Positions 1 to 64,000 of a DNA stretch of 64,000 bases are shown piece after piece; position 1 is the stretch's first letter; every line of letters begins with the position of its first letter. A program made the position numbers and the translations under genes. Source of the DNA: Haloterrigena turkmenica DSM 5511 (GTDB lineage: Archaea; Halobacteriota; Halobacteria; Halobacteriales; Natrialbaceae); assembly GCF_000025325.1 (NCBI RefSeq), contig NC_013743.1, forward strand, positions 620,001 to 684,000, read 5' to 3'. The notes beneath the pieces are model-generated. The model had not been told where the DNA came from. It saw only the letters and a program-made list of their open reading frames with translations, and ran no database searches.

Positions 1-2
1 TG

Positions 3-851
3 CCGGACCTGCTCGCGGTCGTCGAGGAAACGGGCGATCCCCACCGACTCGAGCGCATCGAACGCGAGATGCGTGAGACCGTCCGGCGGAATCCGGCCGC
101 CCGCTGTGCGGTTAGCATCGCACTCCACGACCTCGCCGCCAAGCGGCTCGACGTTCCGCTCTACCGCTACTGGGGGCTCGATCCCGGCGAGACGCTCGAG
201 ACCTCCTACACTATCGGGCTCGACGATACGGAGACCATGCGCGAGAAGACCGAGACCGCCCTCGAGCGCGACTACGGTACGCTGAAGGTCAAACTCGGGA
301 CGGATCGGGACCTCGAGATCGTCGAGGCGATTCGGTCGGTCGCGCCCGACGTGCGGCTGTTCGTCGACGCCAACGAGGCCTGGGCGCCGAAGGAGGCCGT
401 CCGCAAGATCGAGCGGCTGGCGGAGTACGACCTCGCGTTCGTCGAACAGCCGGTTCCCGCCGAGAATCCCGAGGGACTGCGATACGTCTCCGAGCGCTCG
501 CCGCTGCCAATCGCCGCCGACGAGTCCTGCGTAACGCTCGAGGACATCCCACGGATCGCGGACCGCTGTGACATCGCGAACCTGAAACTGATGAAGTGTG
601 GCGGCCTGCTCGAGGCGAAACGCATGATTCACGCCGCCCGCGCCCACGGTCTCGAGGTCATGCTGGGCTGTATGACCGAGTCCAACGCCTCGATCGCGGC
701 GGCCTGTCACCTCGCGCCGCTGCTTGATTACGCCGATCTGGACGGCTCGCTGCTGCTCGCCGACGATCCCTACGACGGCGTTCCGATGCCCGGCGGCCGA
801 ATCGATTTGGCGGGCCTCGAGCGGCCGGGGACAGGCGCGGTTCGCGAGTAG
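3..851 (+). CDS. dipeptide epimerase (enolase superfamily), 5' end missing
   Basis: The reading frame is open from the left edge, so the N-terminal capping domain is cut off and only the later part of the protein is seen. The barrel carries the marks of the muconate-lactonizing subgroup of the enolase superfamily. There is a KxK motif (LKVKLG, near base 281), the first metal ligand in FVDANEAW, the second in EQPVP, the third in AADES, and the acid/base lysine in NLKLMKCGG. This lysine arrangement is that of L-Ala-D/L-Glu type dipeptide epimerases, which invert the alpha carbon of a dipeptide during peptide or cell-wall peptide recycling. The exact substrate cannot be read from sequence. An o-succinylbenzoate synthase-like role is a less likely alternative. 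The stop lies 88 bases before the next start. Confidence 0.88.
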   Translation, partial: PDLLAVVEETGDPHRLERIEREMRETVRRNPAARCAVSIALHDLAAKRLDVPLYRYWGLDPGETLETSYTIGLDDTETMREKTETALERDYGTLKVKLGTDRDLEIVEAIRSVAPDVRLFVDANEAWAPKEAVRKIERLAEYDLAFVEQPVPAENPEGLRYVSERSPLPIAADESCVTLEDIPRIADRCDIANLKLMKCGGLLEAKRMIHAARAHGLEVMLGCMTESNASIAAACHLAPLLDYADLDGSLLLADDPYDGVPMPGGRIDLAGLERPGTGAVRE

Positions 852-939
852 TCGCCGCTTCGAAACGGATCACGCGCGCGGACTGTCACTTCGACCGCCA
901 ACGGGGGTTTACAACGGTCGTCGGTGGAGAACTGCTGGT

Positions 940-1848
940 ATGTACGACGGTGACGATGACGTGACCGTCTCTCGGCGAACGCTCTTGCGAGCGTCGGCGG
1001 GGACGGCCGCGTTTTCCACGATCGGTGCCGGGTCGGCGGAAGCGAGCGGGAGCGATGCGGGGACGCCGTGGTTAGACGACCGCTGTCCCGACGCGACCCT
1101 CGAGCCGAACATGGGCCACTGCGTCGAGGACGGGATGGAGGGCTGTGCGGACGACCACCCGGCGACGGTCGAACTCCGATCGGGGGTGCAAGCGGCCCTC
1201 GAGGAGCGCTACCCCGACGTGGGCGCGCTGATCGACGCGGGCTACCAGCCGTACTTCGACACGCTCGAGCGGGAGGACGACAGTTACTCCCACTGGATCA
1301 ACCCGGAGTACGTCGGCGACGACGCGGTGCTCGACCCCGAGCGGCCGGCGTCGGTACTGGTCGACGACGAGTCCTGGCGGTCGATCGGTGTGATGTTCGT
1401 CGCGACGCGAAACGGCGAGGAGATCGATCCGCCGGCGGTCTACGGCGGCGAAGCGAGCGACACCGAGCCGGCGGACGACGCCCCCATCGGCGCCACCGCG
1501 GATCCGGAGACGCCCTGTTCCCCCTGGCACTACCACTCCGGTCTCCCCGGACGGTTCGCGTGGTGGTACTACAAGCAGGCCTACGAACACGACTTCGCCG
1601 ACGGAGATATCGATCTCCCCTGCCGGACGCCCTGTATGCTCCACGTCTGGGCGATCGACCATCCTGAGAGCGTCTACGCCCACCACGCGCCGCCGGCGGA
1701 GTCCCGGGAGCAGGAGCCAGCCGCGGAGGCCGGTTTCGAGACCGACGCCGAACCCGGGACCGACGAACTCGGCTGGGACGTGCTGCCCGACGACCTGCAA
1801 CCGGAACAGCGGCCCGAGGATCTCGCGGCGCTGGTCCCGGGGTTATAG
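940..1848 (+). CDS. Tat-exported haloarchaeal protein of unknown function
   Basis: The 302-residue product begins at the ATG just before a Tat-type signal (SRRTLLRASAGTAAF followed by an Ala/Gly stretch). The frame stays open upstream, but the region before this ATG reads like non-coding sequence. The mature part is acidic and rich in Trp, His and Tyr. It has a conserved-looking block with CSPWHYHSGLPGRFAWW, a short Cys pair (CRTPC) and LHVWAIDHPES. The His/Trp/Cys-rich block could bind a metal, but I do not recognise a family. A twin-arginine leader implies export of a folded protein across the membrane. It stands alone, between the epimerase and a convergent membrane regulator. Confidence 0.75.
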   Translation: MYDGDDDVTVSRRTLLRASAGTAAFSTIGAGSAEASGSDAGTPWLDDRCPDATLEPNMGHCVEDGMEGCADDHPATVELRSGVQAALEERYPDVGALIDAGYQPYFDTLEREDDSYSHWINPEYVGDDAVLDPERPASVLVDDESWRSIGVMFVATRNGEEIDPPAVYGGEASDTEPADDAPIGATADPETPCSPWHYHSGLPGRFAWWYYKQAYEHDFADGDIDLPCRTPCMLHVWAIDHPESVYAHHAPPAESREQEPAAEAGFETDAEPGTDELGWDVLPDDLQPEQRPEDLAALVPGL

Positions 1849-1890
1849 TATCGCGTTGGCGCGTCTACGTCGTCACTGACGGGACGGATC

Positions 1891-2556
1891 TCACGACGCG
1901 CTCGCGGCCAGCCGCCGAAACGGGCGCCCGACTCGCCGCGGGAGCCACCCCAGAAACCGGACGACGGGGGTCAGTCGGCCCCATCGGTGCGGAATCGCGC
2001 GATATCGGTCCCCGACCCGTTCGACGTGGCCCTTGTGGGCCAAGTACTCGAGCGTGCTCTCGACGCGCGATTCGGTGAGATCGACCTCAGTAGCGAGCGC
2101 CGCGACCGTTCGAGGACCGGAAGCGTCTCGGAGCGCCTGAGACACCACGTTCGCCGTCTGAATGCGGAGCATCGTCTCGCCGGCGTCGTCCTCGAGGTCG
2201 GACACGTACTCGTGGCGCGTTCGAGCCGGCCCGTATCGAACGGTCACCGCGCCGTCGAGGACGAACCAGAGGCCGGCGAGCACCACGACCGCTCCGAGCG
2301 ACGCGCTCGAGAGAAAGGCCAGACAGCCGCCTGCGGCGGCGAGTCCGGTTCCGTAGATGAGCCGGTTCGTCCCGGCTGGGAGGTCGTAGATGTCGTCCGC
2401 GACTTCGTGGACCGTCGAGGACGCGAAGATGACGAATACCGGGGCGATCTCTCCGAGCGTCATTCCGCTGAGTCCGAGTACGGCGATCAAGGCGGCGGTA
2501 CCGACGATCGATCGGAGGGGCTTGCTCTCGCGGAGCGACGCGAGCCGGCGGAACAT
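1891..2556 (-). CDS. membrane protein with C-terminal winged helix-turn-helix
   Basis: The N-terminal 100 residues contain four hydrophobic segments (for example IVGTAALIAVLGLSG, IAPVFVIFA and AVVVLAGLWFVLDGAV). The C-terminal half has the pattern of an archaeal winged helix: ALRDASGPRTVAALATEVD, then LTESRVESTLEYLAHKGHVERV and the wing RYRAIPHR. Such fusions usually couple a membrane signal to DNA binding or sense a neighbouring membrane protein; here the signal is unknown. A TATA-like element sits about 30 bases before the ATG, which fits a leaderless transcript. The gene converges on the Tat-exported protein to its left. Confidence 0.75.
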   Translation of the reverse strand: MFRRLASLRESKPLRSIVGTAALIAVLGLSGMTLGEIAPVFVIFASSTVHEVADDIYDLPAGTNRLIYGTGLAAAGGCLAFLSSASLGAVVVLAGLWFVLDGAVTVRYGPARTRHEYVSDLEDDAGETMLRIQTANVVSQALRDASGPRTVAALATEVDLTESRVESTLEYLAHKGHVERVGDRYRAIPHRWGRLTPVVRFLGWLPRRVGRPFRRLAASAS

Positions 2557-2582
2557 GGACGCTCGAACTGACGGTTTGTTTC

Positions 2583-2590
2583 CATATATC
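2583..2590 (-). promoter_or_regulatory. TATA-like box for the membrane winged-helix gene
   Basis: An AT-rich element (catatatc read on the + strand) is centred about 30 bases upstream of the ATG at 2556. That is the usual distance for an archaeal TATA box driving a leaderless mRNA. Confidence 0.5.
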
Positions 2591-2654
2591 TGTTACGAGT
2601 ACGAAATTTCAACAGTCGCGTCGCTCCTCGGAAAGGCGAGTGCCCGGATTGGAC

Positions 2655-3134
2655 TCATTCGGCGCGGTCGGTCAGCCAGCCCCACGTCTCGAGCGCGCCG
2701 ACGATTCGATCGACCGCGTCACCGACGCTCGTCTCGTCGGTATCGATCTCGAGTGCGTCCTCTGGCGCGTCGAACTCCCGGAAGATCACGTGGACGCCCT
2801 GCTCTGCGATCGGGTCCGCGCGCGTTCGATTCCGCTCGAGGCAGGTCTCGAGGCTCGCGGTCACGCGGACGAAGCGGATCGCCTCGCGAAAGCCGAGGGT
2901 CCGAAACTGCGTCTGCCACTCGCGCTCGTAGAAGGTACCGTCGACGATCGTAATCGCCTCGCGGGGATCGTCACGGACTCGCTCGAAGAGTTGTTCGTAG
3001 GTTCGACTCGAGAAGTCGTCGGAGTGGTGGAGTCGAACGGCGATGGGTTCGTCGCGGACCTCGAGGCGCTGTCGAAGGGCCTCGGCGATAGTGGTCTTGC
3101 CCGCTCCCGGTGGCCCGCAGACGACGAGGATCAC
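2655..3134 (-). CDS. P-loop kinase, adenylylsulfate-kinase/PSTK-like AAA family
   Basis: This 159-residue protein starts at a GTG. There is no ATG in the open frame upstream, and a degraded copy at 5.7 kb keeps the same GTG. The first residues give the Walker A loop GPPGAGKTT. Further on are an Asp in the HHSDDF segment, the strand AITIVDGTFY (Walker B position) and an Arg-rich lid (CLERNRTRADP). This layout is that of small-molecule or tRNA kinases of the APS-kinase/zeta-toxin/PSTK group; the substrate is not evident. It is downstream of the large lipoprotein on the same strand, with a gap of about 90 bases, so co-transcription is possible. Confidence 0.75.
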   Translation of the reverse strand: MILVVCGPPGAGKTTIAEALRQRLEVRDEPIAVRLHHSDDFSSRTYEQLFERVRDDPREAITIVDGTFYEREWQTQFRTLGFREAIRFVRVTASLETCLERNRTRADPIAEQGVHVIFREFDAPEDALEIDTDETSVGDAVDRIVGALETWGWLTDRAE

Positions 3135-3226
3135 CTCTCGATCACGGTCGGCGGTACGGGCCGCTCACCTAACAGTCGTCGGATTCGCATCCGCAACCGT
3201 CGGTAACGGACCGGGGATGTCCGGTG

Positions 3227-5332
3227 TTAGAGCGTTTCGGCGGTCCGAGCCTGCTCGGTCCGTCGCTCGGCCTGCTCGAGTCTGTTTCGCGCCGCCTTCG
3301 AGAGCGGTTCCGGCAGCTCGCCGCTCGCTTCTGAGAGCCGCGTCTCGACCCGCTGGAGGCGCTCGGTGACGGTTTCGAGCCGCCTGTCGGCAGTCTCTCG
3401 CTCGCCGGCCCGGGCCTCGTCGGCGGCTCTTCGCGCGGCGTCGACGACGGCCTCGAGGGCGCGCTCGAGGCCGGCAACGGCGTTCTCCGAACCGCGATCG
3501 TCGTCATCGGTAGTGGTGTCGTCATCGTCGTTCGCGTCCGAATCGCCGTCGCGATGCGTCGAGACCGCCTCTCGCGTTTCCTCGGCGAGATCCGCCACGA
3601 ACGTCGAGAGGGACGCCGTGCCGGTCTCGGGGCGTTCGATGCGGATCGCTGACGCCGTGTCGGGGGACGGGTTGATTCGGTAGGCGCCGATAGCGTCGTC
3701 GCTGTCCCGAACCTCGGTCGTGTAGGCGCCGCCGGTGTGAACGTAGACCGCATCGCCTCCGTCCACCGCCGACTCGTACAGCCGTCCGGCGAAGTCGTCC
3801 TCGACGGCCACTGCGGAGAGGTCCGCCTCTCCCGTCCCGTCCCCGATCTCGAGTTTCGTCGCCCGATTGCGGGCGACGAGCGGAATCTCACCGTCGACGC
3901 CGGCCGCCGTCGTTCCGTCGTCCGAAACGGTGACGCGTTCGCTGTGCGGTGCGCGGCCGGCGCCGTTGACTGTCAGTCGATGGTCGCCGGCCGGGACGTC
4001 CCGGAGAACGGCGACGCCGCCGAACGTCGGAACCGCTTCCGGATCGCTCTCGAGGAGCGCGACCGACTCGACGGCCGTCTCCGTCGTCATCAGTCCCTCG
4101 TCCTCCGGTGCGTCGTCGGCCGTGACCGCCTCCGTGATGCGGCTCACGACGGTGTTGATCGGCGCCGGTTCGCCGATGGCCTCGTAGCGGTCGGCCAGCG
4201 CAGCCCGATGATTCGGAGCGGTGATGTCCGCCGCCGGGTTCTCGTAACGGGACTGGTCCCACGGCGTCTCTGTCGCCGTGATGTGGCCGGCGACGGCGTC
4301 CTCGACCGCGTCGGGAACGTCGAACTCGAAGCTCAACTGGGGCCCGGTGAACGCCGCGATGTGTTCGATCTCGCCGGTCGGAACGAGCTCGTACTCGATG
4401 TCGGCGTCGCCCTCCCGCTCGCGGTGTCGGAAGACGAGTCCCGTCTCGCGGGTCGGCAGATCCGTCGGCGGCGACGTCAGCGCGTCGTACGACCGGATCG
4501 TCAGCTCGTCGTCGATCAGCGACTCGCGAGTGACCGACGGCAAGCGCTCGTGATCGTAGAGCGGGCCGCCCTCGTACTCCGGAACGACGTAGGGGAGCCG
4601 CGAGCCCTCGTCCCGCGGCAGTCCGTACGCGATCGGGAGTTCGACGTCCGCGAGGTCCGCGACGCCGTCGATCGTCGCGTTCGTGACGTCCGCCAGCAGG
4701 TCCTCGAGGGCGACCCGCTGGAACCGATCGGGGACGTCGTTGACCGAGAGCGCGCTCGAGTGCGAGCCGAGTTCCGAGAGGATGCGCGGAACCGCCTCCG
4801 GCTCGGGGTCGAGGAACTCGTTGTTCGGCGCCTTCCGGGAGTGCGAACTGGCGACGTACAGTTGCGGCTCGTCGGTTTCGGTATCGACGAAGACGTGCAG
4901 CACTTCCCAGTCGTGCCAATGGAAGTTCGTCGTGAACTGGTCGAACGCCGAGTAGAACCAGAACTGGACCGCGGCCAGCGGCGACTCCTCGTACTCGACC
5001 GCGCGATAGAACACCGTCGGATCCGGCGGATCGCCCGCGCCGTACCGCTCGTGATAGCCGTCGAGGGCGTCGAACCCGTCGACGACGGGTTCCCCGTCGC
5101 GCTCGCTGGTGTACGGTCGCGGATCCGTCGGAAACCACGGCTCGTGGACGTCGAAGTACAGCGTCGGGGCGAATTCCCTCGCCAACTCCTCGGCCGCTTC
5201 GTCGTCCAACCGGCTGGTCTGCCCGTCGCGCTCTCTCGTGAGCGCCGAACAGCCGGCCACAGCGACCCCGCTCGCACCGGCGAGCGCGCCGAGGACGGTC
5301 CGGCGATCGACGCCCGTAGCATCGTCGGTCAC
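3227..5332 (-). CDS. large Tat lipoprotein with HDWE motif and coiled-coil tail
   Basis: The start is GTG. The leader has a twin-arginine motif (VDRRTVLGALAGA) followed by a lipobox (VAVAGC), so the 701-residue protein should be exported folded and lipid-anchored through Cys. The N-terminal third contains EFAPTLYFDVHEPWFPTD, FWFYSAFDQFTTNFHWHDWE and YVASSHS. The HWHDWE block followed by a Ser-His motif recalls the metal-binding GHRHDWE of the NPP1/NLP fold and the related Vps62 (DUF946) domain; that link is inference from short motifs. The middle looks like a beta-sandwich region. Near residue 585 there is an Asp-rich linker, then a heptad-like helical tail rich in Arg, Glu and Ala. Confidence 0.7.
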   Translation of the reverse strand: MTDDATGVDRRTVLGALAGASGVAVAGCSALTRERDGQTSRLDDEAAEELAREFAPTLYFDVHEPWFPTDPRPYTSERDGEPVVDGFDALDGYHERYGAGDPPDPTVFYRAVEYEESPLAAVQFWFYSAFDQFTTNFHWHDWEVLHVFVDTETDEPQLYVASSHSRKAPNNEFLDPEPEAVPRILSELGSHSSALSVNDVPDRFQRVALEDLLADVTNATIDGVADLADVELPIAYGLPRDEGSRLPYVVPEYEGGPLYDHERLPSVTRESLIDDELTIRSYDALTSPPTDLPTRETGLVFRHREREGDADIEYELVPTGEIEHIAAFTGPQLSFEFDVPDAVEDAVAGHITATETPWDQSRYENPAADITAPNHRAALADRYEAIGEPAPINTVVSRITEAVTADDAPEDEGLMTTETAVESVALLESDPEAVPTFGGVAVLRDVPAGDHRLTVNGAGRAPHSERVTVSDDGTTAAGVDGEIPLVARNRATKLEIGDGTGEADLSAVAVEDDFAGRLYESAVDGGDAVYVHTGGAYTTEVRDSDDAIGAYRINPSPDTASAIRIERPETGTASLSTFVADLAEETREAVSTHRDGDSDANDDDDTTTDDDDRGSENAVAGLERALEAVVDAARRAADEARAGERETADRRLETVTERLQRVETRLSEASGELPEPLSKAARNRLEQAERRTEQARTAETL

Positions 5333-5515
5333 GGCCCATCACGTCTCGTTCGAGAGAACGACGCGGGTACAGATGCGACTGCTGTCGAGGTCATCATAGC
5401 GCTGGATGTCTGCAGTCGATGCATAAGCCTTCTGCACTCTACGCCGACCGGGACGATCGATACCGGGATTCCGATGACCGAGTCGAGCGTGAACCCGCCG
5501 AACGAGTCGTCCGTG

Positions 5516-5620
5516 TGGTTTCCGCTGCCCGTTATCGATCACGCATACTCGATCTGGTCTGGGCGACGATACCGCCACCGAAACCGGTCCGGTGTCGATC
5601 ATCGACGACGAGGGGACTTC
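5516..5620 (+). pseudogene. degraded copy of the cupin gene's promoter and 5' end
   Basis: Reading from base 5559 gives LGDDTATETGP then VSIIDDEG. This aligns with the start of the intact cupin at 6224 (MGYDTASKTDPESIIDDESG), with ATG changed to CTG. The upstream sequence is also shared: a tttccgct...atcgatcacgcat stretch here matches tttaccgct...atcgatcacgcat before the real gene. Similarity ends after about 100 bases, so this is a remnant and not a gene. Confidence 0.65.
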
Positions 5621-5625
5621 CTCGA

Positions 5626-5760
5626 CGGGTCGTCGCGGACCTCGAGACGCCAGCCGGGCACTTCGGCGATGGTGGTCGTACCGGCGCCCGGCGGCCCGTA
5701 GGCGACGAGGATCACACCCGCCAGTAGAGTTTCGGTCCCTAACAGCCGTCGGATTCGGTC
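5626..5760 (-). pseudogene. degraded copy of the P-loop kinase 5' end
   Basis: On the minus strand this reads VILVAYGPPGAGTTTIAEV then WRLEVRDD, against VILVVCGPPGAGKTTIAEA and RLEVRDE in the intact kinase. The Walker A lysine is replaced by Thr, which would destroy nucleotide binding. A shared stretch upstream of the start (cctaacag..cgtcggattcg) shows that the 5' flank was copied too. Similarity stops after about 35 codons. It faces the cupin remnant almost end to end. Confidence 0.7.
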
Positions 5761-5879
5761 TCGAGAAATCTCGCTATCGGACCCGGGACGTATCGACCGG
5801 ATTCGGACGGCCGGTCTGGGAGGTGGCGTTTTCGACCGCATTTCGTTCACCTCCGAACCGATCACGCGTTCCGGGCGGT

Positions 5880-6024
5880 CGCACTCGAGACTAACACTTC
5901 GCGGACGACGTGAAGGGCTCGGCGACTGCCTGCGCTGTGACCCGCCGCGAAAATCGGCGCAACCGGCGATTCCCGAGAGCAGTCCAGCGCTGCAGAGCGC
6001 GAACCGATGTCGTGAAATAGACAT
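5880..6024 (-). pseudogene. possible lipoprotein 5' fragment
   Basis: The minus-strand frame starts at an ATG with a signal-peptide-like sequence ending in a lipobox (RFALCSAGLLSGIAGCAD). The continuation is low-complexity Arg/Ser/Pro and runs straight into the dead kinase copy. An AT-rich promoter-like stretch lies just upstream at 6025-6056. It is probably the surviving head of a lipoprotein gene. A short expressed lipoprotein cannot be excluded. Confidence 0.4.
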
Positions 6025-6193
6025 ATAACCAACATATATAAATAAAATAAAATCTTCTGATCATCTCAGGACGGATGTACTCCTCGAACGGCCGTCTCCG
6101 AGACGGCTCGTCGGCGTCGCGTCCGTTCCCTTCTCGAACGGGCAGGCCGGCCTCGAGCGACGGTGGCGGGCGGCGGTTTCCGCTTCCCCCATC

Positions 6194-6200
6194 GATTTAC
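6194..6200 (+). promoter_or_regulatory. TATA-like box for the cupin gene
   Basis: The element gatttac is centred 27 bases before the cupin ATG, which fits a leaderless transcript. A decayed version of the same stretch precedes the cupin remnant at 5.5 kb. Confidence 0.45.
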
Positions 6201-6223
6201 CGCTCACGGGCGATCGATCACGC

Positions 6224-6568
6224 ATGGGCTACGACACTGCCAGTAAGACCGACCCGGAGTCGATTATCGACGACGAGTCGGGCGACATGTGGTTCCTCAA
6301 GGGCGAACTCGACAGCGACCACGTCGGCATCTCGGTCCTCGAACTCGAGCCCGACGGCGAGGGGATGGAACACGACGAGGCCGACCGCGGTCAGGAGGAG
6401 ATCTACTACGTGGTCAGCGGCACCGCGGAGGTCGAACTGACCGATCGCGACGAGACGGTCACGCTCGAGGAAGATGACGCGATCCGTCTCGATCCCGAGG
6501 AGACCCGCCAGATCTTCAACCGCAGCGACGAGCGCGTGAAGCTGGTGCTGGTCGGCGCGCCGCTGTAG
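6224..6568 (+). CDS. cupin-domain protein
   Basis: The 114-residue protein is a single small beta-barrel. After a short lead-in (SGDMWFLKGELD) come the two cupin motifs in relaxed form: EGMEHDEADRGQEEIYYVVSG and DAIRLDPEETRQIFNRSDE, followed by the closing strand KLVLVGAPL. Only one of the usual metal-ligand histidines is clear (EH in motif 1), so metal binding and enzyme activity are uncertain; it may be a small-ligand sensor. It stands alone with its own promoter and ends 51 bases before a convergent gene. Confidence 0.8.
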   Translation: MGYDTASKTDPESIIDDESGDMWFLKGELDSDHVGISVLELEPDGEGMEHDEADRGQEEIYYVVSGTAEVELTDRDETVTLEEDDAIRLDPEETRQIFNRSDERVKLVLVGAPL

Positions 6569-6619
6569 GCCGGTTCGCCGCCTCGCGGGCAGCTGCCGTC
6601 AATCTGCGTCGACCCGTCG

Positions 6620-6925
6620 TTAGATGACGTCGTCTGGGTCGTGAACCTCGGCCATCCGCTCGGCTTCGGCGGCGTACTGTTCTCGCATGTCGGGGTCGTC
6701 GACGGTGCCGAGATTGCCGTCATCGACGTCGACGGCCGCCGTCGTGTCTCGAACGTCCGTGAACGAGGTGAGCGCACGCTCCTTGCGGAAGTAGCGCTCG
6801 CCGTCGGGCGTCGCGTAGGTGAGGATGATCAGGTTCTGTTCGTCGTCGGAGTAGGTCCGTTCGACCAACCAGACGCGGACGGCGTCGTCGCCACCGGCGC
6901 CGGCGTCGGTGTCCGTCTGTGCCAT
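6620..6925 (-). CDS. small conserved haloarchaeal protein
   Basis: This is an acidic soluble protein of 101 residues. The core VRVWLVERTYSDDEQNLIILTYATPDGERYFRKERAL suggests a small alpha/beta or beta-sheet domain, and the C-terminal helix contains MREQYAAEAERMAE. There are no membrane segments, cysteines or catalytic motifs, and I do not recognise the family. It lies 73 bases downstream of the first member of the membrane-protein array on the same strand and may be read through from it. Confidence 0.65.
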   Translation of the reverse strand: MAQTDTDAGAGGDDAVRVWLVERTYSDDEQNLIILTYATPDGERYFRKERALTSFTDVRDTTAAVDVDDGNLGTVDDPDMREQYAAEAERMAEVHDPDDVI

Positions 6926-6998
6926 ATCGACGGCTAGGGCCTCGAGCGAAAAGTAGTTCGGGGCGGTTGGTCGCTCCCGGCTGGTCCCTCGTCGCGGC

Positions 6999-8036
6999 TC
7001 ACTCCCAGTCGATATCTTCGCCGCGACTCGAGTCTCGGAGGATGAATGGGCCGATCGCCAGCGTTCGCTTGGCCATCGTCGCGATCCGCAGGATGAACGC
7101 GATCAGCAGGAGGAACGGGGTGACGGCGACGGTCGAGGCCGCTGCGACGATCCAGACGAGGGCGTCGACCCCGAGATAGGTCCCGACCACGGCGTCGGCG
7201 TCGAAGAAGAGCAGCATCGCCATCGTGACCACCAGCGCGGGGACGGCGACGTACATCATCGCCCGCGAGAGGTTGATCAGTTCCCACTGGAAGTACAGCG
7301 TCTTGAAGTGCTCACGGGCGAGGCCGAACAGCTTCAGCGACTCGAGGAGGTCGTCGTAGGCCTCGTTGGCCTCGTCGGTGAAGGAGTCGGCGTGGGAGTT
7401 CTTGATCCGACGGGCCCGGAATATCTTCCAGGAGTAGTTGTAGTCCAGCGCGGCCTTGACGACCTCGTAGGTGCCGAAATCGGCGTCCTCGAGGTCGTCG
7501 CGGATCGAGTCGGCGTGGGTCGTGACGTTGTCGACGAAGTTGTCGACGCGCTCTTTGAGCTCCTCGTCTTGGCTCTCCGAGACGGCCTCGCGGAAGTCGG
7601 TCGCCCGGTCCTCGGAGGCCGCGATTATCGCCTGGGCGAACGACGCCGGCTCCGGCGGGCTGATCGGCGCGTCGATCGAGCTCTCGACGTCCGTCCGAAA
7701 CTCGAGGGCGCCGTCGAGGCGCTCGCGCTGGTCTTCGACGGCGCCGAGCTCCTGTGAGAGCACCAGCGAGTTGATCGTGACCACGAGCGTGACGCCGGTG
7801 ATCAGTGCGGTCGTCAGCGCCTGAAAGAGCGTTTCGACCGGATCGGCGCTCCCCATGAGCGCCCGCAGCGAGACGGGGCTGGCCCGGGCGACGACGAGCA
7901 GGCCGACGAAGACGAACAGCATGAGTCCCGCGGTGATCAGCCATCGGTTCGCGTTCAACAGGAGGGTATGCTTCAGCGTCGGTGACTCGCTGCGCTCGGC
8001 CATCGTGTCGCTGGGTTGAGAGCCGTCGCCACTCAT
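6999..8036 (-). CDS. four-helix membrane protein, array paralogue A
   Basis: This is one of four related proteins of 342-350 residues encoded side by side. Two transmembrane helices lie in the first 95 residues (WLITAGLMLFVFVGLLVVA and ALITGVTLVVTINSLVLSQ). A soluble, mostly helical domain of about 150 residues follows, then two more helices near 250-270 and 285-312. Signatures shared by the paralogues are SQELGAVEDQRER after helix 2, ALDYNYSWKI in the soluble domain, REHFKTLYFQWELINLSR before helix 3, and a closing ILRIATMAKRTLAIGPFILR. I do not recognise the family. The even number of helices places both ends and the domain on the same side, probably the cytoplasm. Confidence 0.8.
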   Translation of the reverse strand: MSGDGSQPSDTMAERSESPTLKHTLLLNANRWLITAGLMLFVFVGLLVVARASPVSLRALMGSADPVETLFQALTTALITGVTLVVTINSLVLSQELGAVEDQRERLDGALEFRTDVESSIDAPISPPEPASFAQAIIAASEDRATDFREAVSESQDEELKERVDNFVDNVTTHADSIRDDLEDADFGTYEVVKAALDYNYSWKIFRARRIKNSHADSFTDEANEAYDDLLESLKLFGLAREHFKTLYFQWELINLSRAMMYVAVPALVVTMAMLLFFDADAVVGTYLGVDALVWIVAAASTVAVTPFLLLIAFILRIATMAKRTLAIGPFILRDSSRGEDIDWE

Positions 8037-8117
8037 CGCTCGAGTCGGCCGATACCAGCCCCGCCGGGAAATAGCTACGGCAGGCGTCGGGGAACCGAAC
8101 GCGGCGGGTCGACCGAG

Positions 8118-9146
8118 TCAGCCCAGATCCTCGTCCCGCTCGGACTCCCGCAGGATGAACGGTCCCATCGCGAGCGTCCGCTTCGCGACGGTGGCGATCC
8201 GCAGGATGTAGACGATGAAGACGACGAACGGAGCGATCCCGATCACGAACCCCGCGCTGGTCAGCCAGACGAGGTTGTCGATGCCGAGGAACGTCCCCAG
8301 GAGCGCGGTCCCGTCGATGTACATCATCAACAGCGCCATCGCCGTAAGCGCGGGCACCGAGACGTACAGCAGCGCCCGCGAGAGGTTGATCAGCTCCCAC
8401 TGGAAGTACAGCGTCTTGAAGTGCTCGCGGGCCGGACCGAAGAACTTCAGGAGTTGGATCATCTCGTCGAGTTCGTCGTCTGCCTCCTCGGATAAGTCGT
8501 CACCGTGATCGGCGCGGAGCTTGCGCGCGTCGTAGATCTTCCGCGAGTAGTTGAAGTTGAGCGCGTTCCAGATCACGTCGAACGTGCCGAACTGGGCGTC
8601 CTCGAGGTCTTCCTTGACGACCTGTGCGTTCTCGACCGCGTCGTCGACGTAGTCGGCGACCTTCTCCTGAATCTCGTCGCCGTGGTCCTCGGACACCGTT
8701 CGCTCGAGGTCGTTCGCCTCTTCTTCGACGCCGTCGACGAGTTCGTAGAGGAACGCCGCGGGTTCCGGCGGGCTCACGTCCTCGTGCTCGAGCGAGTCCT
8801 CGATGTCGTGCCGGAAGTCCATCGCCTCCTGCATGCGCTCTCGCTGGTCGCCGACCGCGCCGAGTTCCTGGGAGAGCACTAGCTGGTTGATCGTGACGAC
8901 GATCGACGTCCCCGTGATGATCGCCCCGATGAACCCCGAGAAGATCCAGAAGGTCGCGTTGTGTTGTTCGACGAGTACACGGTGGGGCGCGAGCCCGAAC
9001 AGACTGGCCCCGACCAGTATGGCGAACACGGTCACTAGCACGGCCGCCGTGAAGAGCCAGCGGTTCAGCCGGAGCAACACCCACAGCCGTGGGCCGCCGA
9101 CGCCGGCCCGTTGACCCAACACGCCGCTCGAGTCCGAATCACTCAT
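8118..9146 (-). CDS. four-helix membrane protein, array paralogue B
   Basis: Same architecture as its neighbours: two helices near residues 30-50 and 70-95, a soluble helical domain, then two helices near 245-265 and 280-310. The block SQELGAVGDQRERMQEAMDF, the segment ALNFNYSRKIYDARKL and REHFKTLYFQWELINLSR are almost superimposable on paralogue A. The pair shares strand and is 81 bases apart, so A and B probably form one transcript with B first. The soluble domain is the most variable part, which suggests different partners or signals. Confidence 0.8.
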   Translation of the reverse strand: MSDSDSSGVLGQRAGVGGPRLWVLLRLNRWLFTAAVLVTVFAILVGASLFGLAPHRVLVEQHNATFWIFSGFIGAIITGTSIVVTINQLVLSQELGAVGDQRERMQEAMDFRHDIEDSLEHEDVSPPEPAAFLYELVDGVEEEANDLERTVSEDHGDEIQEKVADYVDDAVENAQVVKEDLEDAQFGTFDVIWNALNFNYSRKIYDARKLRADHGDDLSEEADDELDEMIQLLKFFGPAREHFKTLYFQWELINLSRALLYVSVPALTAMALLMMYIDGTALLGTFLGIDNLVWLTSAGFVIGIAPFVVFIVYILRIATVAKRTLAMGPFILRESERDEDLG

Positions 9147-9293
9147 TGCCTGCCCGAAGGGACCACGGCGGCGGGTAAAAGAATCATCCGGGCGAAAGCA
9201 ACCCCGACGTCGACGACGGCACTTCGCTCACCCGGAAGAGACGACCGCTGACGGCCAAAGGCTTGTAGGCGGGGCCATGGTACGACCGCTCCC

Positions 9294-10346
9294 ATGAGCG
9301 AGTCCGGCGAGAGCGCGAGCGAGGAGACGTCGAACACGATGGTCGACCGCGTTCACGGCGGCCGACCGATGCTGTGGTTCCTGGTCGAAGGAAACCGCGT
9401 TCTCGTCGCCGCCCTGATGCTCGCCGTTTCCTACACAATCCTCGTCGTTCTCGGCACGTTCGGCCCCGGCTCCATTTCGAAGCTGTTCGATCCCGCGCCG
9501 ATCGCCTCGACGTTCACCCCGACGATCATCGGGATCATCATGGGCGTCACGCTCGTGTTGACGTTCAACCAGTTCGTCCTCGCCGAGGAACTCGGCCCCG
9601 TCGGCGATCAGCGCGAGCGCATGGTCGGTGCGATGGAGTTCCGTCGGGACACCGAAGACGCCGTCGATCGGACGACTAGCCCCCCCGAACCCTCCGCATT
9701 CCTCCGCGGCCTCGTCGAAGCGACCGGGAACCGGGCCGCGGAACTCATCGACGCGCTCGAGTCCGATCCCGACCTCGACGAGGCGGTTCGCGAGGACGTC
9801 CGCGAGTACGCCGAGGGGATCGCCGCCGACGCCGAGCGGGTCGCCGCCGACCTCGAGGGCAAACAGTTCGGTCGGTTCGAGGTCGTCAAGGCCGCGCTGG
9901 AGTACAACTACTCCTGGAAGATCTACATCGGCAACCGGGTTCGGAACCGCCACGAGGAGGCGCTTCCCGACACCATCGACGAGCGACTCGAGGAGTTACT
10001 CGAGGTGCTCGGCTTCTTCGGACCCGCCCGCGAACACTTCAAGACGCTGTACTTTCGGTGGGAGATCATCACCCTCTCGCGGTCGCTGGCTTACCTCGCC
10101 CTACCAGCGCTGGCGGTTTCGGCGTACATGATCCTCGTATTCGAGGTGGGTGACGTGGCCGGGGTGATTGCGGGGTTCGATCAGGGACTGTTGTTCGTCG
10201 GCCTCGCCTTCGCCGTCGGCGTGATGCCCTTCGCGATCTTTCTGTCGTACATCCTCCGGGTCGTCACCGTCGCGAAGTGGACGCTCGCGATCGGCCCGTT
10301 CATCCTCCGGGAGACCGATCGGGGAGAGGACATCGGCTGGGAGTAG
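9294..10346 (+). CDS. four-helix membrane protein, array paralogue C
   Basis: This 350-residue member is transcribed away from A and B. It has the shared blocks LAEELGPVGDQRER, ALEYNYSWKIYIGNR, REHFKTLYFRWEIITLSR and YILRVVTVAKWTLAIGPFIL. The helix order is as in the others. The 147 bases between it and paralogue B must hold both divergent promoters. Its stop codon directly abuts the stop of paralogue D on the other strand, with no base between them, so the two 3' ends must overlap as RNA. Confidence 0.8.
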   Translation: MSESGESASEETSNTMVDRVHGGRPMLWFLVEGNRVLVAALMLAVSYTILVVLGTFGPGSISKLFDPAPIASTFTPTIIGIIMGVTLVLTFNQFVLAEELGPVGDQRERMVGAMEFRRDTEDAVDRTTSPPEPSAFLRGLVEATGNRAAELIDALESDPDLDEAVREDVREYAEGIAADAERVAADLEGKQFGRFEVVKAALEYNYSWKIYIGNRVRNRHEEALPDTIDERLEELLEVLGFFGPAREHFKTLYFRWEIITLSRSLAYLALPALAVSAYMILVFEVGDVAGVIAGFDQGLLFVGLAFAVGVMPFAIFLSYILRVVTVAKWTLAIGPFILRETDRGEDIGWE

Positions 10347-11396
10347 TCAGGAGTCTTCGCCGTATTCTACGTGGAAGGGGCCCTCGTCGGGATCCTTCTG
10401 GGGGACCATCGGACCGACCGAGGCAGTTCGGCGCGTGACGGTCGCGGTCCGGAGGATGTAGGAGACGAGGAGGGACAGCGGTGAGAGGCCGACAATGATC
10501 AGTCCGGTGGTGATGAACGGGAGCACGGCGACGCTGACGCTCGGTCCCGCGAAGTCGCCGTACAGGAGGCCGATCAGGATCGCGGACAGGATCGACGGCA
10601 CGCCCCAGTAGATCGTGAGCTGGGAGAATCGGGTGAGTTCCCGCTGCAGGTAGGTCGTCTTGAGCTGTTCGCGGGCCACGCCGAACAGCTTCAGGGAGTC
10701 GATCAGCTCGTCGAGACGCTCCGACGCCGTCGGCGACAGTTCGTCGCCGTACTCGCCGCGCAGGTGTGTGCCCACGTGTAGGTGCCACGCCTCGTCGTAG
10801 TTGATCGCCGCGGAGATGGCCGTGAACGAGCCGAACTCGCCCTCTTCGAGAACCTCGTCGACGCGTCCGGTCCGCTTCTGGACCGCGTTTGTGTACCGCG
10901 TAATCGGCTCGCGGACCTCGTCGTCGCTATTTTCGACCGCGTCGGCGAGGTCGGCGGCGTCGTGACGGATCGATTCGACGAGCAACTCGAGGATCCGCGT
11001 CGGCGTGGCCGGGCTCGCCGGAACCATCGCGGTCGTCGCGACCTTCCGCCGGAAGTCGATGACGCCCTCGAGGCGGTCTCGCGCTCTACCGGCCGCGCTG
11101 AACTCTTGAGAGAGGATGAGCTGGTTGACCGAAACGACTAGCGTTACCAGCGAGAACGTGCCCGCGATCATGCCGCTTGCGACGCGCGTGACGGAGTTGG
11201 GATTCGTAAACGAGATGATGCCGAGCCAGCGGAGAACGACCAGTAGCGCGAGGATGACGCCCGACAGGAGCACCGCGACCGCCACGCGGTCCCCCTCGAC
11301 GACGAACCACTCTCTGAATCCAGCCAGTACGCTCGACTGCTCCCCGACGTTTGCCCCGAAGGACTCGAGCGTCTCGTCGGTCTCAGAGGGACTCAT
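10347..11396 (-). CDS. four-helix membrane protein, array paralogue D (divergent)
   Basis: I start the protein at the internal ATG that gives MSPSETDETLESF. This makes 349 residues, equal to the paralogues, and drops an unlikely Cys-rich extension in the upstream frame. It is the most diverged member: SQEFSAAGRARDRLEGVIDF replaces SQELGAV.DQRER, REQLKTTYLQRELTRFSQ replaces REHFKTLYFQWELINLSR, and ILRTATVTRRTASVGPMV ends the last helix. The helix topology is kept, so function is probably related but specialised. Confidence 0.78.
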   Translation of the reverse strand: MSPSETDETLESFGANVGEQSSVLAGFREWFVVEGDRVAVAVLLSGVILALLVVLRWLGIISFTNPNSVTRVASGMIAGTFSLVTLVVSVNQLILSQEFSAAGRARDRLEGVIDFRRKVATTAMVPASPATPTRILELLVESIRHDAADLADAVENSDDEVREPITRYTNAVQKRTGRVDEVLEEGEFGSFTAISAAINYDEAWHLHVGTHLRGEYGDELSPTASERLDELIDSLKLFGVAREQLKTTYLQRELTRFSQLTIYWGVPSILSAILIGLLYGDFAGPSVSVAVLPFITTGLIIVGLSPLSLLVSYILRTATVTRRTASVGPMVPQKDPDEGPFHVEYGEDS

Positions 11397-11646
11397 GGCG
11401 ACACGTTCCACGGACCCGACAATAAGGGCCTGCATTGCACACTGCTCGCAGCCCCACCGGACCACAGCGGAGTCGACGGGAGCGCCGGTCGTCCCGACGA
11501 ACAGTCAGGACGCTCGATACTCGGCCGTTCGCGAGCGCTCGGAAACTGCCGCTTCAGGGCCTACACTGAAATGCGTCGACAGTGTCGGTCCGATACATGC
11601 TCGGTGACGGAACTTACGCCCTGCTGGCGAGGGTGGTGCGACGGCG

Positions 11647-12156
11647 ATGACCCGACCGGAGTCGACGAGCCGACGCCGACTTCTCGCGGCGGTCGGCGCG
11701 GGCGTCTCGGCCGCGGTCGCCGGTTGTACCGGCAGCGGGGGCCTCGGCGGCGAACCCTCCTACGAGGACGGCAACGGCGTCGAGATAAACGCCAGCAACG
11801 TCTCCAACCGGACGACGTCGGAGATGTCCACGGCGGCCGCGCTCGCCAACCAGCAGCCGTCCCAGTCCGTGACGCCGCTGGATCCCCTCTCCGTAACCGA
11901 CCACCAGTTCGTCGTCGAGGGAGGCTATCTCGGCTCGACCGTGCAGGGAACCGTCGAGAACACGGGCAGCGATCGGATCCAGATCGTCGAAGTGCGAACC
12001 CGGATCTACGACGACGCCGGCAACCTGCTCGGCCGCTATCTCGCGACCACCGGCGATCTCGACGGGGGCGAGACCTGGGAGTTCCAGGTGATCGTCCTCG
12101 AGGCGCCGTCGGACGTCGCCGCCTACGACATCGCCGTGCTGGGAACACCGTCCTAA
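11647..12156 (+). CDS. Tat lipoprotein with FxLYD domain
   Basis: The leader has SRRRLLAAVGAGVSAAVAGC: twin arginines, a hydrophobic stretch and a lipobox ending in Cys, so the 169-residue protein should be lipid-anchored outside the cell. After an Asn/Thr/Ser-rich spacer, the C-terminal 90 residues match the FxLYD beta-sandwich: VQGTVENTGSDRIQIVEVRTRIYDDAGNLLGRY, then GDLDGGETWEFQVI. This domain is common on haloarchaeal surface lipoproteins; no enzyme activity is known for it. It stands alone between convergent genes. Confidence 0.82.
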   Translation: MTRPESTSRRRLLAAVGAGVSAAVAGCTGSGGLGGEPSYEDGNGVEINASNVSNRTTSEMSTAAALANQQPSQSVTPLDPLSVTDHQFVVEGGYLGSTVQGTVENTGSDRIQIVEVRTRIYDDAGNLLGRYLATTGDLDGGETWEFQVIVLEAPSDVAAYDIAVLGTPS

Positions 12157-12192
12157 CGGCCCCACCTCGTCGATCGGACGGACTGACCGCCG

Positions 12193-12552
12193 TCAGCCGG
12201 ACTCCTCGAGGAGTTCGTCGGCGACGCCCTCGGTGACGAGTTCGAAGGCGATATCGAGCGCGTACGCGGGACGTCCTTTTCCGGTCGGCGACGTCTCTTC
12301 GGTTTCGACTTCCTCGACGAACCCCTCGTCCTCGAGTCGGTAGAGCGACCGCATCACGTCCGCCTCGGTGAGCGTCCCGATGACGCCCACGTCGACGCCC
12401 TCGAGTTGAGTCCTACAGACGCGTCGCAGTTCGTGGGTCTGGACGGGCGTCTCGCCGCGCCGGTGCAGTTCGGCGACGCCGAGTAAGACGACCTGATTGG
12501 TCAGCGAAATTTCGTCGAACGCGTCCATATTCGTCTCCGTATCCGTGCCCAT
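12193..12552 (-). CDS. winged-helix protein resembling the Orc1/Cdc6 C-terminal domain
   Basis: The 119-residue protein is a stand-alone winged helix. The order LTNQVVLLGVAELHRRGETPVQTHELRRVCR, then LTEADVMRSLYRLEDEGFVEEV, and a GKGRPAYALDIAF wing closely follow the C-terminal DNA-binding domain of archaeal Orc1/Cdc6 initiators, without the AAA+ part. It might regulate transcription or be an initiator domain that has become independent. The gene sits just after pspA on the same strand, with a gap of about 120 bases. Confidence 0.7.
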   Translation of the reverse strand: MGTDTETNMDAFDEISLTNQVVLLGVAELHRRGETPVQTHELRRVCRTQLEGVDVGVIGTLTEADVMRSLYRLEDEGFVEEVETEETSPTGKGRPAYALDIAFELVTEGVADELLEESG

Positions 12553-12670
12553 ACTCAGGGTTCAACGTCGACTGTGGTAGTCGTTGCCCCACTATCCACT
12601 GCGAGAAAACGATCGCGCGGTCTCCGACACGAACCGGTCGCCGCCTGCTTCGCTATCTTCGCCGGCGAAC

Positions 12671-13510
12671 TCAGGCGTTCTCCTCGTCTTGGAGCTCCGC
12701 GAGTTCGGCCTCGACTTCGCTGTCGTCGACCTCCGCTTCCATGTCCTCGATGTCCTCCTCGACGGCCTCGCTCTCGACGTCGCCGGCCGGTTCGGCGTCG
12801 GTCTCGCCGCCGCCCTCTCCCATCTCGGATTTCAGCGTCTCGAGTTCGGCTTCGACGCCGCTGTCGGTCTCCAGCTGCTCGAGTTCGCGGTCGATGTCGT
12901 CCTTGTCCGAGAGGACGTCCTCGAACGCGCCGGACTCCTGGAGCTCGTCCATGGCGGCGGCGCGAGCTTCCATGTCCTCGGTCTTCTCCTCGGCGCGCTC
13001 GATGGCGCGACCGACGTCCTCGAACTCCTCGCCCGTGGCCGTCACCGCCTCCGAGACCTGCGAACTCGCCTTCGCGGCCTCGTGGCGGGCCTTCATCGTC
13101 TCCTTCTTGGTCCGGAACTCCTCGATGCGGCTCTGAAGCGTGTTCTTCTGCTCGATCAGCTTGTCCTGTTGCTGCTGGAGATCGGAGATCTGGCGCTCCA
13201 GATCCTCGATCTGGTTCATCTTCGTCTTCTTCTTCTCGAGTGCGCGCCGCGCCAGATCCTCCCGGCCCTGCTGGACCGCGGTCCGGGCCTGATCGTTGTG
13301 TTTGTCGACGTTCTCCTCGAGGCGCCGTTTCTGCATCTCGAGGCGCTTTTTCTGCGTGGTCAGATCCGCGATGCCCCGTTTGACCTGCTGGAGCTGGTCG
13401 CGCATCTGCTCGTAGGAGTAGTCGAGCGTCTCCGTCGGATCCTCGGCGCGGTTGAGCACCGAGTTGAGCTTCGACCGGATGATGTAGGAGGTCCGAGAGA
13501 GGATGCCCAT
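12671..13510 (-). CDS. PspA/IM30 family membrane-stress protein
   Basis: The 279-residue protein starts MGILSRTSYIIRSKLNSVLNRAEDP, the amphipathic N-terminal helix typical of PspA/Vipp1. A long coiled coil follows (QQVKRGIADLTTQKKRLEMQ and DLERQISDLQQQQDKLIEQK), then a Glu/Asp-rich tail. PspA proteins are ESCRT-III relatives that bind and stabilise membranes under stress. The acidic C-terminal extension of about 60 residues is longer than in the bacterial protein, which is common in haloarchaea. Its position next to the four-helix membrane-protein array may be meaningful. Confidence 0.9.
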   Translation of the reverse strand: MGILSRTSYIIRSKLNSVLNRAEDPTETLDYSYEQMRDQLQQVKRGIADLTTQKKRLEMQKRRLEENVDKHNDQARTAVQQGREDLARRALEKKKTKMNQIEDLERQISDLQQQQDKLIEQKNTLQSRIEEFRTKKETMKARHEAAKASSQVSEAVTATGEEFEDVGRAIERAEEKTEDMEARAAAMDELQESGAFEDVLSDKDDIDRELEQLETDSGVEAELETLKSEMGEGGGETDAEPAGDVESEAVEEDIEDMEAEVDDSEVEAELAELQDEENA

Positions 13511-13668
13511 AGTCGTACGTATCGCTCGCCGCCCTTAAAAACATCACATCGTCAACAGTCTGCGATGAACGCGGTTGGCCCGACGGCGCTCGCGGAGAGC
13601 AGTTGCCGCGCGTCGCGATCGTGCTCGCCGATCGATCCACGAGACCGCAGCCGTCGGTCTCGATATCG

Positions 13669-14088
13669 CTACCGGTCGATCTCGACCGACCGAACCGCGA
13701 ACGCCCCGTCGATGACGACCGTCGCCGTTCCCTCGTCCCCGTCGACCTCGAGCGCGATTCGATCGGGATTCCAGGATTCGACGCGCGGCGTCGGCGTCGG
13801 CAACTCCCAGCCGTAGCGCTCGATTCCGTTCCTCGGAAACGGATCGGTGAAGCCGATCCACTCGTCGCAGACCGCGCAGTCGACGTTCGCGAACCCCCGT
13901 TCGTACCGCAGGACTGGTGCCGCTCCGCAGCGGGGACACGCCGACTCGATCTCGGCGGGCTCGTACTCGAGCCGATCGGTCGGCCGGTGTGCGAGCGCGG
14001 CCCGGGAGTTTCTGGCGGCGCGTTGACGGCGACTCCGAACGGGGTGGGAGCGCTCGCCGTGGCCGTCGACCGCGGACGCGGACCTTGA
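13669..14088 (-). pseudogene. headless zinc-ribbon protein fragment
   Basis: The minus-strand frame ending in the TAG at 13669 encodes a convincing protein tail: LEYEPAEIESACPRCGAAP, then NVDCAVCDEWIGFTDPF (a CxxC...CxxC zinc ribbon), then an acidic beta-rich end (IALEVDGDEGTATVVIDGAF). The open frame runs back to a TAA at 14089-14091 but has no ATG, GTG or TTG before the zinc ribbon. In haloarchaea such ribbons often follow an N-terminal helix-turn-helix in ArsR-like regulators. That half is missing here, replaced by the divergent hydrolase, so I call it a truncated gene. Confidence 0.55.
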
Positions 14089-14114
14089 TTACCGAACGCG
14101 GCGAATGGCCGCCC

Positions 14115-14750
14115 ATGAGCGACGTGCTGATTCCCGGGGGCCGCGACGTCCGCGGGACGCTCGCGGAGCCGATCGACGACCCGGACGCGATCGTCGTCGC
14201 CGCGCCGCCCCACCCCCAACACAGCGGTTCGCGCAGCGATCCACGGCTTACGGCGGTCGCGGAGTCGCTTCGCGAATCGGACATCGCCTGTCTGCGGTTC
14301 GACTACGGCGCGTGGGACGAGGGTTACGGCGAGCGCGAGGACGTGCGAAACGCCGTCCGCTGGGCGCGCGAGGAGTACGGCCGCGGCGACGGAACCGCGG
14401 ACGGAGACGACCGCCCCGTCGGCGTCTTCGGCTACAGTTTCGGCGCGTCGCTGGCGCTGCTCGCGGCGGCGGACGTCGACCCCGACGCCGTCGCCGCTCT
14501 CGCACCGACGGCGCGGCTGGCCGACGATCTCGACGCGGTCGACGCGCTCGAGTCTCTCGAGCTACCGGTCTGCGTCCTGTACGGCGAGCGGGACGAGACC
14601 GTCGACTGGGAGCCGGTGGTCGACCGCGCTCGCGAGCGCGGCGACGCGGTCACCGCGCTGGCGGGCGACCACTTCTTCCTCGGGACACACGGCGATATCG
14701 GCGACGAGGTGGCGGGGTTCTTCGAGAAGGCGTTGCTCGAGTCGGCCTGA
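14115..14750 (+). CDS. alpha/beta hydrolase (dienelactone-hydrolase/KANL3-Tex30-like)
   Basis: I start at the ATG giving MSDVLIPGGRDVRG, which makes 211 residues; the open frame upstream is antisense to the zinc-ribbon fragment. The fold markers are in order: IVVAAPPHPQHSG (oxyanion region), CLRFDYGAWDEGYG, the nucleophile elbow GVFGYSFGASLALL (Ser), the acid in YGERDETVDW and the catalytic His in AGDHFFLG. This class of small serine hydrolases acts on esters or acylated substrates; the substrate is unknown. It has no clear operon partner. Confidence 0.85.
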   Translation: MSDVLIPGGRDVRGTLAEPIDDPDAIVVAAPPHPQHSGSRSDPRLTAVAESLRESDIACLRFDYGAWDEGYGEREDVRNAVRWAREEYGRGDGTADGDDRPVGVFGYSFGASLALLAAADVDPDAVAALAPTARLADDLDAVDALESLELPVCVLYGERDETVDWEPVVDRARERGDAVTALAGDHFFLGTHGDIGDEVAGFFEKALLESA

Positions 14751-14782
14751 TAGTAGCGATAGCGTCGGTAGAACGGAGCGTC

Positions 14783-14834
14783 CTGCTCTCGTGGATACTG
14801 GGGATCGCCACGCCCTCCCCAGCCGATTCACTCG
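14783..14834 (+). repeat. dispersed repeat, copy 1
   Basis: This block of about 52 bases runs ctgctctcgtgg...cgattcactcg. It matches 58532-58582 with one indel and scattered changes, and both copies hold a small stem (here ctgggga / tccccag). Both lie between genes. Confidence 0.6.
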
Positions 14835-14899
14835 TTCCCGCCGTCTGCTCACGGGCGCGAAGCGCCCTCTGCTCACGGCCGCCGGCCGTTCGCATGGTA

Positions 14900-14920
14900 T
14901 GCGAGACCGGAGGTCTCGCA
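14900..14920. repeat. inverted repeat, 9-bp stem with 3-base loop
   Basis: The arms tgcgagacc and ggtctcgca pair perfectly around gga. A second hairpin of similar design follows 13 bases later. Confidence 0.7.
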
Positions 14921-14933
14921 CTATTCGCACGGT

Positions 14934-14956
14934 ACGCGGGACCAGAGGTCCCGCGT
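14934..14956. repeat. inverted repeat, 10-bp stem with 3-base loop
   Basis: The arms acgcgggacc and ggtcccgcgt pair perfectly around aga. It has the same layout as the hairpin at 14900 but different arm sequence, as if selection or copying preserved the structure. Confidence 0.7.
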
Positions 14957-15208
14957 CAGTCACTCGTTCATCCACTGTCAGTGCAAGCTCTGACAAGCCT
15001 TCGTTCACTTTGTTCACGAAGACCTCGCACGAGTTCGGCGGCCGCCCTCACCGTCGTTCGGACGGCCTCGCTCACGGCTCGCTTCGCTCTCCGTTCGCTC
15101 TCGAGGCGCTCCCCGCGGTCGCGCCTCGCCGACAGCGCGCGCCATCGGCCGCCGGACGTTCGATATTCTTGCAGCGCCGTTATTGGCCTGCTGGCAGTAG
15201 GAGGAACG

Positions 15209-15262
15209 ATGAGGAATCGGCACCGAGACGAACTCGATCAGCGCGTTCGCTGTGACCGATGA
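15209..15262 (+). other. 17-codon mini-ORF overlapping the FRG gene start
   Basis: A perfect Shine-Dalgarno core (aggagg, 15199-15204) lies four bases before an ATG. The short frame reads MRNRHRDELDQRVRCDR and stops at a TGA that overlaps the ATG of the FRG gene (ATGA). If translated, it would couple translation of the FRG protein to that of a basic leader peptide. Such overlaps also arise by chance in G/C-rich DNA. Confidence 0.35.
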
Positions 15263-16158
15263 CCGACGAGACGGTCTCCCAGTCCACCGTCCGGGCCGAA
15301 TCGTGGGCGGAGCTGCAGGAACTGGTCACCGCGGAGATGTGGATGCCCGACATCGCTCGACACCGCTCTCCGTTCGTGTTCCGGGGGGTCCCCTTCCGGG
15401 ACCACACCCTCGAGACCTCGATCAAGCGGTTCGTCGGCGACTCGGGCGAGTGGAAACTCGAGTCGCTGCTGTTGCGGAACTTCCACCAGTACGCGGTCAA
15501 CGAGATCGAGGAGTTCGAGTCGGTCTGGCACCTGCTCTCGATCGCCGAACACTACGGCCTGCCGACCCGGCTGCTGGACTGGTCGTTCTCGCCACTGGTC
15601 GCGACCTACTTCGCGGTCCGGGACGGCGACACCGCCCACGACGGCGCGGTCTGGTCGGTCGACTACCGACAGCTCCACGATACGCTGCCCGAGCACTACA
15701 ACCGCGTCTTAGAGCGGACCGAGACGGACATGCTCGACGTGCATCTGCTCTCGAACGCGACCCTCGAGTCCGACGCGGAGACGGCCGACGCCGCTGACGG
15801 GGCGATGCGCGACCTGAACGACGTCTCCCGGCTGGACGACCTCTGGAGCGAGCGCTGGGGCGTCGACGCCGACGAGGCGGTCGACGACCAGTACGTCGTC
15901 TTCTTCCGGCCGCCGGCGATCGACGACCGCATCGCCAACCAGTCGGCCGTCTTCTCGTTCCAGTCGGACCCCCGACTCGCCCTCGATCGCTGGCTCGAGG
16001 AGCGCCCGGACTGCTACCGGAAGATCGTGATCCCGGGCGAGCGCAAACTCGAGTTCCGAGACAAACTCGACCAGATGAACGTCAACCACCGGACGCTGTT
16101 TCCCGACCTCGAGGGACTGACGACCTGGCTCAAGCAGTACTATCAGCCACAGGAGTGA
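15259..16158 (+). CDS. FRG-domain protein
   Basis: The 299-residue protein carries the FRG domain (named for a Phe-Arg-Gly motif): PFVFRGVPFRDHTLETSIKRF near residue 34, followed by the diagnostic WHLLSIAEHYGLPTRLLDWS and SPLVATYFAV near 95-125. A C-terminal half with DDQYVVFFRPPAIDDRIANQ, SAVFSFQSDPR and YRKIVIPGERK matches the rest of the family. FRG proteins occur in bacteria, archaea and phages and are often near mobile or defence genes; their biochemistry is not settled. The gene follows a repeat-rich spacer and a possible coupled mini-ORF, and its product is soluble with no signal peptide. Confidence 0.85.
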   Translation: MTDETVSQSTVRAESWAELQELVTAEMWMPDIARHRSPFVFRGVPFRDHTLETSIKRFVGDSGEWKLESLLLRNFHQYAVNEIEEFESVWHLLSIAEHYGLPTRLLDWSFSPLVATYFAVRDGDTAHDGAVWSVDYRQLHDTLPEHYNRVLERTETDMLDVHLLSNATLESDAETADAADGAMRDLNDVSRLDDLWSERWGVDADEAVDDQYVVFFRPPAIDDRIANQSAVFSFQSDPRLALDRWLEERPDCYRKIVIPGERKLEFRDKLDQMNVNHRTLFPDLEGLTTWLKQYYQPQE

Positions 16159-16360
16159 GTGGTGCGGCGGATCGGTTCGGCGACGCGGTCTCGAGCCGCC
16201 GTCGATCGCCGTATCTGACACTTTCGAGCCGTACGCGTACCGAAATCTGGAGAAACTGTCGCGTACAGTGTTCTTCGACACGATATCTGTCGACACTAAC
16301 TCTCGAGACGGACTCTTGCGATATCTGGAACCATCTTCTGAGTCGTATCTGCAATATTAC

Positions 16361-16370
16361 TATTTTATAT
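16361..16370 (+). promoter_or_regulatory. TATA box for the CAP-domain gene
   Basis: The stretch tattttatat is centred 27 bases before the ATG at 16393, which predicts a leaderless transcript. The whole 16.31-16.39 kb stretch is AT-rich, unlike its surroundings. Confidence 0.6.
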
Positions 16371-16392
16371 CCTGTAGCGAAATATATCGCGG

Positions 16393-17451
16393 ATGAAACT
16401 GCAATCGATAACGGCCGTAGTAGTCGTAGCGCTGCTCTCTCTGAGCATGGTCGGTGCGGGGGCCGCCGCACCCGCCGCGAGTCCGGTCGAGGACACGTCG
16501 ACCGAGACCGATACGGACACCATCTCGCAGTCGGACGTCGTCACCCAGTCCGACGTGACCACCATCTCGTCGGTGACCTCGGGGAGCGACGGCACCGTCG
16601 AGGTGAACACCGATGGCGTCGACGGCGTCGAGTCGCTGGTCGGCGACCTCGACAGCGGACAGGCCGGCGACGCTACTTCGGTGCTCGAGTCGCTGTTCAG
16701 TGGCGGCATCACTGACAATATCGACGACGAGGACACCCCCGGCGATGCGGACGATGGAACGGACGAGACGAACGACGATACCGGCGACGGAGCGGATGAG
16801 ACGGATGGTGACGAGAGTAGCAGTGACAACGAAACGGACGAGACTGACGACAACGAGACCGACGAAACCGATAGCGACGACGAAACGGACGAGACGGATA
16901 GCGACGAAACTGACGGAAACGAGACCAACGAAACTGCCGGTGACGAAACCGACGACACCGCGGACGACGAAACCGACGACGGCTCGAGCGACGAGATCGA
17001 TCGGGCGGCGCTCGAGCGATACGTCCACGAGGCGGTCAACGAGGAACGCACCGCTCGAGGCCTCGAGCCGCTCGAATTCGACACCGAGCTGCGGGACATC
17101 GCTCGGGCCCACAGCGAGGACATGGCCGAACGCGGCTACTTCGCGCACGTCGATCCGGAGGGCAACGACGTCACCGACCGGTACGAGCAGGCGGGATACG
17201 AGTGCAACGCGAACGGCTACACCGGCGGCGAGAACCTCGCACAGACGTGGTACGACACGCCGGTCGTCAACGACGACGGCGAGACCGTCCGCTACGAGAC
17301 CGAGCAGGAACTCGCTGACGGAATCGTCACGCAGTGGATGAACTCACCGGACCACCGCGAGAACCTCCTCGCGACCCAGTGGGAAAACGAGGGCATCGGC
17401 GTCTACGTCACCGACGATAACCGCGTGTTCGTCACGCAGAACTTCTGCTGA
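16393..17451 (+). CDS. secreted CAP (SCP/PR-1) domain protein with acidic spacer
   Basis: The protein has a Sec-type signal (MKLQSITAVVVVALLSLSMV, cleavage near AGAAA). A Thr/Ser/Asp-rich region follows, then roughly 70 residues of ET/DE repeats, and then a CAP domain from about residue 205: LERYVHEAVNEERTARGLEP, IARAHSEDMAERGYFAH, GENLAQTW and SPDHRENLLATQWENEGIGV, ending VFVTQNFC. The His and Glu of the CAP cavity are present (HSEDMAERGYFAH and GENLA). The acidic spacer probably spans the surface layer or stays flexible at high salt. The function of archaeal CAP proteins is unknown. A run of six T follows the stop. Confidence 0.9.
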   Translation: MKLQSITAVVVVALLSLSMVGAGAAAPAASPVEDTSTETDTDTISQSDVVTQSDVTTISSVTSGSDGTVEVNTDGVDGVESLVGDLDSGQAGDATSVLESLFSGGITDNIDDEDTPGDADDGTDETNDDTGDGADETDGDESSSDNETDETDDNETDETDSDDETDETDSDETDGNETNETAGDETDDTADDETDDGSSDEIDRAALERYVHEAVNEERTARGLEPLEFDTELRDIARAHSEDMAERGYFAHVDPEGNDVTDRYEQAGYECNANGYTGGENLAQTWYDTPVVNDDGETVRYETEQELADGIVTQWMNSPDHRENLLATQWENEGIGVYVTDDNRVFVTQNFC

Positions 17452-17479
17452 GCCCGACGGACGCCGATCCGCGACGATC

Positions 17480-17485
17480 TTTTTT
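17480..17485 (+). terminator. T-run terminator after the CAP gene
   Basis: Six consecutive T lie 29 bases after the stop, between convergent genes. Short T-runs act as intrinsic terminators in haloarchaea. Confidence 0.4.
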
Positions 17486-19341
17486 CAATCTCGACCGTGT
17501 CGGGTGAGACACTTCGGAAGCCCGATCAGTTCGACGGGCTCGGAGTTGTCCGGCGAGTAGACGACCATCTGCCCTTTCTCCATGTAGGGCACCTTCGACT
17601 CGAGGTTGCTCGGAATATTCACGCTCTTGATGGCGTCCTCATCGCCGAGATTCAGGACGACGGTGGTGTTGATCTGCTTGAAGACGGCGTCGTGGATGTC
17701 CTGGGGGTCCTGGGTGATCAGGAAGAGGCCGAGCCGCTCCTTGCGACCCTGTTTGGCGGCCTCGGTGAACTTTGTGATGACCTTCCCGGCCTGCACGCTG
17801 TCGGCGTCGGTCAGGAAGTTGTGGGCCTCGTCCATCCCGAGGACGAGCGGCGTCTCCTTGATCCGATCGTAGTAGGGATCGTTCGAGAGCTTCTGGTCGA
17901 TGAGCAGCGAGGAGACCGCGAGCACGATGGTCTCGGTCGCCCGGCTGTCGTTGATGTGGTAGGTCGGGACGACGGTCAACCCGCCCGGGCGGACGAACTC
18001 GTGGACGAGGTCGGTGATCGGTCGGGCGTCCTGATCGAAGACGTGGCCGAAGCCGAGCACACGCCGGCGGACGGCGTCGAAGGTGGCCTCGTGGACCCGG
18101 CCGGACTCGTCGAGTTCCTCGCGCAAGGCGGGGTCGTCGAGGAACGTCGTGAACTCCTCGTAGGTGCCGTCGTCGCCGTACTGCTTGCGAAAGCGCGGGA
18201 GGAGGACGCTGACCAGCGCGCCGTACTGGTTGTCGTTCAGCCCGCTGCCCGCGACCAGCCACGGGTTGTCGTAGACCATCGAGAACGGGATGGTGAACTC
18301 CACCTGTCGGGCGCGGTGGTGGCCCGCCGCGTACGACGCCGACCCCACCTTGGGGACGAACGCCGTCGTGTCCTCGTGGCCGCCGTAGGCGATCCCCTCG
18401 CGCTCGAGGCGACGACCGAACTCGTCGTCTAAGTCGGGGTTGTCGTCGTGCATCTGGGCGTACTCGTCCTGCGGGTCGAACTGGACCACGGCGGGATGGA
18501 CCTCGCGGCCGTCGTCCATGGGGTACGCGCGATCCTCGGCGAGATACTGGCGGAGGATGTTCTTCGCGCCGTGGGTCTTCCCCGAGCCCGTCCCGCCGGC
18601 GATCAGCGTGTGCCGGAAGACGAGCGGATCGCCGGCGTCGTAGTCGTCCTTGAGCCGGTAGTCGATCGTCGGCGGGGTGGCCGCGGTCCGCACCTTCTCG
18701 CCGCCGACCGAGAGGTGGCCGAGGAAGACGCCGTCCTCGGGCATCTTCAGCCCGGTCTTGATCTCCTCGGTGTCGTCCGCCTGCCGGATCACCGTCTGCG
18801 GTTTGGGGACGCGGTCGGTCATCCGTCGTTTCAGTTCCCCATCGTCGTCGTAAAGGACGGCTACCGGCTCGAGTTCCGCGACGAACTTGTAGTCGGCCTC
18901 GTCGACCCCGTCGGTCCGCATCGCGCGGCGGGCGTGGATCTCCGTCGCGTCGTCGGCGTGGTACTGCTGGGCGTACTCCAGTCCCGTAATGCGACAGAAC
19001 AGGGTCTCGCCGTCGGGGTAGGGCGCCAGCAGGTAGCTCCCGATGCGGATCGAGGAACGGTTGCCGCGGGTGACGTACGCGCGCAGCGTCGTTTCGTCGC
19101 CGTCCTCGGCGACGCGCAGTCCCTGGGAGACGCAGATCGCGCCGATACCGACGTCTTCGCCCCGGGGCTCGACGGGCGTCGGTTCGAAATCGTCGGTCGT
19201 TCCGCCGTCCGTACCTGTCGACCCACCGGCACTCGACGGCTCGGTCCTCGTCCCGTCGGAACCGGCCGCAGCGTCGTCTCTCCCGCCGGAATCGGCGTCG
19301 GACTCGGCGTTGAAATCGCCGAAGTCACCCAGATCGGTCAT
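17485..19341 (-). CDS. herA: HerA-type ATPase/helicase (DNA end resection)
   Basis: I start at the ATG giving MTDLGDFGDF and drop nine upstream residues. A disordered acidic segment of about 60 residues precedes a beta-barrel (HAS-like) domain at roughly 65-190. The RecA-like ATPase follows: Walker A IAGGTGSGKTHGAKN near residue 248, VVQFDPQDEYAQM, Walker B LVLGMDEAHNFL near 499 and FLITQDPQDIH. HerA is a hexameric translocase that works with the nuclease NurA to resect double-strand breaks. The likely nurA lies 4.7 kb away on the same strand (24.05 kb), separated by unrelated genes, whereas the two are usually adjacent in archaea. Confidence 0.85.
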   Translation of the reverse strand: MTDLGDFGDFNAESDADSGGRDDAAAGSDGTRTEPSSAGGSTGTDGGTTDDFEPTPVEPRGEDVGIGAICVSQGLRVAEDGDETTLRAYVTRGNRSSIRIGSYLLAPYPDGETLFCRITGLEYAQQYHADDATEIHARRAMRTDGVDEADYKFVAELEPVAVLYDDDGELKRRMTDRVPKPQTVIRQADDTEEIKTGLKMPEDGVFLGHLSVGGEKVRTAATPPTIDYRLKDDYDAGDPLVFRHTLIAGGTGSGKTHGAKNILRQYLAEDRAYPMDDGREVHPAVVQFDPQDEYAQMHDDNPDLDDEFGRRLEREGIAYGGHEDTTAFVPKVGSASYAAGHHRARQVEFTIPFSMVYDNPWLVAGSGLNDNQYGALVSVLLPRFRKQYGDDGTYEEFTTFLDDPALREELDESGRVHEATFDAVRRRVLGFGHVFDQDARPITDLVHEFVRPGGLTVVPTYHINDSRATETIVLAVSSLLIDQKLSNDPYYDRIKETPLVLGMDEAHNFLTDADSVQAGKVITKFTEAAKQGRKERLGLFLITQDPQDIHDAVFKQINTTVVLNLGDEDAIKSVNIPSNLESKVPYMEKGQMVVYSPDNSEPVELIGLPKCLTRHGRD

Positions 19342-19523
19342 ATCAGGTCCATCAGGCCGGCCCCACAACTACTTTTCGAGGCGACACACTCGAGCGTCGG
19401 CGCGGGGGCGCGAGACTGCGGGCAGAATAGAACGGCCGCGAACTGCGAAACCGATTCGGTTCGGATGGAGGGCCGAGCGCGCCAGCGGTAGACGGCGGCG
19501 AGTTCGGCGGTGACGGTGAGCGA

Positions 19524-20153
19524 TCAGTGGAGGACCGACGTCGTCCGTTCGCCTTGCGTGACCAGATTGGCGTCGGTGTCGAACTTCAGGGCATCTACGT
19601 CGGCCAGCACGGGAAGGTGAGCGTGATAGAGGGAAATCTTCGCTCGCTCGCGGTCGTCCGCGCCGACGTCGCTGGCGGCGAGCTCCGACGCGAGTCGCTC
19701 GACGGAGACAGTGCGTTCGGCGCCCGAGAGCATCGCGAGGACTCGCATCCGGACGGGGTGGACGATCGCCTCGAGCAGCTGCTCTCCCTCCGGACCCTCA
19801 CAGAGTTCGAGCAGTCTCGCGAGATCGGCGGGGTGGACCGGCGGTTCGTCGACCAGTTCGGCGCCGGTCTCGGCGTCGAATTCGACGAGCCCGTACTCGG
19901 CCAGTCGGGGGAGGTGGTTGTGGACGAGACTGATGCGGACGTCGTGACGAGCCTTGCCGGTCGGGACGTCCAGGTCTTCGTTCTCGACGATCGCCGTCGT
20001 CAGCTCCATCAGCGACAGCCGCGTACGGTGGGCGCCGAGCGTCGCCAGGATGCGGATCCGGCGCGGATGTCGGAGGACGTCGTAACACTCCTCCGGGACG
20101 TCTGTCAATGGGCCCCGTTCGCTGTCACCGCCGATGGACGCTTTCGAACTCAT
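19524..20153 (-). CDS. regulator with two tandem winged-helix domains (DUF7344 type)
   Basis: I start at the ATG giving MSSKASIGGDSERG, about 209 residues; an upstream in-frame ATG would add 14. Two copies of the same fold are visible. The first is CYDVLRHPRRIRILATLGAH, then VRISLVHNHLPRLAEYGLVEFD. The second is LLEAIVHPVRMRVLAMLSGA, then AKISLYHAHLPVLADVDALKFD. The H.HLP.L motif before the wing is typical of a large haloarchaeal group of small winged-helix regulators; a single-domain relative is at 26.3 kb. The duplicated domain may bind an inverted operator as a monomer. A weak TATA-like cttaac precedes it. Confidence 0.8.
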   Translation of the reverse strand: MSSKASIGGDSERGPLTDVPEECYDVLRHPRRIRILATLGAHRTRLSLMELTTAIVENEDLDVPTGKARHDVRISLVHNHLPRLAEYGLVEFDAETGAELVDEPPVHPADLARLLELCEGPEGEQLLEAIVHPVRMRVLAMLSGAERTVSVERLASELAASDVGADDRERAKISLYHAHLPVLADVDALKFDTDANLVTQGERTTSVLH

Positions 20154-20469
20154 TACTAACAGGCACTGGTGGAACGGGGTTAAGCCCATTTCCAAAACGA
20201 TTTGGCTCGGGAACGAATGCTTACTCGCGTAATACTTGACTTACCGGTGAATCCTCCGTAGACTCCCTCGAGAAGCGATAACACTCGATATCGGACCGTC
20301 GGATAATCGTGATATCCGGCGGTACTAACCGGTGTGTTCCGCGCCGACCGCGGAGTAGATCCGTTCGGGTGCCCGTGCGGCGAATATACGCCGATCTCGA
20401 GGGCGACTCTCGAGGAGATTCCGTGATTCGCGCCACTGTCTTTTTGCGCGTACGCGCCGAAGGAACGGT

Positions 20470-20811
20470 ATGATACTGATACGCGGTCGTGCCGGCGGCA
20501 CCGAACTCACTGGCACGCTGTACGAGCGGGGCGAACGAGCGCCCTCGTTTCGCGGCGCGCCGGACGAAGACGCCGCCTACGTCTGGGTCTGCGACGAGTT
20601 CTACGAGGTCGACAGCGGCGGCTCGACCCAGCTGGTCGACGGCCGCGAAGTGAACCTCGCCTTCGAATCGCCCATGCCACGCGGCTTCGACACCCGCGAA
20701 CAGGCCCTCGAGGGCGCCAAAGAACACGTCCGGACGCAGTTCGCCCGAATCGGAGTCGATCCGAGCGACGTCGATCTCGAGGTCGAGAAAAACGGCGAAA
20801 CTGACGAGTAA
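20470..20811 (+). CDS. small conserved haloarchaeal protein
   Basis: This acidic soluble protein of 113 residues begins MILIRGRAGGTELTGTLYERG, continues with YVWVCDEFYEVDSGGS and ends in a charged helix (DTREQALEGAKEHVRTQFAR). It appears to be a compact alpha/beta domain without cysteine pairs or membrane segments. I do not recognise a function. It converges on the cohesin-like surface protein with a gap of only 10 bases. The 270 bases upstream of it hold no gene. Confidence 0.7.
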   Translation: MILIRGRAGGTELTGTLYERGERAPSFRGAPDEDAAYVWVCDEFYEVDSGGSTQLVDGREVNLAFESPMPRGFDTREQALEGAKEHVRTQFARIGVDPSDVDLEVEKNGETDE

Positions 20812-20821
20812 CTGACGACTA

Positions 20822-21685
20822 CTACCGGTCCGCGCCGGCTCGAACGCCGGTAGCATCGTGCAATCGGTGACCGACGAGGACCGTTCCGACGATGATCCCC
20901 GCTGCGACGGGCGTCGGGAGTCCCGGAACGGCGTCCTCGCGGTCCGCTTCGGTTTCGTTCCCACCGTTCTCGTCGTCGGTCTCCGCTACAGCGTCGTCAT
21001 CTCTCGTCGATTCGGGTTCCGCTCCCGGTTCGGCGTCGGTGGCTTCGGCGTCGACGGGCGTCGTCTCGAGCCCGTCTGGGTCCGGGTGGTCGAACGCCGG
21101 TGCCTCGTCGCCGCCGCCGTCGATCGCGACGGTGGCGTCCGTATCGAAGACCGGGATCGGCGTCTCGCGGAGGAGTTCGGCGCGGCTCTCCTCGAAGGTG
21201 ATCGTCGCCTCCGACGGCGGAGCGTCTTCGGCGACCGCGACCGTGAGCGTCGCGATTCTCGCGTTCCCCGTCGCGCCGTCGGCGGGCGGATCGCGCCGCT
21301 GCTCGAGAACGGCGGTGCCGCTGTCGTGTGCGAGCCCCCGTTCGGCGTAGACGTCCGTTTCCGCGCCCTGCTCGAGCCAGGGCCCGCGTTCGACGTCGGT
21401 AATCTCGAGATACTCGGGATTGTACTGGGCGACGAGGGAGACCGATTCGATGCCTTCGCCGCCGTAGCCGCCGTCGCTCTGCATGACGACGTCGACGGTG
21501 ACCTCCTCGCCGGGGTCGGCGGCGACCGTCTGCGTCGACGGAAGGATGGCCGCGGTCCGGTCGCTGGCGGCAGCCGTCTCGGCGGCGAACCCGAGCAGGG
21601 GGACCAGTAGCAGCGCGAGGAGGACCGCTCCCAGCAACAGGCCGCGTCCGGCGGCGACCGTCCGTCGTTCTGTCGTGGCTCTCAT
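20822..21685 (-). CDS. membrane-anchored cohesin-like surface protein
   Basis: The 287-residue product has an N-terminal signal or anchor (GLLLGAVLLALLLVPLLGFA) and then a cohesin-type beta-sandwich: ILPSTQTVAADPGEEVTVDV, IESVSLVAQYNPEYLEITDV, ARIATLTVAVAEDAPPSEAT and ITFEESRAEL. An acidic Thr/Glu/Asp linker of about 60 residues and a single C-terminal helix (TPVAAGIIVGTVLVGHRL) with a basic stop-transfer tail complete it. The cohesin fold binds dockerin modules in bacteria and archaea. The gene lies 93 bases downstream of a secreted 5'-nucleotidase on the same strand, so the two are probably one transcript. Confidence 0.8.
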   Translation of the reverse strand: MRATTERRTVAAGRGLLLGAVLLALLLVPLLGFAAETAAASDRTAAILPSTQTVAADPGEEVTVDVVMQSDGGYGGEGIESVSLVAQYNPEYLEITDVERGPWLEQGAETDVYAERGLAHDSGTAVLEQRRDPPADGATGNARIATLTVAVAEDAPPSEATITFEESRAELLRETPIPVFDTDATVAIDGGGDEAPAFDHPDPDGLETTPVDAEATDAEPGAEPESTRDDDAVAETDDENGGNETEADREDAVPGLPTPVAAGIIVGTVLVGHRLHDATGVRAGADR

Positions 21686-21778
21686 CGCGTGGTAGCACTC
21701 GTAGCGCTCACCGATCCTCGAGGCCGTACTCGATCGACGCGCGCGTGGGAAGCGAGAGTCACGGGTCGCGTCGTCCGA

Positions 21779-23959
21779 TCAGTCGTCACCGTCGTCCCCG
21801 GTCGCTGACGCGGTAGTCTCGGCCGATTCGTCGTCGGCGACTCGACGGCGCGAGTAGAGATAGCCGCCGGCGCTCCCGCCGGCGAGCGCGCCGAGCGGAC
21901 CGAAGCCGGGCATCCCGTCGTCCGCGCCGTCGTTCGCCCCATCATCGTCCGACTCGTTGCCGTCGGAATCGCCGTCGTCCGGGTCCTCGAGGGCGGCCGC
22001 GCTCACGTCCGCGCGGAGCTTGAAGTGCTCGTAGCCGCTCGAGGTCGGCACCTCGAAGCCGTAGTCCCAGTACGCCTGATCGGGATCGTAGCCGCCGAAC
22101 AGCCGCAGCGCCGGCTCGTCGACGTCCGCGACGAGAGCGCGCAACTCGTCGGTGTCGAACGTCACGTCGACGCTGTCGCCGTCGACGGTCGCCGCGTTCG
22201 CCTCGAGGTCAGCGCCGGTCCGGATCACGGCCCGGAAGGTGTCGGACCGAATTGCCGCGGCGCCGTCCGGGACGTCGACGGTGAGCGTGGTCTCGCCGTC
22301 GCCGACCGCGACCGACGCCTCGCCGACCGTCTCGTCGACTCGGAGCATCCGGTTCTCGCGCTCGGGCGCGACGGTGTCTCGCTCCTCGAGGCGGTCGAGG
22401 ACGTAGGGGCCCTGGAACTGGCCGGAAGCGAGGACGACCGCTACCTCGGAGAGGACGTCGGAGTTCTCGATCGAGTAGTCGTTGTGCGCGAGGTAGTACG
22501 TCTCATCGGGGTCGATGGGCTCGCCGCCGACGAAGACGTTCTCGACCTGACTCTCGCCGCCGTGGCCCCACCACTCGTAGGAGAGCCTCGAGACCTGGAT
22601 CGCCGGCTGCGCGCCGTAGTTCTCGGACGGATGGGGGCGGATCGCCTCCTCGAGGTACGCGACGACGTCCTCGCCAGTCAGTTCGACGACCTCGATCTCG
22701 TTGGGGAACGGCAGGATGTTCATCACGTCGGCGCCCGTGACCGGACCGGGGCCGTACGTCGACCCGCTGCGGATGCCGCCGGCGTTCTGGGCCGCGATAT
22801 CGACCTCGATGTCGCCGATCTCGCCGACGGTTCGCATCGCGTCGGTCATGAGGTTCCCCCAGTTGGTCTCGATGGCGTAGTTGTCGAACGTCGCGTTCAG
22901 TTCGACCTCGGTCTCGAAGGCTGTCTGCTCGAGTTCCGCCTCGAGTTCGTCGGTCCACTCCTCGGCGAGGGTGGCGAGGGTCTCGTCTTCCGGGATCTCG
23001 TCGGCGTAGCGGACCTCGATCTCCTCGTACTCGTCGACGGCCGACGCGGGATCGGCGTCAGGGGCCAGGAGGTCGGTCCGTCGCCAGTCGACGAGGGTTC
23101 CGTCGGCGTCGAGCGTGAGCGAGCCGACATGGTCGAACTCGTCGCCGAACTCGCTGATAATCGTCCCGTCGACGACCTCGGGTTCCTCGAAGACGATGTT
23201 GGAGTGGGAGCCGACGATCGCGTCGAGGCCGTCGACGTCCTCGGCGAGCGTGTAATGAACGCCGGTCGAGACGTGGGAAGCGCAGACGACGACGTCGGCC
23301 CCCTCCTCGCGGAGCGCGTCGACCGCTTCCTGCGCGCCCTCGACGTAGCCGAGCACCTGCCACTCCGCGGGGTAGTCGGTCAGCGAGTGGAAGTTCGTCG
23401 AGACGAGGCCGAAGACGCCGACCGTCAACTCCCCCTTCTCGAACGCTGTCCACCGTTCGGTTCCGGGAACTGGGTCGCCCGCGTCGTCGAGCAGGTTCGC
23501 GACGACCCACGGGAACTCGCTCTCTTCGAAGCGCGCCGTCGCCACGTCGGCGCCGAAATCGTACTCGTGGTTGCCGACGCCGTCCACGTCGATGGCCGTC
23601 TCGTTTAACGCCTCGATCACGTGTTCGCCCTCGTACTCGAGGCCGAGCATCGACGGGGCGAGGTCGTCGCCGTTCCCGACGAACAGCGAGTTCGCGGCCG
23701 ACTCGAGGTGCTCCTCGACGACCGCGTAGTAGCTGGCGAGGCTCAGTTCGGCCGCTTCGGCATCCGCGAACCGACCGTGGAAGTGCGTGTCGTGGACGAT
23801 TGTGACCGTCTCGTCGCGGGAGTTCGCTCCGACGCTCCCGGTCGTCGGGAGCACGGCAGCGGCCGACGCTCCCGCGGCCATACCGAGCAACCAACGGCGG
23901 CGCGAGTCGATCCCCGGGTCGGTCCCGTCACTGTCGTCTCGTTCGGACGTTCGTGTCAC
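21779..23959 (-). CDS. secreted 5'-nucleotidase/UDP-sugar hydrolase family with PGF-CTERM
   Basis: A Tat leader (DSRRRWLLGMAAGASAAAVL) is followed by the metallophosphatase domain: TIVHDTHFHGRF, the metal ligands in GNGDDLAPS and GNHEYDFGADV, and later CASHVSTGVH and GSHSNIVFEEP. The C-terminal nucleotidase domain (about 320-520) shows AQNAGGIRSG and NILPFPNEIEVVEL. The protein ends in an Asp/Gly linker and GMPGFGPLGALAGGSAGGYL plus SRRR, a PGF-CTERM signal cut by archaeosortase A. Unusually, about 20 more residues follow the Arg cluster. It should release phosphate from extracellular nucleotides at the cell surface. Confidence 0.88.
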   Translation of the reverse strand: MTRTSERDDSDGTDPGIDSRRRWLLGMAAGASAAAVLPTTGSVGANSRDETVTIVHDTHFHGRFADAEAAELSLASYYAVVEEHLESAANSLFVGNGDDLAPSMLGLEYEGEHVIEALNETAIDVDGVGNHEYDFGADVATARFEESEFPWVVANLLDDAGDPVPGTERWTAFEKGELTVGVFGLVSTNFHSLTDYPAEWQVLGYVEGAQEAVDALREEGADVVVCASHVSTGVHYTLAEDVDGLDAIVGSHSNIVFEEPEVVDGTIISEFGDEFDHVGSLTLDADGTLVDWRRTDLLAPDADPASAVDEYEEIEVRYADEIPEDETLATLAEEWTDELEAELEQTAFETEVELNATFDNYAIETNWGNLMTDAMRTVGEIGDIEVDIAAQNAGGIRSGSTYGPGPVTGADVMNILPFPNEIEVVELTGEDVVAYLEEAIRPHPSENYGAQPAIQVSRLSYEWWGHGGESQVENVFVGGEPIDPDETYYLAHNDYSIENSDVLSEVAVVLASGQFQGPYVLDRLEERDTVAPERENRMLRVDETVGEASVAVGDGETTLTVDVPDGAAAIRSDTFRAVIRTGADLEANAATVDGDSVDVTFDTDELRALVADVDEPALRLFGGYDPDQAYWDYGFEVPTSSGYEHFKLRADVSAAALEDPDDGDSDGNESDDDGANDGADDGMPGFGPLGALAGGSAGGYLYSRRRVADDESAETTASATGDDGDD

Positions 23960-24050
23960 AGTGACAGTCAGCGAAAGGAACGGTCACTATCGTTGCTATT
24001 TGCTGCCCGGTCCAGTACGTTTGTCACAGTAGCTGAGCGAATCGCCGGCG

Positions 24051-25325
24051 CTAATGCTCCTCTTCCCACCGATGGTCGTCATACGTCCGGTCCTGACTCG
24101 TATCGAACTGGGTCTCGAGTGTCTCGCGGAGCGACGCCTTCTCCGAGCGACTGATCCGGGCGAGTTCGTCGGCCTTCTCGACGATCGTCGGTGGGCCGTG
24201 GGCGACGGCGATATCCTGCAGGACCTGCATCGTCACCGCCCGCCGCCGCTCGGGCGCTCGAGTGAACGCGTAGGGGGCCTCGATCCGGTAGATCAGATCG
24301 TCGCGCGGGTCGTAGACGACGAAGAACGTCACCTCGTAGGCCTCGAGCGACAGGTCACGCTCGACGCCGAGGGCGTCGCCCTCGACCGAGAGCGGGCGAT
24401 CGACGCCGCCGCGGGAGCGAAACCAGTTCGTGTAGGTCAGCGCCTCGGTGTCGCGCTCCCAGCGCTGGCCGTCGATATCGTCGACGTATTCGCCGCGCTC
24501 TAAGAGCCGCGTGAACAGCGCCGAATCGTCGTTCCACGGGGTGGCCACGTCGACGTTTCGCTTCTGCTTCAGCGTCCGCGTGATGACCCGCGTCGCCGGA
24601 TTCTTGACGAAGCCCACGAGCGGGACGTCCCGCTCGACGAACCGCTCGACCAGTCGCACGTAGTTCTCGAGCACCGTCGTCGGCCGGGGGTCCTCGAGCA
24701 GGAAGTCCGCGAGATCGGGGTGCTGATCGGCCCAGCGGAGCAGCCCGCGGGGGTAGATCGGCCCGTCGAGGACGAGCAAGTCGTCGACCGCGTCGGCGTT
24801 CTCGAGGGCGTGTTTGCTCTCGGCGAGGTAGAGCGCCAACGCGTGGACGACCCCTTCGGCGAAGCGGGGCAGCGGCGGGATCTTGACGGCGCGGCTCCGG
24901 CTGTAGCCCTCGTCGAACTTCCCCCACGTCTCGTCGACGGTCATCGTCTCGTCGTTGGAGTGGACCGTCATCACGGTGGTCCGCGACCGGTGGAGGTCGA
25001 GGTCGCTCGGCGTGGCGGCCATCGCCGCCTGCGCGATGTCGATGACGAGCCCGTTTTTGAACGTCGTCGGGTTGATGGTTCCCGCGTCGAGCCCGTGCTC
25101 GCTCGCGAACGGTCGATCACAGAGCGCGACGTCCTCGCAGTCGACGTGGCGGCGGTGCCGCTCGTCGATCGGCTCGAGGATCGTCCGACCGTCGTCAACG
25201 AGCGGATCGAGGAACTCCGCCCAGACCGTCTCGGCGAAGGCGCGGCGATCGCGCTCGTCGGCCCCGTGATCGATCCGCCTCGCGAGTTGCGCGATACCGT
25301 CGAAGTGGACCGGATCGAGAGTCAC
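24051..25325 (-). CDS. nurA: NurA-domain 5'-3' nuclease
   Basis: I start at the GTG giving MTLDPVHFDGIAQLARRID, the usual beginning of haloarchaeal members; the frame extends nine codons to a TTG. The product is 424 residues. Features of NurA are the substrate-pocket strand LVIDIAQAAMAA, a catalytic acid in LLVLDGPIYPRGLLRW, and the C-terminal block YRIEAPYAFTRAPERR with MQVLQDIAVAHGPP. NurA digests DNA ends with HerA, whose likely gene lies 4.7 kb downstream on the same strand. The first catalytic Asp is less certain because VIDIAQ lacks the usual DGS. Adjacent upstream sequence is AT-rich and shared with a divergent small gene. Confidence 0.8.
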   Translation of the reverse strand: MTLDPVHFDGIAQLARRIDHGADERDRRAFAETVWAEFLDPLVDDGRTILEPIDERHRRHVDCEDVALCDRPFASEHGLDAGTINPTTFKNGLVIDIAQAAMAATPSDLDLHRSRTTVMTVHSNDETMTVDETWGKFDEGYSRSRAVKIPPLPRFAEGVVHALALYLAESKHALENADAVDDLLVLDGPIYPRGLLRWADQHPDLADFLLEDPRPTTVLENYVRLVERFVERDVPLVGFVKNPATRVITRTLKQKRNVDVATPWNDDSALFTRLLERGEYVDDIDGQRWERDTEALTYTNWFRSRGGVDRPLSVEGDALGVERDLSLEAYEVTFFVVYDPRDDLIYRIEAPYAFTRAPERRRAVTMQVLQDIAVAHGPPTIVEKADELARISRSEKASLRETLETQFDTSQDRTYDDHRWEEEH

Positions 25326-25461
25326 ACTCGGTGGCTCCCGTCCCACTCGCAAAAAGACGACGGTCGGATCGATCGCACCGCTAGCAATGCATTAACTCGA
25401 GGCCGGGTAAAATATTATCAGAAAAATTATATGTGGCTGGGGATTGAATCCGGATACCCCG

Positions 25462-25722
25462 ATGTCCAAGCGAGGTCTGGAAGCGGTCGACACCGACGAG
25501 GACCCGATCAACTGGCGCCAGGACGGCGCTGACGTGACGCTGTACGACGAGACGAACCGTGACGCCTGGATCCAGGTCACGTTCGAGGCCGGCGTCCCGC
25601 CGGAACGCCGTCTCTTTATGATCTGTGACGACTGCGGCGCCGTTTTCGCACAGCGAACCAAGCCCGGCCGTAGCACGGTCTGTGGCGACTGCGGTGCGAC
25701 CTTCGACCACCGCCGCGACTAG
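25462..25722 (+). CDS. small zinc-ribbon protein
   Basis: The likely start gives MSKRGLEAVDTDEDPINWRQ, 86 residues. The C-terminal third is a zinc ribbon: MICDDCGAVFAQRT and TVCGDCGATFDHR (CxxC...CxxC). The N-terminal part (VTLYDETNRDAWIQVTFEAG) looks like a small beta domain. Such mini-proteins are numerous in haloarchaea and may act in RNA or DNA binding or as adaptors; the function here is unknown. An AT-rich element (aattatatg) about 30 bases upstream is a fair TATA box. Confidence 0.75.
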   Translation: MSKRGLEAVDTDEDPINWRQDGADVTLYDETNRDAWIQVTFEAGVPPERRLFMICDDCGAVFAQRTKPGRSTVCGDCGATFDHRRD

Positions 25723-25938
25723 TCTCGTTCCGGCGGCTCGAGGAGTCCGACTCGAGTTTAGCTCGGCGACGCGGGCCGCCGATCCGATATCGAATACCGG
25801 CCGCCGTTCGATTGTCAAAATTTAATCATAACGGCGACGCGGTTATAGTTACCGCTGCCCTCGGGACCCTGTGGAGGGAGCAGCGTCGTGTCGGCGCCCA
25901 CCACTCGCCGCACGTGTCAGCCCTCCCGCCGAAATACC

Positions 25939-26163
25939 ATGGCAACTGATAGCGGACCCTCCGACCCCGACGTGACTGCGGCCTTCGAACGCGATCTCGA
26001 GGCGCTCGTGACGACCGCTTTCGGCCGCGGAGCCGTCATCGACGGCGTCTGGGACGTTTCGTCGCCCGTTTCCGCCGCCCCCGCGTGGACGGTCACGATC
26101 GAGCGGCGGGAGCCCGACCCCGACTCCGATCCCGCCTTCGAACCGGAGTTCCTCGAAGACTGA
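25939..26163 (+). CDS. small haloarchaeal protein of unknown function
   Basis: I start at the ATG giving MATDSGPSDPDVTAAF, 74 residues; the longer upstream frame is Arg/Pro-rich and looks non-coding. The core ALVTTAFGRGAVIDGVWDVS and APAWTVTIERRE suggests a helix followed by a beta strand pair, loosely like the small HalOD-type output domains, but the match is too short to claim. No cysteines or membrane segments are present. It lies upstream of a small winged-helix regulator on the same strand. Confidence 0.6.
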   Translation: MATDSGPSDPDVTAAFERDLEALVTTAFGRGAVIDGVWDVSSPVSAAPAWTVTIERREPDPDSDPAFEPEFLED

Positions 26164-26313
26164 CCAGTAAATGATCCGAACCATTTCATTTCTAATATAA
26201 TTGCTGTACAACAATGGTTATGTGGATCCCCTTCGCACTGGCACGTGTACTCTGCTGAAGTCGGAACGCGAGACCCGGTCGGGGAGAGAGCGTAGGTACA
26301 GTACGCCCCCATT

Positions 26314-26667
26314 ATGACGCCGAAAACACGAAATTCCCAGGGAGCCGAGATCGACGACGCGGACGTTTCCTCGACGCGACTGTTCAGGGCCTTCGCGGAG
26401 ACCCGACGACAGTACGCGCTCGGCTATCTCGCCCAGAAGCCGGCGGCGATTCACCTCGGCGATCTCGCCGAGTACATCGCGCTCAAAGAAGCGACGCCGA
26501 CGTACGACCGGTACCAGCGGATCCTCGTCGATCTGCACCACCAGCATCTCCCGCACCTCTGTGACGCGGGTCTCGTCCAATACGACGAGGCGACCGAACG
26601 TCTCGAGCTGGCGGTCGATCGCGACATGATCGCGCCGTATCTGGACCTCGCCGAAGCCGGGCAGTAA
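26314..26667 (+). CDS. small winged-helix regulator (DUF7344 type)
   Basis: The 117-residue protein is a single winged-helix domain. TRLFRAFAETRRQYALGYLA is followed by IHLGDLAEYIAL and YQRILVDLHHQHLPHLCDAG, then LVQYDEATERLEL for the wing. The HH.HLPHL motif is the same signature seen in the two-domain regulator at 19.5 kb. These proteins are probable DNA-binding transcription factors with unknown targets. The 150 bases upstream are AT-rich, with a TATA-like taatataa at 26193-26200. The gene converges on the DCC-family gene. Confidence 0.78.
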   Translation: MTPKTRNSQGAEIDDADVSSTRLFRAFAETRRQYALGYLAQKPAAIHLGDLAEYIALKEATPTYDRYQRILVDLHHQHLPHLCDAGLVQYDEATERLELAVDRDMIAPYLDLAEAGQ

Positions 26668-26709
26668 GGTCGACGACCCGATCGACACCTCGACGGGGAG
26701 CCGCGTCCT

Positions 26710-27126
26710 CTACTCGAGAAACCGGTCCCGGACGTTTCCGGTCGGCAGCATACACTGTTCTTTCTGCCCGAACAGCCGGTAGCGATGGCGCGCGACGAGA
26801 TCGTACGCCCAGTCCCGCAGTCGGCGGGGAAGGAACCGACACGGCCCGAGCAGTCGGTAGCCACCGCCCAGGAGCCGGCCGATCCGGATCACCGCATCGG
26901 ACTTGACGTACGCCTCGTCGCCCTCGAGCAACACGACCGAGTCGAGGTCGTGGTCGGCGAGGCCGTACTCGGCCAGCAACTGCTGGCCGATGTCGGACTG
27001 CAGCGACGCGAAGTGAAACCGGCCCTCGGTGTCCCGCGGGACGAGAAACTGCACGAACCCGTGACAGAGGTTGCAGACGCCGTCGAAGAGCACGATTGGA
27101 TCCTCTCGCGGTACGTCCGTGGCCAT
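26710..27126 (-). CDS. DCC-family thiol-disulfide oxidoreductase (DUF393)
   Basis: I start at the ATG giving MATDVPREDPIVLFDGVCNL; the frame runs 24 codons further but reads poorly. At 138 residues it has the family hallmark DGVCNLCHGFVQFL (DxxCxxC), then FHFASLQSDIGQQLL, SVVLLEGDEAYVKSDAVIRI and RDWAYDLVARHRYRLFGQKEQC. The thioredoxin-like DCC family is thought to act on cysteine pairs; substrates are unknown. It lies 56 bases downstream of an HTTM membrane protein on the same strand, a pairing seen in other genomes, so they likely act together at the membrane. Confidence 0.85.
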   Translation of the reverse strand: MATDVPREDPIVLFDGVCNLCHGFVQFLVPRDTEGRFHFASLQSDIGQQLLAEYGLADHDLDSVVLLEGDEAYVKSDAVIRIGRLLGGGYRLLGPCRFLPRRLRDWAYDLVARHRYRLFGQKEQCMLPTGNVRDRFLE

Positions 27127-27182
27127 CGTGATAGCGTGAATTCGAACCAGCGAGTGGTCAACGTTCCGGTTCCCGTCCCGGC

Positions 27183-28748
27183 TCAGGTCGCCGCACACGT
27201 CGTTTCGACTCGAGTGGCGGTCCCCGTCGTCGGATCGTCTCCGTCAGGTTCGATCGACCGATAGTGGTAGGTGACTTCGATCCGCTCGACGGGCGAATCG
27301 AACTGGTCGGCGGCGCGGTCGCACATGTACGTCCCGAACCGGTCGGCGCGGGCCTCGTCGTCGTCCAGCGAGTTCATGAACTTCCGCCAGCGGAAACTCG
27401 GGAGCGTCTCGGACGCGTCCGGCGGCGGCCCCTCCCGGAGCGCCTCGTTTCGCAGGACGTCCATCTCCTCGCCGGACTCGAGCTCCGCTTCGACCACGTA
27501 CCAGCCGTAGCTCGTCGACGGGTTCGGGGCGTACATCGTCCACTGGTTGTCGTCGGGATCGACGGCGTCGACCGACTCGAACGCGTCCGCGTAGCCCAGC
27601 AACCCGACGGTCCAGAGGACGACGACGAGCAGCACGCCGCCGAGGAGGACCGACCGGAGCCGGTGCCGACGGTTCCTGATCTGCGACGGGAGCACCGAAC
27701 CGAGGCTGCGCGGCGGACCGATTCGCGACGTGAGCGCACCGGTTCGCGACCGCAGGCGCTCGAGCGGCCCGACTCGCTCACAGCACGCCGCGACGGTCGC
27801 CTCGAGGCGGTCCCAGACGAACGAGGGAAGGAAGAGCACCAGCACCGCCGTCAGCACGGCGGGGAACAGCCCCACGGCCATGCTCAGTCCCAGTCCGGCG
27901 GTAGCGCCGAGGAACGCCCCGACGTAGGCGGTCCGGAGCCACCCGGTCAGCACCAGTAACAGCGGGGCGCCGACGACCAGAGCCAGCCAGCCGTAGGTCC
28001 CGACCTCGAGGAGCAGCGGATAGTCGACGACGTGATCGCCGACGAGAATCGTCATGTGGTCCTGTCGGAGGGCGTACCCCAGCGCCTCGCCGGTGGTCCA
28101 GGTGTCGCCGAGTCGCTTGTGCTGGCCGTTGTTCGCGAAGAAGCCGACGACGTAGACGAGCACGGCCGCCGTCGCGGGCGTCACGACCCAGTTCTCGGAT
28201 CCTGTTCCCGTTCTCGTTTCGCTCCCGGGTTCACGGCTCTGATCATCGCCATCTTCCCGGTCGTCGCCGAGCGCGTCCACGGCCCACCGCCGCCCGAGCG
28301 GCAGGAACAGCGCCAGCAGCAGCACCTCGCGCAACAGCCTGTCGGCACCGTTGAGGACCAGCGGGTTGCGGAAGTGGACGGAGACCAGCAGGACCAGCGA
28401 GAGGAACGTAACGAGTCGCGTTCGGTAGCCGACGATCAGCGCGAGCGCGAGCAGCGCCGCGAGGCCGAACAGCAGCGCCTGCGCCCACGGCTCGCCCGAC
28501 AGCATGTGCAGCGAGTACTCGCCTCGCGAGTTGCCGACCGCGAGTCGCAACGCCCGCGGGTACGCGCCGGCGTCGGCGTAGAACGCGACCAGCTCCCGCG
28601 ACCGGTGGAGGATGTCGAACAAGAGCGTACAGCCGAGAATAATTCGAAACGCCGCCAGCGCGCGAGCATCGATGCCGAAACGGCGATCGAGCGCGTCACG
28701 GAGCCGAGCGCGGTCGGGCAGCGTCGCGAGGGAGAGACGGCCGGTCAT
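27183..28748 (-). CDS. HTTM-domain membrane protein (vitamin K-dependent carboxylase-like)
   Basis: I start at the ATG giving MTGRLSLATLPDRARLRD (521 residues). The N-terminal half matches the HTTM (horizontally transferred transmembrane) domain: GIDARALAAFRIILGCTLLF, SRELVAFYADAGAYPRAL, then several helices with VHFRNPLVLNGADRLLREV (the conserved N.DRL segment) and LVYVVGFFANNGQHK. At least seven hydrophobic segments are visible. The C-terminal 130 residues form a soluble domain beginning NQWTMYAPNPS. HTTM proteins are distant relatives of gamma-glutamyl carboxylase; no archaeal activity has been established to my knowledge. The neighbouring DCC thiol protein may supply the redox step. Confidence 0.85.
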   Translation of the reverse strand: MTGRLSLATLPDRARLRDALDRRFGIDARALAAFRIILGCTLLFDILHRSRELVAFYADAGAYPRALRLAVGNSRGEYSLHMLSGEPWAQALLFGLAALLALALIVGYRTRLVTFLSLVLLVSVHFRNPLVLNGADRLLREVLLLALFLPLGRRWAVDALGDDREDGDDQSREPGSETRTGTGSENWVVTPATAAVLVYVVGFFANNGQHKRLGDTWTTGEALGYALRQDHMTILVGDHVVDYPLLLEVGTYGWLALVVGAPLLLVLTGWLRTAYVGAFLGATAGLGLSMAVGLFPAVLTAVLVLFLPSFVWDRLEATVAACCERVGPLERLRSRTGALTSRIGPPRSLGSVLPSQIRNRRHRLRSVLLGGVLLVVVLWTVGLLGYADAFESVDAVDPDDNQWTMYAPNPSTSYGWYVVEAELESGEEMDVLRNEALREGPPPDASETLPSFRWRKFMNSLDDDEARADRFGTYMCDRAADQFDSPVERIEVTYHYRSIEPDGDDPTTGTATRVETTCAAT

Positions 28749-28965
28749 GATCGAGCGGTGGGACGCCGTCGTCGCAGCGACCCGATAGCTGCGCCACATT
28801 CTCTAGTTGCGTTGTATATACTTTCCGTCTGCCATCGGCGTCGGGCCGCCGGTCCTCAAGCGGCGGCGAGCGAAGGCGGGAGGGAACGATCCGCGTTCGA
28901 GACGCCCGCCGGCGTGTCCGCGAGACAACGACAGCTAGTTACGAGCGGCTGGCGACCCGTCGCAC

Positions 28966-30489
<1,524 letters not shown>

Positions 30490-30510
30490 GCGGAGTTCCC
30501 CTCTCTCGGT

Positions 30511-32034
30511 TCACAGCAGGTTCAGCAGCGGGACGACGCCGAACCAGCCCAGAAAGGAGAGCGCGGCAGCCATCAGGCCGTCGATGCGGCCGGGCGTCGT
30601 TCGATCCCACAGCCGATCCCGAAGGAGCCAGCAGAGCCCGAGCGCGTGTGGAACGCTGAGGAGCACGAGCGGGTCGTAGGCGCCTCCGGCGACGTCGAAC
30701 GCCACCCAGACGAGCGCCGTCAGACAGGCCAGACCCGCGGTCGCCACGGCCACCCTCGCGGCGCCGTCGACGCCGAAGCGAACCGCGATCGTCTCCTTGT
30801 CGGCGGCCCGGTCGGCCTCGCGGTCCGGCACGCCGGCCAGCGTGATCGACGGAAGCACCGACAGCAGGAACGGCACCGACAGCAGCCACGGGAACGGGTC
30901 GGTCGCCCGCCCGCCGAGCAGGACGTAGCCGACCAGCAGGACCCCAGTGCTGTGGGTGACGGCCACGTCGAGTTCGCCCAGCGTCCGGTAGGATAACTCG
31001 AGTGGCGGCACCGTGTAGCCGAGCGCCAGCACGCCCAGAGCGGCCATGACGGCCGTACCGGCCACGAGCGAGCCGGGACCGACCGCGAGCGCGGCCCCAC
31101 CGAAGGCGACGGTCAGCGCGAGCGCGACGCCGATCCCCCGTCTGAGGTCGTCGAACTCGAGCGTGCCGTCGACCAACACCTGTGAACCTCCCGTAAAGGG
31201 ACCGGCGAACGCGTTCTCGCGGTCCGTCGGGTAATCGACGTACTCGTTCGACAGCACCGTCGCCGCCTCGAGGAAGAAGAGGAAGGCGAAGCCCAGCCAG
31301 TAGGTGGTCGACGAGAGGACACCGCTCGAGCCGACGGCCGCCAGCGCGCCGATGGTGTAGGCCACCCACGCCATCGGGTAGAACTGTAGCCGCAGGGCCT
31401 TCAGCCACGCCGTCGCCCGGCGCCGGACGCGCGTGGATCGCGAATCTGGCCCGCTGGCGAGACGCTCGCCGAGTCGAGTCGCCTTCTCGAGCCACTCCTC
31501 TCGCTCCTCGGGGGTCGACTCCTCGACGGGACCGAGGTTCGTGACCCGCGTGGTACGGATCCCAGCATAGCCCAACGTCGCGCGCTTGACGGCATTGTTG
31601 CCCGGCTGACGGTAGATCCAGCGGTAGACCCACGGCGGCATGTCCATCGTGACGATCAACTCGGCGGTCTTGTCGTCCAGTAGTCCCTCGTGACCCGCGC
31701 CCTCCCCCTCGTCGTACTCGACGAACGCGAAACCGGGCGTGAAGACGCGGTCGAAAAAGCCCTTGAGCCGCGCCGGCATCGTCCCCCACCAATTCGGGTA
31801 AACGAAGACGAGGTGGTCGGCCCACTCGATCGAATCCTGGGCCGCCCGCAGGTCAGGCTCCAGCGGCTGGTCGGTCGGCGAGACCTCGCGGACGTCGGGA
31901 TCGAACTCGCAATCGGCGACGACGAGCTTCCGCACCTCGAGACCGGCCTCGAGCGCGCCGTCACGGTAGGCGTCGGCCAGCGCGCCACAGAGGCTGTCGG
32001 TCCGAGGGTGCCCGAGGACGATCAGGACGTTCAT
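30511..32034 (-). CDS. fusion: NAD(P)H quinone-reductase domain plus UbiA prenyltransferase
   Basis: One uninterrupted frame of 507 residues joins two families. Residues 1-190 are a flavodoxin-fold NAD(P)H:quinone oxidoreductase: MNVLIVLGHPRTDSLCGALA, VFVYPNWWGTMPARLKGFFD and RVFTPGFAF. From about 205 there is an intramembrane UbiA domain with its two acidic motifs: LSNEYVDYPTDREN near residue 262 (an NxxxDxxxD variant) and GVPDREADRAADKETIAVRF near 400, plus eight to nine helices. UbiA enzymes attach isoprenoid chains to aromatic acceptors such as menaquinone precursors. A reductase on the same chain would keep the acceptor as hydroquinone. The gene ends 21 bases from gpmI. Confidence 0.85.
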   Translation of the reverse strand: MNVLIVLGHPRTDSLCGALADAYRDGALEAGLEVRKLVVADCEFDPDVREVSPTDQPLEPDLRAAQDSIEWADHLVFVYPNWWGTMPARLKGFFDRVFTPGFAFVEYDEGEGAGHEGLLDDKTAELIVTMDMPPWVYRWIYRQPGNNAVKRATLGYAGIRTTRVTNLGPVEESTPEEREEWLEKATRLGERLASGPDSRSTRVRRRATAWLKALRLQFYPMAWVAYTIGALAAVGSSGVLSSTTYWLGFAFLFFLEAATVLSNEYVDYPTDRENAFAGPFTGGSQVLVDGTLEFDDLRRGIGVALALTVAFGGAALAVGPGSLVAGTAVMAALGVLALGYTVPPLELSYRTLGELDVAVTHSTGVLLVGYVLLGGRATDPFPWLLSVPFLLSVLPSITLAGVPDREADRAADKETIAVRFGVDGAARVAVATAGLACLTALVWVAFDVAGGAYDPLVLLSVPHALGLCWLLRDRLWDRTTPGRIDGLMAAALSFLGWFGVVPLLNLL

Positions 32035-32223
32035 CCGTCGTGCCCGGACGTGACGACGACGCTCTCCGAAAAGTTAGGGCCTGCTGGACGCCGCCGATTC
32101 GCCCGCGACTCGAACGCGGTCTCGAGTTCGTTCGATCCGGTAGCGGTACGAACCGCTCACGAGAGCCCTATAGCCGTCATATCAACATTCAATACTGTCT
32201 CGGACCCGAGTGGATCCACGGAA

Positions 32224-32634
32224 ATGTCCACGTCCGATCCCGCCCCCGAACCCGCCGGTCGAGTCGTCGAGGACTACGTCTTCGGCGTCCGCATCGTCGA
32301 CGACGACGCCGACGAGCGCTACCGGTTCGAAGCGCCCGAACACACCGATATCGCCTTCGACAGCCTCGAGGACGCCCGTCTGTACGCCGACGTCTACTTC
32401 GACGTCAACGGCTTCGTCGAGGAGGGAACCGGCGAGCGCGGCGTCCCGCCGGAGGTCGTCCAGGCGGGTAAAGACACGCTCGCGGCGTATCTGATGACGA
32501 TGCCGTGGGCCGACCGAGACTGGGTCGCTTCCTTCTACGGCTCGACGCCGACCGAGATCGATCGCTACCTCACGTGGGTCCGCGATCGCGCCGAAGAGGT
32601 CCGGACCGAAGTGAAGACGCAGGGACTCGACTGA
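32224..32634 (+). CDS. small conserved haloarchaeal protein
   Basis: The start is taken at the ATG giving MSTSDPAPEPAGRVVEDYVF (136 residues). The upstream part of the frame is antisense to the fusion gene. Domain-like segments are VVEDYVFGVRIVDDDADERY, LEDARLYADVYFDVNGFVEE, PPEVVQAGKDTLAAYLM and a final helix DRYLTWVRDRAEEVRTEV. It is acidic and soluble without cysteines. I do not recognise a function. It is divergent from the quinone-reductase/UbiA fusion, with about 190 bases between starts. Confidence 0.7.
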   Translation: MSTSDPAPEPAGRVVEDYVFGVRIVDDDADERYRFEAPEHTDIAFDSLEDARLYADVYFDVNGFVEEGTGERGVPPEVVQAGKDTLAAYLMTMPWADRDWVASFYGSTPTEIDRYLTWVRDRAEEVRTEVKTQGLD

Positions 32635-32951
32635 CGACCGCTCGAATTCCTGCCGCCGTTTGGCACCCTCGTTCCCTTTTCGCGCCAGTCTCGCCGTTCA
32701 CTGCTGGAGCCGCGCCGACGCCGCGACCGGCACGTCGAGTCTCGGCCTGATCGATCCGCTGCCTGCTGGGTCTTCGATCTGACCCGCAGCGCCGCGTCGA
32801 CTACGTATTCTTGATCCTATCTGCATATCGATTAATAGACGTCAGAGTGCTATGTTTAATATATTTCTTCCCCCTCTACTTTGTTATATACAATAGATCA
32901 CTTCCGAATATTATAAATTCTCATTACTTACTCGAAGATTGATCCGACTGC
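32635..32951. other. gene-free spacer before the first PhoX-like gene
   Basis: No gene is seen. The second half is sharply AT-rich (32800-32930) and holds the promoter of the PhoX-like gene. A TATA-like ttataaat lies at 32911-32918, and another AT stretch (gttatata) lies at 32883-32890. The last bases before the start are similar to those before the second PhoX-like gene (gactgcatggtcgaatttac), so part of the leader was duplicated with the gene. Confidence 0.6.
32911..32918 (+). promoter_or_regulatory. TATA-like box for the first PhoX-like gene
   Basis: The element ttataaat is centred about 37 bases before the ATG at 32952, allowing a very short leader. Confidence 0.45.
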
Positions 32952-35606
32952 ATGGTCGAATTTACGAGGCGGAAGTTGATGGCATCGTCGGCGGCTGCGG
33001 CGGTCGGCGCGGGGACGGTCGGTCTCGCGGGAGCGGACGAGGATCCCGAGGAACACGACACGCTCGAGGCGCCGTACGTCAAGGGGAACATCGACCGGTT
33101 CTCGACGACGGCGTTCGGCGCCGAAGTGACGGGGCCGTTCGTCTTCGACACGGGGGAGCTGCTCTACAGTCTGCAGGGACCCCACGACGACAATCTCGAG
33201 CCCTTCAACGCGGGTGGGGTCGGCGTCTTCGACGACTTCCGGTTTACCTTCAACGGGAAGAACGACGAGTTCGACGAGCTCGAGCCGCCGCGAACCGACC
33301 GCGAGGAACAGCAGGTCCTCTCGGCGGCCGGCGAGTACCGGCTGCTCGTGCAGACGGGTGACCCGATCAACGGCGGGACCGAGCGATTCGGCCATCCGCA
33401 GACGCCCGACGGGACGGAACTCGTCGAGGTTTCCGAAGACGGGTACGGCATCGGCGACCAGGCCGACATGAACTTCTTCGTCTCGACGGACGAGGAGGGG
33501 TTGGAGGGCTACCTCTTCACCAACAACGAGATCCGGCCGGGCGGGATCACGCGAACCCCTCTCTACCGGGACGAGGACGGCTATCTGCAGGCAGATCTCG
33601 AGAACGCGATGGAGCTCGAGAACACCGAGGTCTTCCGCGAGATCGGCGGGACGAAGGTCAACTGTTACGGCGATCTGAGTCCGTGGGAGACGCCGCTGTC
33701 GGCCGAAGAGGAGTACGGCCATCCGCGCGTCAACGGGCTCGCGACGGTCAGCGACATCGTCGAGGCCGGAAGCGGCGTCGGCCTCCGCGGCGGCAGCGAG
33801 TTCTGGAACCGACCCGACATCCTCGAGGTCGACGGCTCGCTCCGGGAGCTCTTCGGTGACGAGCACGAATATCCGATGGGGCTGCACAACAACCGGAACA
33901 CCGAGAAACACGCTTATCACCTCGGTGTAGAGCCACGCGATCAGAACGAGGTCGAGGGCGAGGACGGTCCCGAGACCGTGAACACGCCTCGCCCCATCGG
34001 CGACGAGGAATTCCCGAACCGCTACCGCTACGGCAAGATCGTCGAGGTCACCGAGCCGACCGCCGACGTGCCGACGCCGGTCAAGCACCACGTCTTCGGT
34101 CGCGCCGCGTGGGAGTGTCCCGAGGTCCTCCCCGACGAGCGGACGGTCTATCTCGCCTCCGACGGCGGCGCGAAGGGCATCTACAAGTTCGTCGCCGAAG
34201 AGCCGATTCCGGAGTACGACGACCGGATGGACGTCCGCGGTACCCTCTATGCGATGAAGGCCGCCGAGATCGGCGAGGGACCGGTCGCCGAGACCGATCT
34301 CGACGTCGAGTGGCTCTCGCTGGGCACGGCGAGCAACGCCGAAATCGAGTCCTGGATCAGCGACTACGACGACGTCACCCAGGTCGACTACCTCGAGACC
34401 CACGCCGAGACCGACTGGGCCGACGACCTCGAGCAGGCGCTGATGGAAGCGGACGAGGAGGTCGCGATCAACGGCAATCAGGACTACATTACCGACGAGG
34501 AGGTCGTCGAGTGGGCCGCCCAGTACGAGGAACGCGGCCCCGACGGCGTTGACGAAGAACTGCGTCGTGTCCCCTTCCTCGAGACCCGCGCGGCTGCCAA
34601 GGAAATCGGCGCCAGCGTCGAGTTCAACAAGGCCGAGGGGATCGACGCCCACGACGAGGCCGAACCCGGCGATTTCATCTACTTCGGCATCTCCTCGCTC
34701 GGCGGCACCATGACCGATAAGTACGGTGACCTTCGGTTCGACGAGGTTCAGACCGGCGTCCTCTACCGAGCCGAACTCGAGGAGGATTACAACGTTTCCC
34801 GGCTCGAACCAGTCGTCGTCGGACCGAACGAGAGCGATCCCACGTCGATCCTCGACGAGTCGCTCATCAACGTCGACAACGTGATGGTCATGGACGACGG
34901 CCGAGTCCTCCTCTGTGAGGACAAGGGCACCTTCGGCCGCACGTACGAGAACGACGCGCTGTGGGTCTACGAGCCGCCGGCGGTCCTCGAGGCCAGTTCC
35001 GTGGCGGTCAGCCACGGCGCCACCGGCGAGGTCAATCTGACGCTATCGTCGATCCCGGACGGCCTCGCGGGTGGTCGCGTCACTGTCTCGGTCGAGCACG
35101 CCGACGTCGCCGCGATCGCCGACGCCAGCTATCACGACGCGCTCGAACTGACCTCGGGGCCGTCGATCGACGGTGACGGCTCGAGCGTCGAGTTCCGTTT
35201 CGCCGACCTCGAGGACGAGATCGGCGCCACGCTCGACGACGTCACGCTCGCGACGCTCGACCTCGAGGGTGTCGGGACCGGTACGACCGACGTTACGATC
35301 GAGGTCCACTCGCTGGACGACGACGACGGGCTGGCGATCGACACGCAGGCTCGCCCGGGCGTCGTGGTCGTCGGTCCGCCGCCGGTCGGCGAGGGGTCGG
35401 GCTCGGGACGCGCCCCGACGGATCTCGATGGTGACGGCCTCTTCGAGGACGTTAACGGCAACGGTCGACTCGACTACCAGGACGTCACCCTGCTGTTCGA
35501 GCACCTCGAGGACGACGCCGTCCAGCTCAACGAGGCGGCGTTCGACTTCAACGACAACGGTCGCATCGACTACGACGACGTCGTCGCCCTCTACGACGAA
35601 CTGTAA
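32952..35606 (+). CDS. PhoX/DUF839-type phosphatase-like protein with cohesin-like and dockerin domains (copy 1)
   Basis: The 884-residue protein has a Tat leader (FTRRKLMASSAAAAVGAG). Residues 30-670 follow the DUF839/PhoX beta-propeller: NCYGDLSPWETPLSAEE, GHPRVNGLATVSD, HHVFGRAAWECPEVLPDE, VYLASDGGAKGIYKFVAEE, GDFIYFGISSLGGTMTD and VDNVMVMDDGRVLLCEDKGT. PhoX enzymes are Ca/Fe phosphomonoesterases that scavenge phosphate outside the cell; activity here is inferred. From about 677 there is a cohesin-like sandwich (LTLSSIPDGLAGGRVTVSV and LDDVTLATLDLEGV). From about 820 there is a dockerin with two calcium-binding repeats (DVNGNGRLDYQDVTLLFEHL and DFNDNGRIDYDDVVALYDEL). Having both partner modules on one chain is unusual. 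Confidence 0.85.
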   Translation: MVEFTRRKLMASSAAAAVGAGTVGLAGADEDPEEHDTLEAPYVKGNIDRFSTTAFGAEVTGPFVFDTGELLYSLQGPHDDNLEPFNAGGVGVFDDFRFTFNGKNDEFDELEPPRTDREEQQVLSAAGEYRLLVQTGDPINGGTERFGHPQTPDGTELVEVSEDGYGIGDQADMNFFVSTDEEGLEGYLFTNNEIRPGGITRTPLYRDEDGYLQADLENAMELENTEVFREIGGTKVNCYGDLSPWETPLSAEEEYGHPRVNGLATVSDIVEAGSGVGLRGGSEFWNRPDILEVDGSLRELFGDEHEYPMGLHNNRNTEKHAYHLGVEPRDQNEVEGEDGPETVNTPRPIGDEEFPNRYRYGKIVEVTEPTADVPTPVKHHVFGRAAWECPEVLPDERTVYLASDGGAKGIYKFVAEEPIPEYDDRMDVRGTLYAMKAAEIGEGPVAETDLDVEWLSLGTASNAEIESWISDYDDVTQVDYLETHAETDWADDLEQALMEADEEVAINGNQDYITDEEVVEWAAQYEERGPDGVDEELRRVPFLETRAAAKEIGASVEFNKAEGIDAHDEAEPGDFIYFGISSLGGTMTDKYGDLRFDEVQTGVLYRAELEEDYNVSRLEPVVVGPNESDPTSILDESLINVDNVMVMDDGRVLLCEDKGTFGRTYENDALWVYEPPAVLEASSVAVSHGATGEVNLTLSSIPDGLAGGRVTVSVEHADVAAIADASYHDALELTSGPSIDGDGSSVEFRFADLEDEIGATLDDVTLATLDLEGVGTGTTDVTIEVHSLDDDDGLAIDTQARPGVVVVGPPPVGEGSGSGRAPTDLDGDGLFEDVNGNGRLDYQDVTLLFEHLEDDAVQLNEAAFDFNDNGRIDYDDVVALYDEL

Positions 35607-35906
35607 TCGAGGCGTCGTCCGCGTTCGGATTCGCGTCCGGCTCGAGATCTGACGCCGATCCGTGCGGTCGATTCGTCCGCTTCGTCGCTGGCGTCCGATT
35701 CGACCGCTCGTTGCCGGGACGACCGTCGGGCCGGTCTCATTCCCGGTTTCTTCGTTCGGACTGTTTTCCGGTTCCCCGCTCGACTATATAGATTCTCGCT
35801 CGTTCAGTCCGACTATCGAGATATAGTAACTTCACCGTTCGATAACAGTACGGATGATAATAATATTATAAAACCTAACCATATCTAACTGAGTCGACCC
35901 GCTTGC
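35607..35906. other. gene-free spacer between the two PhoX-like genes
   Basis: No gene is seen. The distal half is AT-rich, with gactatatagattct near 35782 and taatattataaaac near 35861. This copy has its own promoter, so the two genes need not be co-transcribed. Confidence 0.6.
35861..35872 (+). promoter_or_regulatory. TATA-like box for the second PhoX-like gene
   Basis: The sequence taatattataaa lies about 40 bases before the ATG at 35907. Spacing and base content resemble the promoter of the first copy. Confidence 0.45.
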
Positions 35907-38558
35907 ATGGTCGAATTTACCAGACGGAAGCTGATGGCATCGTCAGCGGCTGCGGCAGTCGGTGCGGGGACGGTCGGTCTAGTGGGGGCGGACGAGGATC
36001 CCGAGGAGCACGACTCGCTCGAGGCACCGTACGTCAAGGGGAACATCGATCGGTTCTCGACGACGGCACTCGGCGCCGAGGTAACGGGGCCGTTTGTCTT
36101 CGAGACGGGCGAACTACTCTACAGCCTGCAGGCGCCCAGCGACGACAATATGGAGCCGTTCAACCGGGGCGGCGTCGGCGTCTTCGACGACTTCCGATTT
36201 ACCTTCAACGGCAAGAACGACGAGTTCGACGAGCTCGAGCCGCCGCGAACGAAGACCGAGGAGCAGCAGGTCCTCGGGGCGGCCGGCGACTACCGGCTGC
36301 TCGTTCAGGCGGGCGACGAGATCAACGGCGGGACCGAGCGGTTCGGTCACCCGCAGACGCCCGACGGCGAGAACGTCGCGGAGCTCGCCGGCGAGGACCT
36401 CGCGAGCGCCGGCGGCGTCACCGACATGAACTTCTTCGTCTCGACGAACGAGGAAGGCACCGAGGGCTACCTCTTCACCAACAACGAGACTCGTCCGGGT
36501 GCAATCATCCGGACGCCGCTCAGCCGCGAGTCGGGCCGCTGGGAGGCTGACCTCGAGAACGCGATGGAACTCGAGAACACCGAGGCATTCCGCGAGGTCG
36601 GCGGCACGCGGATCAACTGTTACGGCGACCTGAGTCCGTGGGAGACGCCGCTCTCGGCCGAGGAGGACTACGGCCATCCGCGCGTCAACGGGCTCGCGAC
36701 GGTCAGCGATGTCGTCGAGGCGGGCAGTGGTGTCGGTATTCGCGGCGCCAGCACGTTCTGGAACCGACCGAACGTCGCCGGAATCGAGGACGCTCTCGCG
36801 GACATCTTCGGCGAGGACGCCTGGTATCCGATGGGACTGTGGGCGCTGACCGGTCTCGAGAAACACGCCTACCACCTCGGCGCCGAACCCGTCGACCTGC
36901 GCGAGTTCGAGAACGAGGACGGCGAGATTGAGATCGAGGATCGCCGCCGTCCCATCGGTGACGAGGCGTTCCCGAACCGCTACCGCTACGGGAAGATCGT
37001 CGAGATCACCGATCCCGCGAGCGACGACCCCACCCCGGTCAAACACCACGTCTTCGGCCGCGCCGCGTGGGAGTGTCCCGAAGTCCTCCCCGACGAGCGG
37101 ACCGTCTACCTGGCCTCCGACGGCGGCGCGAAGGGCATCTATAAGTTCGTCGCCGAAGAGCCGATTTCGGAGTACGACGACCGGATGGACGTCTGCGGCA
37201 CGCTGTACGCCATGAAAGCCACCGAGATCGGCGAGGGACCGGTCGCCGAGACCGACCTAGATATCGAGTGGCTTCCGCTGGGCACCGCGAGCAACGCCGA
37301 AATCGAGTCCTGGATCAGCGATTACGACGACGTCACGCAGGTCGACTACCTCGAGACCCACGCCGAGACCGACTGGGCCGACGACCTCGAGCAGGCGCTG
37401 ATGGAAGCGGACGAGGAGGTCGCGATCAACGGCAACCAGGACTACATCGCCGACGAGGAGATCGTCGAGTGGGCCGCCCAGTACGAGGAACGCGGCCCTG
37501 ACGGTGTCGACGAAGAACTCCGTCGCGTTCCCTTCCTCGAGACCCGCGCGGCCGCCAAGGAAATCGGCGCCAGCATCGAGTTCAACAAGGCCGAAGGAAT
37601 CGATTCCCACGACGAGGCCGAACCCAGCGATTTCATCTACTTCGGCATCTCCTCGCTCGGCGGCACCATGACCGACGATCAGGGCGAACTCCGCTTCGAT
37701 GAGGTCGAGACCGGCGTCCTCTACCGGGCCGAACTCGAGGAGGGCTACGACGTCTCCCGGCTCGAGCCGGTCGTCGTCGGCCCGAACGGGAGCGATTCCG
37801 TCTCCCTGCTCGACGAGTCGCTGATCAACGTCGACAACGTGATGGTCATGGACGACGGCCGAGTCCTCCTCTGTGAGGACAAGGGTACCTTCGGCCGCAC
37901 ATACGAGAACGACGCGATGTGGGTCTACGAGCCGCCGGCGGTTCTCCGGACCGACTCGATCGCGGTCAGTCACGGTGCGACCGGCGAGGTCGACCTAACA
38001 CTGTCATCGATCCCGGACGGCCTCGCGGGCGGTCGCGTCACCGTCTCGGTCGAGCACGCCGACGTCGCCGCGATCACCGACGCCAGCTACCACGATGCGC
38101 TGGAACTGACCTCGGGGCCGTCGATCGACGGTGACGGCTCGAGCGTCGAGTTCCGCTTTGCCGACCTCGAGGACGAGATCGGCGCGACGCTCGACGACGT
38201 CACGCTCGCGACGCTCGACCTCGAGGGCGTCGGGACGGGCACGACTGATATTACGATCGAGGTCCACTCGCTGGACGACGACGACGGGCTGGCGATCGAC
38301 ACCCAGCCTCGTCCGGGCATCGTCGTCGTCGGTCCGCCGCCGGTCGGTGAGGGGTCGGGCCGCGCCCCGACCGACCTCGACGGCGACGGCCTGTTCGAGG
38401 ACGTCAACGGTAACGGCCGACTCGACTACCAGGACGTCACTTTGCTGTTCGAGCACCTCGAGGACGATACCGTCCAGCTCAACGAGGCGGCGTTCGACTT
38501 CAACGACAACGGCCGCATCGACTACGACGACATCGTCGCCCTCTACGACGAACTGTAA
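35907..38558 (+). CDS. PhoX/DUF839-type phosphatase-like protein with cohesin-like and dockerin domains (copy 2)
   Basis: This is a tandem duplicate of the preceding gene (883 residues) with the same Tat leader, DUF839 propeller, cohesin-like and dockerin modules. Blocks such as SPWETPLSAEE, CPEVLPDERTVYLASDGGAK and the two dockerin repeats are identical or nearly so. Differences concentrate in the propeller near residues 145-200 and 285-345 (for example FGEDAWYPMGLWALTGLEKH versus FGDEHEYPMGLHNNRNTEKH), so the copies may have different substrates. Only three bases separate its stop from the start of an anchored cohesin-like protein, which strongly suggests a shared transcript and coupled translation. 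Confidence 0.85.
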   Translation: MVEFTRRKLMASSAAAAVGAGTVGLVGADEDPEEHDSLEAPYVKGNIDRFSTTALGAEVTGPFVFETGELLYSLQAPSDDNMEPFNRGGVGVFDDFRFTFNGKNDEFDELEPPRTKTEEQQVLGAAGDYRLLVQAGDEINGGTERFGHPQTPDGENVAELAGEDLASAGGVTDMNFFVSTNEEGTEGYLFTNNETRPGAIIRTPLSRESGRWEADLENAMELENTEAFREVGGTRINCYGDLSPWETPLSAEEDYGHPRVNGLATVSDVVEAGSGVGIRGASTFWNRPNVAGIEDALADIFGEDAWYPMGLWALTGLEKHAYHLGAEPVDLREFENEDGEIEIEDRRRPIGDEAFPNRYRYGKIVEITDPASDDPTPVKHHVFGRAAWECPEVLPDERTVYLASDGGAKGIYKFVAEEPISEYDDRMDVCGTLYAMKATEIGEGPVAETDLDIEWLPLGTASNAEIESWISDYDDVTQVDYLETHAETDWADDLEQALMEADEEVAINGNQDYIADEEIVEWAAQYEERGPDGVDEELRRVPFLETRAAAKEIGASIEFNKAEGIDSHDEAEPSDFIYFGISSLGGTMTDDQGELRFDEVETGVLYRAELEEGYDVSRLEPVVVGPNGSDSVSLLDESLINVDNVMVMDDGRVLLCEDKGTFGRTYENDAMWVYEPPAVLRTDSIAVSHGATGEVDLTLSSIPDGLAGGRVTVSVEHADVAAITDASYHDALELTSGPSIDGDGSSVEFRFADLEDEIGATLDDVTLATLDLEGVGTGTTDITIEVHSLDDDDGLAIDTQPRPGIVVVGPPPVGEGSGRAPTDLDGDGLFEDVNGNGRLDYQDVTLLFEHLEDDTVQLNEAAFDFNDNGRIDYDDIVALYDEL

Positions 38559-38561
38559 CCG

Positions 38562-39389
38562 ATGGATCGAGATGACGCCGACACGTCGACTGGGTCCGAA
38601 TCGCGCCGCCGACGTTGGGATCACTCGGCTCTCCGCGGGCGCGCGTTCCGAACGCTCGCCATCGCACTCGTGATCGCGACGGTCGTCGGAACGGTCGCAC
38701 TCGGTTCGGCCGGCGCCGCGACGACGGCCGGTGAGGATCGGACGACGACCGAACCGAGTCCGGCGATGACCGATGGAGCTGTATCGACCGCCAGTGCCTC
38801 GAGCGGCGCCGAACCCGAGCTTGTCGTCTCCGATGCGACGATCGAGCCCGAGTCGACCGAGAGTCTCCGCGTCTCGCTGACCGACGTCCCCGACGGACTC
38901 GCGGGATTCAAGCTCACGCTCGCCGTCGACGACGGCGACGTCGCGACCGTCACGAACGCCAGCTACCCGGACCACTTCGGGCTGACGACCGACCCCGCTG
39001 TGGGCGCCGACGGGGAGACCATCACCGTCGAGGCCGCCGACCTCGGCGACGCAGTCACGGCCGGCGACGCGGACGTCACGCTGGCGACGATCGACGTAGC
39101 CGGCGTCGACGACGGTCAGACGGACCTGCGCGTGACGTCGATGCAGGTCGACGACGACGACGGCGGCGCCATCGAGCCGTCGCTCGAGTCGGGAACGCTG
39201 ACCGTCGGCGACGACTCGGGCGATTCGGAGTCCGGTGATGACGGTTCCGAATCGACCGGTGACGATTCGGGATCGGACGACGAGTCGGACTCGGAAGACG
39301 ACTCTGACTCAGTTCCCGGCTTCGCGATCGGCTCGGCAGTCGCCGCCATCGCCGTGCTCGTGACTGTCGTCCTCGCGAAGTTGCACTGA
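38562..39389 (+). CDS. cell-surface cohesin-like protein with PGF-CTERM-like anchor
   Basis: The 275-residue product has an N-terminal hydrophobic leader (FRTLAIALVIATVVGTVALG) after a charged stretch. It then has one cohesin-like sandwich (LRVSLTDVPDGLAGFKLTLA, VATVTNASYPDHFGL, DADVTLATIDVAGVDDGQTD) that is clearly homologous to the module inside the PhoX-like proteins. A Ser/Asp/Glu-rich spacer and VPGFAIGSAVAAIAVLVTVV end it, resembling a PGF-CTERM signal though the final Arg cluster is reduced to KLH. It could be the membrane receptor for the dockerins of the two upstream enzymes. A run of six T follows the stop by 27 bases. Confidence 0.8.
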   Translation: MDRDDADTSTGSESRRRRWDHSALRGRAFRTLAIALVIATVVGTVALGSAGAATTAGEDRTTTEPSPAMTDGAVSTASASSGAEPELVVSDATIEPESTESLRVSLTDVPDGLAGFKLTLAVDDGDVATVTNASYPDHFGLTTDPAVGADGETITVEAADLGDAVTAGDADVTLATIDVAGVDDGQTDLRVTSMQVDDDDGGAIEPSLESGTLTVGDDSGDSESGDDGSESTGDDSGSDDESDSEDDSDSVPGFAIGSAVAAIAVLVTVVLAKLH

Positions 39390-39416
39390 TCGCCACCGCT
39401 TTCGCCCTCTTCACCG

Positions 39417-39422
39417 TTTTTT
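39417..39422 (+). terminator. T-run terminator after the PhoX/cohesin genes
   Basis: Six T directly follow a G/C step (caccg) shortly after the stop of the cohesin gene and before the next promoter region. This is a plausible haloarchaeal terminator. Confidence 0.4.
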
Positions 39423-39503
39423 ATTCCTCGACCGTTCGATCGTCCCCAGTCCGTGGCAATTCCCGACAACGCTTTTGCCCCTCTGCTGTCTGTAGACGCT
39501 CGT

Positions 39504-40847
39504 ATGAGCGAGGAATCCGACGACACGGACCGTCAGTTCGCCACGAACAGCGTCCACGCCGGCCAGGAACCCGATCCGACGACGGGTGCTCGAGCGCCGC
39601 CGCTGTACCAGACGACCTCCTACGAGTTCGAGGACACCGAGCACGCCGCCGCCCTGTTCGGCTTAGAGGAGACCGGGAACATCTACTCGCGAATCATGAA
39701 CCCGACGAACGCGATGTTAGAGGAGCGCATCGCGACCCTCGAGGGCGGCGTCGGCGCGCTCGCCACGTCGTCGGGGATGGCTGCCTTCGACCTCGCGACG
39801 TTCATCCTCGCGGACGTCGGCGACAACATCGTCTCCTCGTCGTCGCTGTACGGCGGCACCTACACCTACCTCACTCACACCGTCGCGAAGCGCGGCATCC
39901 AGACGAAGTTCGTCGATACGCTGGACTACGAGGCCTACGCCGAGGCTATCGACGACGACACGGCGTTCATCCACCTCGAGACGATCGGTAATCCGGCGCT
40001 CGTGACGCCGGATATCGAGCGCATCGCGGACATCGCCCACGACCACGGCGTGCCGCTGTTCGTCGACAACACGTTCGCCACGCCGTACCTGTGCCGCCCG
40101 CTCGAGCACGGCGCCGACCTCGTCTGGAACTCGACGACCAAGTGGCTCCACGGCGCCGGTTCGACCGTCGGCGGCGTACTGGTCGACGGCGGCTCCTTCC
40201 CGTGGCCGGAGGGCGACTATCCCGAGATTACGGAGCCCAATCCCGCGTACCACGGCGTCAACTTCTACGAGACGTTCGGCGAGGCGGCCTTCTCGGTTGT
40301 CGCGCGGACTCGCGGGCTGCGCGATCTGGGCAATCAACAGTCTCCGTTCGACGCCTGGGTCACCCTCCAGAAACTCGAGTCGCTGCCGCTGCGGATGGAG
40401 AAACACTGTGAGAACGCGATGGTCGTCGCGGAGTACCTCGAGGACCACCCGAAGGTCTCGTGGGTCAACTATCCCGGCCTCGAGAGCCACGAGACCCACG
40501 AGAACGCCCGGGAGTACTTAGAGGGCGGCTACGGCGGGATGATCACCTTCGGCCTCGAGGGCGTCGACGGGTCCGACACGGACCCGTCTGCTCGCGAGAC
40601 GTCGTCTCGCGCTGGCTACGACGCCGCCGAGACGGTCTGTAACGAGGTCGATCTGGCGAGCCTGCTGGCCAACGTCGGCGACGCGAAGACGCTGATCATC
40701 CACCCCGCGAGCACGACCCACCAGCAGCTCACCGAGGAGGAGAAACTGGCCAGCGGCGTCACCGACGATCTCGTCCGCCTCTCGATCGGTATCGAGGACG
40801 TCGACGACGTGATCGCGGATCTGGATCGGGCGATCGACGCGGCCTGA
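39504..40847 (+). CDS. metY: O-acetylhomoserine sulfhydrylase (Cys/Met metabolism PLP enzyme)
   Basis: I start at the ATG giving MSEESDDTDRQFATNSVHAG (447 residues). Family marks are YQTTSYEFEDTEHAAALFG, NIYSRIMNPTNAMLEERIA, ALATSSGMAAFDLA, ETIGNPALVTPDIE, VDNTFATPYLCRPLEHGADL and the PLP-binding lysine in NSTTKWLHGAGSTVGG near residue 213. The enzyme makes homocysteine from O-acetylhomoserine and sulfide. In many haloarchaea metX (homoserine O-acetyltransferase) follows directly, but here it does not; instead a short tandem repeat and a small unrelated gene follow. Confidence 0.92.
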   Translation: MSEESDDTDRQFATNSVHAGQEPDPTTGARAPPLYQTTSYEFEDTEHAAALFGLEETGNIYSRIMNPTNAMLEERIATLEGGVGALATSSGMAAFDLATFILADVGDNIVSSSSLYGGTYTYLTHTVAKRGIQTKFVDTLDYEAYAEAIDDDTAFIHLETIGNPALVTPDIERIADIAHDHGVPLFVDNTFATPYLCRPLEHGADLVWNSTTKWLHGAGSTVGGVLVDGGSFPWPEGDYPEITEPNPAYHGVNFYETFGEAAFSVVARTRGLRDLGNQQSPFDAWVTLQKLESLPLRMEKHCENAMVVAEYLEDHPKVSWVNYPGLESHETHENAREYLEGGYGGMITFGLEGVDGSDTDPSARETSSRAGYDAAETVCNEVDLASLLANVGDAKTLIIHPASTTHQQLTEEEKLASGVTDDLVRLSIGIEDVDDVIADLDRAIDAA

Positions 40848-40865
40848 TCGCTCGCCGGCGTCGCG

Positions 40866-40919
40866 TCGGTGACGGCGCTCGAGTCGGTGACGGCGCTCGA
40901 GTCGGTGACGGCGCTCGAG
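40866..40919 (+). repeat. three perfect tandem copies of an 18-base unit
   Basis: The unit tcggtgacggcgctcgag occurs three times without change, starting 19 bases after the metY stop. Because 18 is a multiple of three, it could have arisen inside coding sequence, but no convincing gene covers it. Confidence 0.85.
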
Positions 40920-41061
40920 GACAGAACGACGTTCGGTGCTGGAACAGTGCTCGTCGGCTGACCGGCGTTCGACGTCGAGCGCCGTTCCACCGTCGAACGC
41001 CGTTTTCAGCGAGTCGAATTAGCCCCTTGTCGTTAAGGTCACGCGGTTCGATGTATTCGGT

Positions 41062-41451
41062 ATGCCCACCGGGTTACTCACGGACGAGGCTGCAGAACAG
41101 ATCGTCGCGACCTGTCGGACGGCGATCGGTGACAGTCTCCGTTCGATCACCTACTTCACGCGCGACGACTTCGAGCAGGTGTACCTGCGCGAGGACTTAG
41201 AGCGCGACGCCGATCTATCGACCTTTATCGGCCACGAGTGGCGCGGCTTCAAGACGGCGCAGACGGCCTACGAGAACTCCGAACTCGGCGATTACAACTA
41301 CACCATTCGCGTCTTCGACAACGGCTTTCTCGTCAGGGTAACCAGCGACAGCGAGGGGATCTTCGTCACGACCGACGGACTCACAGTCAAGGATTTCGAA
41401 GAGGTCGCGACGGCGATCAACGTGTTCCTCAACGATCGCGAGATCGAGTAG
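41062..41451 (+). CDS. small conserved haloarchaeal protein
   Basis: The protein has 129 residues. It begins MPTGLLTDEAAEQIVATCRT and contains LRSITYFTRDDFEQVYLRED, FIGHEWRGFKTAQTAYENSE, YNYTIRVFDNGFLVRVTSD and KDFEEVATAINVFLNDREIE. This looks like an alpha/beta domain with a four-strand sheet. I recall this type as a widespread haloarchaeal family without assigned function. No motif for an enzyme, DNA binding or a membrane segment is seen. Confidence 0.78.
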   Translation: MPTGLLTDEAAEQIVATCRTAIGDSLRSITYFTRDDFEQVYLREDLERDADLSTFIGHEWRGFKTAQTAYENSELGDYNYTIRVFDNGFLVRVTSDSEGIFVTTDGLTVKDFEEVATAINVFLNDREIE

Positions 41452-41800
41452 CGGACTCCTCGGCGGTCGATCGGTCGGCGTCCTGTTCGCGATGATCGCG
41501 GTCGTTCTCCTCCTCGGTCCGACTCGAGCGAGTTCCGATCGGCAGCCCGGAGCCGAGTTCCCCGTCGATACCGAGGAGGCGTGCGAACCGGCGGCGTTCG
41601 GCGGCGTGTCTATCGAGACTCATGCCGACGAAAAACGGCAATATCCGTTGTAGTAATGCATGCCATTTGTTGCGGAAATGGTCGATTACGCCCGTGAAAC
41701 GATCCCGTCGCCGTCCGGCGATTACCCGCCTGTAACGGTCCCATTCAGTAGTCAACGATCGTGACAGACTACGCGACAGCGTAACACCCTTTTCGCTCAC
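41429..41800 (-). CDS. doubtful small basic protein
   Basis: This is a 123-residue frame filling an otherwise empty gap. The first half (YRRVIAGRRRDRFTGVIDHF, then FRNKWHALLQRILPFFVGMS) has protein-like amphipathic character. The second half (RRFARLLGIDGELGSGLP, then a charged tail) has a plausible haloarchaeal composition. Codon use in the first half is less G/C-biased than in neighbours, and the end overlaps the preceding gene by 23 bases on the opposite strand. It may be a real small gene or chance. Confidence 0.35.
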   Translation of the reverse strand: MSEKGVTLSRSLSRSLTTEWDRYRRVIAGRRRDRFTGVIDHFRNKWHALLQRILPFFVGMSLDRHAAERRRFARLLGIDGELGSGLPIGTRSSRTEEENDRDHREQDADRSTAEESATRSRDR

Positions 41801-41817
41801 CGCCGTTCGAAGGGACG

Positions 41818-42360
41818 ATGACTGATCTTCCCGATCCCGTCGCCCGCGAGTTCGAGTCCCACGACGCGTTCGTCCCGCTCGAGGACGGCGCCGGGTACGA
41901 CCTCGAGACGACCGTCTTCGACGCGACCGTCACCGCCGACGACGCCGAGGGAAAGCGGGACGGCGAGTTCCGCGTCACCGTCACCCTCCCGACGCTCAAC
42001 GCCGCCGTCGCCGGCGAGACCGTCGCCTCCGTTGTCGAGGACGGCTGGTTCGAAACCTTAGAGCGCCGTCTCGAGGATACCTTCACGGTCGCACACACGA
42101 GCACCCACGAGGACCCCGTCGTCGACCGTGGCGCCGACGCGGTCACCGTCAGACTCGAGTACGTCGCCTGGGACGCAGCGGAGGGCGTCGACGACGCCAA
42201 GGCCCTCATCGAGTTCGTCGAGGGGACGTTCGCCCAGGGGATTATCCCCGGCTACGAGTATCAGGGCGCCGCCGCGACGCTGCTCGAGAACGCCCAGAAC
42301 CGCGGCCAGCAGGCTGCAGATAGTGATCGCGATGGGAGTAGCGGCGGAATGCCGATGTAA
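41818..42360 (+). CDS. conserved haloarchaeal protein (DUF5813-like)
   Basis: The 180-residue acidic soluble protein includes DPVAREFESHDAFVPLEDGA, YDLETTVFDATVTADDAEG, FRVTVTLPTLNAAVAGE and the tail LIEFVEGTFAQGIIPGYEYQ, with a final GGMPM. It is found near amino-acid or ion-transport genes in this group and I recall it as DUF5813; function unknown. It ends just before a strong hairpin that separates it from the convergent RAM-domain gene. Confidence 0.78.
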   Translation: MTDLPDPVAREFESHDAFVPLEDGAGYDLETTVFDATVTADDAEGKRDGEFRVTVTLPTLNAAVAGETVASVVEDGWFETLERRLEDTFTVAHTSTHEDPVVDRGADAVTVRLEYVAWDAAEGVDDAKALIEFVEGTFAQGIIPGYEYQGAAATLLENAQNRGQQAADSDRDGSSGGMPM

Positions 42361-42376
42361 AACGAAGTTTTGCCGA

Positions 42377-42399
42377 GTGCGGTCGCGAAGCGACCGCAC
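42377..42399. terminator. perfect 10-bp hairpin between convergent genes
   Basis: The arms gtgcggtcgc and gcgaccgcac pair perfectly around gaa. The hairpin lies 16 bases past one stop and 21 bases before the opposing stop, so it may act as a two-way terminator or transcript end stabiliser. The arm core ggtcgc/gcgacc recurs in the hairpin insertion at 60.25 kb. Confidence 0.55.
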
Positions 42400-42420
42400 G
42401 CAGCGCAAAAGTTCGGTTCT

Positions 42421-42651
42421 CTAGTCCATCGCGATGTACGTCTGGGTGTTCTCGACGCCGTCGATGCCCTGGATCTGGGTGGCCGCGATCTCCTTTACCG
42501 CGGCGGGGGTTTCGACCTGCGCTTTGGCGATGATGTCGACGTCGCCGGCGACGATGTAGGCCGACTGAACGCCCTCGATCGTCTCGATGCTGTCTCGGAG
42601 TCGATCCGCCTCGCCCGTGTTCGCCTTGATCATGATGAATGCCGTGACCAT
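42421..42651 (-). CDS. stand-alone RAM (Lrp/AsnC ligand-binding) domain protein 1
   Basis: The 76-residue protein is only the C-terminal ligand domain of Lrp/AsnC regulators: TAFIMIKANTGEADRLRDSI, VQSAYIVAGDVDIIAKAQVE, and VENTQTYIAMD at the end. It has no DNA-binding part. Such RAM domains form multimers and bind amino acids or other small effectors. Its ATG shares a base with the TGA of the upstream TrkA-type gene, which implies coupled translation and a role in sensing for that potassium-regulating protein. Confidence 0.88.
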   Translation of the reverse strand: MVTAFIMIKANTGEADRLRDSIETIEGVQSAYIVAGDVDIIAKAQVETPAAVKEIAATQIQGIDGVENTQTYIAMD

Positions 42652-43397
42652 CAGTTGACACCTCCGGTATCCGTCTCCGACGACAGGTCCGTCGTCGCGG
42701 AACTCGAGCCCGATCCCGCGTTCGCGGCAGCCTTGGCCGCCGATTCGCCGACCAGCAGTTGGCGGACTTCGCTCAGGACGTCGAAGTCCGCGAGGACGAT
42801 GAGCCGGTCGCCGTTCTCGAGCGAGAGGTCCGCGTCGGGGAGCCCGAGTTCGTGCTCGCGCTTGCCGAACGCGAGGACGGTCGCGTTGGCGGGGAGTTGC
42901 AGTTCGCTGATCGTGTAGCCGTTGACGGGGGCCGCGTCGGTGATCGTGAGCTCGACGACCTGCAGGTGGGGGGCGATGTCCGCGATCGCGCGGATCGTGC
43001 CGCCCAGCAGGGCGTTTTTCGCGCCGATCGCGCCGAGGCGTTCGGGGTAGATCACCTCGTCGACCTGATCGGCGTACTTGCGGTAGATCCCCTCGCGGTA
43101 GGCCTCGTCGATGCGCATGATCGTCCGACAGTCGTAGTGGTTGGCGATCATGCAGGCGGTGAAGTTGACGTTCAGATCGCCCGTCAGCGCGCCCAGCGCG
43201 TCGGCGTCGCGGATGCCGGCGTCCTCGAGGATGTCCTCGCGGGAGCCGTCGCCCTCGACGACGGGGAACTCCTGGTCGCGAGCGCGGCGAACCCTCGCCT
43301 CGTCGCGTTCAATCATCGTTACCTCGTGGCCCTCGTCGCGCAAGACGCGCGCCGTGCGCAGGCCGACCCGTCCAGCCCCGATAATCACGAACCGCAT
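42651..43397 (-). CDS. trkA: TrkA-type potassium channel/transporter regulatory protein
   Basis: The 248-residue protein has an N-terminal NAD-binding Rossmann domain (RFVIIGAGRVGLRTARVLRD, VTMIERDEARVRRARDQEFP, VEGDGSREDILEDAGI) and an RCK_C-like domain in the second half (VVELTITDAAPVNGYTISEL, then LENGDRLIVLADFDVLSEV). It is the cytoplasmic gate of a Trk/Ktr-type potassium transporter whose membrane subunit is not in the window. RAM-domain genes flank it on both sides on the same strand, the downstream one overlapping by one base. Confidence 0.88.
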   Translation of the reverse strand: MRFVIIGAGRVGLRTARVLRDEGHEVTMIERDEARVRRARDQEFPVVEGDGSREDILEDAGIRDADALGALTGDLNVNFTACMIANHYDCRTIMRIDEAYREGIYRKYADQVDEVIYPERLGAIGAKNALLGGTIRAIADIAPHLQVVELTITDAAPVNGYTISELQLPANATVLAFGKREHELGLPDADLSLENGDRLIVLADFDVLSEVRQLLVGESAAKAAANAGSGSSSATTDLSSETDTGGVN

Positions 43398-43641
43398 GGA
43401 CAGGGGTACGCTCGCCCTCCTGAATAAGTTTGCCCCCGAGTACCATGGTAGTTGTTCGATCGAGACGTTTTCTCAGGCACCGATCGCCGCAACCGAGGGA
43501 CTACGCGTTCGTCGCTCCGACCGGCGGACCACGGGCCGCGGTGGGCGATCGTCGATGAACAGTGCGCGCCCGTATGGTGACGACTGTCGTCCCGACAGTT
43601 TGCGCCAGTTCGAGTCGCCGTCCGCGGCGCGGCCGCTCGTC

Positions 43642-43872
43642 TCACCCCATCGCGATGTACGTTTTCGTGTCGCTGACGCCGCCGAGTCCCTGGACGCTCG
43701 AGGAAACGGTCTCAAGCACGTCGTAGACTTCCTGGCCGTCGACCTCCGCGATGATGTCGTAGTTGCCGGCGACGATGTGGGCGTCGACCACCGACTCGAG
43801 GCCCCTGATCTCCGCGAGCGACCCCTCGGACTCTCCGGCGCCGGTCTTCACCATGATGAACGCGTGGACCAT
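43642..43872 (-). CDS. stand-alone RAM (Lrp/AsnC ligand-binding) domain protein 2
   Basis: I start at the ATG giving MVHAFIMVKTGAGESEGSLA (76 residues). It is a paralogue of the RAM protein at 42.4 kb: VDAHIVAGNYDIIAEVDGQE and the shared ending TKTYIAMG. It lies 244 bases upstream of the TrkA-type gene on the same strand, so it may head the same transcript. The two RAM proteins could form mixed multimers. The gene-free interval between them and TrkA shows nothing recognisable. Confidence 0.85.
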   Translation of the reverse strand: MVHAFIMVKTGAGESEGSLAEIRGLESVVDAHIVAGNYDIIAEVDGQEVYDVLETVSSSVQGLGGVSDTKTYIAMG

Positions 43873-44064
43873 CGATAGTGTGGTACTCTGTGGCACGACT
43901 AAAGCTTTTGCCCGACGACGAACCCGCTCCGCCCTCGTACTCGGCGGACGGCGAACCCGTTGTCGTCGCCGACAGAATAACGGGAGACGGACGCCGTCGT
44001 TCTGATTCTCCTCTCCGAATCGGGACCTTCAAGCGGGACCGGTCGAGAATCGAGACTGTCAATC

Positions 44065-46011
44065 GTGTTCGGTCAGGTGCTTCGCAGCGACGGCGTCGTT
44101 CGACTGTTCGCCCAGACCGGCGGGCTCGAGGTGACGCCCGACATGCTGGTCGTGTTCGGAATCATTCTGCTCGCGCTCGTGCTCTTCGTCACCGAGTGGC
44201 TGCCGATCGACGTGACCGCGATCCTCGTCATGGTCCTGCTGATGGTGCTGGGCGCGGACGGCGTCGTGAACTTCACCGAGATCTCGACGGCCGAGGGGAC
44301 CTCCGGGTTCTCGAACTCGGCGACGATCACCGTGCTTGCGATGCTCATCCTCAGTTCGGGGATCAGCCAGACCGGGGTCGTCCAGATCATCGGCCGGAAG
44401 ATGTCGGCGTTCGCGGGCGACGATCTCGACAAACAACTGCTCGCGACGATCGGCGTCAGCGGCCCTATCTCCGGATTCATCAACAACACGCCGGTCGTCG
44501 CCATCCTCGTCCCCGTCGTCTCGGACATCGCTCACAAGGGAAAGACGTCGCCCTCGAAGCTCCTGATTCCGCTCTCCTACGCGTCGATGTTCGGCGGGAT
44601 GCTCACCCTCATCGGCACCTCGACGAACATCCTCGCGAGCGACGTCTCCGCGCGGCTGCTCGACCACCCGTTCTCGATGTTCGAGTTCACCCAGCTCGGA
44701 ATTATCGTGCTGCTCGTCGGTAGCCTCTATCTCATGACCGTCGGCCACCGGCTACTGCCCGAACGCGTCCCCGTCGAGGAGGACTACGTCCAAGAGTACG
44801 CGATCGAGGAGTACCTGACCGAGGTCGTCGTCGACGACGATTCGCCGATCATCGGGACGACCGTCGCCGAGGCCATCGACCACGTCGAGTTTGACGCCGA
44901 CATCATTCAGGTCGTCCGCGACGACGAGGAGTTCATCGAACCGATCGGCCAGAAGACGATCCGGGCCGGCGACCTGTTGCGACTCCGCGCCGACCGCGGG
45001 ACGGTCCAGCAACTCGTCGATCGAGAGACGCTCACGCTCTCGGGCAGCCCCGAGACCGACGACGACTTAGAGCCCGACGAAGCGCCGGACCGAACCCTCG
45101 TCGAAGTCGTCGTCCCTCGCGGCTCGTTTCTCGTCGGCGAGTCCCTCGAGAGTTCGACGTTCCGCCAGCGCTATGACGCGACCGTTCTGGCGTTCCGCAG
45201 TCGGGGCGAGACGGTTCGCGAGGACATGGACGAGCGCCGGATCCGCGTCGGCGACACGCTGCTGGTCCAGGCGGCGCCGGACAGCATCGATCGCCTCTCG
45301 CAGAACGACGACTTCATCGTCGCCCACGAACCCGAGGAACCGGACTACCGGAGCGAGAAGATCCCGCACGCGGTCGCGATCATGGCCGGCGTCGTCGGCT
45401 TCGTCGCCGTGCCCTGGGGGGCGGTCGGCGCCGCCCTCGCCGGCGCGACCGGCGTCGCGGCGTTCGAGGCGATGTCGGCCCTTTCGCTCCCGATCCTCGT
45501 GACCGCGCTCGCGGGCGTCGTGGCGATGGTCGCGACGGGCGTCCTCAAGCCGACCGAGATCTACGACGCCGTCGAGTGGGACGTGATCTTCCTGCTGGCC
45601 GGCATCATTCCGCTGGGAATGGCCTTAGAGCAGACCGGTGGTGCGGACCTGCTCGGAAGTCTCGTCGCCGCGACGGGGGCCTATCTGCCGATTATCGGCG
45701 TCCTCTGGGTGTTCTACCTCGCGACCGGGCTCATCACGGGCGTCATCTCCAACAACGCGAGCGTCGTGTTGATGCTCCCGGTCGCCGTCGAGACCGCCGA
45801 CCAGATCGGGGCGAACCCCTTCGCGTTCGTGCTGGCGGTGACCTTCGCGGCCTCGACGGCGTTCCTCACGCCCGTCGGCTACCAGACGAATCTCTTCGTC
45901 TACGGCCCCGGCGGCTACAAGTTCATGGACTTCGTCCGCGTCGGCGCGCCGCTGCAGTTGCTGCTCTCGGTGGTGACGGTGCTCGGCATCGCGTTCTTCT
46001 GGGGGCTCTGA
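44065..46011 (+). CDS. SLC13-type permease with two RCK_C (TrkA-C) domains
   Basis: The frame starts at GTG (44065); an in-frame GTG at 44131 or ATG at 44143 are also possible. The N-terminal block of helices (MLVVFGIILLALVLFVTEWL, PIDVTAILVMVLLMVL, GFINNTPVVAILVPVV and GGMLTLIGTSTNILASD) matches divalent-anion/Na symporters. Two soluble RCK_C-like domains follow (about 245-325 and 340-420, ending RIRVGDTLLVQAAPDSID). A second helical block then carries ISNNASVVLMLPVAV and FLTPVGYQTNLFVYGPGGYK. Such proteins move sulfate, phosphate or dicarboxylates with sodium. The RCK_C pair suggests ligand gating. It is divergent from the RAM/TrkA genes. Confidence 0.88.
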   Translation: MFGQVLRSDGVVRLFAQTGGLEVTPDMLVVFGIILLALVLFVTEWLPIDVTAILVMVLLMVLGADGVVNFTEISTAEGTSGFSNSATITVLAMLILSSGISQTGVVQIIGRKMSAFAGDDLDKQLLATIGVSGPISGFINNTPVVAILVPVVSDIAHKGKTSPSKLLIPLSYASMFGGMLTLIGTSTNILASDVSARLLDHPFSMFEFTQLGIIVLLVGSLYLMTVGHRLLPERVPVEEDYVQEYAIEEYLTEVVVDDDSPIIGTTVAEAIDHVEFDADIIQVVRDDEEFIEPIGQKTIRAGDLLRLRADRGTVQQLVDRETLTLSGSPETDDDLEPDEAPDRTLVEVVVPRGSFLVGESLESSTFRQRYDATVLAFRSRGETVREDMDERRIRVGDTLLVQAAPDSIDRLSQNDDFIVAHEPEEPDYRSEKIPHAVAIMAGVVGFVAVPWGAVGAALAGATGVAAFEAMSALSLPILVTALAGVVAMVATGVLKPTEIYDAVEWDVIFLLAGIIPLGMALEQTGGADLLGSLVAATGAYLPIIGVLWVFYLATGLITGVISNNASVVLMLPVAVETADQIGANPFAFVLAVTFAASTAFLTPVGYQTNLFVYGPGGYKFMDFVRVGAPLQLLLSVVTVLGIAFFWGL

Positions 46012-46096
46012 CGAGGGTACCAGATCGCCGGGACGGGCGTCCGTTAGGAAACCCATCGGAATGATTGAAAATCCTACGTTCGAACTGGAATCGTTT

Positions 46097-47074
46097 CTAC
46101 GTCCCAGTCGCGACATCCTCGGCCGCCGCGACTCGGTCATCGAGTTCGTTCCGAACCCATTCGGCAAGGTTCTCTGTTCCTTCTGGGGCGTCGAGTGCCC
46201 ATAGATCGAACGTCCTCGCTTTCGGGAGGAACGTCACGACTTGATAAATCGGTCGCCGTCTGTCAAATCCTCTCGGGAGTTCTCCGGCGTGTTCCCGATA
46301 TCCCTCCCGTACCGCCGTCCGAAGACGTTTCTTATCGCTCCCAGTTACGTCTGCGCGATCTGCAATCCATTCCTCACCCCAGCAGAGACAGAGACCCGGA
46401 TCGCCGATGAGTGTCCACTCCCAATCGATAACCCCCGGCCGGTGATTTCGGAAGACGTTGTCAGGATGGACATCGTGGTGGACGAGAGTAGATGACGCAT
46501 CATTGAGGATGTCCGCGCTATCTCTTATCAGATCCGTTACGCGGCTGGGTACGTCCTTGAATCGCTCTGGGTACTCCACCTCTGTCGCGTCGCGTTCGAT
46601 TGCGTCGGCGAGAACCGCGTTCCACTCCCCGGGTTCGTAGTCGAGCTGGCTCCCACTGCCGCCAGTGATCCACCCGTGGGTATCGAACCGTGCAGTGGTG
46701 ATTCCCGCCACTGTACGGCCGATATCGAGGGCTACCGCCTCGCGTTGGCTCTCTTCCTCCCAGTCCTCAATTATGGGGGTTCCGTCAAGCGGCTCCGTGG
46801 CGAGGTAGGGGGGACTAAACATCGAATCCGCTGCTATCACCGATGGCACGCGAACCTCGCAGTGAGAGCGGGCGTATTGGATGGCGGCGACTTCCCGTTC
46901 GTTCCGCTGAGTGTCGCCATCAACGCGAACTTTCAGGAAGATTTGGCCGTCGTCCGTAAATCGGACTCGGACGGTTTGGTTACCCGGGTGACCCGATCCG
47001 ATCATCTCGGAGACGGCATCTACTTCCCGTCCCGGGAACGCCTCTTCGAGTACTGCTCTGATCGCCGTATCCAT
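46097..47074 (-). CDS. aminoglycoside-phosphotransferase-fold kinase
   Basis: The 325-residue protein has the APH kinase fold: an N-lobe with NQTVRVRFTDDGQIFLKVRV (the Lys that binds ATP), a hinge near YLATEPLDGTPI, the catalytic loop LVHHDVHPDNVFRNH (H-D....N) and the metal site GVIDWEWTLIGDPGLCLCW (D). This family phosphorylates small molecules such as aminoglycosides, choline or homoserine; the natural substrate is unknown. Codon use is clearly more relaxed than in neighbours (gta, aga, caa and ttt are frequent), and the 200 bases upstream are AT-rich. Recent acquisition is plausible. Confidence 0.82.
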   Translation of the reverse strand: MDTAIRAVLEEAFPGREVDAVSEMIGSGHPGNQTVRVRFTDDGQIFLKVRVDGDTQRNEREVAAIQYARSHCEVRVPSVIAADSMFSPPYLATEPLDGTPIIEDWEEESQREAVALDIGRTVAGITTARFDTHGWITGGSGSQLDYEPGEWNAVLADAIERDATEVEYPERFKDVPSRVTDLIRDSADILNDASSTLVHHDVHPDNVFRNHRPGVIDWEWTLIGDPGLCLCWGEEWIADRADVTGSDKKRLRTAVREGYREHAGELPRGFDRRRPIYQVVTFLPKARTFDLWALDAPEGTENLAEWVRNELDDRVAAAEDVATGT

Positions 47075-47279
47075 TACTGAGGAAGTAATCGAATCGTCTC
47101 GAGTAATTTCTTGTGCAGAAGTTTACTGCAGACATCCGCCATATTCAGCATACCATTTTGATATCCTCCTGAGAAATGAATGAATGCTCCGGTAACCGCT
47201 TACCTGTACTTACCGCGAGCTCACAGATAGTTCTGAAGAACGAAACTGCGCTCCAATCTACTGTGACAGTTCGGTCGAC

Positions 47280-47897
47280 TCAGGCCGACTCGAGGCCGGA
47301 CCCCTCAAGCGCCGACTCGAGAGTCCCTAACACCGCTTCGAGCACCGCGTCCGGCTCCTGGGTCGCGTCGATGCGGACGAACCGGTCGGGCTCGCGCTCG
47401 AGGAGTCGCTCGTAGTTGTCCCGGACCGACTCGAGGTAGTCGACGCGTTCGAACTTGTTCGTCGCGCCCGCGCGCTCGGCGGCCGTCTCGGGATCGACGT
47501 CGAGATAGATCGTCAGGTCCGGCGGGATCGAGAACGGTTCGTGGACGTCGACCACGTACTCGAGGTGGTCGTCGACGGCGAGGCGGTCGGACGCCTCGAG
47601 GGTCGCCCCCTGGTAGGCGAATCGGGAGTCGGAGTACCGATCGGAGAGCACGAGGTCGCCGGCCTCGAGGGCGGGTTCGATCACCCGCGAGAGGTGGTCG
47701 GCGTGGTCGGCCGTGTAGAGGAACAGTTCCGCCAGGGAGTCGGCGTCGTCGTCGCGGATCGAGCGATAGACCGCGTCGCCGTACCAGGAGTCGTTCGTGG
47801 GTTCCCGCGTGAAGACTGCGTCCGGATACCGCTCCTGCAGGGCCTCCCAGACCGTCGTCTTGCCGCTTCCGTCCAGTCCCTCGAGCGTGACCAGCAT
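47280..47897 (-). CDS. tmk: thymidylate kinase
   Basis: This enzyme phosphorylates dTMP to dTDP for DNA synthesis. The 205-residue length is normal. Motifs are the P-loop [20 protein letters not shown], the dTMP-binding [12 protein letters not shown], the DR motif in [20 protein letters not shown], the base-specifying strand [18 protein letters not shown], and [13 protein letters not shown] near the end. It is divergent from the NDUFA9-like gene, with 99 bases between starts. Confidence 0.93.
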
Positions 47898-47996
47898 ACT
47901 CCCACGTCGTCGGGTGGGCTATTACAATCCATCGAGACCGACCGCCAAACCACGGAGGCGACCAACTATTTATCGCTGCGTCGTCATCTCTCGGGT

Positions 47997-48917
47997 ATGA
48001 AGATCCTCGTCGCCGGCGGTACCGGTTTCATCGGCACGAATCTCTGTACGGAACTCAACGACCGTGGTCACGAGGTGACGGCGCTGTCACGCAATCCCAG
48101 CGACGCCGACCTTCCTGCCGGCGTCGAGCGAGCCACGGGCGACGTCAGCGCCTACGACTCGATTGCCGAGACGGTTGCGGACCACGACGCCGTCGTCAAC
48201 CTCGTCTCTCTCTCGCCGCTGTACCAGCCCCCGGACGAGGACGCCCACGAGCGGGTCCACCTCGGAGGCACGGCAAACCTTGTCCGGGCGGCCGAAGACG
48301 GCGACGTCGATCGGTTCGTCCAGATAAGCGGGCTTGGGGCGGATCCGGACGCCGACACCGAGTTTCTCCGTACCAAAGGTGAGGCCGAGGCCGTCGTCAG
48401 GGACTCACACCTCGCGTGGACGATCGTCCGCCCCTCCGTGGTCTTCGGCGACGGCGCCGAGTTCCTCGAGTTCACGAAACGGCTGACGACGCCGTACGTG
48501 ACGGGGCTTCCCGGCGGCGGGAAGACGCGGTTCCAGCCGATCTGGGTCGGCGATCTGGTTCCGATGCTCGCCGACGCCCTTGCGGACGGTACCCACGTCG
48601 GCGAGACCTACGAGATCGCCGGCCCGCAGATCGTCACGCTCGCGGATGCGACCGAACTGTCCTACGCGGCTGAGGGGAAATCCGTCTCCATCGTCTCGAT
48701 CCCCATGTCGCTGGCGAAACTCGGCCTCTCCGCGATCGATCCCGTCCCGTTCCTCCCGTTTGGCGCGGATCAGGCGCGGTCGCTCGAGATGAGCAACACC
48801 GTCGTCTCCAACGACGTCTCCGCGTTTGGCGTCTCCGAAGACGAACTGACGACGCTCGGATCGTATCTCGGCGTTGACGCGGCCGGTCGACGGAAGCCGT
48901 CCCGACCGTCGCCGTGA
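47997..48917 (+). CDS. NAD(P)-binding epimerase/NDUFA9-like protein
   Basis: The start gives MKILVAGGTGFIGTNLCTEL, the classic Rossmann GxxGxxG motif, in a 306-residue protein. Further marks of the atypical extended SDR group that includes complex I subunit NDUFA9 are VERATGDVSAYDSIAETVAD, DAVVNLVSLSPLYQP, RFVQISGLGADPDADTEFLR, TKGEAEAVVRDSHLAWTIVR and PSVVFGDGAEFL. The usual YxxxK catalytic Tyr is absent (the K is in RTKGEAE), as in NDUFA9 relatives, so it is more likely structural or regulatory. It stands alone, upstream of cetZ. Confidence 0.85.
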   Translation: MKILVAGGTGFIGTNLCTELNDRGHEVTALSRNPSDADLPAGVERATGDVSAYDSIAETVADHDAVVNLVSLSPLYQPPDEDAHERVHLGGTANLVRAAEDGDVDRFVQISGLGADPDADTEFLRTKGEAEAVVRDSHLAWTIVRPSVVFGDGAEFLEFTKRLTTPYVTGLPGGGKTRFQPIWVGDLVPMLADALADGTHVGETYEIAGPQIVTLADATELSYAAEGKSVSIVSIPMSLAKLGLSAIDPVPFLPFGADQARSLEMSNTVVSNDVSAFGVSEDELTTLGSYLGVDAAGRRKPSRPSP

Positions 48918-49170
48918 TCCGCGCCCGAGTCGGGATCGCCGACCGGCGATTGTCCCCCTGATTTACGGCTGGACCAGTCGGCCCAAACATTTAATATAAA
49001 ACACAGTCGCTTCATCGTTCACGATGCGTTTCTCTCGTGAAAGTGCGCAGACGAGACCGACGCCTGCTTGCGATTTTCGCGAACTCCAAAGGAGACGAGA
49101 AATTCAGTTCAACAAAAGACTTATGTCCTTGATCACTCTGTACCAATTCAACGGAGCCCCCTGACAAACT

Positions 49171-50349
49171 ATGAAGCTGGCGATGATCGGATTCGGACAG
49201 GCCGGTGGCAAGATCGTCGATCGATTCCTCGATTACGACGATCGGACGGGTAGCGGAATCGTCCGTGCGGCGATTGCCGTTAACTCCGCGAAAGCGGACC
49301 TCATGGGCCTGAAGAATATACCACAGGAGAATCGAGTACTCATCGGCCAGGCCCGGGTAAAGGGCCACGGCGTGGGTGCAGACAACGAGCTCGGCGCGGA
49401 AGTCGCCGAGGAAGACATCGACGAGGTGCAAAACGCCATCGACGCGATTCCGACCCACGAGGTCGACGCGTTTCTGGTCGTCGCCGGGATGGGCGGCGGG
49501 ACCGGATCCGGCGGTGCGCCGGTGCTCGCGAAGCATCTCAAGCGGATCTATACGATCCCCGTCTACGGGCTCGGCGTCCTGCCGGGCACGGACGAAGGCG
49601 GAATCTACACGCTCAACGCGGCCCGGTCGTTCCAGACGTTCGTCCGCGAGGTGGACAACCTCATGGTCTTCGACAACGACTCGTGGCGACAGACCGGCGA
49701 GTCGGTCGAAGGCGGCTACGAGCAGATCAACGAGGAGATCGTTCGACGGTTCGGCATCCTCTTCGGCGCCGGCGAGGTCGGCGACGGTCAGGAGGTGGCC
49801 GAATCCGTGGTCGACTCCTCCGAGATCATCAACACGCTCTCGGGCGGCGGCGTCTCCACGGTCGGCTTCGCCAGCGAGGAGGTCGATCTCAACACCGGCG
49901 GGGGTCTGCTCTCCCGGTTTACCGGCGACGCCGGCGGCGACGACAATCTCGACGCCGCGAACACGACCAACCGCATCACGAGCCTCGTCCGCAAGGCCGC
50001 GCTCGGACGACTGACCCTGCCGTGTGAGATCGAAGGCACCGAGCGCGCGCTGCTCGTGCTCGCCGGCCCCTCGGAGTATCTCAACCGGAAAGGCATCGAA
50101 CGCGGGCGGAAGTGGCTCGAGGAGGAAACCGGCAGCATGGAAGTCCGCGGCGGCGACTACCCCCGCGAGGAGCCGGAGGTCGCCGCAGCAATCCTGCTTT
50201 CGGGCGTGACGAACGTCCCGCGGATCAAGCGCCTCCAGCAGGTCGCCATCGAGGCCCAGGATAACATCGACGACATCCAGCAGGAAAGCGAAGAGAACCT
50301 AGAGGAACTCGTCGAGGACGACGAGGACGAACTCGAGCCGCTGTTCTAG
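49171..50349 (+). CDS. cetZ: CetZ tubulin-superfamily GTPase
   Basis: The 392-residue protein is a haloarchaeal CetZ. It starts MKLAMIGFGQAGGKIVDRFL, the nucleotide-binding T1 region. The tubulin/FtsZ signature AGMGGGTGSGGAPV lies near residue 106, followed by VYGLGVLPGTDEGGIYTLNA and NLMVFDNDSW. The C-terminal domain ends in a Glu/Asp-rich tail (DDIQQESEENLEELVEDDED). CetZ proteins polymerise with GTP and control cell shape and motility rather than division. It resembles the CetZ1 type. The AT-rich stretch 48990-49120 probably carries its promoter. The next gene, cofC, starts 147 bases later. Confidence 0.93.
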   Translation: MKLAMIGFGQAGGKIVDRFLDYDDRTGSGIVRAAIAVNSAKADLMGLKNIPQENRVLIGQARVKGHGVGADNELGAEVAEEDIDEVQNAIDAIPTHEVDAFLVVAGMGGGTGSGGAPVLAKHLKRIYTIPVYGLGVLPGTDEGGIYTLNAARSFQTFVREVDNLMVFDNDSWRQTGESVEGGYEQINEEIVRRFGILFGAGEVGDGQEVAESVVDSSEIINTLSGGGVSTVGFASEEVDLNTGGGLLSRFTGDAGGDDNLDAANTTNRITSLVRKAALGRLTLPCEIEGTERALLVLAGPSEYLNRKGIERGRKWLEEETGSMEVRGGDYPREEPEVAAAILLSGVTNVPRIKRLQQVAIEAQDNIDDIQQESEENLEELVEDDEDELEPLF

Positions 50350-50496
50350 GCTCGCTTTTCTTTCGACACCCGACGGCGCCAGCGACCGCACTCGTGTCGG
50401 GGGGCACGACGGGGGCGTGGCCCGTTAGTGTACCCGAACCCGAACTCGAGTCCGAGTTCGACGTGCTTTTGCCCCCGTCGGGACTAGCGTCGATCG

Positions 50497-51192
50497 ATGC
50501 AGGTCGTCGTCCCGTTCGCCGCGACGGAGCCGAAGACCCGGCTCGCCGACGTCCTCACGCCCGCGGAGCGGACGGCGTTCGCACGCGCGATGCTCGCGGA
50601 CGTCCTGACCGCGGTCGTCGAGGCGGGCCACGAGCCGACGGTCCTCGCGACGGCGCCGCTCGACCTCGAGACGCTCGACCTCGAGGCCGCCGTTCGAGAC
50701 GCGGGCTCGGTCGCGGTCGACGACCGACCGCTCACCGAGGCGGTCAACGCGCGGCTGCCCGAGCGCGGCGACGGCGGTGACGACGGCACCCATATCGACC
50801 CCGTGGCCGTCGTCATGGCCGACCTCGCGCTGGCGACCGCCGACGCGCTCGAGGCGCTGTTTTCCGCCGCGGCCGACGTCGCGGTCGTCCCGGGTCGGGG
50901 CGCCGGGACGAACGCGCTCGTCGTCGACCACCCCGAGTTTCGGGTCGACTACCACGGCGCGTCCTACCTCGATCACCGCGAGATCGCCCACGACGTCGGG
51001 GCGACCCTCGAGACGGTCGATTCGTTCCGGCTGGGGACCGACATCGACGAGCCCGCGGACCTCGTCGAGGTGCTCGTCCACGGGACCGAGACCGACCGCG
51101 CGCCCGCCCGGCTCCGCGAGTTCGGGTTCGAACTCGAGCGAACCGACGGTCGCGTGACCGTCGCGCGACTCGAAGAGTCCCGGCCGAAGTAG
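50497..51192 (+). CDS. cofC: 2-phospho-L-lactate guanylyltransferase
   Basis: CofC activates phospholactate (or phosphoenolpyruvate) with GTP for the side chain of coenzyme F420. The 231-residue protein begins MQVVVPFAATEPKTRLADVL, in which Pro-Phe and the KTRL segment bind nucleotide. It continues with ERTAFARAMLADVLTAV, PVAVVMADLALATADALEAL, VAVVPGRGAGTNALVVDHPE, DYHGASYLDHREIAHD and SFRLGTDIDEPADLVEVL. All are conserved in the family. It is the first of three F420 genes within 5 kb; cofG follows on the same strand after a small membrane-protein gene. Confidence 0.92.
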   Translation: MQVVVPFAATEPKTRLADVLTPAERTAFARAMLADVLTAVVEAGHEPTVLATAPLDLETLDLEAAVRDAGSVAVDDRPLTEAVNARLPERGDGGDDGTHIDPVAVVMADLALATADALEALFSAAADVAVVPGRGAGTNALVVDHPEFRVDYHGASYLDHREIAHDVGATLETVDSFRLGTDIDEPADLVEVLVHGTETDRAPARLREFGFELERTDGRVTVARLEESRPK

Positions 51193-51259
51193 CGCTGTCG
51201 ACGGACGGCGTTGTCACTCGTCGATGCGTGTGAACTCGAAATCGGACGGCTGAGAGGCC

Positions 51260-51418
51260 TCACTCGGTCGCCGGGTCGGCTTCGGGACGGGACCACGCTC
51301 GGATCCGATCCGAGTACGCGCCGAGGCCGAGCCCCGAGATAAACGTCAGGAGGCTGGGAACGAGGATCCACAGGAGGTCGGGATGTTCTGTACCGGTGTG
51401 AAGTGCGATATCGAGCAT
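51260..51418 (-). CDS. single-span small membrane protein
   Basis: I start at the ATG giving MLDIALHTGTEHPDLL, 52 residues; the upstream frame looks non-coding. One clear transmembrane helix (ILVPSLLTFISGLGLGAYS) is followed by a basic stretch (DRIRAWSR) that would stay inside, so the N-terminus faces out. It lies between cofC and cofG on the opposite strand. No function is recognised. Confidence 0.55.
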   Translation of the reverse strand: MLDIALHTGTEHPDLLWILVPSLLTFISGLGLGAYSDRIRAWSRPEADPATE

Positions 51419-51570
51419 ACGGATCCCCCTTTGCCGGACCACTGACGTAATACAATCGGTTGCCGCCCTTATCGCCGCCTGCGACTGTGATCGGCCGACC
51501 TCCTCCACCGCGCTCGGCGAGCCGTCCGGAAGTGAAGGGCTTATGTATCGAGCGCCGGGATTCGGAGGTA

Positions 51571-52752
51571 ATGTTCCCCGGGGCGAGCGAGTACGGCGTC
51601 GACATCGCGGTCGACGACGCGGCGGTCGAGGACCTCCTCGAGGTCACGCCCGCCGACGTCGACGCGCCGCCCGCGCTGACCTTCTCGCGAAACGTCTTCG
51701 TGCCGCTGACGACGGCCTGCCGCTACACCTGTACCTACTGTACCTACTTCGATCCGCCGGGACAGGCCTCGCTGCTCTCTCTCGAGGAGATTCGCGAAAT
51801 CTGCCAACGAGGGGCCGACGCGGGCTGTACCGAGGCGCTGTTTACCTTCGGCGACGACCCCGACGAGCGCTACACCGAGATCCACGCGCAACTCGAGGAG
51901 TGGGGCCACGACTCCATCCACGAGTACCTCCGCGAGGCCTGCGAGGTCGCCCTCGAAGAGGGGCTGCTCCCCCACGCCAACCCGGGCGATCAGACCCGCG
52001 AGCAGCTGGCCGAGGTCGCCGACGTCAACGCCAGCATGGGCGTGATGCTCGAGACGACCGCCGAGGTCCGCGCCCACGGCGGCCCGCGCAGCAAGGAGCC
52101 GGGTCAGCGCCTGCGGACCATCGAGAACGCCGGGAAACTGGACGTCGCTTTCACGACCGGGATCCTCGTCGGCATCGGCGAATCGTGGCGCGATCGGGCC
52201 GAGAGCCTGCTCGCGATCCGCGAACTGCACGACCGCTACGACCACATCCAGGAAGTGATCGTCCAGCCGGTCGTCGACAACGAGCGCTGGTCGGAGGGGT
52301 CGCCCGACCTCGCGACGATGCGCCACGTCACGGCGATGGCCCGCGTCGCCCTTCCCGAGGAGGTCTCGGTCCAGGTGCCGCCGAACCTCGCACGCGCCGA
52401 AGAGCTAATCGACTGCGGCGTCGACGACCTGGGCGGGGTATCGCCCGTGACGGACGACCACATCAACCCCGAGTACGAGTGGCCAGCGCTGCGCGAACTC
52501 GAGGAGATCGCCGCGTCCGCCGAGCTACCGCTGGGCGAACGGCTGCCGGTCTACGAGCGATTCCTGCCCGCGGATCTGCGCACGGACGGGTTCGACGGCG
52601 TGGCCGCCGACGGAACTGCGTATGCGAACGACGGGCGAGATCCGAACGTAGACCGCGAGTGGATCTCACCGACGATTCGGGAGGCACTCGAGGCCGACGA
52701 CGAGGCCGGGGAGCGCTACCGGCGCGTACTCCGTCAGGAACCCGACGAGTAA
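51571..52752 (+). CDS. cofG: 7,8-didemethyl-8-hydroxy-5-deazariboflavin synthase subunit CofG
   Basis: This radical-SAM subunit, with CofH, builds the deazaflavin core of F420 from tyrosine and a ribityl-uracil. I start at the ATG giving MFPGASEYGVDIAVDD (393 residues). A ggaggt sits only one base before it, closer than a working ribosome site usually is. The iron-sulfur motif is CRYTCTYCTYFDPPG, followed by LSLEEIREICQRGADAGC, ALFTFGDDPDERY, MLETTAEVRAHGG, TTGILVGIGESWRDRAESLL, IQEVIVQPV and GGVSPVTDDHINPE. Confidence 0.93.
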   Translation: MFPGASEYGVDIAVDDAAVEDLLEVTPADVDAPPALTFSRNVFVPLTTACRYTCTYCTYFDPPGQASLLSLEEIREICQRGADAGCTEALFTFGDDPDERYTEIHAQLEEWGHDSIHEYLREACEVALEEGLLPHANPGDQTREQLAEVADVNASMGVMLETTAEVRAHGGPRSKEPGQRLRTIENAGKLDVAFTTGILVGIGESWRDRAESLLAIRELHDRYDHIQEVIVQPVVDNERWSEGSPDLATMRHVTAMARVALPEEVSVQVPPNLARAEELIDCGVDDLGGVSPVTDDHINPEYEWPALRELEEIAASAELPLGERLPVYERFLPADLRTDGFDGVAADGTAYANDGRDPNVDREWISPTIREALEADDEAGERYRRVLRQEPDE

Positions 52753-52794
52753 CGATCGCTTGCAGTAACCGTTCATCCGAGTTGTGCCGGATAG

Positions 52795-52800
52795 CTTATA
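52795..52800 (+). promoter_or_regulatory. TATA-like box before gvpH
   Basis: The element cttata is centred 27 bases before the ATG at 52825. That would start a leaderless message at the mini-ORF, not at gvpH itself. Confidence 0.45.
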
Positions 52801-52823
52801 GTGAACTGGGCGCTATGGTCCAC

Positions 52824-52842
52824 CATGGTGTGTCATACCATG
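52824..52842. promoter_or_regulatory. palindrome at the predicted gvpH transcript start
   Basis: The arms catggt and accatg flank the 7-base spacer gtgtcat. The palindrome lies exactly where transcription should begin, so a repressor bound here would block initiation. It is short enough to be chance. Confidence 0.35.
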
Positions 52843-52887
52843 TCAATGCTGATCGACAGTCGGAACGTGAGGGGTGATTCCCGATGA
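52825..52887 (+). other. 20-codon mini-ORF overlapping the gvpH start
   Basis: The frame begins MVCHTMSMLIDSR, ends VRGDSR, and its TGA overlaps the gvpH ATG (ATGA). A good Shine-Dalgarno sequence (gaggggtgat, 52868-52877) lies inside it, just before gvpH. It is placed where a leaderless message would start. Confidence 0.35.
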
Positions 52888-53423
52888 GCGAAGAACGGTC
52901 GGACGAGAACGGGGACGAGGACGACCCTCCCCCGTCCCGATCCGACGACGAAGAAACGGATCCGAGCGGCTTCCACCTCGATGCCGGGTTACGGCCGTTG
53001 AGGGATCTCCTCGGACATCTGGTCGAAGTCACCGTCACCGACTCCCCGCCGCCGTCGGAAGAGACCACCGACTGGTCGTCCGTGGACGACGACTCATCGG
53101 GGCGATCCGTGAGCGAACCGAGCCAGCCGGTTGACCACGACACGAATCGGCCCCGAAAGAGGCGCCGGCGCACGTCGCCGTCCGACGGATACCTCGTCGA
53201 CACCCGACGCGAAGACGGGGAGTTCGTCGTCACCGCCGATATTCCTGATGCGAGCAGGGACGATCTCTCCATCGGGATCGATCCCCGGACGAACGAACTG
53301 GTAATCGGCGTGGCGGGAACCGCCCTCGAACGCATCGATCCGCCCTGGCGGTCGGTCGAGGCAACGAAGGTATGGTTCAACAACGGCGTCCTCGAGGTTC
53401 GACTGCGGCCGGACGGGTCGTAA
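52884..53423 (+). CDS. gvpH: GvpH-like Hsp20 protein (gas-vesicle accessory), orphan
   Basis: The 179-residue protein has a long acidic disordered N-terminus (1-90, rich in Asp, Glu, Ser, Pro) and a basic patch RKRRRR. An alpha-crystallin domain follows: GYLVDTRREDGEFVVTADIP, DDLSIGIDPRTNELVIGVAG and VEATKVWFNNGVLEVRL. GIDPRTNELVI and the end KVWFNNGVLEV are typical of GvpH, which holds GvpL and related proteins during gas-vesicle assembly. No gvpA or other gvp gene lies nearby, so this may be a displaced gvpH or a stress chaperone derived from it. Confidence 0.75.
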   Translation: MSEERSDENGDEDDPPPSRSDDEETDPSGFHLDAGLRPLRDLLGHLVEVTVTDSPPPSEETTDWSSVDDDSSGRSVSEPSQPVDHDTNRPRKRRRRTSPSDGYLVDTRREDGEFVVTADIPDASRDDLSIGIDPRTNELVIGVAGTALERIDPPWRSVEATKVWFNNGVLEVRLRPDGS

Positions 53424-53503
53424 CCGCGCCGGCCCGCGCCGTTCGCGCTCGCTGCCGGCGGCGAGTGCTATCACACGGTACTCGAGTCGACGTCCGCACC
53501 GCG

Positions 53504-53722
53504 CTAGAAGAACTCCTCGTGGACCGCTATCCCTTCTTCCTCGAGGATTGGACCCGCTACTGTCGTCGAGCCATCGGCCCGGTCGACGACCTCCTCGCAG
53601 GGGATCTCGATCACGCCGTCGCCTCTGAGTTTCGCGAGCGAGTCGACGGAAACGCTGTAGACGACCCGGCCGAGTCCCGCGTAGACGATCGCGCTCGCAC
53701 ACATCGGGCACGGCTCGGTGCT
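53504..53722 (-). pseudogene. C-terminal fragment of a nucleoside deaminase
   Basis: On the minus strand the frame ends with STEPCPMCASAIVYAGLGRV then VYSVSVDSLAKLRG and EIPCEEVVDRADGS, the second zinc motif (PCxxC) and C-terminal half of a guanine/tRNA-adenosine-type deaminase. The first half with the HAE motif is missing: sequence before STEPC is unrelated (Arg-rich) and gives no start. Without the His and catalytic Glu it cannot be active. It is the tail of a gene lost between gvpH and cofH. Confidence 0.7.
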
Positions 53723-53838
53723 GGGTCCCTTTCGGCGCCGGCGTTGAAACGATCCCTCTCGTCGCCGACTGGTGTGGTGGACTGTGGGTCTCGGTTCCCT
53801 CGAAGTCGAGGCCGCCGTTCGCCACCGGACTGAACGAC

Positions 53839-55218
53839 TCAGTCGTCGGCCGGTAGCGCCCGCTCGGCGCGTTCGTCCGCGGTGAGCAGCGGCGTGCCGT
53901 CGGCCTTCGGCCCGAGTTGCGGACCGAACGGCGGGTCCTCGGAGTCGATGACCCGTCGCGTCTCGTAATCGGTCGATCGCTCGACCGGGACGCGGCCGAT
54001 CGAGGAGATCATCTCGACGTAGTCCTCGAACGAGCGGAACTCGCCGTGCTCGCCGCCGGCGCGGGTCGTGATCTCCTCGGAGAGGATCGTCCCCATGTAG
54101 TCGTCGGCGCCGCAGGAGAGCATCTTCAGCCCCTGTTCGTCGCCGTACTTGACCCACGAGGACTGGACGTGGTCGACGTTGTCGAGGAAGAGCCGCGAGA
54201 CGGCGATCATCAGTTCGTCCTCGTCGATGCTCGCGCCGCTCGAGACCACGTCGTGTTCGAACAGCGGCGTGTTCTGGTGGATAAAGGAGAGGGGGACGAA
54301 CTCGGTGATGTTCCCCGTTCGGTCCTGCAGATCGCGGATCCGTTTCAAGTGTAGCGCGCGGTGTGCCTCGTTCTCGACGTGGCCGTACATGATCGTCGCC
54401 GTCATTCCGAGGCCGACGTCGGCGGCGGCCTCCATCGCCTCGAGCCACTCCTCGGTGCCGATCTTGCCGGGACAGATGACGTCGCGGACCTCCTCGACGA
54501 GGATCTCGGCGGCCGTCCCGGGCACGGTGTCGAGGCCGGCGTCTTTCAGCCGTCGGAAGACCTCCTCGTAGGACCAGTCGGTCCCGCGGCGGGCGTGGTA
54601 GGCCTCCTCGGGGGTCATCGAGTGGACGTGGACGCCGTCGACGCTCATCGCCGAAATCTGGTCGACGTAGGTGCCGGGGCTCGTGACGTAGCGTTCGGGC
54701 GGCTTGTAGTTGATCTCCTTTGGCTCGGGGTGGGCCTCGAGGATCTCGCGGTGCTCCGCGTCGAGCGCGAATGCGGGGTGGAGACCGGAGACCGAGGTGA
54801 CCTCGTAGATGCCCCGTTCCACGGCGTCGGCGACGATTTCGCGGGACTCGTCGGGCGTCTTTGTGAAGCCGGCGGTCTCGACCTCGGCGTCGCGCTCGAA
54901 GGTGTGGGCGGCGTCCTTGAAGTTACAGAACAGACAGCCCACGTTACACGCGGTCGTGACGTTGTTGTTCAGGTTGGCGACGAAGGTGACCTCCTCGCCG
55001 ACGTCCTCGGCGCGCCGGCGATCGGCGGCCTCGAGAACTCGCTCCTTGCGCCGCTGGTCGATGCCCTCGCTGTCGGTTCCCGTCGTGAACAGCTCGATGG
55101 CGTCGTCGACCGTTAGCCGGTCGCCGTCGCGCGCCTTCTCGAGTGCGTTCTCGAAGGACTGGTCGGTCTGGGGGACGTGGTCGAACGTGAGGTCGGCCTC
55201 GGTCACCGGTCGCTCCAT
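53839..55218 (-). CDS. cofH: 5-amino-6-(D-ribitylamino)uracil--L-tyrosine transferase CofH
   Basis: CofH is the radical-SAM partner of CofG; it joins tyrosine-derived carbon to the ribityl-uracil in F420 synthesis. The 459-residue protein has the motif TTACNVGCLFCNFKDAAH (CxxxCxxC), preceded by EEVTFVANLNNNV and followed by TSVSGLHPAFALDAEHREIL, VHVHSMTPEEAYHARRGTDW, LDTVPGTAAEILVEEVRDVI, MTATIMYGHVENEAHRALHL and DDYMGTILSEEITTRAGGE. It starts at ATG and is on the opposite strand to cofC and cofG, so F420 genes are clustered here but not in one operon. Confidence 0.94.
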   Translation of the reverse strand: MERPVTEADLTFDHVPQTDQSFENALEKARDGDRLTVDDAIELFTTGTDSEGIDQRRKERVLEAADRRRAEDVGEEVTFVANLNNNVTTACNVGCLFCNFKDAAHTFERDAEVETAGFTKTPDESREIVADAVERGIYEVTSVSGLHPAFALDAEHREILEAHPEPKEINYKPPERYVTSPGTYVDQISAMSVDGVHVHSMTPEEAYHARRGTDWSYEEVFRRLKDAGLDTVPGTAAEILVEEVRDVICPGKIGTEEWLEAMEAAADVGLGMTATIMYGHVENEAHRALHLKRIRDLQDRTGNITEFVPLSFIHQNTPLFEHDVVSSGASIDEDELMIAVSRLFLDNVDHVQSSWVKYGDEQGLKMLSCGADDYMGTILSEEITTRAGGEHGEFRSFEDYVEMISSIGRVPVERSTDYETRRVIDSEDPPFGPQLGPKADGTPLLTADERAERALPADD

Positions 55219-55267
55219 CGGCGTATCAATGCCGGTACAGTGAGAAAAGGATGATGGATCGCTTCCC

Positions 55268-56065
55268 TCACGACTCGTCGAACGCCTCGCGGGCCGTGGC
55301 GGAGAGGATCACCCGCGTGGCCTCCTCGGGGGCGTCCCAGTGCGGGTAGTGTCCGCTGCCTTCGAACCAGTAGAGTCGCGCGTTGGGGAATCGGTTCGCG
55401 GCGCGCTTGGCCTGTCGCGGGAGGGTGACCCGATCCTTACGACCCCAGCCGATCACGACCGGTCCCGGCGTCGACTCCGTTCCCGGCTGACCGGGTCCGA
55501 AGGCCAACCGCCGCAACAGTTCGTCGAACGACGGCGACTCGGCGAAGGTCCGCATCTCTTCGCGGGCGACGTCGGCCGGGAGGTCCCAGGGTCGCGCCGA
55601 GAGCTGCGCCAGGAGCAGGGTGCGACCCGCGGCGCTGCTCACGAGTCGATCCATCACGGGCTGCAGCGAGCGGACGAGACGGATCGACGGGGCGAGCGTC
55701 GCGTAGAAGAAGTACCGTTCCCAGCCCGTCCAGAACCCGCCGGGATCGAGCGCGACGGTCGCGCCGACGTCGCCTCGACGCGCGAGTTCGAGGACGAGCC
55801 GTCCGCCCATCGAGTTCCCGACGACGTCGACCCTCTCGAGATCGTGCGTTTCCAGAAACGACGCGACGGCGTCGGCGAGGGTGTCGATCGAAACCTCGCC
55901 GGACAGCGGCGGCGTCTCGCCGTGGCCGGGGAGATCCACGGCGATCACCTCGCGCTCGGCGGCCAGCCCGTCGAGAACCGGCGTCCACGTCCGCCAGCTT
56001 CCGCCGAGCCCGTGAACGAGGAGCAGTGGCTCGCCGTCGCCGCGACGAATGTGATCCATTTCCAT
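55268..56065 (-). CDS. alpha/beta hydrolase
   Basis: I start at the ATG giving MEMDHIRRGDGEPLLLVHGL (265 residues); a further in-frame ATG lies two codons later. The fold is clear: LLLVHGLGGSWRTWTPVLDG (oxyanion HGLGG), REVIAVDLPGHGETPPL, the nucleophile DVVGNSMGGRLVLELA (Ser), the acid near VVIGWGRKDRVTLPRQAK, and the His in YWFEGSGHYPHWDAPEE. This is a typical esterase/haloperoxidase-like enzyme of unknown substrate. It lies 49 bases upstream of cofH on the same strand and may be co-transcribed, though no F420 role is known. Confidence 0.86.
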   Translation of the reverse strand: MEMDHIRRGDGEPLLLVHGLGGSWRTWTPVLDGLAAEREVIAVDLPGHGETPPLSGEVSIDTLADAVASFLETHDLERVDVVGNSMGGRLVLELARRGDVGATVALDPGGFWTGWERYFFYATLAPSIRLVRSLQPVMDRLVSSAAGRTLLLAQLSARPWDLPADVAREEMRTFAESPSFDELLRRLAFGPGQPGTESTPGPVVIGWGRKDRVTLPRQAKRAANRFPNARLYWFEGSGHYPHWDAPEEATRVILSATAREAFDES

Positions 56066-56252
56066 ACGCGTCGAAGGAGCGCCAGCCGTGTCGAAGTTTT
56101 GCACCGATACGGACGGGAAGAGCGCGAAAATTTGTCGACTCGCGGACGGACCGGTGTCGCGTCAGTCCTCCGGTCAGTCGTCGGACGGTCCCGCGGTCCG
56201 TCCGTCGAACGCAGGTCCCGGAGTTATCGGCGGTGGCCGCGAACGATCGTCT

Positions 56253-56543
56253 ATGAGCTCACGGACGCCGGAGGAGTGCACCGACCTCGCCCTCGACGAG
56301 GGGGCCGACGAAGCGAAGCGCGCGGGTGCGATCCGCGAACTGAAGACGGCCAACGAGTGCGACGAACTCGCGGATATCGTCCGCACGGAGCCCATCGCCG
56401 ACCGGTACCGACGGCAGGCGCTCGAGGCGCTGGCGACGCCCCAGTGCGATTCGGCCCTTCGACATCTCGTCGAGGACGAGGTCCTCGAGGAATCGCTGCA
56501 GCGGGACGCGGAGGAGCTGCTCGAGACCGTCGACGGCGAGTGA
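56253..56543 (+). CDS. small HEAT-repeat-like protein
   Basis: I start at the ATG giving MSSRTPEECTDLALDEGADE (96 residues). The sequence is all helical, with repeats of the HEAT type: DEAKRAGAIRELKTANECDE, ELADIVRTEPIADRYRRQAL and EALATPQCDSALRHLVEDEV. It is probably a small protein-binding adaptor. No other motifs are present. It precedes purC on the same strand by about 200 bases, with the purC promoter in between. Confidence 0.72.
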   Translation: MSSRTPEECTDLALDEGADEAKRAGAIRELKTANECDELADIVRTEPIADRYRRQALEALATPQCDSALRHLVEDEVLEESLQRDAEELLETVDGE

Positions 56544-56623
56544 ACGAGGTCTCGGTGGTCGATCCGGACGCCGGTTCGACGCCGCGTTCCTCTGACCGGG
56601 GGTTGCTGCGCGATACTGAAACC

Positions 56624-56630
56624 TTCTTAG
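56624..56630 (+). promoter_or_regulatory. TATA-like box for the purC leader
   Basis: The element ttcttag is centred 27 bases before the ATG of the first mini-ORF at 56654, so transcription should start at that ATG. Confidence 0.4.
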
Positions 56631-56653
56631 GGGCCGGCCACGGCAACTGGGAT

Positions 56654-56695
56654 ATGAACTGCGGCGGCGGACACGTCCTGAGGTGTCTCGCATGA
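56654..56695 (+). other. purC leader mini-ORF 1 (13 codons)
   Basis: It reads [13 protein letters not shown] and stops with a TGA overlapping the ATG of mini-ORF 2 (ATGA). Near its end is a Shine-Dalgarno core gaggtg six bases before the next ATG. It is placed as the leaderless start of the message. Confidence 0.45.
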
Positions 56696-56757
56696 CTGCT
56701 CTCGCAGCAGAGCTGCTCAAACACCACGTTCGGAACCATCGGAGGTGTCTCACGTGA
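56692..56757 (+). other. purC leader mini-ORF 2 (21 codons)
   Basis: It begins [12 protein letters not shown] and ends RRCLT. Its TGA overlaps the GTG start of purC (GTGA). Its 3' end repeats the same ribosome-site module as mini-ORF 1: gaggtgtctcgcatgac there, gaggtgtctcacgtgac here. Duplication of the module suggests a selected or copied coupling unit. Confidence 0.45.
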
Positions 56758-57773
56758 CGAGTGTCAAGGAGTTCCGGATCGAGGAGGAAGCGAACGCCGA
56801 GGAACTCGGCGCAGGGTCGTTCGTCTTCACCGACGCCTACTCCGTCTTCGACTGGGGCCAGATGCCCGATCGCATCCCCGATAAGGGCGCCAGCCTCTGT
56901 ACGATGGGCGCCTTTAACTTCGAACTGCTCGAGTCCGAGGGCGTCCCGACCCACTACCGCGGAGTCGTCGAGTCGGGCGAGGTCGTCCCGCTCGAGGACG
57001 CCTCGAGCCCGCCCTGGGAGATGGCCATCGACCTCACGCAGGTCCCCGACCTCCCCCACGAGGGCCGGGAATACGATTACGACAGCTACCACGAAGCCGC
57101 GGGATCGAATTACCTCGTCCCGCTGGAGATCGTCTTCCGGAACCGCGTTCCCGTCGGCTCGAGCCTGCGCCACCGGACCGAGCCCGCAGACCACGGCCTC
57201 GCGTTCGACGAGTGGCCCGACGAGGCTGTCGACCTCGAGGAGCCGATCGTCGAGTTCACGACGAAGTACGAGGAGAGCGACCGCCAGCTCGACCGCGCCG
57301 AGGCCGACGAGATCGCCGGCCGAGCCGACATCGAGGAGCTCGAGTCCCTCGCCCGCGAGGTCAACCGAATCGTCACCGAGCAGGCCGAGTCGGCCGGACT
57401 GACCCACGAGGACGGCAAGATCGAGTGCCTCTACTACGACGGCGAGATCCGCGTGGGCGACGTCGTCGGCACGTTCGACGAGAACCGCTTCAGCTACGAG
57501 GGCACTCAGCTCTCGAAGGAGGTTCTTCGGCAGTACCACAAGCGCACCCAGCCCGACTGGGTTCAGGCCGTCGACGAGGCCAAGGCCGAGGCCAAACGGA
57601 CCGATGTCGCCGACTGGAAGTCGCTCTGTGACGAGAAGCCCGAACCGCTCGACGAGAGCGTCATCGAGACCGCTCGCGACCTCTACTGCGCCGGCGCCAA
57701 CGCCTACACCGGCCGGGAACTGTTCGACGCGCCGCCGCTCTCGAGTGCGATCGGCGCTGTCAGGCGGCTCTAG
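56754..57773 (+). CDS. purC: phosphoribosylaminoimidazole-succinocarboxamide synthase (SAICAR synthetase)
   Basis: PurC joins aspartate to CAIR in purine synthesis. I start at the GTG ([18 protein letters not shown]), because a Shine-Dalgarno ggaggtg lies exactly six bases before it; a GTG three codons earlier would overlap that site. The 339-residue protein carries [109 protein letters not shown] and [20 protein letters not shown]. These match SAICAR synthetases. Two overlapping mini-ORFs precede it. Confidence 0.93.
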
Positions 57774-57932
57774 TCTGGGCGGACTGCGACTGGCCGGCCG
57801 TTCTCGGATCGACGACCGACTCGTCGAGCGGAGACCGCTGCCGGCGAAGTGAGGGCTGTGATAGCAATCCGCACTCGAGTTCTGAGAAGTAACCCTCATA
57901 TTGGGGGCCGAAACACATTCGAGCGAGCGCAA

Positions 57933-58139
57933 ATGTCTCTCACCGCCAGCGGAATCGCAGCGGGTATTGTCCTGTTCAACCTCACGGCCGGGATCGGTAC
58001 CGTCGCGAGCGCCGTACTGGGGCTGTTCGTCCTCGTGATGCTCTACTTCACGCTCGCGTCGGCGTTCTCCTCGGACTGGTCCGGCCGGGAAGAGGCGGCG
58101 GCGACGAACGCGACCGGCACCGAACCCAGCGACGACTGA
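57933..58139 (+). CDS. small membrane protein
   Basis: I start at the ATG giving MSLTASGIAAGIVLFNLTAG (68 residues). Most of it is hydrophobic: one helix ASGIAAGIVLFNLTAGIGTV and a second AVLGLFVLVMLYFTLASAF, then a short acidic tail (ATGTEPSDD). No family is recognised. It lies between purC and a SAMP-like gene on the same strand. Confidence 0.6.
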   Translation: MSLTASGIAAGIVLFNLTAGIGTVASAVLGLFVLVMLYFTLASAFSSDWSGREEAAATNATGTEPSDD

Positions 58140-58224
58140 CGACCGATTCGATTTCGATTTTCGCGACCAGACGAACAACGACCCGCGTCACGTTCTATAT
58201 GTTTTCCGTCGCTGAAAGGGGAGT

Positions 58225-58506
58225 ATGGAAACCGAGATCACGGTCTACGGGCCGCTCCGGAGCGCGACCGGCGAGAAGACGGTCTCGCTCGAGTGGGCGG
58301 GCGGCACCGTCGCGGACGCCATCGCGGCGTTCGTCGACGCCTATCCGCGAGCGGAGTCACAGCTCTACGACGGTGAGACGGTGCGGCCGAGCGTCAGGGT
58401 GACAGTCGACGGCGAGCGCGCGGCCCTCAAGGACCCGATCTCGGCCGACGCGTCGCTGACGCTGATGCCCGCCGTTCAGGGCGGTTCTCGAGACGGTCCG
58501 CTATGA
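58225..58506 (+). CDS. ubiquitin-like SAMP/MoaD-family protein with a tail after Gly-Gly
   Basis: The 93-residue protein has the beta-grasp pattern of small archaeal modifier proteins: TEITVYGPLRSATGEKTVSL, TVADAIAAFVDAYPRAESQL, SVRVTVDGERAALKDPISAD and LTLMPAVQGG. SAMPs and MoaD are adenylated at a C-terminal Gly-Gly and used for protein tagging or sulfur transfer. Here six residues (SRDGPL) follow the Gly-Gly, so either a protease must trim it or it does not act as a modifier. A dispersed repeat follows the gene. Confidence 0.8.
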   Translation: METEITVYGPLRSATGEKTVSLEWAGGTVADAIAAFVDAYPRAESQLYDGETVRPSVRVTVDGERAALKDPISADASLTLMPAVQGGSRDGPL

Positions 58507-58531
58507 TTCGGACAATTGGGCGATCGAGACA

Positions 58532-58582
58532 CTGCTCACGTGGCAACTAGGGAGGCCACACCCTCCCCAACCGATTCGCTCG
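58532..58582 (+). repeat. dispersed repeat, copy 2
   Basis: It matches the block at 14783 (ctgctcacgtgg...cgattcgctcg, one indel). It contains gggagg / ccctccc as a short stem. The following 110 bases up to the acetamidase gene show another inverted pair (aatcggggt ... accccgatt, 58620-58650) and no gene. Confidence 0.6.
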
Positions 58583-58693
58583 GTCACTCCGTTCCCTCGC
58601 TCATCCCTCGCACGATATCGAATCGGGGTTTGTCAGTGACTCACCCCGATTCAGCGCGCGCCACCGCAGTACGACCACCGAGCCGTTTCTCGC

Positions 58694-60010
58694 CTACAGT
58701 CCGTACTGATCACGCACTAGATGCGCCATGCCCCGCTCCTCGAGTACGTCCAGCGGCGCGAGCATATCGAGCTGTACCACGCCCGGCAGCCGCCCGATCT
58801 GGACGCCGCCGGTGAACGTACACCGCGAGCGGATCTCGCCTTCGCTCATGTCCAGCAGCTTCGTGGCGCGGTCGAAGGCGTTCTGCGTGGCGTCGTTGAC
58901 CGTCGCGCCGGAACCGATCACCTGAATCGGGCCCATGTCGTCTTCGATATCGACGCCGTGTTCGGCGCCGAGTTCCGCTCCCGCTTCGCGCTCCTCGTCG
59001 CTGTAGGGTTTGCTGATAAAGGGCAGGTCTTCCTCGGGCGGCAGCAGGACGGGCCCATCGAGTTCGAGGTCCTCGATGACCTCCACGTCCATCGTGACGG
59101 TCCCGCTCACGTCGGTCGTATGCAGGGAGAGTTCGCCGTCGCCCTGGTTCGCGTGGAGGTCGCCGACGTAGACGCCGGCGCCGTCGACCTTGACGGGACA
59201 GAGTAGCGTCGCGCCCGGCCGGACCTGCGGAATGTCCATGTGGCCGTCCGTGCGGGCCTCGAGTTCGTCTTCGCTCTCGACGCCGTAGTCGTGCTCGGCG
59301 CCGATGAGGTACTGGCCGAAGTCGCCCGCGTTGTGCGAGTCGGGCATCGTGATCGGCGGCGTCGTCCCGACGTTCCCGATGAACGGGCGCAGCCGCCCCA
59401 GCGTGCCGGGCATCTCGCCGGGCTCGTACAGCAGGATGGGGTGTTGGCGGGAGTTCTCGGGGATGTCCATCACCTCGTCGGCGTTCTCGGCGAGTTCGTG
59501 GGCGGCGTCCTCGTCGAGCGTGATCCCGACGGTGTGGTCGTCGTCGAACGCGACCGTATAGCCGTACTCGAAGCCAAACGAGGAGGCGTTCGCGCCGCAC
59601 TCCGCACATTTGATCGCCTCCTCGCCGGTTCCCTCGACGACCGTCTCCGGCCACTCGGTGCCGCACTCCGGACAGCGGTGATCGACGAACGGATCGTCGT
59701 AGAACGCGTCCTCCCGCTCGGCCATCGAGCCCGTGCTCGTGGCCATACTCGTCACCTCGACGTCCCGGATATGGAGCGCGACGGCGTCGCCGACCTCCGC
59801 GCCCTCGACGCGGATCGGGCGCGTGACCTCGTGGCCGCCGCGGAACTCGGGTGTCACCATGGGCCCCCAGCAGCCCGGCGGCGTGTACGTCTTTATCGTC
59901 CCCCCGTCCGCGACGGTTCCGGCCCACTCCTGATCGGGCCCGACGAGGCCGAGCGTGTACCGATCGACGGACAGTTCCTCTCGGACTTCCCGCTCGTCTT
60001 GCTGTGACAT
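58694..60010 (-). CDS. acetamidase/formamidase family protein with zinc ribbon
   Basis: The 438-residue protein follows the FmdA/AmdA fold. Marks are TYTPPGCWGPMVTPEFRG, GAEVGDAVALHIRDVEVTSM, QHPILLYEPGEMPGTLGR, GTTPPITMPDSHNAGDFGQ, PVKVDGAGVYVGDLHANQGD (the conserved GD.HA.QGDGE loop) and CTFTGGVQIGRLPGVVQLDM. These enzymes hydrolyse formamide, acetamide or related amides to ammonia. An inserted zinc ribbon (HRCPECGTEW and IKCAECGANASSF near residues 110-145) is not part of the bacterial enzymes and may stabilise the fold or bind a partner. No transporter gene is adjacent. Confidence 0.9.
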   Translation of the reverse strand: MSQQDEREVREELSVDRYTLGLVGPDQEWAGTVADGGTIKTYTPPGCWGPMVTPEFRGGHEVTRPIRVEGAEVGDAVALHIRDVEVTSMATSTGSMAEREDAFYDDPFVDHRCPECGTEWPETVVEGTGEEAIKCAECGANASSFGFEYGYTVAFDDDHTVGITLDEDAAHELAENADEVMDIPENSRQHPILLYEPGEMPGTLGRLRPFIGNVGTTPPITMPDSHNAGDFGQYLIGAEHDYGVESEDELEARTDGHMDIPQVRPGATLLCPVKVDGAGVYVGDLHANQGDGELSLHTTDVSGTVTMDVEVIEDLELDGPVLLPPEEDLPFISKPYSDEEREAGAELGAEHGVDIEDDMGPIQVIGSGATVNDATQNAFDRATKLLDMSEGEIRSRCTFTGGVQIGRLPGVVQLDMLAPLDVLEERGMAHLVRDQYGL

Positions 60011-60161
60011 ACCACACGAAACTACGACGGAGACCGCGATAAGCCTACTGTCGCCGGAAGCCGCATTTCGAACCCGTTACTCCTTGATTTTGACAATCGT
60101 AGCCCGCGCTTGCAATCGATGGCAACGCCGGTAGTGGCGGGGACCGCGTCACTAGCGATCG

Positions 60162-60592
60162 GTGGTGACCGAGACGGACGAATCCGACTTCCACGACCGC
60201 GTCGCGCAGTCCAGCGAGATCGACGAAGTGGAACCGATCGCGAAAGCGACCGCTCCCGGTTCGCTTCGCTCACCGGTCGCTGTCTCCGTGGCGCGTGGCG
60301 CCACGCTCTCGAGACCCTCGGCGAGACGCTCTCGAGCGGGCAGGCCGAAGACGTCGCCGAGTACCTCCTCGAGGGATACGCGTCGACGCTGACGGACGCG
60401 AGCGAGCGCGCCGGCGACGCCGAAAGCGATACCGATGTCGAGCCCGACGACGCCGAGCAGTTCGCCGAGGCAGTTACCGACGCCGTCGCCGCTGCGCTCA
60501 CGGAGGGCGAGGTCCGAGACCTCAAGTCCCAACTCGACGACGATCTCCACCCGCTGTTCGAGGATGTGACGGTCGACCCCGAGCAGCTCTGA
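60162..60592 (+). pseudogene. DUF2267-like gene broken by a 50-base hairpin insertion
   Basis: Two frames each hold half of one protein. The first (from GTG 60162 or 60165) gives DFHDRVAQSSEIDEVEPIAK ending at 60251. The second resumes at 60302 with HALETLGETLSSGQAEDVAE, then YLLEGYASTLTD and DAVAAALTEGEVRDLKSQLD to the stop at 60592. Removing bases 60252-60301 restores one frame. The inserted piece forms two hairpins (agcgaccg...cggtcgct and cgtggcgcgtggcgccacg). The whole looks like the DUF2267 group. Confidence 0.6.
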
Positions 60593-60697
60593 GCGGGTTT
60601 TCGCCGTCAGATGGCTTCAACGGGCGGATCTATCGGCCGGTGGCCGTATCAGCCGCGATAGGTGCGTTCAAGTGGGTCTTGTCCCTTCAGTCACCTA

Positions 60698-60856
60698 ATG
60701 GCTGATTCGACGGACGAGGACTCACAGGAGTGCCGCGTGTGTGGCGACACCGTTGCATCGTCTGCTAACTACCGCGTCGTGACCGCCGTCGAGGACGGCG
60801 AGACGGTCTACAAACACTTCTGTAGCGGCGACTGCCTCGAGAGCTGGGAGTCGTAG
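60698..60856 (+). CDS. small zinc-finger protein
   Basis: I start at the ATG giving MADSTDEDSQECRVCGDTVA (52 residues). The four metal ligands are CRVC and HFCSGDCLESWE (CxxC...CxxxC), a treble-clef type finger like the TRASH domain. It may bind nucleic acid or a metal. It has about 100 bases of non-coding sequence on each side. The family is common in haloarchaea; its function is not known. Confidence 0.75.
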   Translation: MADSTDEDSQECRVCGDTVASSANYRVVTAVEDGETVYKHFCSGDCLESWES

Positions 60857-60965
60857 TTCGCGGACTCGAGAACGAACTTGAACTTCGCGGACTCGAGAAC
60901 CGAAATCGGACTGCGGACGGACGGGGTGTGGGAACTTCCCGTCTACTCCCGGCCGATCCGACTCG

Positions 60966-61916
60966 TTACTGTTCCTTCGCGACGACGTCGCCGATGCCGT
61001 CGACCGGTCGGTCCGGCGTGACCTCGTCGATCTCCTCGGGGAGGCCGAGCTGGTACTCGCTCTCGTTCTCCCGGACCGAGGTCCGACCGCGGTGGACCGA
61101 GACGTCGCCGTTGAGGTGGAGTTTGACCGCCTCGAGTAGGGCGTCGGCTTCGAGGGGCTGGCCGCGGCGTTTCATCTCCTCGATGTCGGCGTCGTCGGGG
61201 ACGTCGAACGCGCGCTGGGTGATGATCGGCCCCTGATCCAGATCGGTCGTCACGTAGTGGGCGGTGACGCCCGCGACGCGGACGCCCTCCTCGAGAGCCT
61301 GACGGTACGCTTCGGCCCCGGGGAACGCGGGCAGCAGAGAGGGGTGGACGTTGATGATGCGGTCCTCGTAGCGGAAGACCACGTTGGGCGAGAGGATGCG
61401 CATGTACCGCGCGAGCACGATCAGGTCGACGTCGTACTCGGCGAGCAGGTCGAGCAGTTCGTCCTCGTTTTGCTGGCCCTTCTCGTCGCCGATGTCGTGG
61501 AAAGGGACGTCGTAGTGTTCGGCCAGCGGCTGGAGGTCGTCGTGGTTGCCGATGACGACGCCGATGTCGGCGCCGAGCTCGTCGTTGGCCCACGCCTCGA
61601 AGATGGCCTCGAGACAGTGGCTCTCCTTCGTGCCGAGAACGGCGATCTGCTGAGTCTCGCGGTCGGCGGGGAACCGAACCTGAACGTCGAGTCCGAGGTC
61701 GTCGCCCAGTTTGCGGAGATCCTCGCGGAGCGTCTCCTGGGTACAGACCATCTCAGAGGTATCGACGGCGAGATACATCCGGAAGACGCCGTCGCGGACC
61801 GCCTGATCGAGGTCCTCGATGTTGATTCCGCGCTCGAACAGGAGGCTGGTCACGTTGGCGACCAATCCCGTGTCGTCGTCTCCGATCACGGTGATTTCAG
61901 TGATATCGGTCGTCAT
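60966..61916 (-). CDS. purU: formyltetrahydrofolate deformylase
   Basis: PurU releases formate from 10-formyltetrahydrofolate for purine synthesis. I start at the ATG giving MTTDITEITVIGDDDTGLVA, because a ggaggtg Shine-Dalgarno lies six bases before it; a GTG three codons earlier overlaps that site. Residues 1-80 form an ACT domain. The formyltransferase domain follows (IAVLGTKESHCLEAIFEAWA, GVVIGNHDDLQPLAEHYDVP and HDIGDEKGQQNEDELLDL), with the catalytic strand INVHPSLLPAFPGAEAYRQA and VAGVTAHYVTTDLDQGPII. A charged tail of about 40 residues ends it. It is divergent from purS-purQ, another purine pair. Confidence 0.92.
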   Translation of the reverse strand: MTTDITEITVIGDDDTGLVANVTSLLFERGINIEDLDQAVRDGVFRMYLAVDTSEMVCTQETLREDLRKLGDDLGLDVQVRFPADRETQQIAVLGTKESHCLEAIFEAWANDELGADIGVVIGNHDDLQPLAEHYDVPFHDIGDEKGQQNEDELLDLLAEYDVDLIVLARYMRILSPNVVFRYEDRIINVHPSLLPAFPGAEAYRQALEEGVRVAGVTAHYVTTDLDQGPIITQRAFDVPDDADIEEMKRRGQPLEADALLEAVKLHLNGDVSVHRGRTSVRENESEYQLGLPEEIDEVTPDRPVDGIGDVVAKEQ

Positions 61917-62234
61917 CGGGGCCACCTCCGCTCGAGCGAAAGTATAGTCATCAGTATGGAGTCAACGGATGGGTCGTCAAAAGTCCTGCTTTCCGTGGTT
62001 AGTTCTGAGAATACTACTGACAGGCGCACCGACACGTCCCCGCCCGGTCCCTCTCCGCCGCGCCCGACCGGTCGGGGAAAACCGACGGCTGCATCGGCTC
62101 TCGACGGTCGGTTACTGCCGAGACGAAACCCCGCGGACTCGCTCTCGGTCTCGTCCGACCGGGGAGTATCCACGAACGTGTATTACGAATTCAAGACGAA
62201 AGCGTTTTTGAGCACGGATACGGGGGTACAGGTA
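61917..62234. other. divergent promoter region between purU and purS
   Basis: No gene is seen in these 318 bases. On the minus side, a TATA-like gactatact lies about 25-30 bases before purU, with its Shine-Dalgarno at 61923-61929. On the plus side, gtttttg lies before purS. The middle contains a G/C-rich stretch with no further recognisable feature. Confidence 0.55.
62204..62210 (+). promoter_or_regulatory. TATA-like box for purS-purQ
   Basis: The element gtttttg is centred about 28 bases before the purS ATG, fitting a leaderless transcript of the two genes. Confidence 0.4.
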
Positions 62235-62486
62235 ATGACCGCCTACACCGCGACGGTGACCGTTCGGCTCAAACACGGCGTCCTCGATCCCGAGGCAGAG
62301 ACGACCCAGCAGGCCTTAGAGCGGCTGGGCTTCGACCTCGAGGACCTGCGTTCGGCGGACCGCTTCGAGGTCGATCTCGAGGCCGAATCGGCCGAGAGCG
62401 CCCGCGAGCGCGCAGACGAGATGGCAGAACGGCTGCTGGCGAACCCGACCATCCACGACTACGACGTGGAGGTCGACGAGCGGTAG
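62235..62486 (+). CDS. purS: phosphoribosylformylglycinamidine synthase subunit PurS
   Basis: PurS is the small subunit that bridges PurQ and PurL in the fourth step of purine synthesis. The 83-residue length is normal and the sequence is typical: TAYTATVTVRLKHGVLDPEA, TTQQALERLGFDLEDLRSAD, RFEVDLEAESAESARERADE and MAERLLANPTIHDYDVEV. Its stop codon is followed immediately by the ATG of purQ, so the two are translationally coupled. The catalytic PurL subunit is not in the window. Confidence 0.95.
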   Translation: MTAYTATVTVRLKHGVLDPEAETTQQALERLGFDLEDLRSADRFEVDLEAESAESARERADEMAERLLANPTIHDYDVEVDER

Positions 62487-63179
62487 ATGACGGTTTCCAT
62501 CGTTCGCTTCGGCGGCTCGAACTGCGACCGGGACGCCGAGCGCGCCCTCGAGCACCTCGATATCGACGCCGAGATCGTCTGGCACGAGGACGGCCTGCCG
62601 GCCGACACCTCGGGGATCGTCCTGCCGGGCGGGTTCTCCTACGGGGACTACCTGCGTGCGGGTGCGATGGCCGCGCGCTCGCCGATCATGGCCGAGGTCC
62701 GCGAGGCCGCGGCCGAGGGGACACCCGTCCTCGGCGTCTGCAACGGCGCCCAGATCGGCTGCGAATCGGGCCTCACCGAGGGCGCCTTTACCACCAACGA
62801 GAGCGCCCGCTTCCAGTGTGAACACGTCTACCTTCGCGTCGAGCGGGCGGACACGCCCTGGACCGCCGCCTACGACGAGGGCGACGTCATCGAGGTGCCC
62901 ATCGCCCACGGCGAGGGACGCTACGAGATCGACGACGACCGCCTCGACGAACTCGAGGACGAGGGTCGCGTCCTCTTTCGCTACTGCAACGAGAACGGCG
63001 AGACCGGGCCCGAGGTCAATCCGAACGGCTCGAAACACAACGTCGCGGGCGTCCTCGGCGAGCGCGAGAGCGTCGCCGTGTTGATGCCCCACCCCGAGCG
63101 GGCGACGCTGCCCGACGTCGGTCCGACGGACGGACAGGGGATCCTCCGCGGCTTCGAACTGGCCGAAACGGAGGCGTAG
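62487..63179 (+). CDS. purQ: phosphoribosylformylglycinamidine synthase subunit PurQ
   Basis: PurQ is the glutaminase subunit that feeds ammonia to PurL. The 230-residue class I glutamine amidotransferase has VSIVRFGGSNCDRDAERALE, VLPGGFSYGDYLRAGAMAAR, the nucleophile in VLGVCNGAQIGCESGLTEGA (Cys), VPIAHGEGRYEI, NVAGVLGERESVAVLMPHPE (the His/Glu pair) and RATLPDVGPTDGQGIL. It starts directly at the purS stop. Together with purC and purU nearby, it makes this end of the window a purine region. Confidence 0.95.
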   Translation: MTVSIVRFGGSNCDRDAERALEHLDIDAEIVWHEDGLPADTSGIVLPGGFSYGDYLRAGAMAARSPIMAEVREAAAEGTPVLGVCNGAQIGCESGLTEGAFTTNESARFQCEHVYLRVERADTPWTAAYDEGDVIEVPIAHGEGRYEIDDDRLDELEDEGRVLFRYCNENGETGPEVNPNGSKHNVAGVLGERESVAVLMPHPERATLPDVGPTDGQGILRGFELAETEA

Positions 63180-63323
63180 ACGTCCGCTGGACCCCATTAA
63201 TCACCCATTCGCCTTCCCCGTCGGAGTGCCGACCGCGCCACGACTCAATTTTTGAGTCGAGTCGAACAGTAATGACATGGCAGTTCGTTGAAGCCGGTAT
63301 ATCCAACTGGAGGGGACGAGCGC

Positions 63324-64000
63324 ATGGGATCTGAAACGGGGGTCGTCTACGTCTGTCCCGCCGCCGACGGGACCGTCCGAGAACTGCGCGAACGCGTCGG
63401 TCGAGTTACGACCGTCGACGCTATCGCGGAGCGTCAGGCCGTTCTCTCGAATGCCGACTGCGTCGTCGTCGGCGACGGCTCGCCCGACGCCGATCCGGTC
63501 GAGTGCTGTCGCCGGCTCCGGGACCAGTGGTCCGACCTTCCCGTGATCGTCTTTCCGGCCGACGGCAGCGAGTCGCTGGCCGGCGCGGTCGTCGCCGCCG
63601 GCGCTGACGGCTACGTTCCCCGCGCCGACGGTGTCGACACGCTCGCGAGCCGTCTCGACGCGCTCCTCGCGGACGACGGGACCGAGACGCCGACTGTCGA
63701 CTCCTCCGCGTCCGATTCGGCGACCGCGCTCTCGAGTCAACTCGAGTCGCTGATCGACCAATCGCCGTTCGCCATGATCGAGTGGTCCCTCGAGTTCGAC
63801 GCTGTGAGCTGGAATCCGGCGGCGACGGAGCTGTTCGGCTACACGGCGTCAGAGGCCCACGGTCGGGCCGCGACCGAACTGATCGTTCCCGCCGACATTC
63901 GGGACGAGATCCGCAAGCACTGGGAACACCTACTCGACGGGGAGTTCGACGGAAACTCCGCGTGGCGGACCAACGAGAACGTTCGCAAGGACGGGTCGAC
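63324..64000 (+). CDS. PAS-domain signalling protein with receiver-like N-terminus, 3' end missing
   Basis: The frame begins at the ATG giving MGSETGVVYVCPAADGTVRE, with a ggagggg about nine bases upstream, and runs off the window. Residues 1-120 resemble a response-regulator fold (LSNADCVVVGDGSPDADPVE, LPVIVFPADGSESLAGAVVA and GADGYVPRADGVDTLASRLD). The Asp of a phosphorylation site is not clear, so it may be a pseudo-receiver. From about 145 a PAS domain starts: IDQSPFAMIEWSLEFDAVSW, NPAATELFGYTASEAHGRAA and the hinge RTNENVRKDGS. It is probably the front of a histidine kinase or bacterio-opsin-activator-type regulator. Confidence 0.8.
   Translation, partial: MGSETGVVYVCPAADGTVRELRERVGRVTTVDAIAERQAVLSNADCVVVGDGSPDADPVECCRRLRDQWSDLPVIVFPADGSESLAGAVVAAGADGYVPRADGVDTLASRLDALLADDGTETPTVDSSASDSATALSSQLESLIDQSPFAMIEWSLEFDAVSWNPAATELFGYTASEAHGRAATELIVPADIRDEIRKHWEHLLDGEFDGNSAWRTNENVRKDGS

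Follow-up and report, generated by a model that had tools for sequence, protein, structure and literature searches.

Four neighboring genes of Haloterrigena turkmenica DSM 5511 encode similar membrane proteins and lie near pspA, which raises the question of what family these proteins form and whether their position has a functional meaning. We analyzed them within a stretch of 64,000 nucleotides of this genome, hereafter called the window, whose numbering is used for the following features:

6999-8036, minus strand: member B, 345 aa, four transmembrane (TM) helices predicted
8118-9146, minus strand: member A, 342 aa, modelled with pLDDT 88.6
9294-10346, plus strand: member C, 350 aa, inverted, its clade long-branched and confined to Natrialbaceae
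10347-11396, minus strand: member D, 349 aa, of the four the closest to pspA, modelled with pLDDT 87.6
11647-12156, plus strand: gene for a 169-aa product whose N terminus resembles that of a lipoprotein, between D and the pspA/winged-helix genes, recurrent in Natrialbaceae
12193-12552, minus strand: 119-aa winged-helix-like protein with a weak Cdc6_C match, directly downstream of pspA
12671-13510, minus strand: pspA (PspA/IM30 family; Pfam PF04012, E 2.7e-34), a conserved neighbor of the family

The array of four paralogs in mixed orientation next to a PspA gene had been read from the sequence in the original prediction, and our data agree with it. The paralogy is real, with full-length pairwise identities to B of 46, 43, and 31% for the other three proteins, far above chance, and in all four the hydropathy profile shows hydrophobic stretches close to either end, separated by a long polar region. 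A and B share a strand, with A upstream by 81 bp, which makes a two-gene unit likely. C and A are divergent, with a gap of 147 bp, and C and D are convergent, with abutting stop codons. The start of D is the ATG at 11396, and its open frame extends to a GTG at 11465. Because the organism is an archaeon, the result of a sigma-70 promoter scan carries no meaning. The closest named match to the window comes from Haloterrigena salina (90% protein identity). Elsewhere in the window, the product of 3227-5332 (minus strand) has 701 aa, begins like a lipoprotein, and matches no Pfam family with confidence.

The original suggestion that the proteins belong to no known family was upheld. The four window proteins gave no significant match in Pfam or NCBIfam, and a scan of 94 diverse members against Pfam returned scattered weak matches only. 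PADLOC had no match for the family, PHROGs gave two weak partial ones, and the best hit of a profile search against PDB sequences was a coiled coil at E 0.016. None of the profile searches (Pfam, NCBIfam, and hhalign against bestrophin and DUF2254) placed the family in a well-characterized one. A viral origin was rejected, as no viral or phage relative was found in IMG/VR and phage records. Plasmid-borne relatives occur in 67 PLSDB records and, among the matches listed, the annotated ones are called "hypothetical protein". "Stop inside" flags on genome matches resembled read-through, but where checked, the stop was the natural terminator at the end of the alignment.

Of 242 Halobacteria genomes sampled, 227 contain the family. 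Across the phylum, 73 of 393 sampled genomes have it, namely 71 Halobacteria plus one strong (G259) and one weak (G281) case. The strong case, from a class of three genomes outside Halobacteria, carries its member at C2:322051-323064 (L123, L236), lacks PspA, and possibly reflects a transfer between halophiles. The genome of H. turkmenica itself holds 11 near-full copies as well as fragments, and smaller contigs carry several of these. The integral membrane proteins thus form an unnamed family, essentially restricted to haloarchaea, and the two models described below match no solved fold.

AlphaFold2 modelled A (94 sequences, pTM 0.83) and D (79 sequences, pTM 0.82) confidently, and both models bear out the predicted topology of two helices, a soluble helical domain, and two more helices. 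Both begin with one or more N-terminal helices, followed by TM1 and by a long TM2 that extends into the domain; about five helices then form a bundle, and after it come a helix of 57-59 residues that ends as TM3 and a long TM4. Foldseek found no match at E <= 0.001 for either model in the PDB, nor for the A model in BFVD. Lysine and arginine make up a fraction of 0.056 of the TM1-TM2 outer loop and 0.011 of the TM3-TM4 outer loop, against 0.156 and 0.146 of the termini. This poverty of the outer loops relative to the termini suggests, together with the models, that the termini and the helical-bundle domain are cytoplasmic, on the side of PspA.

Conservation was followed over the 94 sequences in the residue numbering of A. 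Three positions are invariant in all of them, namely R29 (ahead of TM1), P306 (in TM4), and R316 (after TM4), and S256, P129, R240, T324, W22, P126, K244, T245, and S92 are conserved in at least 90%. TM2 bears the conserved N87, Q88, and S92. Most of the best-conserved positions are found at the cytoplasmic membrane surface and are not spread through the helices. Three membrane-proximal motifs stand out, given here for A with their mean pairwise identity among the four genes:

8829-8888, minus strand: motif 1, residues 87-106, NQLVLSQELGAVGDQRERMQ, cytoplasmic extension of TM2, identity 0.59
8379-8483, minus strand: motif 2, residues 222-256, ending in FFGPAREHFKTLYFQWELINLS, helix entering TM3, identity 0.59
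8157-8201, minus strand: motif 3, residues 316-330, RIATVAKRTLAMGPF, C-terminal to TM4, identity 0.62

The motifs quoted in the original prediction are good in B, A, and C; in D they are weak, reading SQEFSAAGRARDR, REQLKTTYLQRELTRFSQ, and ASVGPMVPQ. Its claim that the soluble domains vary most does not agree with our data: mean pairwise identity is 0.32 for the soluble core, against 0.29-0.31 for the TM helices and 0.16-0.26 for the outer loops and N tail. Since variation in the core is similar to that in the TM helices and is exceeded by that in the outer loops and N tail, the idea that divergent soluble domains serve different partners is unsupported.

The comparison of neighborhoods across genomes identified pspA as the commonest neighbor of family genes, found within 6 kb in 61 fetched family loci and topping every other neighbor cluster. 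We searched 59 Halobacteria genomes with PF04012 and the family profile and measured distances. Encoding together with pspA across lineages, as a Psp membrane partner would show, was observed in at least 33 of the 47 genomes holding both genes, spanning six taxonomic families, with a family gene no more than 3.2 kb from pspA, whereas copy number and genome size predict about 0.28; these genomes are not independent events, since they share ancestry and their synteny is partly inherited. In at least 27 of the linked genomes (at least 33), the family gene lies downstream of pspA on the same strand. From the pspA stop codon to the start of the family domain there are 80-190 bp in 14 loci, the spacing that mostly prevails outside Natrialbaceae, leaving almost no space between the two genes. 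What surrounds the pair changes even though the pair itself is retained, with alpha/beta hydrolase, CTP synthase, or other genes upstream and ThrRS, DUF1611, enolase-like, or other genes downstream; such changing flanks are a better argument for the pairing than the raw excess of genomes. The link to PspA is therefore stronger than the original prediction knew. In the window, an opposite-strand gene stands between pspA and the array, and the 119-aa winged-helix-like gene stays beside pspA in many Natrialbaceae. Another gene of the window (15259-16158, plus strand) encodes an FRG-domain protein matching the PADLOC candidate defence models PDC-S15 (E 1.2e-48), and it recurs near pspA in several Natrialbaceae.

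The reading that we tentatively prefer is that the family is a haloarchaeal membrane partner of PspA, acting as anchor or sensor, duplicated in Natrialbaceae into the ordered set D-(C)-A-B. The family gene would be co-transcribed with pspA, and duplication of the ancestral gene in Natrialbaceae would have produced the ordered set downstream of it. The conserved residues at the cytoplasmic membrane surface (in A, R29, S92, R240, K244-T245, S256, R316, and T324) form a conserved collar that may be in physical contact with PspA, either holding or releasing it or signalling membrane damage to it.

In Natrialbaceae, pspA is followed, in constant order and orientation, by D, sometimes by an inverted C with another paralog, and then by A and B; where D stands beside pspA, it is usually accompanied by A, B, or both. 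This order is compatible with the heteromeric assembly that had been proposed, and a partner paralog is not required, because single-copy genomes exist outside Natrialbaceae. The family tree was built by a quick method and midpoint-rooted, with 33 of its 110 inner forks weak. The window genes fall into four supported clades; the two that contain C and D are of Natrialbaceae type and have long stems, which indicates that the duplications are old. Linkage to pspA is clustered on the tree, with 22 changes against a mean of 36.6 after shuffling and none of 500 shuffles as low.

The imperfect linkage between PspA and the family, the many unlinked copies, and the opposite-strand gene between pspA and the array in the window are real points against a PspA partner. 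Three genomes hold the family without PspA (G023, G039, and the non-haloarchaeal G259), eight sampled genomes hold PspA without the family, and the co-occurrence of the two is not significant among the sampled genomes (Fisher p 0.40). About half of the rows of the tree are not linked to pspA, including many divergent clades with plasmid copies among them. The survival of the family without PspA, even outside Halobacteria, its many unlinked and plasmid copies, its near confinement to Halobacteria, and the polar residues of TM2 would also suit a self-standing protein of membrane or osmotic stress, for example a stress-gated channel or pore, co-regulated with pspA and free of any physical partnership. 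We consider this somewhat unlikely: the channel or mechanosensor activity originally proposed found no matching channel family, neither homology to bestrophins nor their fold was recovered, and conservation is concentrated at the cytoplasmic membrane surface more than through the helices.

The contexts of divergent copies (DUF389, ArsP-like permease, YCF48-like propeller, SDR, DJ-1, PEBP) indicate no consistent function, and one divergent clade (L086, L088, L096, and L104) is found in a conserved gene cluster that also encodes an ArsP-like permease, a YCF48-like propeller, and a DUF389 membrane protein. In H. turkmenica, a 177-aa paralog (L045:7277-7810; C1:1729276-1729809) is devoid of TM3 and of the soluble domain, which an in-frame deletion appears to have removed, and the syntenic copy of another genome (G028, L106:5190-5980) is split in two. 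Both look like decay, although the intact short frame in H. turkmenica is curious. A 1.6-kb stretch with one paralog is 96% identical between the chromosome contig C1 and the smaller contig C3 (L040:5103-6688 and L042:7127-8714). The fetched flanks show no similarity outside this stretch, which suggests a recent transfer of essentially the gene alone. The small contigs C3 and C4 also have two divergent paralogs in common (L043 and L044; 72% and 91% DNA identity), in differing arrangement.

Proximity to pspA might also be inherited synteny without functional meaning, the family having an unrelated role in, for instance, lipids, the S-layer, or transport. Genomes with only one of the two genes would agree with this, and the alpha/beta hydrolase and other neighbors are likewise retained in many loci. 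Nevertheless, the pair is tight and its orientation constant while both flanks differ between families, and the linked genomes far exceed the expected number, making inherited synteny a quite unlikely account.

That the proteins are divergent members of a known multi-TM family is extremely improbable, whether bestrophin, DUF2254, or LiaI-LiaF-TM is considered. Bestrophin chloride channels have two TM helices, a cytoplasmic helical part, and two further TM helices, and we took this lead seriously because the order of elements is similar; bestrophins also occupy ranks 1, 2, 3, and 11 of the Foldseek list for the D model. Those matches, however, have E values of 0.17-0.55, TM scores of 0.16-0.20, and rmsd of 15-21 A (the best, E 0.17, with TM 0.17 and rmsd 16 A), and no bestrophin appears among the best 50 listed for the A model. 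BLASTP with Escherichia coli YneE (PF01062) gave at best E 0.14 over 23 residues, and hhalign a probability of 0.3% against a nine-sequence bestrophin profile. DUF2254 (PF10011), whose TM2 is superficially similar, had no Pfam match and a probability of 0.2-0.6% against a thin profile, and LiaI-LiaF-TM (PF22571) matched 2 of the 94 members, not significantly (best E 0.034).

Unrelated membrane partners of PspA in bacteria, YdjG/YdjH and PspB/PspC, offer a precedent for the collar role proposed here. In Bacillus subtilis, YdjG and YdjH, encoded with pspA in the pspA-ydjGHI operon, anchor PspA and are required for its recruitment to the membrane (PMC8581546). Compared by published description, the haloarchaeal proteins resemble them as integral membrane proteins encoded with pspA, a functional analogy, but no SPFH partner gene was recognized beside pspA here. 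To PspC and PspB the family may be likened by analogy alone, as a membrane partner of PspA; its members have a large helical domain and four TM helices where PspC has a small PspC domain. PspC (PF04024) was absent from all 59 Halobacteria genomes, several of which hold the family, although 7 of the 14 control genomes gave a positive result in the identical search. The LiaI-LiaF-TM_PspC model stayed below its cut-off in every Halobacteria genome searched, and the four window proteins had no match to the PspC domain, just as family members in general have no significant Pfam match.

The Psp networks of archaea are largely unknown, and PspA of Haloferax volcanii is regulated by salt (PMC9239133). 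In the same species, the TM protein Hvo2637, encoded downstream of pspA, weakly resembles bPH_4 and EphA2_TM and was assigned to no described family (PMC9239133). Its arrangement fits the pspA pairing observed here, and Hvo2637 is a candidate member of the family. Keyword searches of a second survey yielded no haloarchaeal PspA partner (PMC11237479). A broader possibility, which we regard as rather unlikely, is that this undescribed family, with a fold absent from the PDB, represents a haloarchaeal branch of the Psp/ESCRT-III-like membrane repair machinery that replaces PspB/PspC, its expansion in Natrialbaceae providing paralogous stress receptors that feed one PspA. If that were true, Halobacteria would be a further lineage in which the membrane half of an ancient repair system has been replaced.

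Archaeal PspA is known to react to salinity, and how it meets the membrane is a gap that this family could address. If its link to PspA holds, it would be another instance of lineage-specific membrane partners of PspA, and, as a class-wide, unannotated family paired with pspA, it provides a concrete gene to delete in a tractable species.
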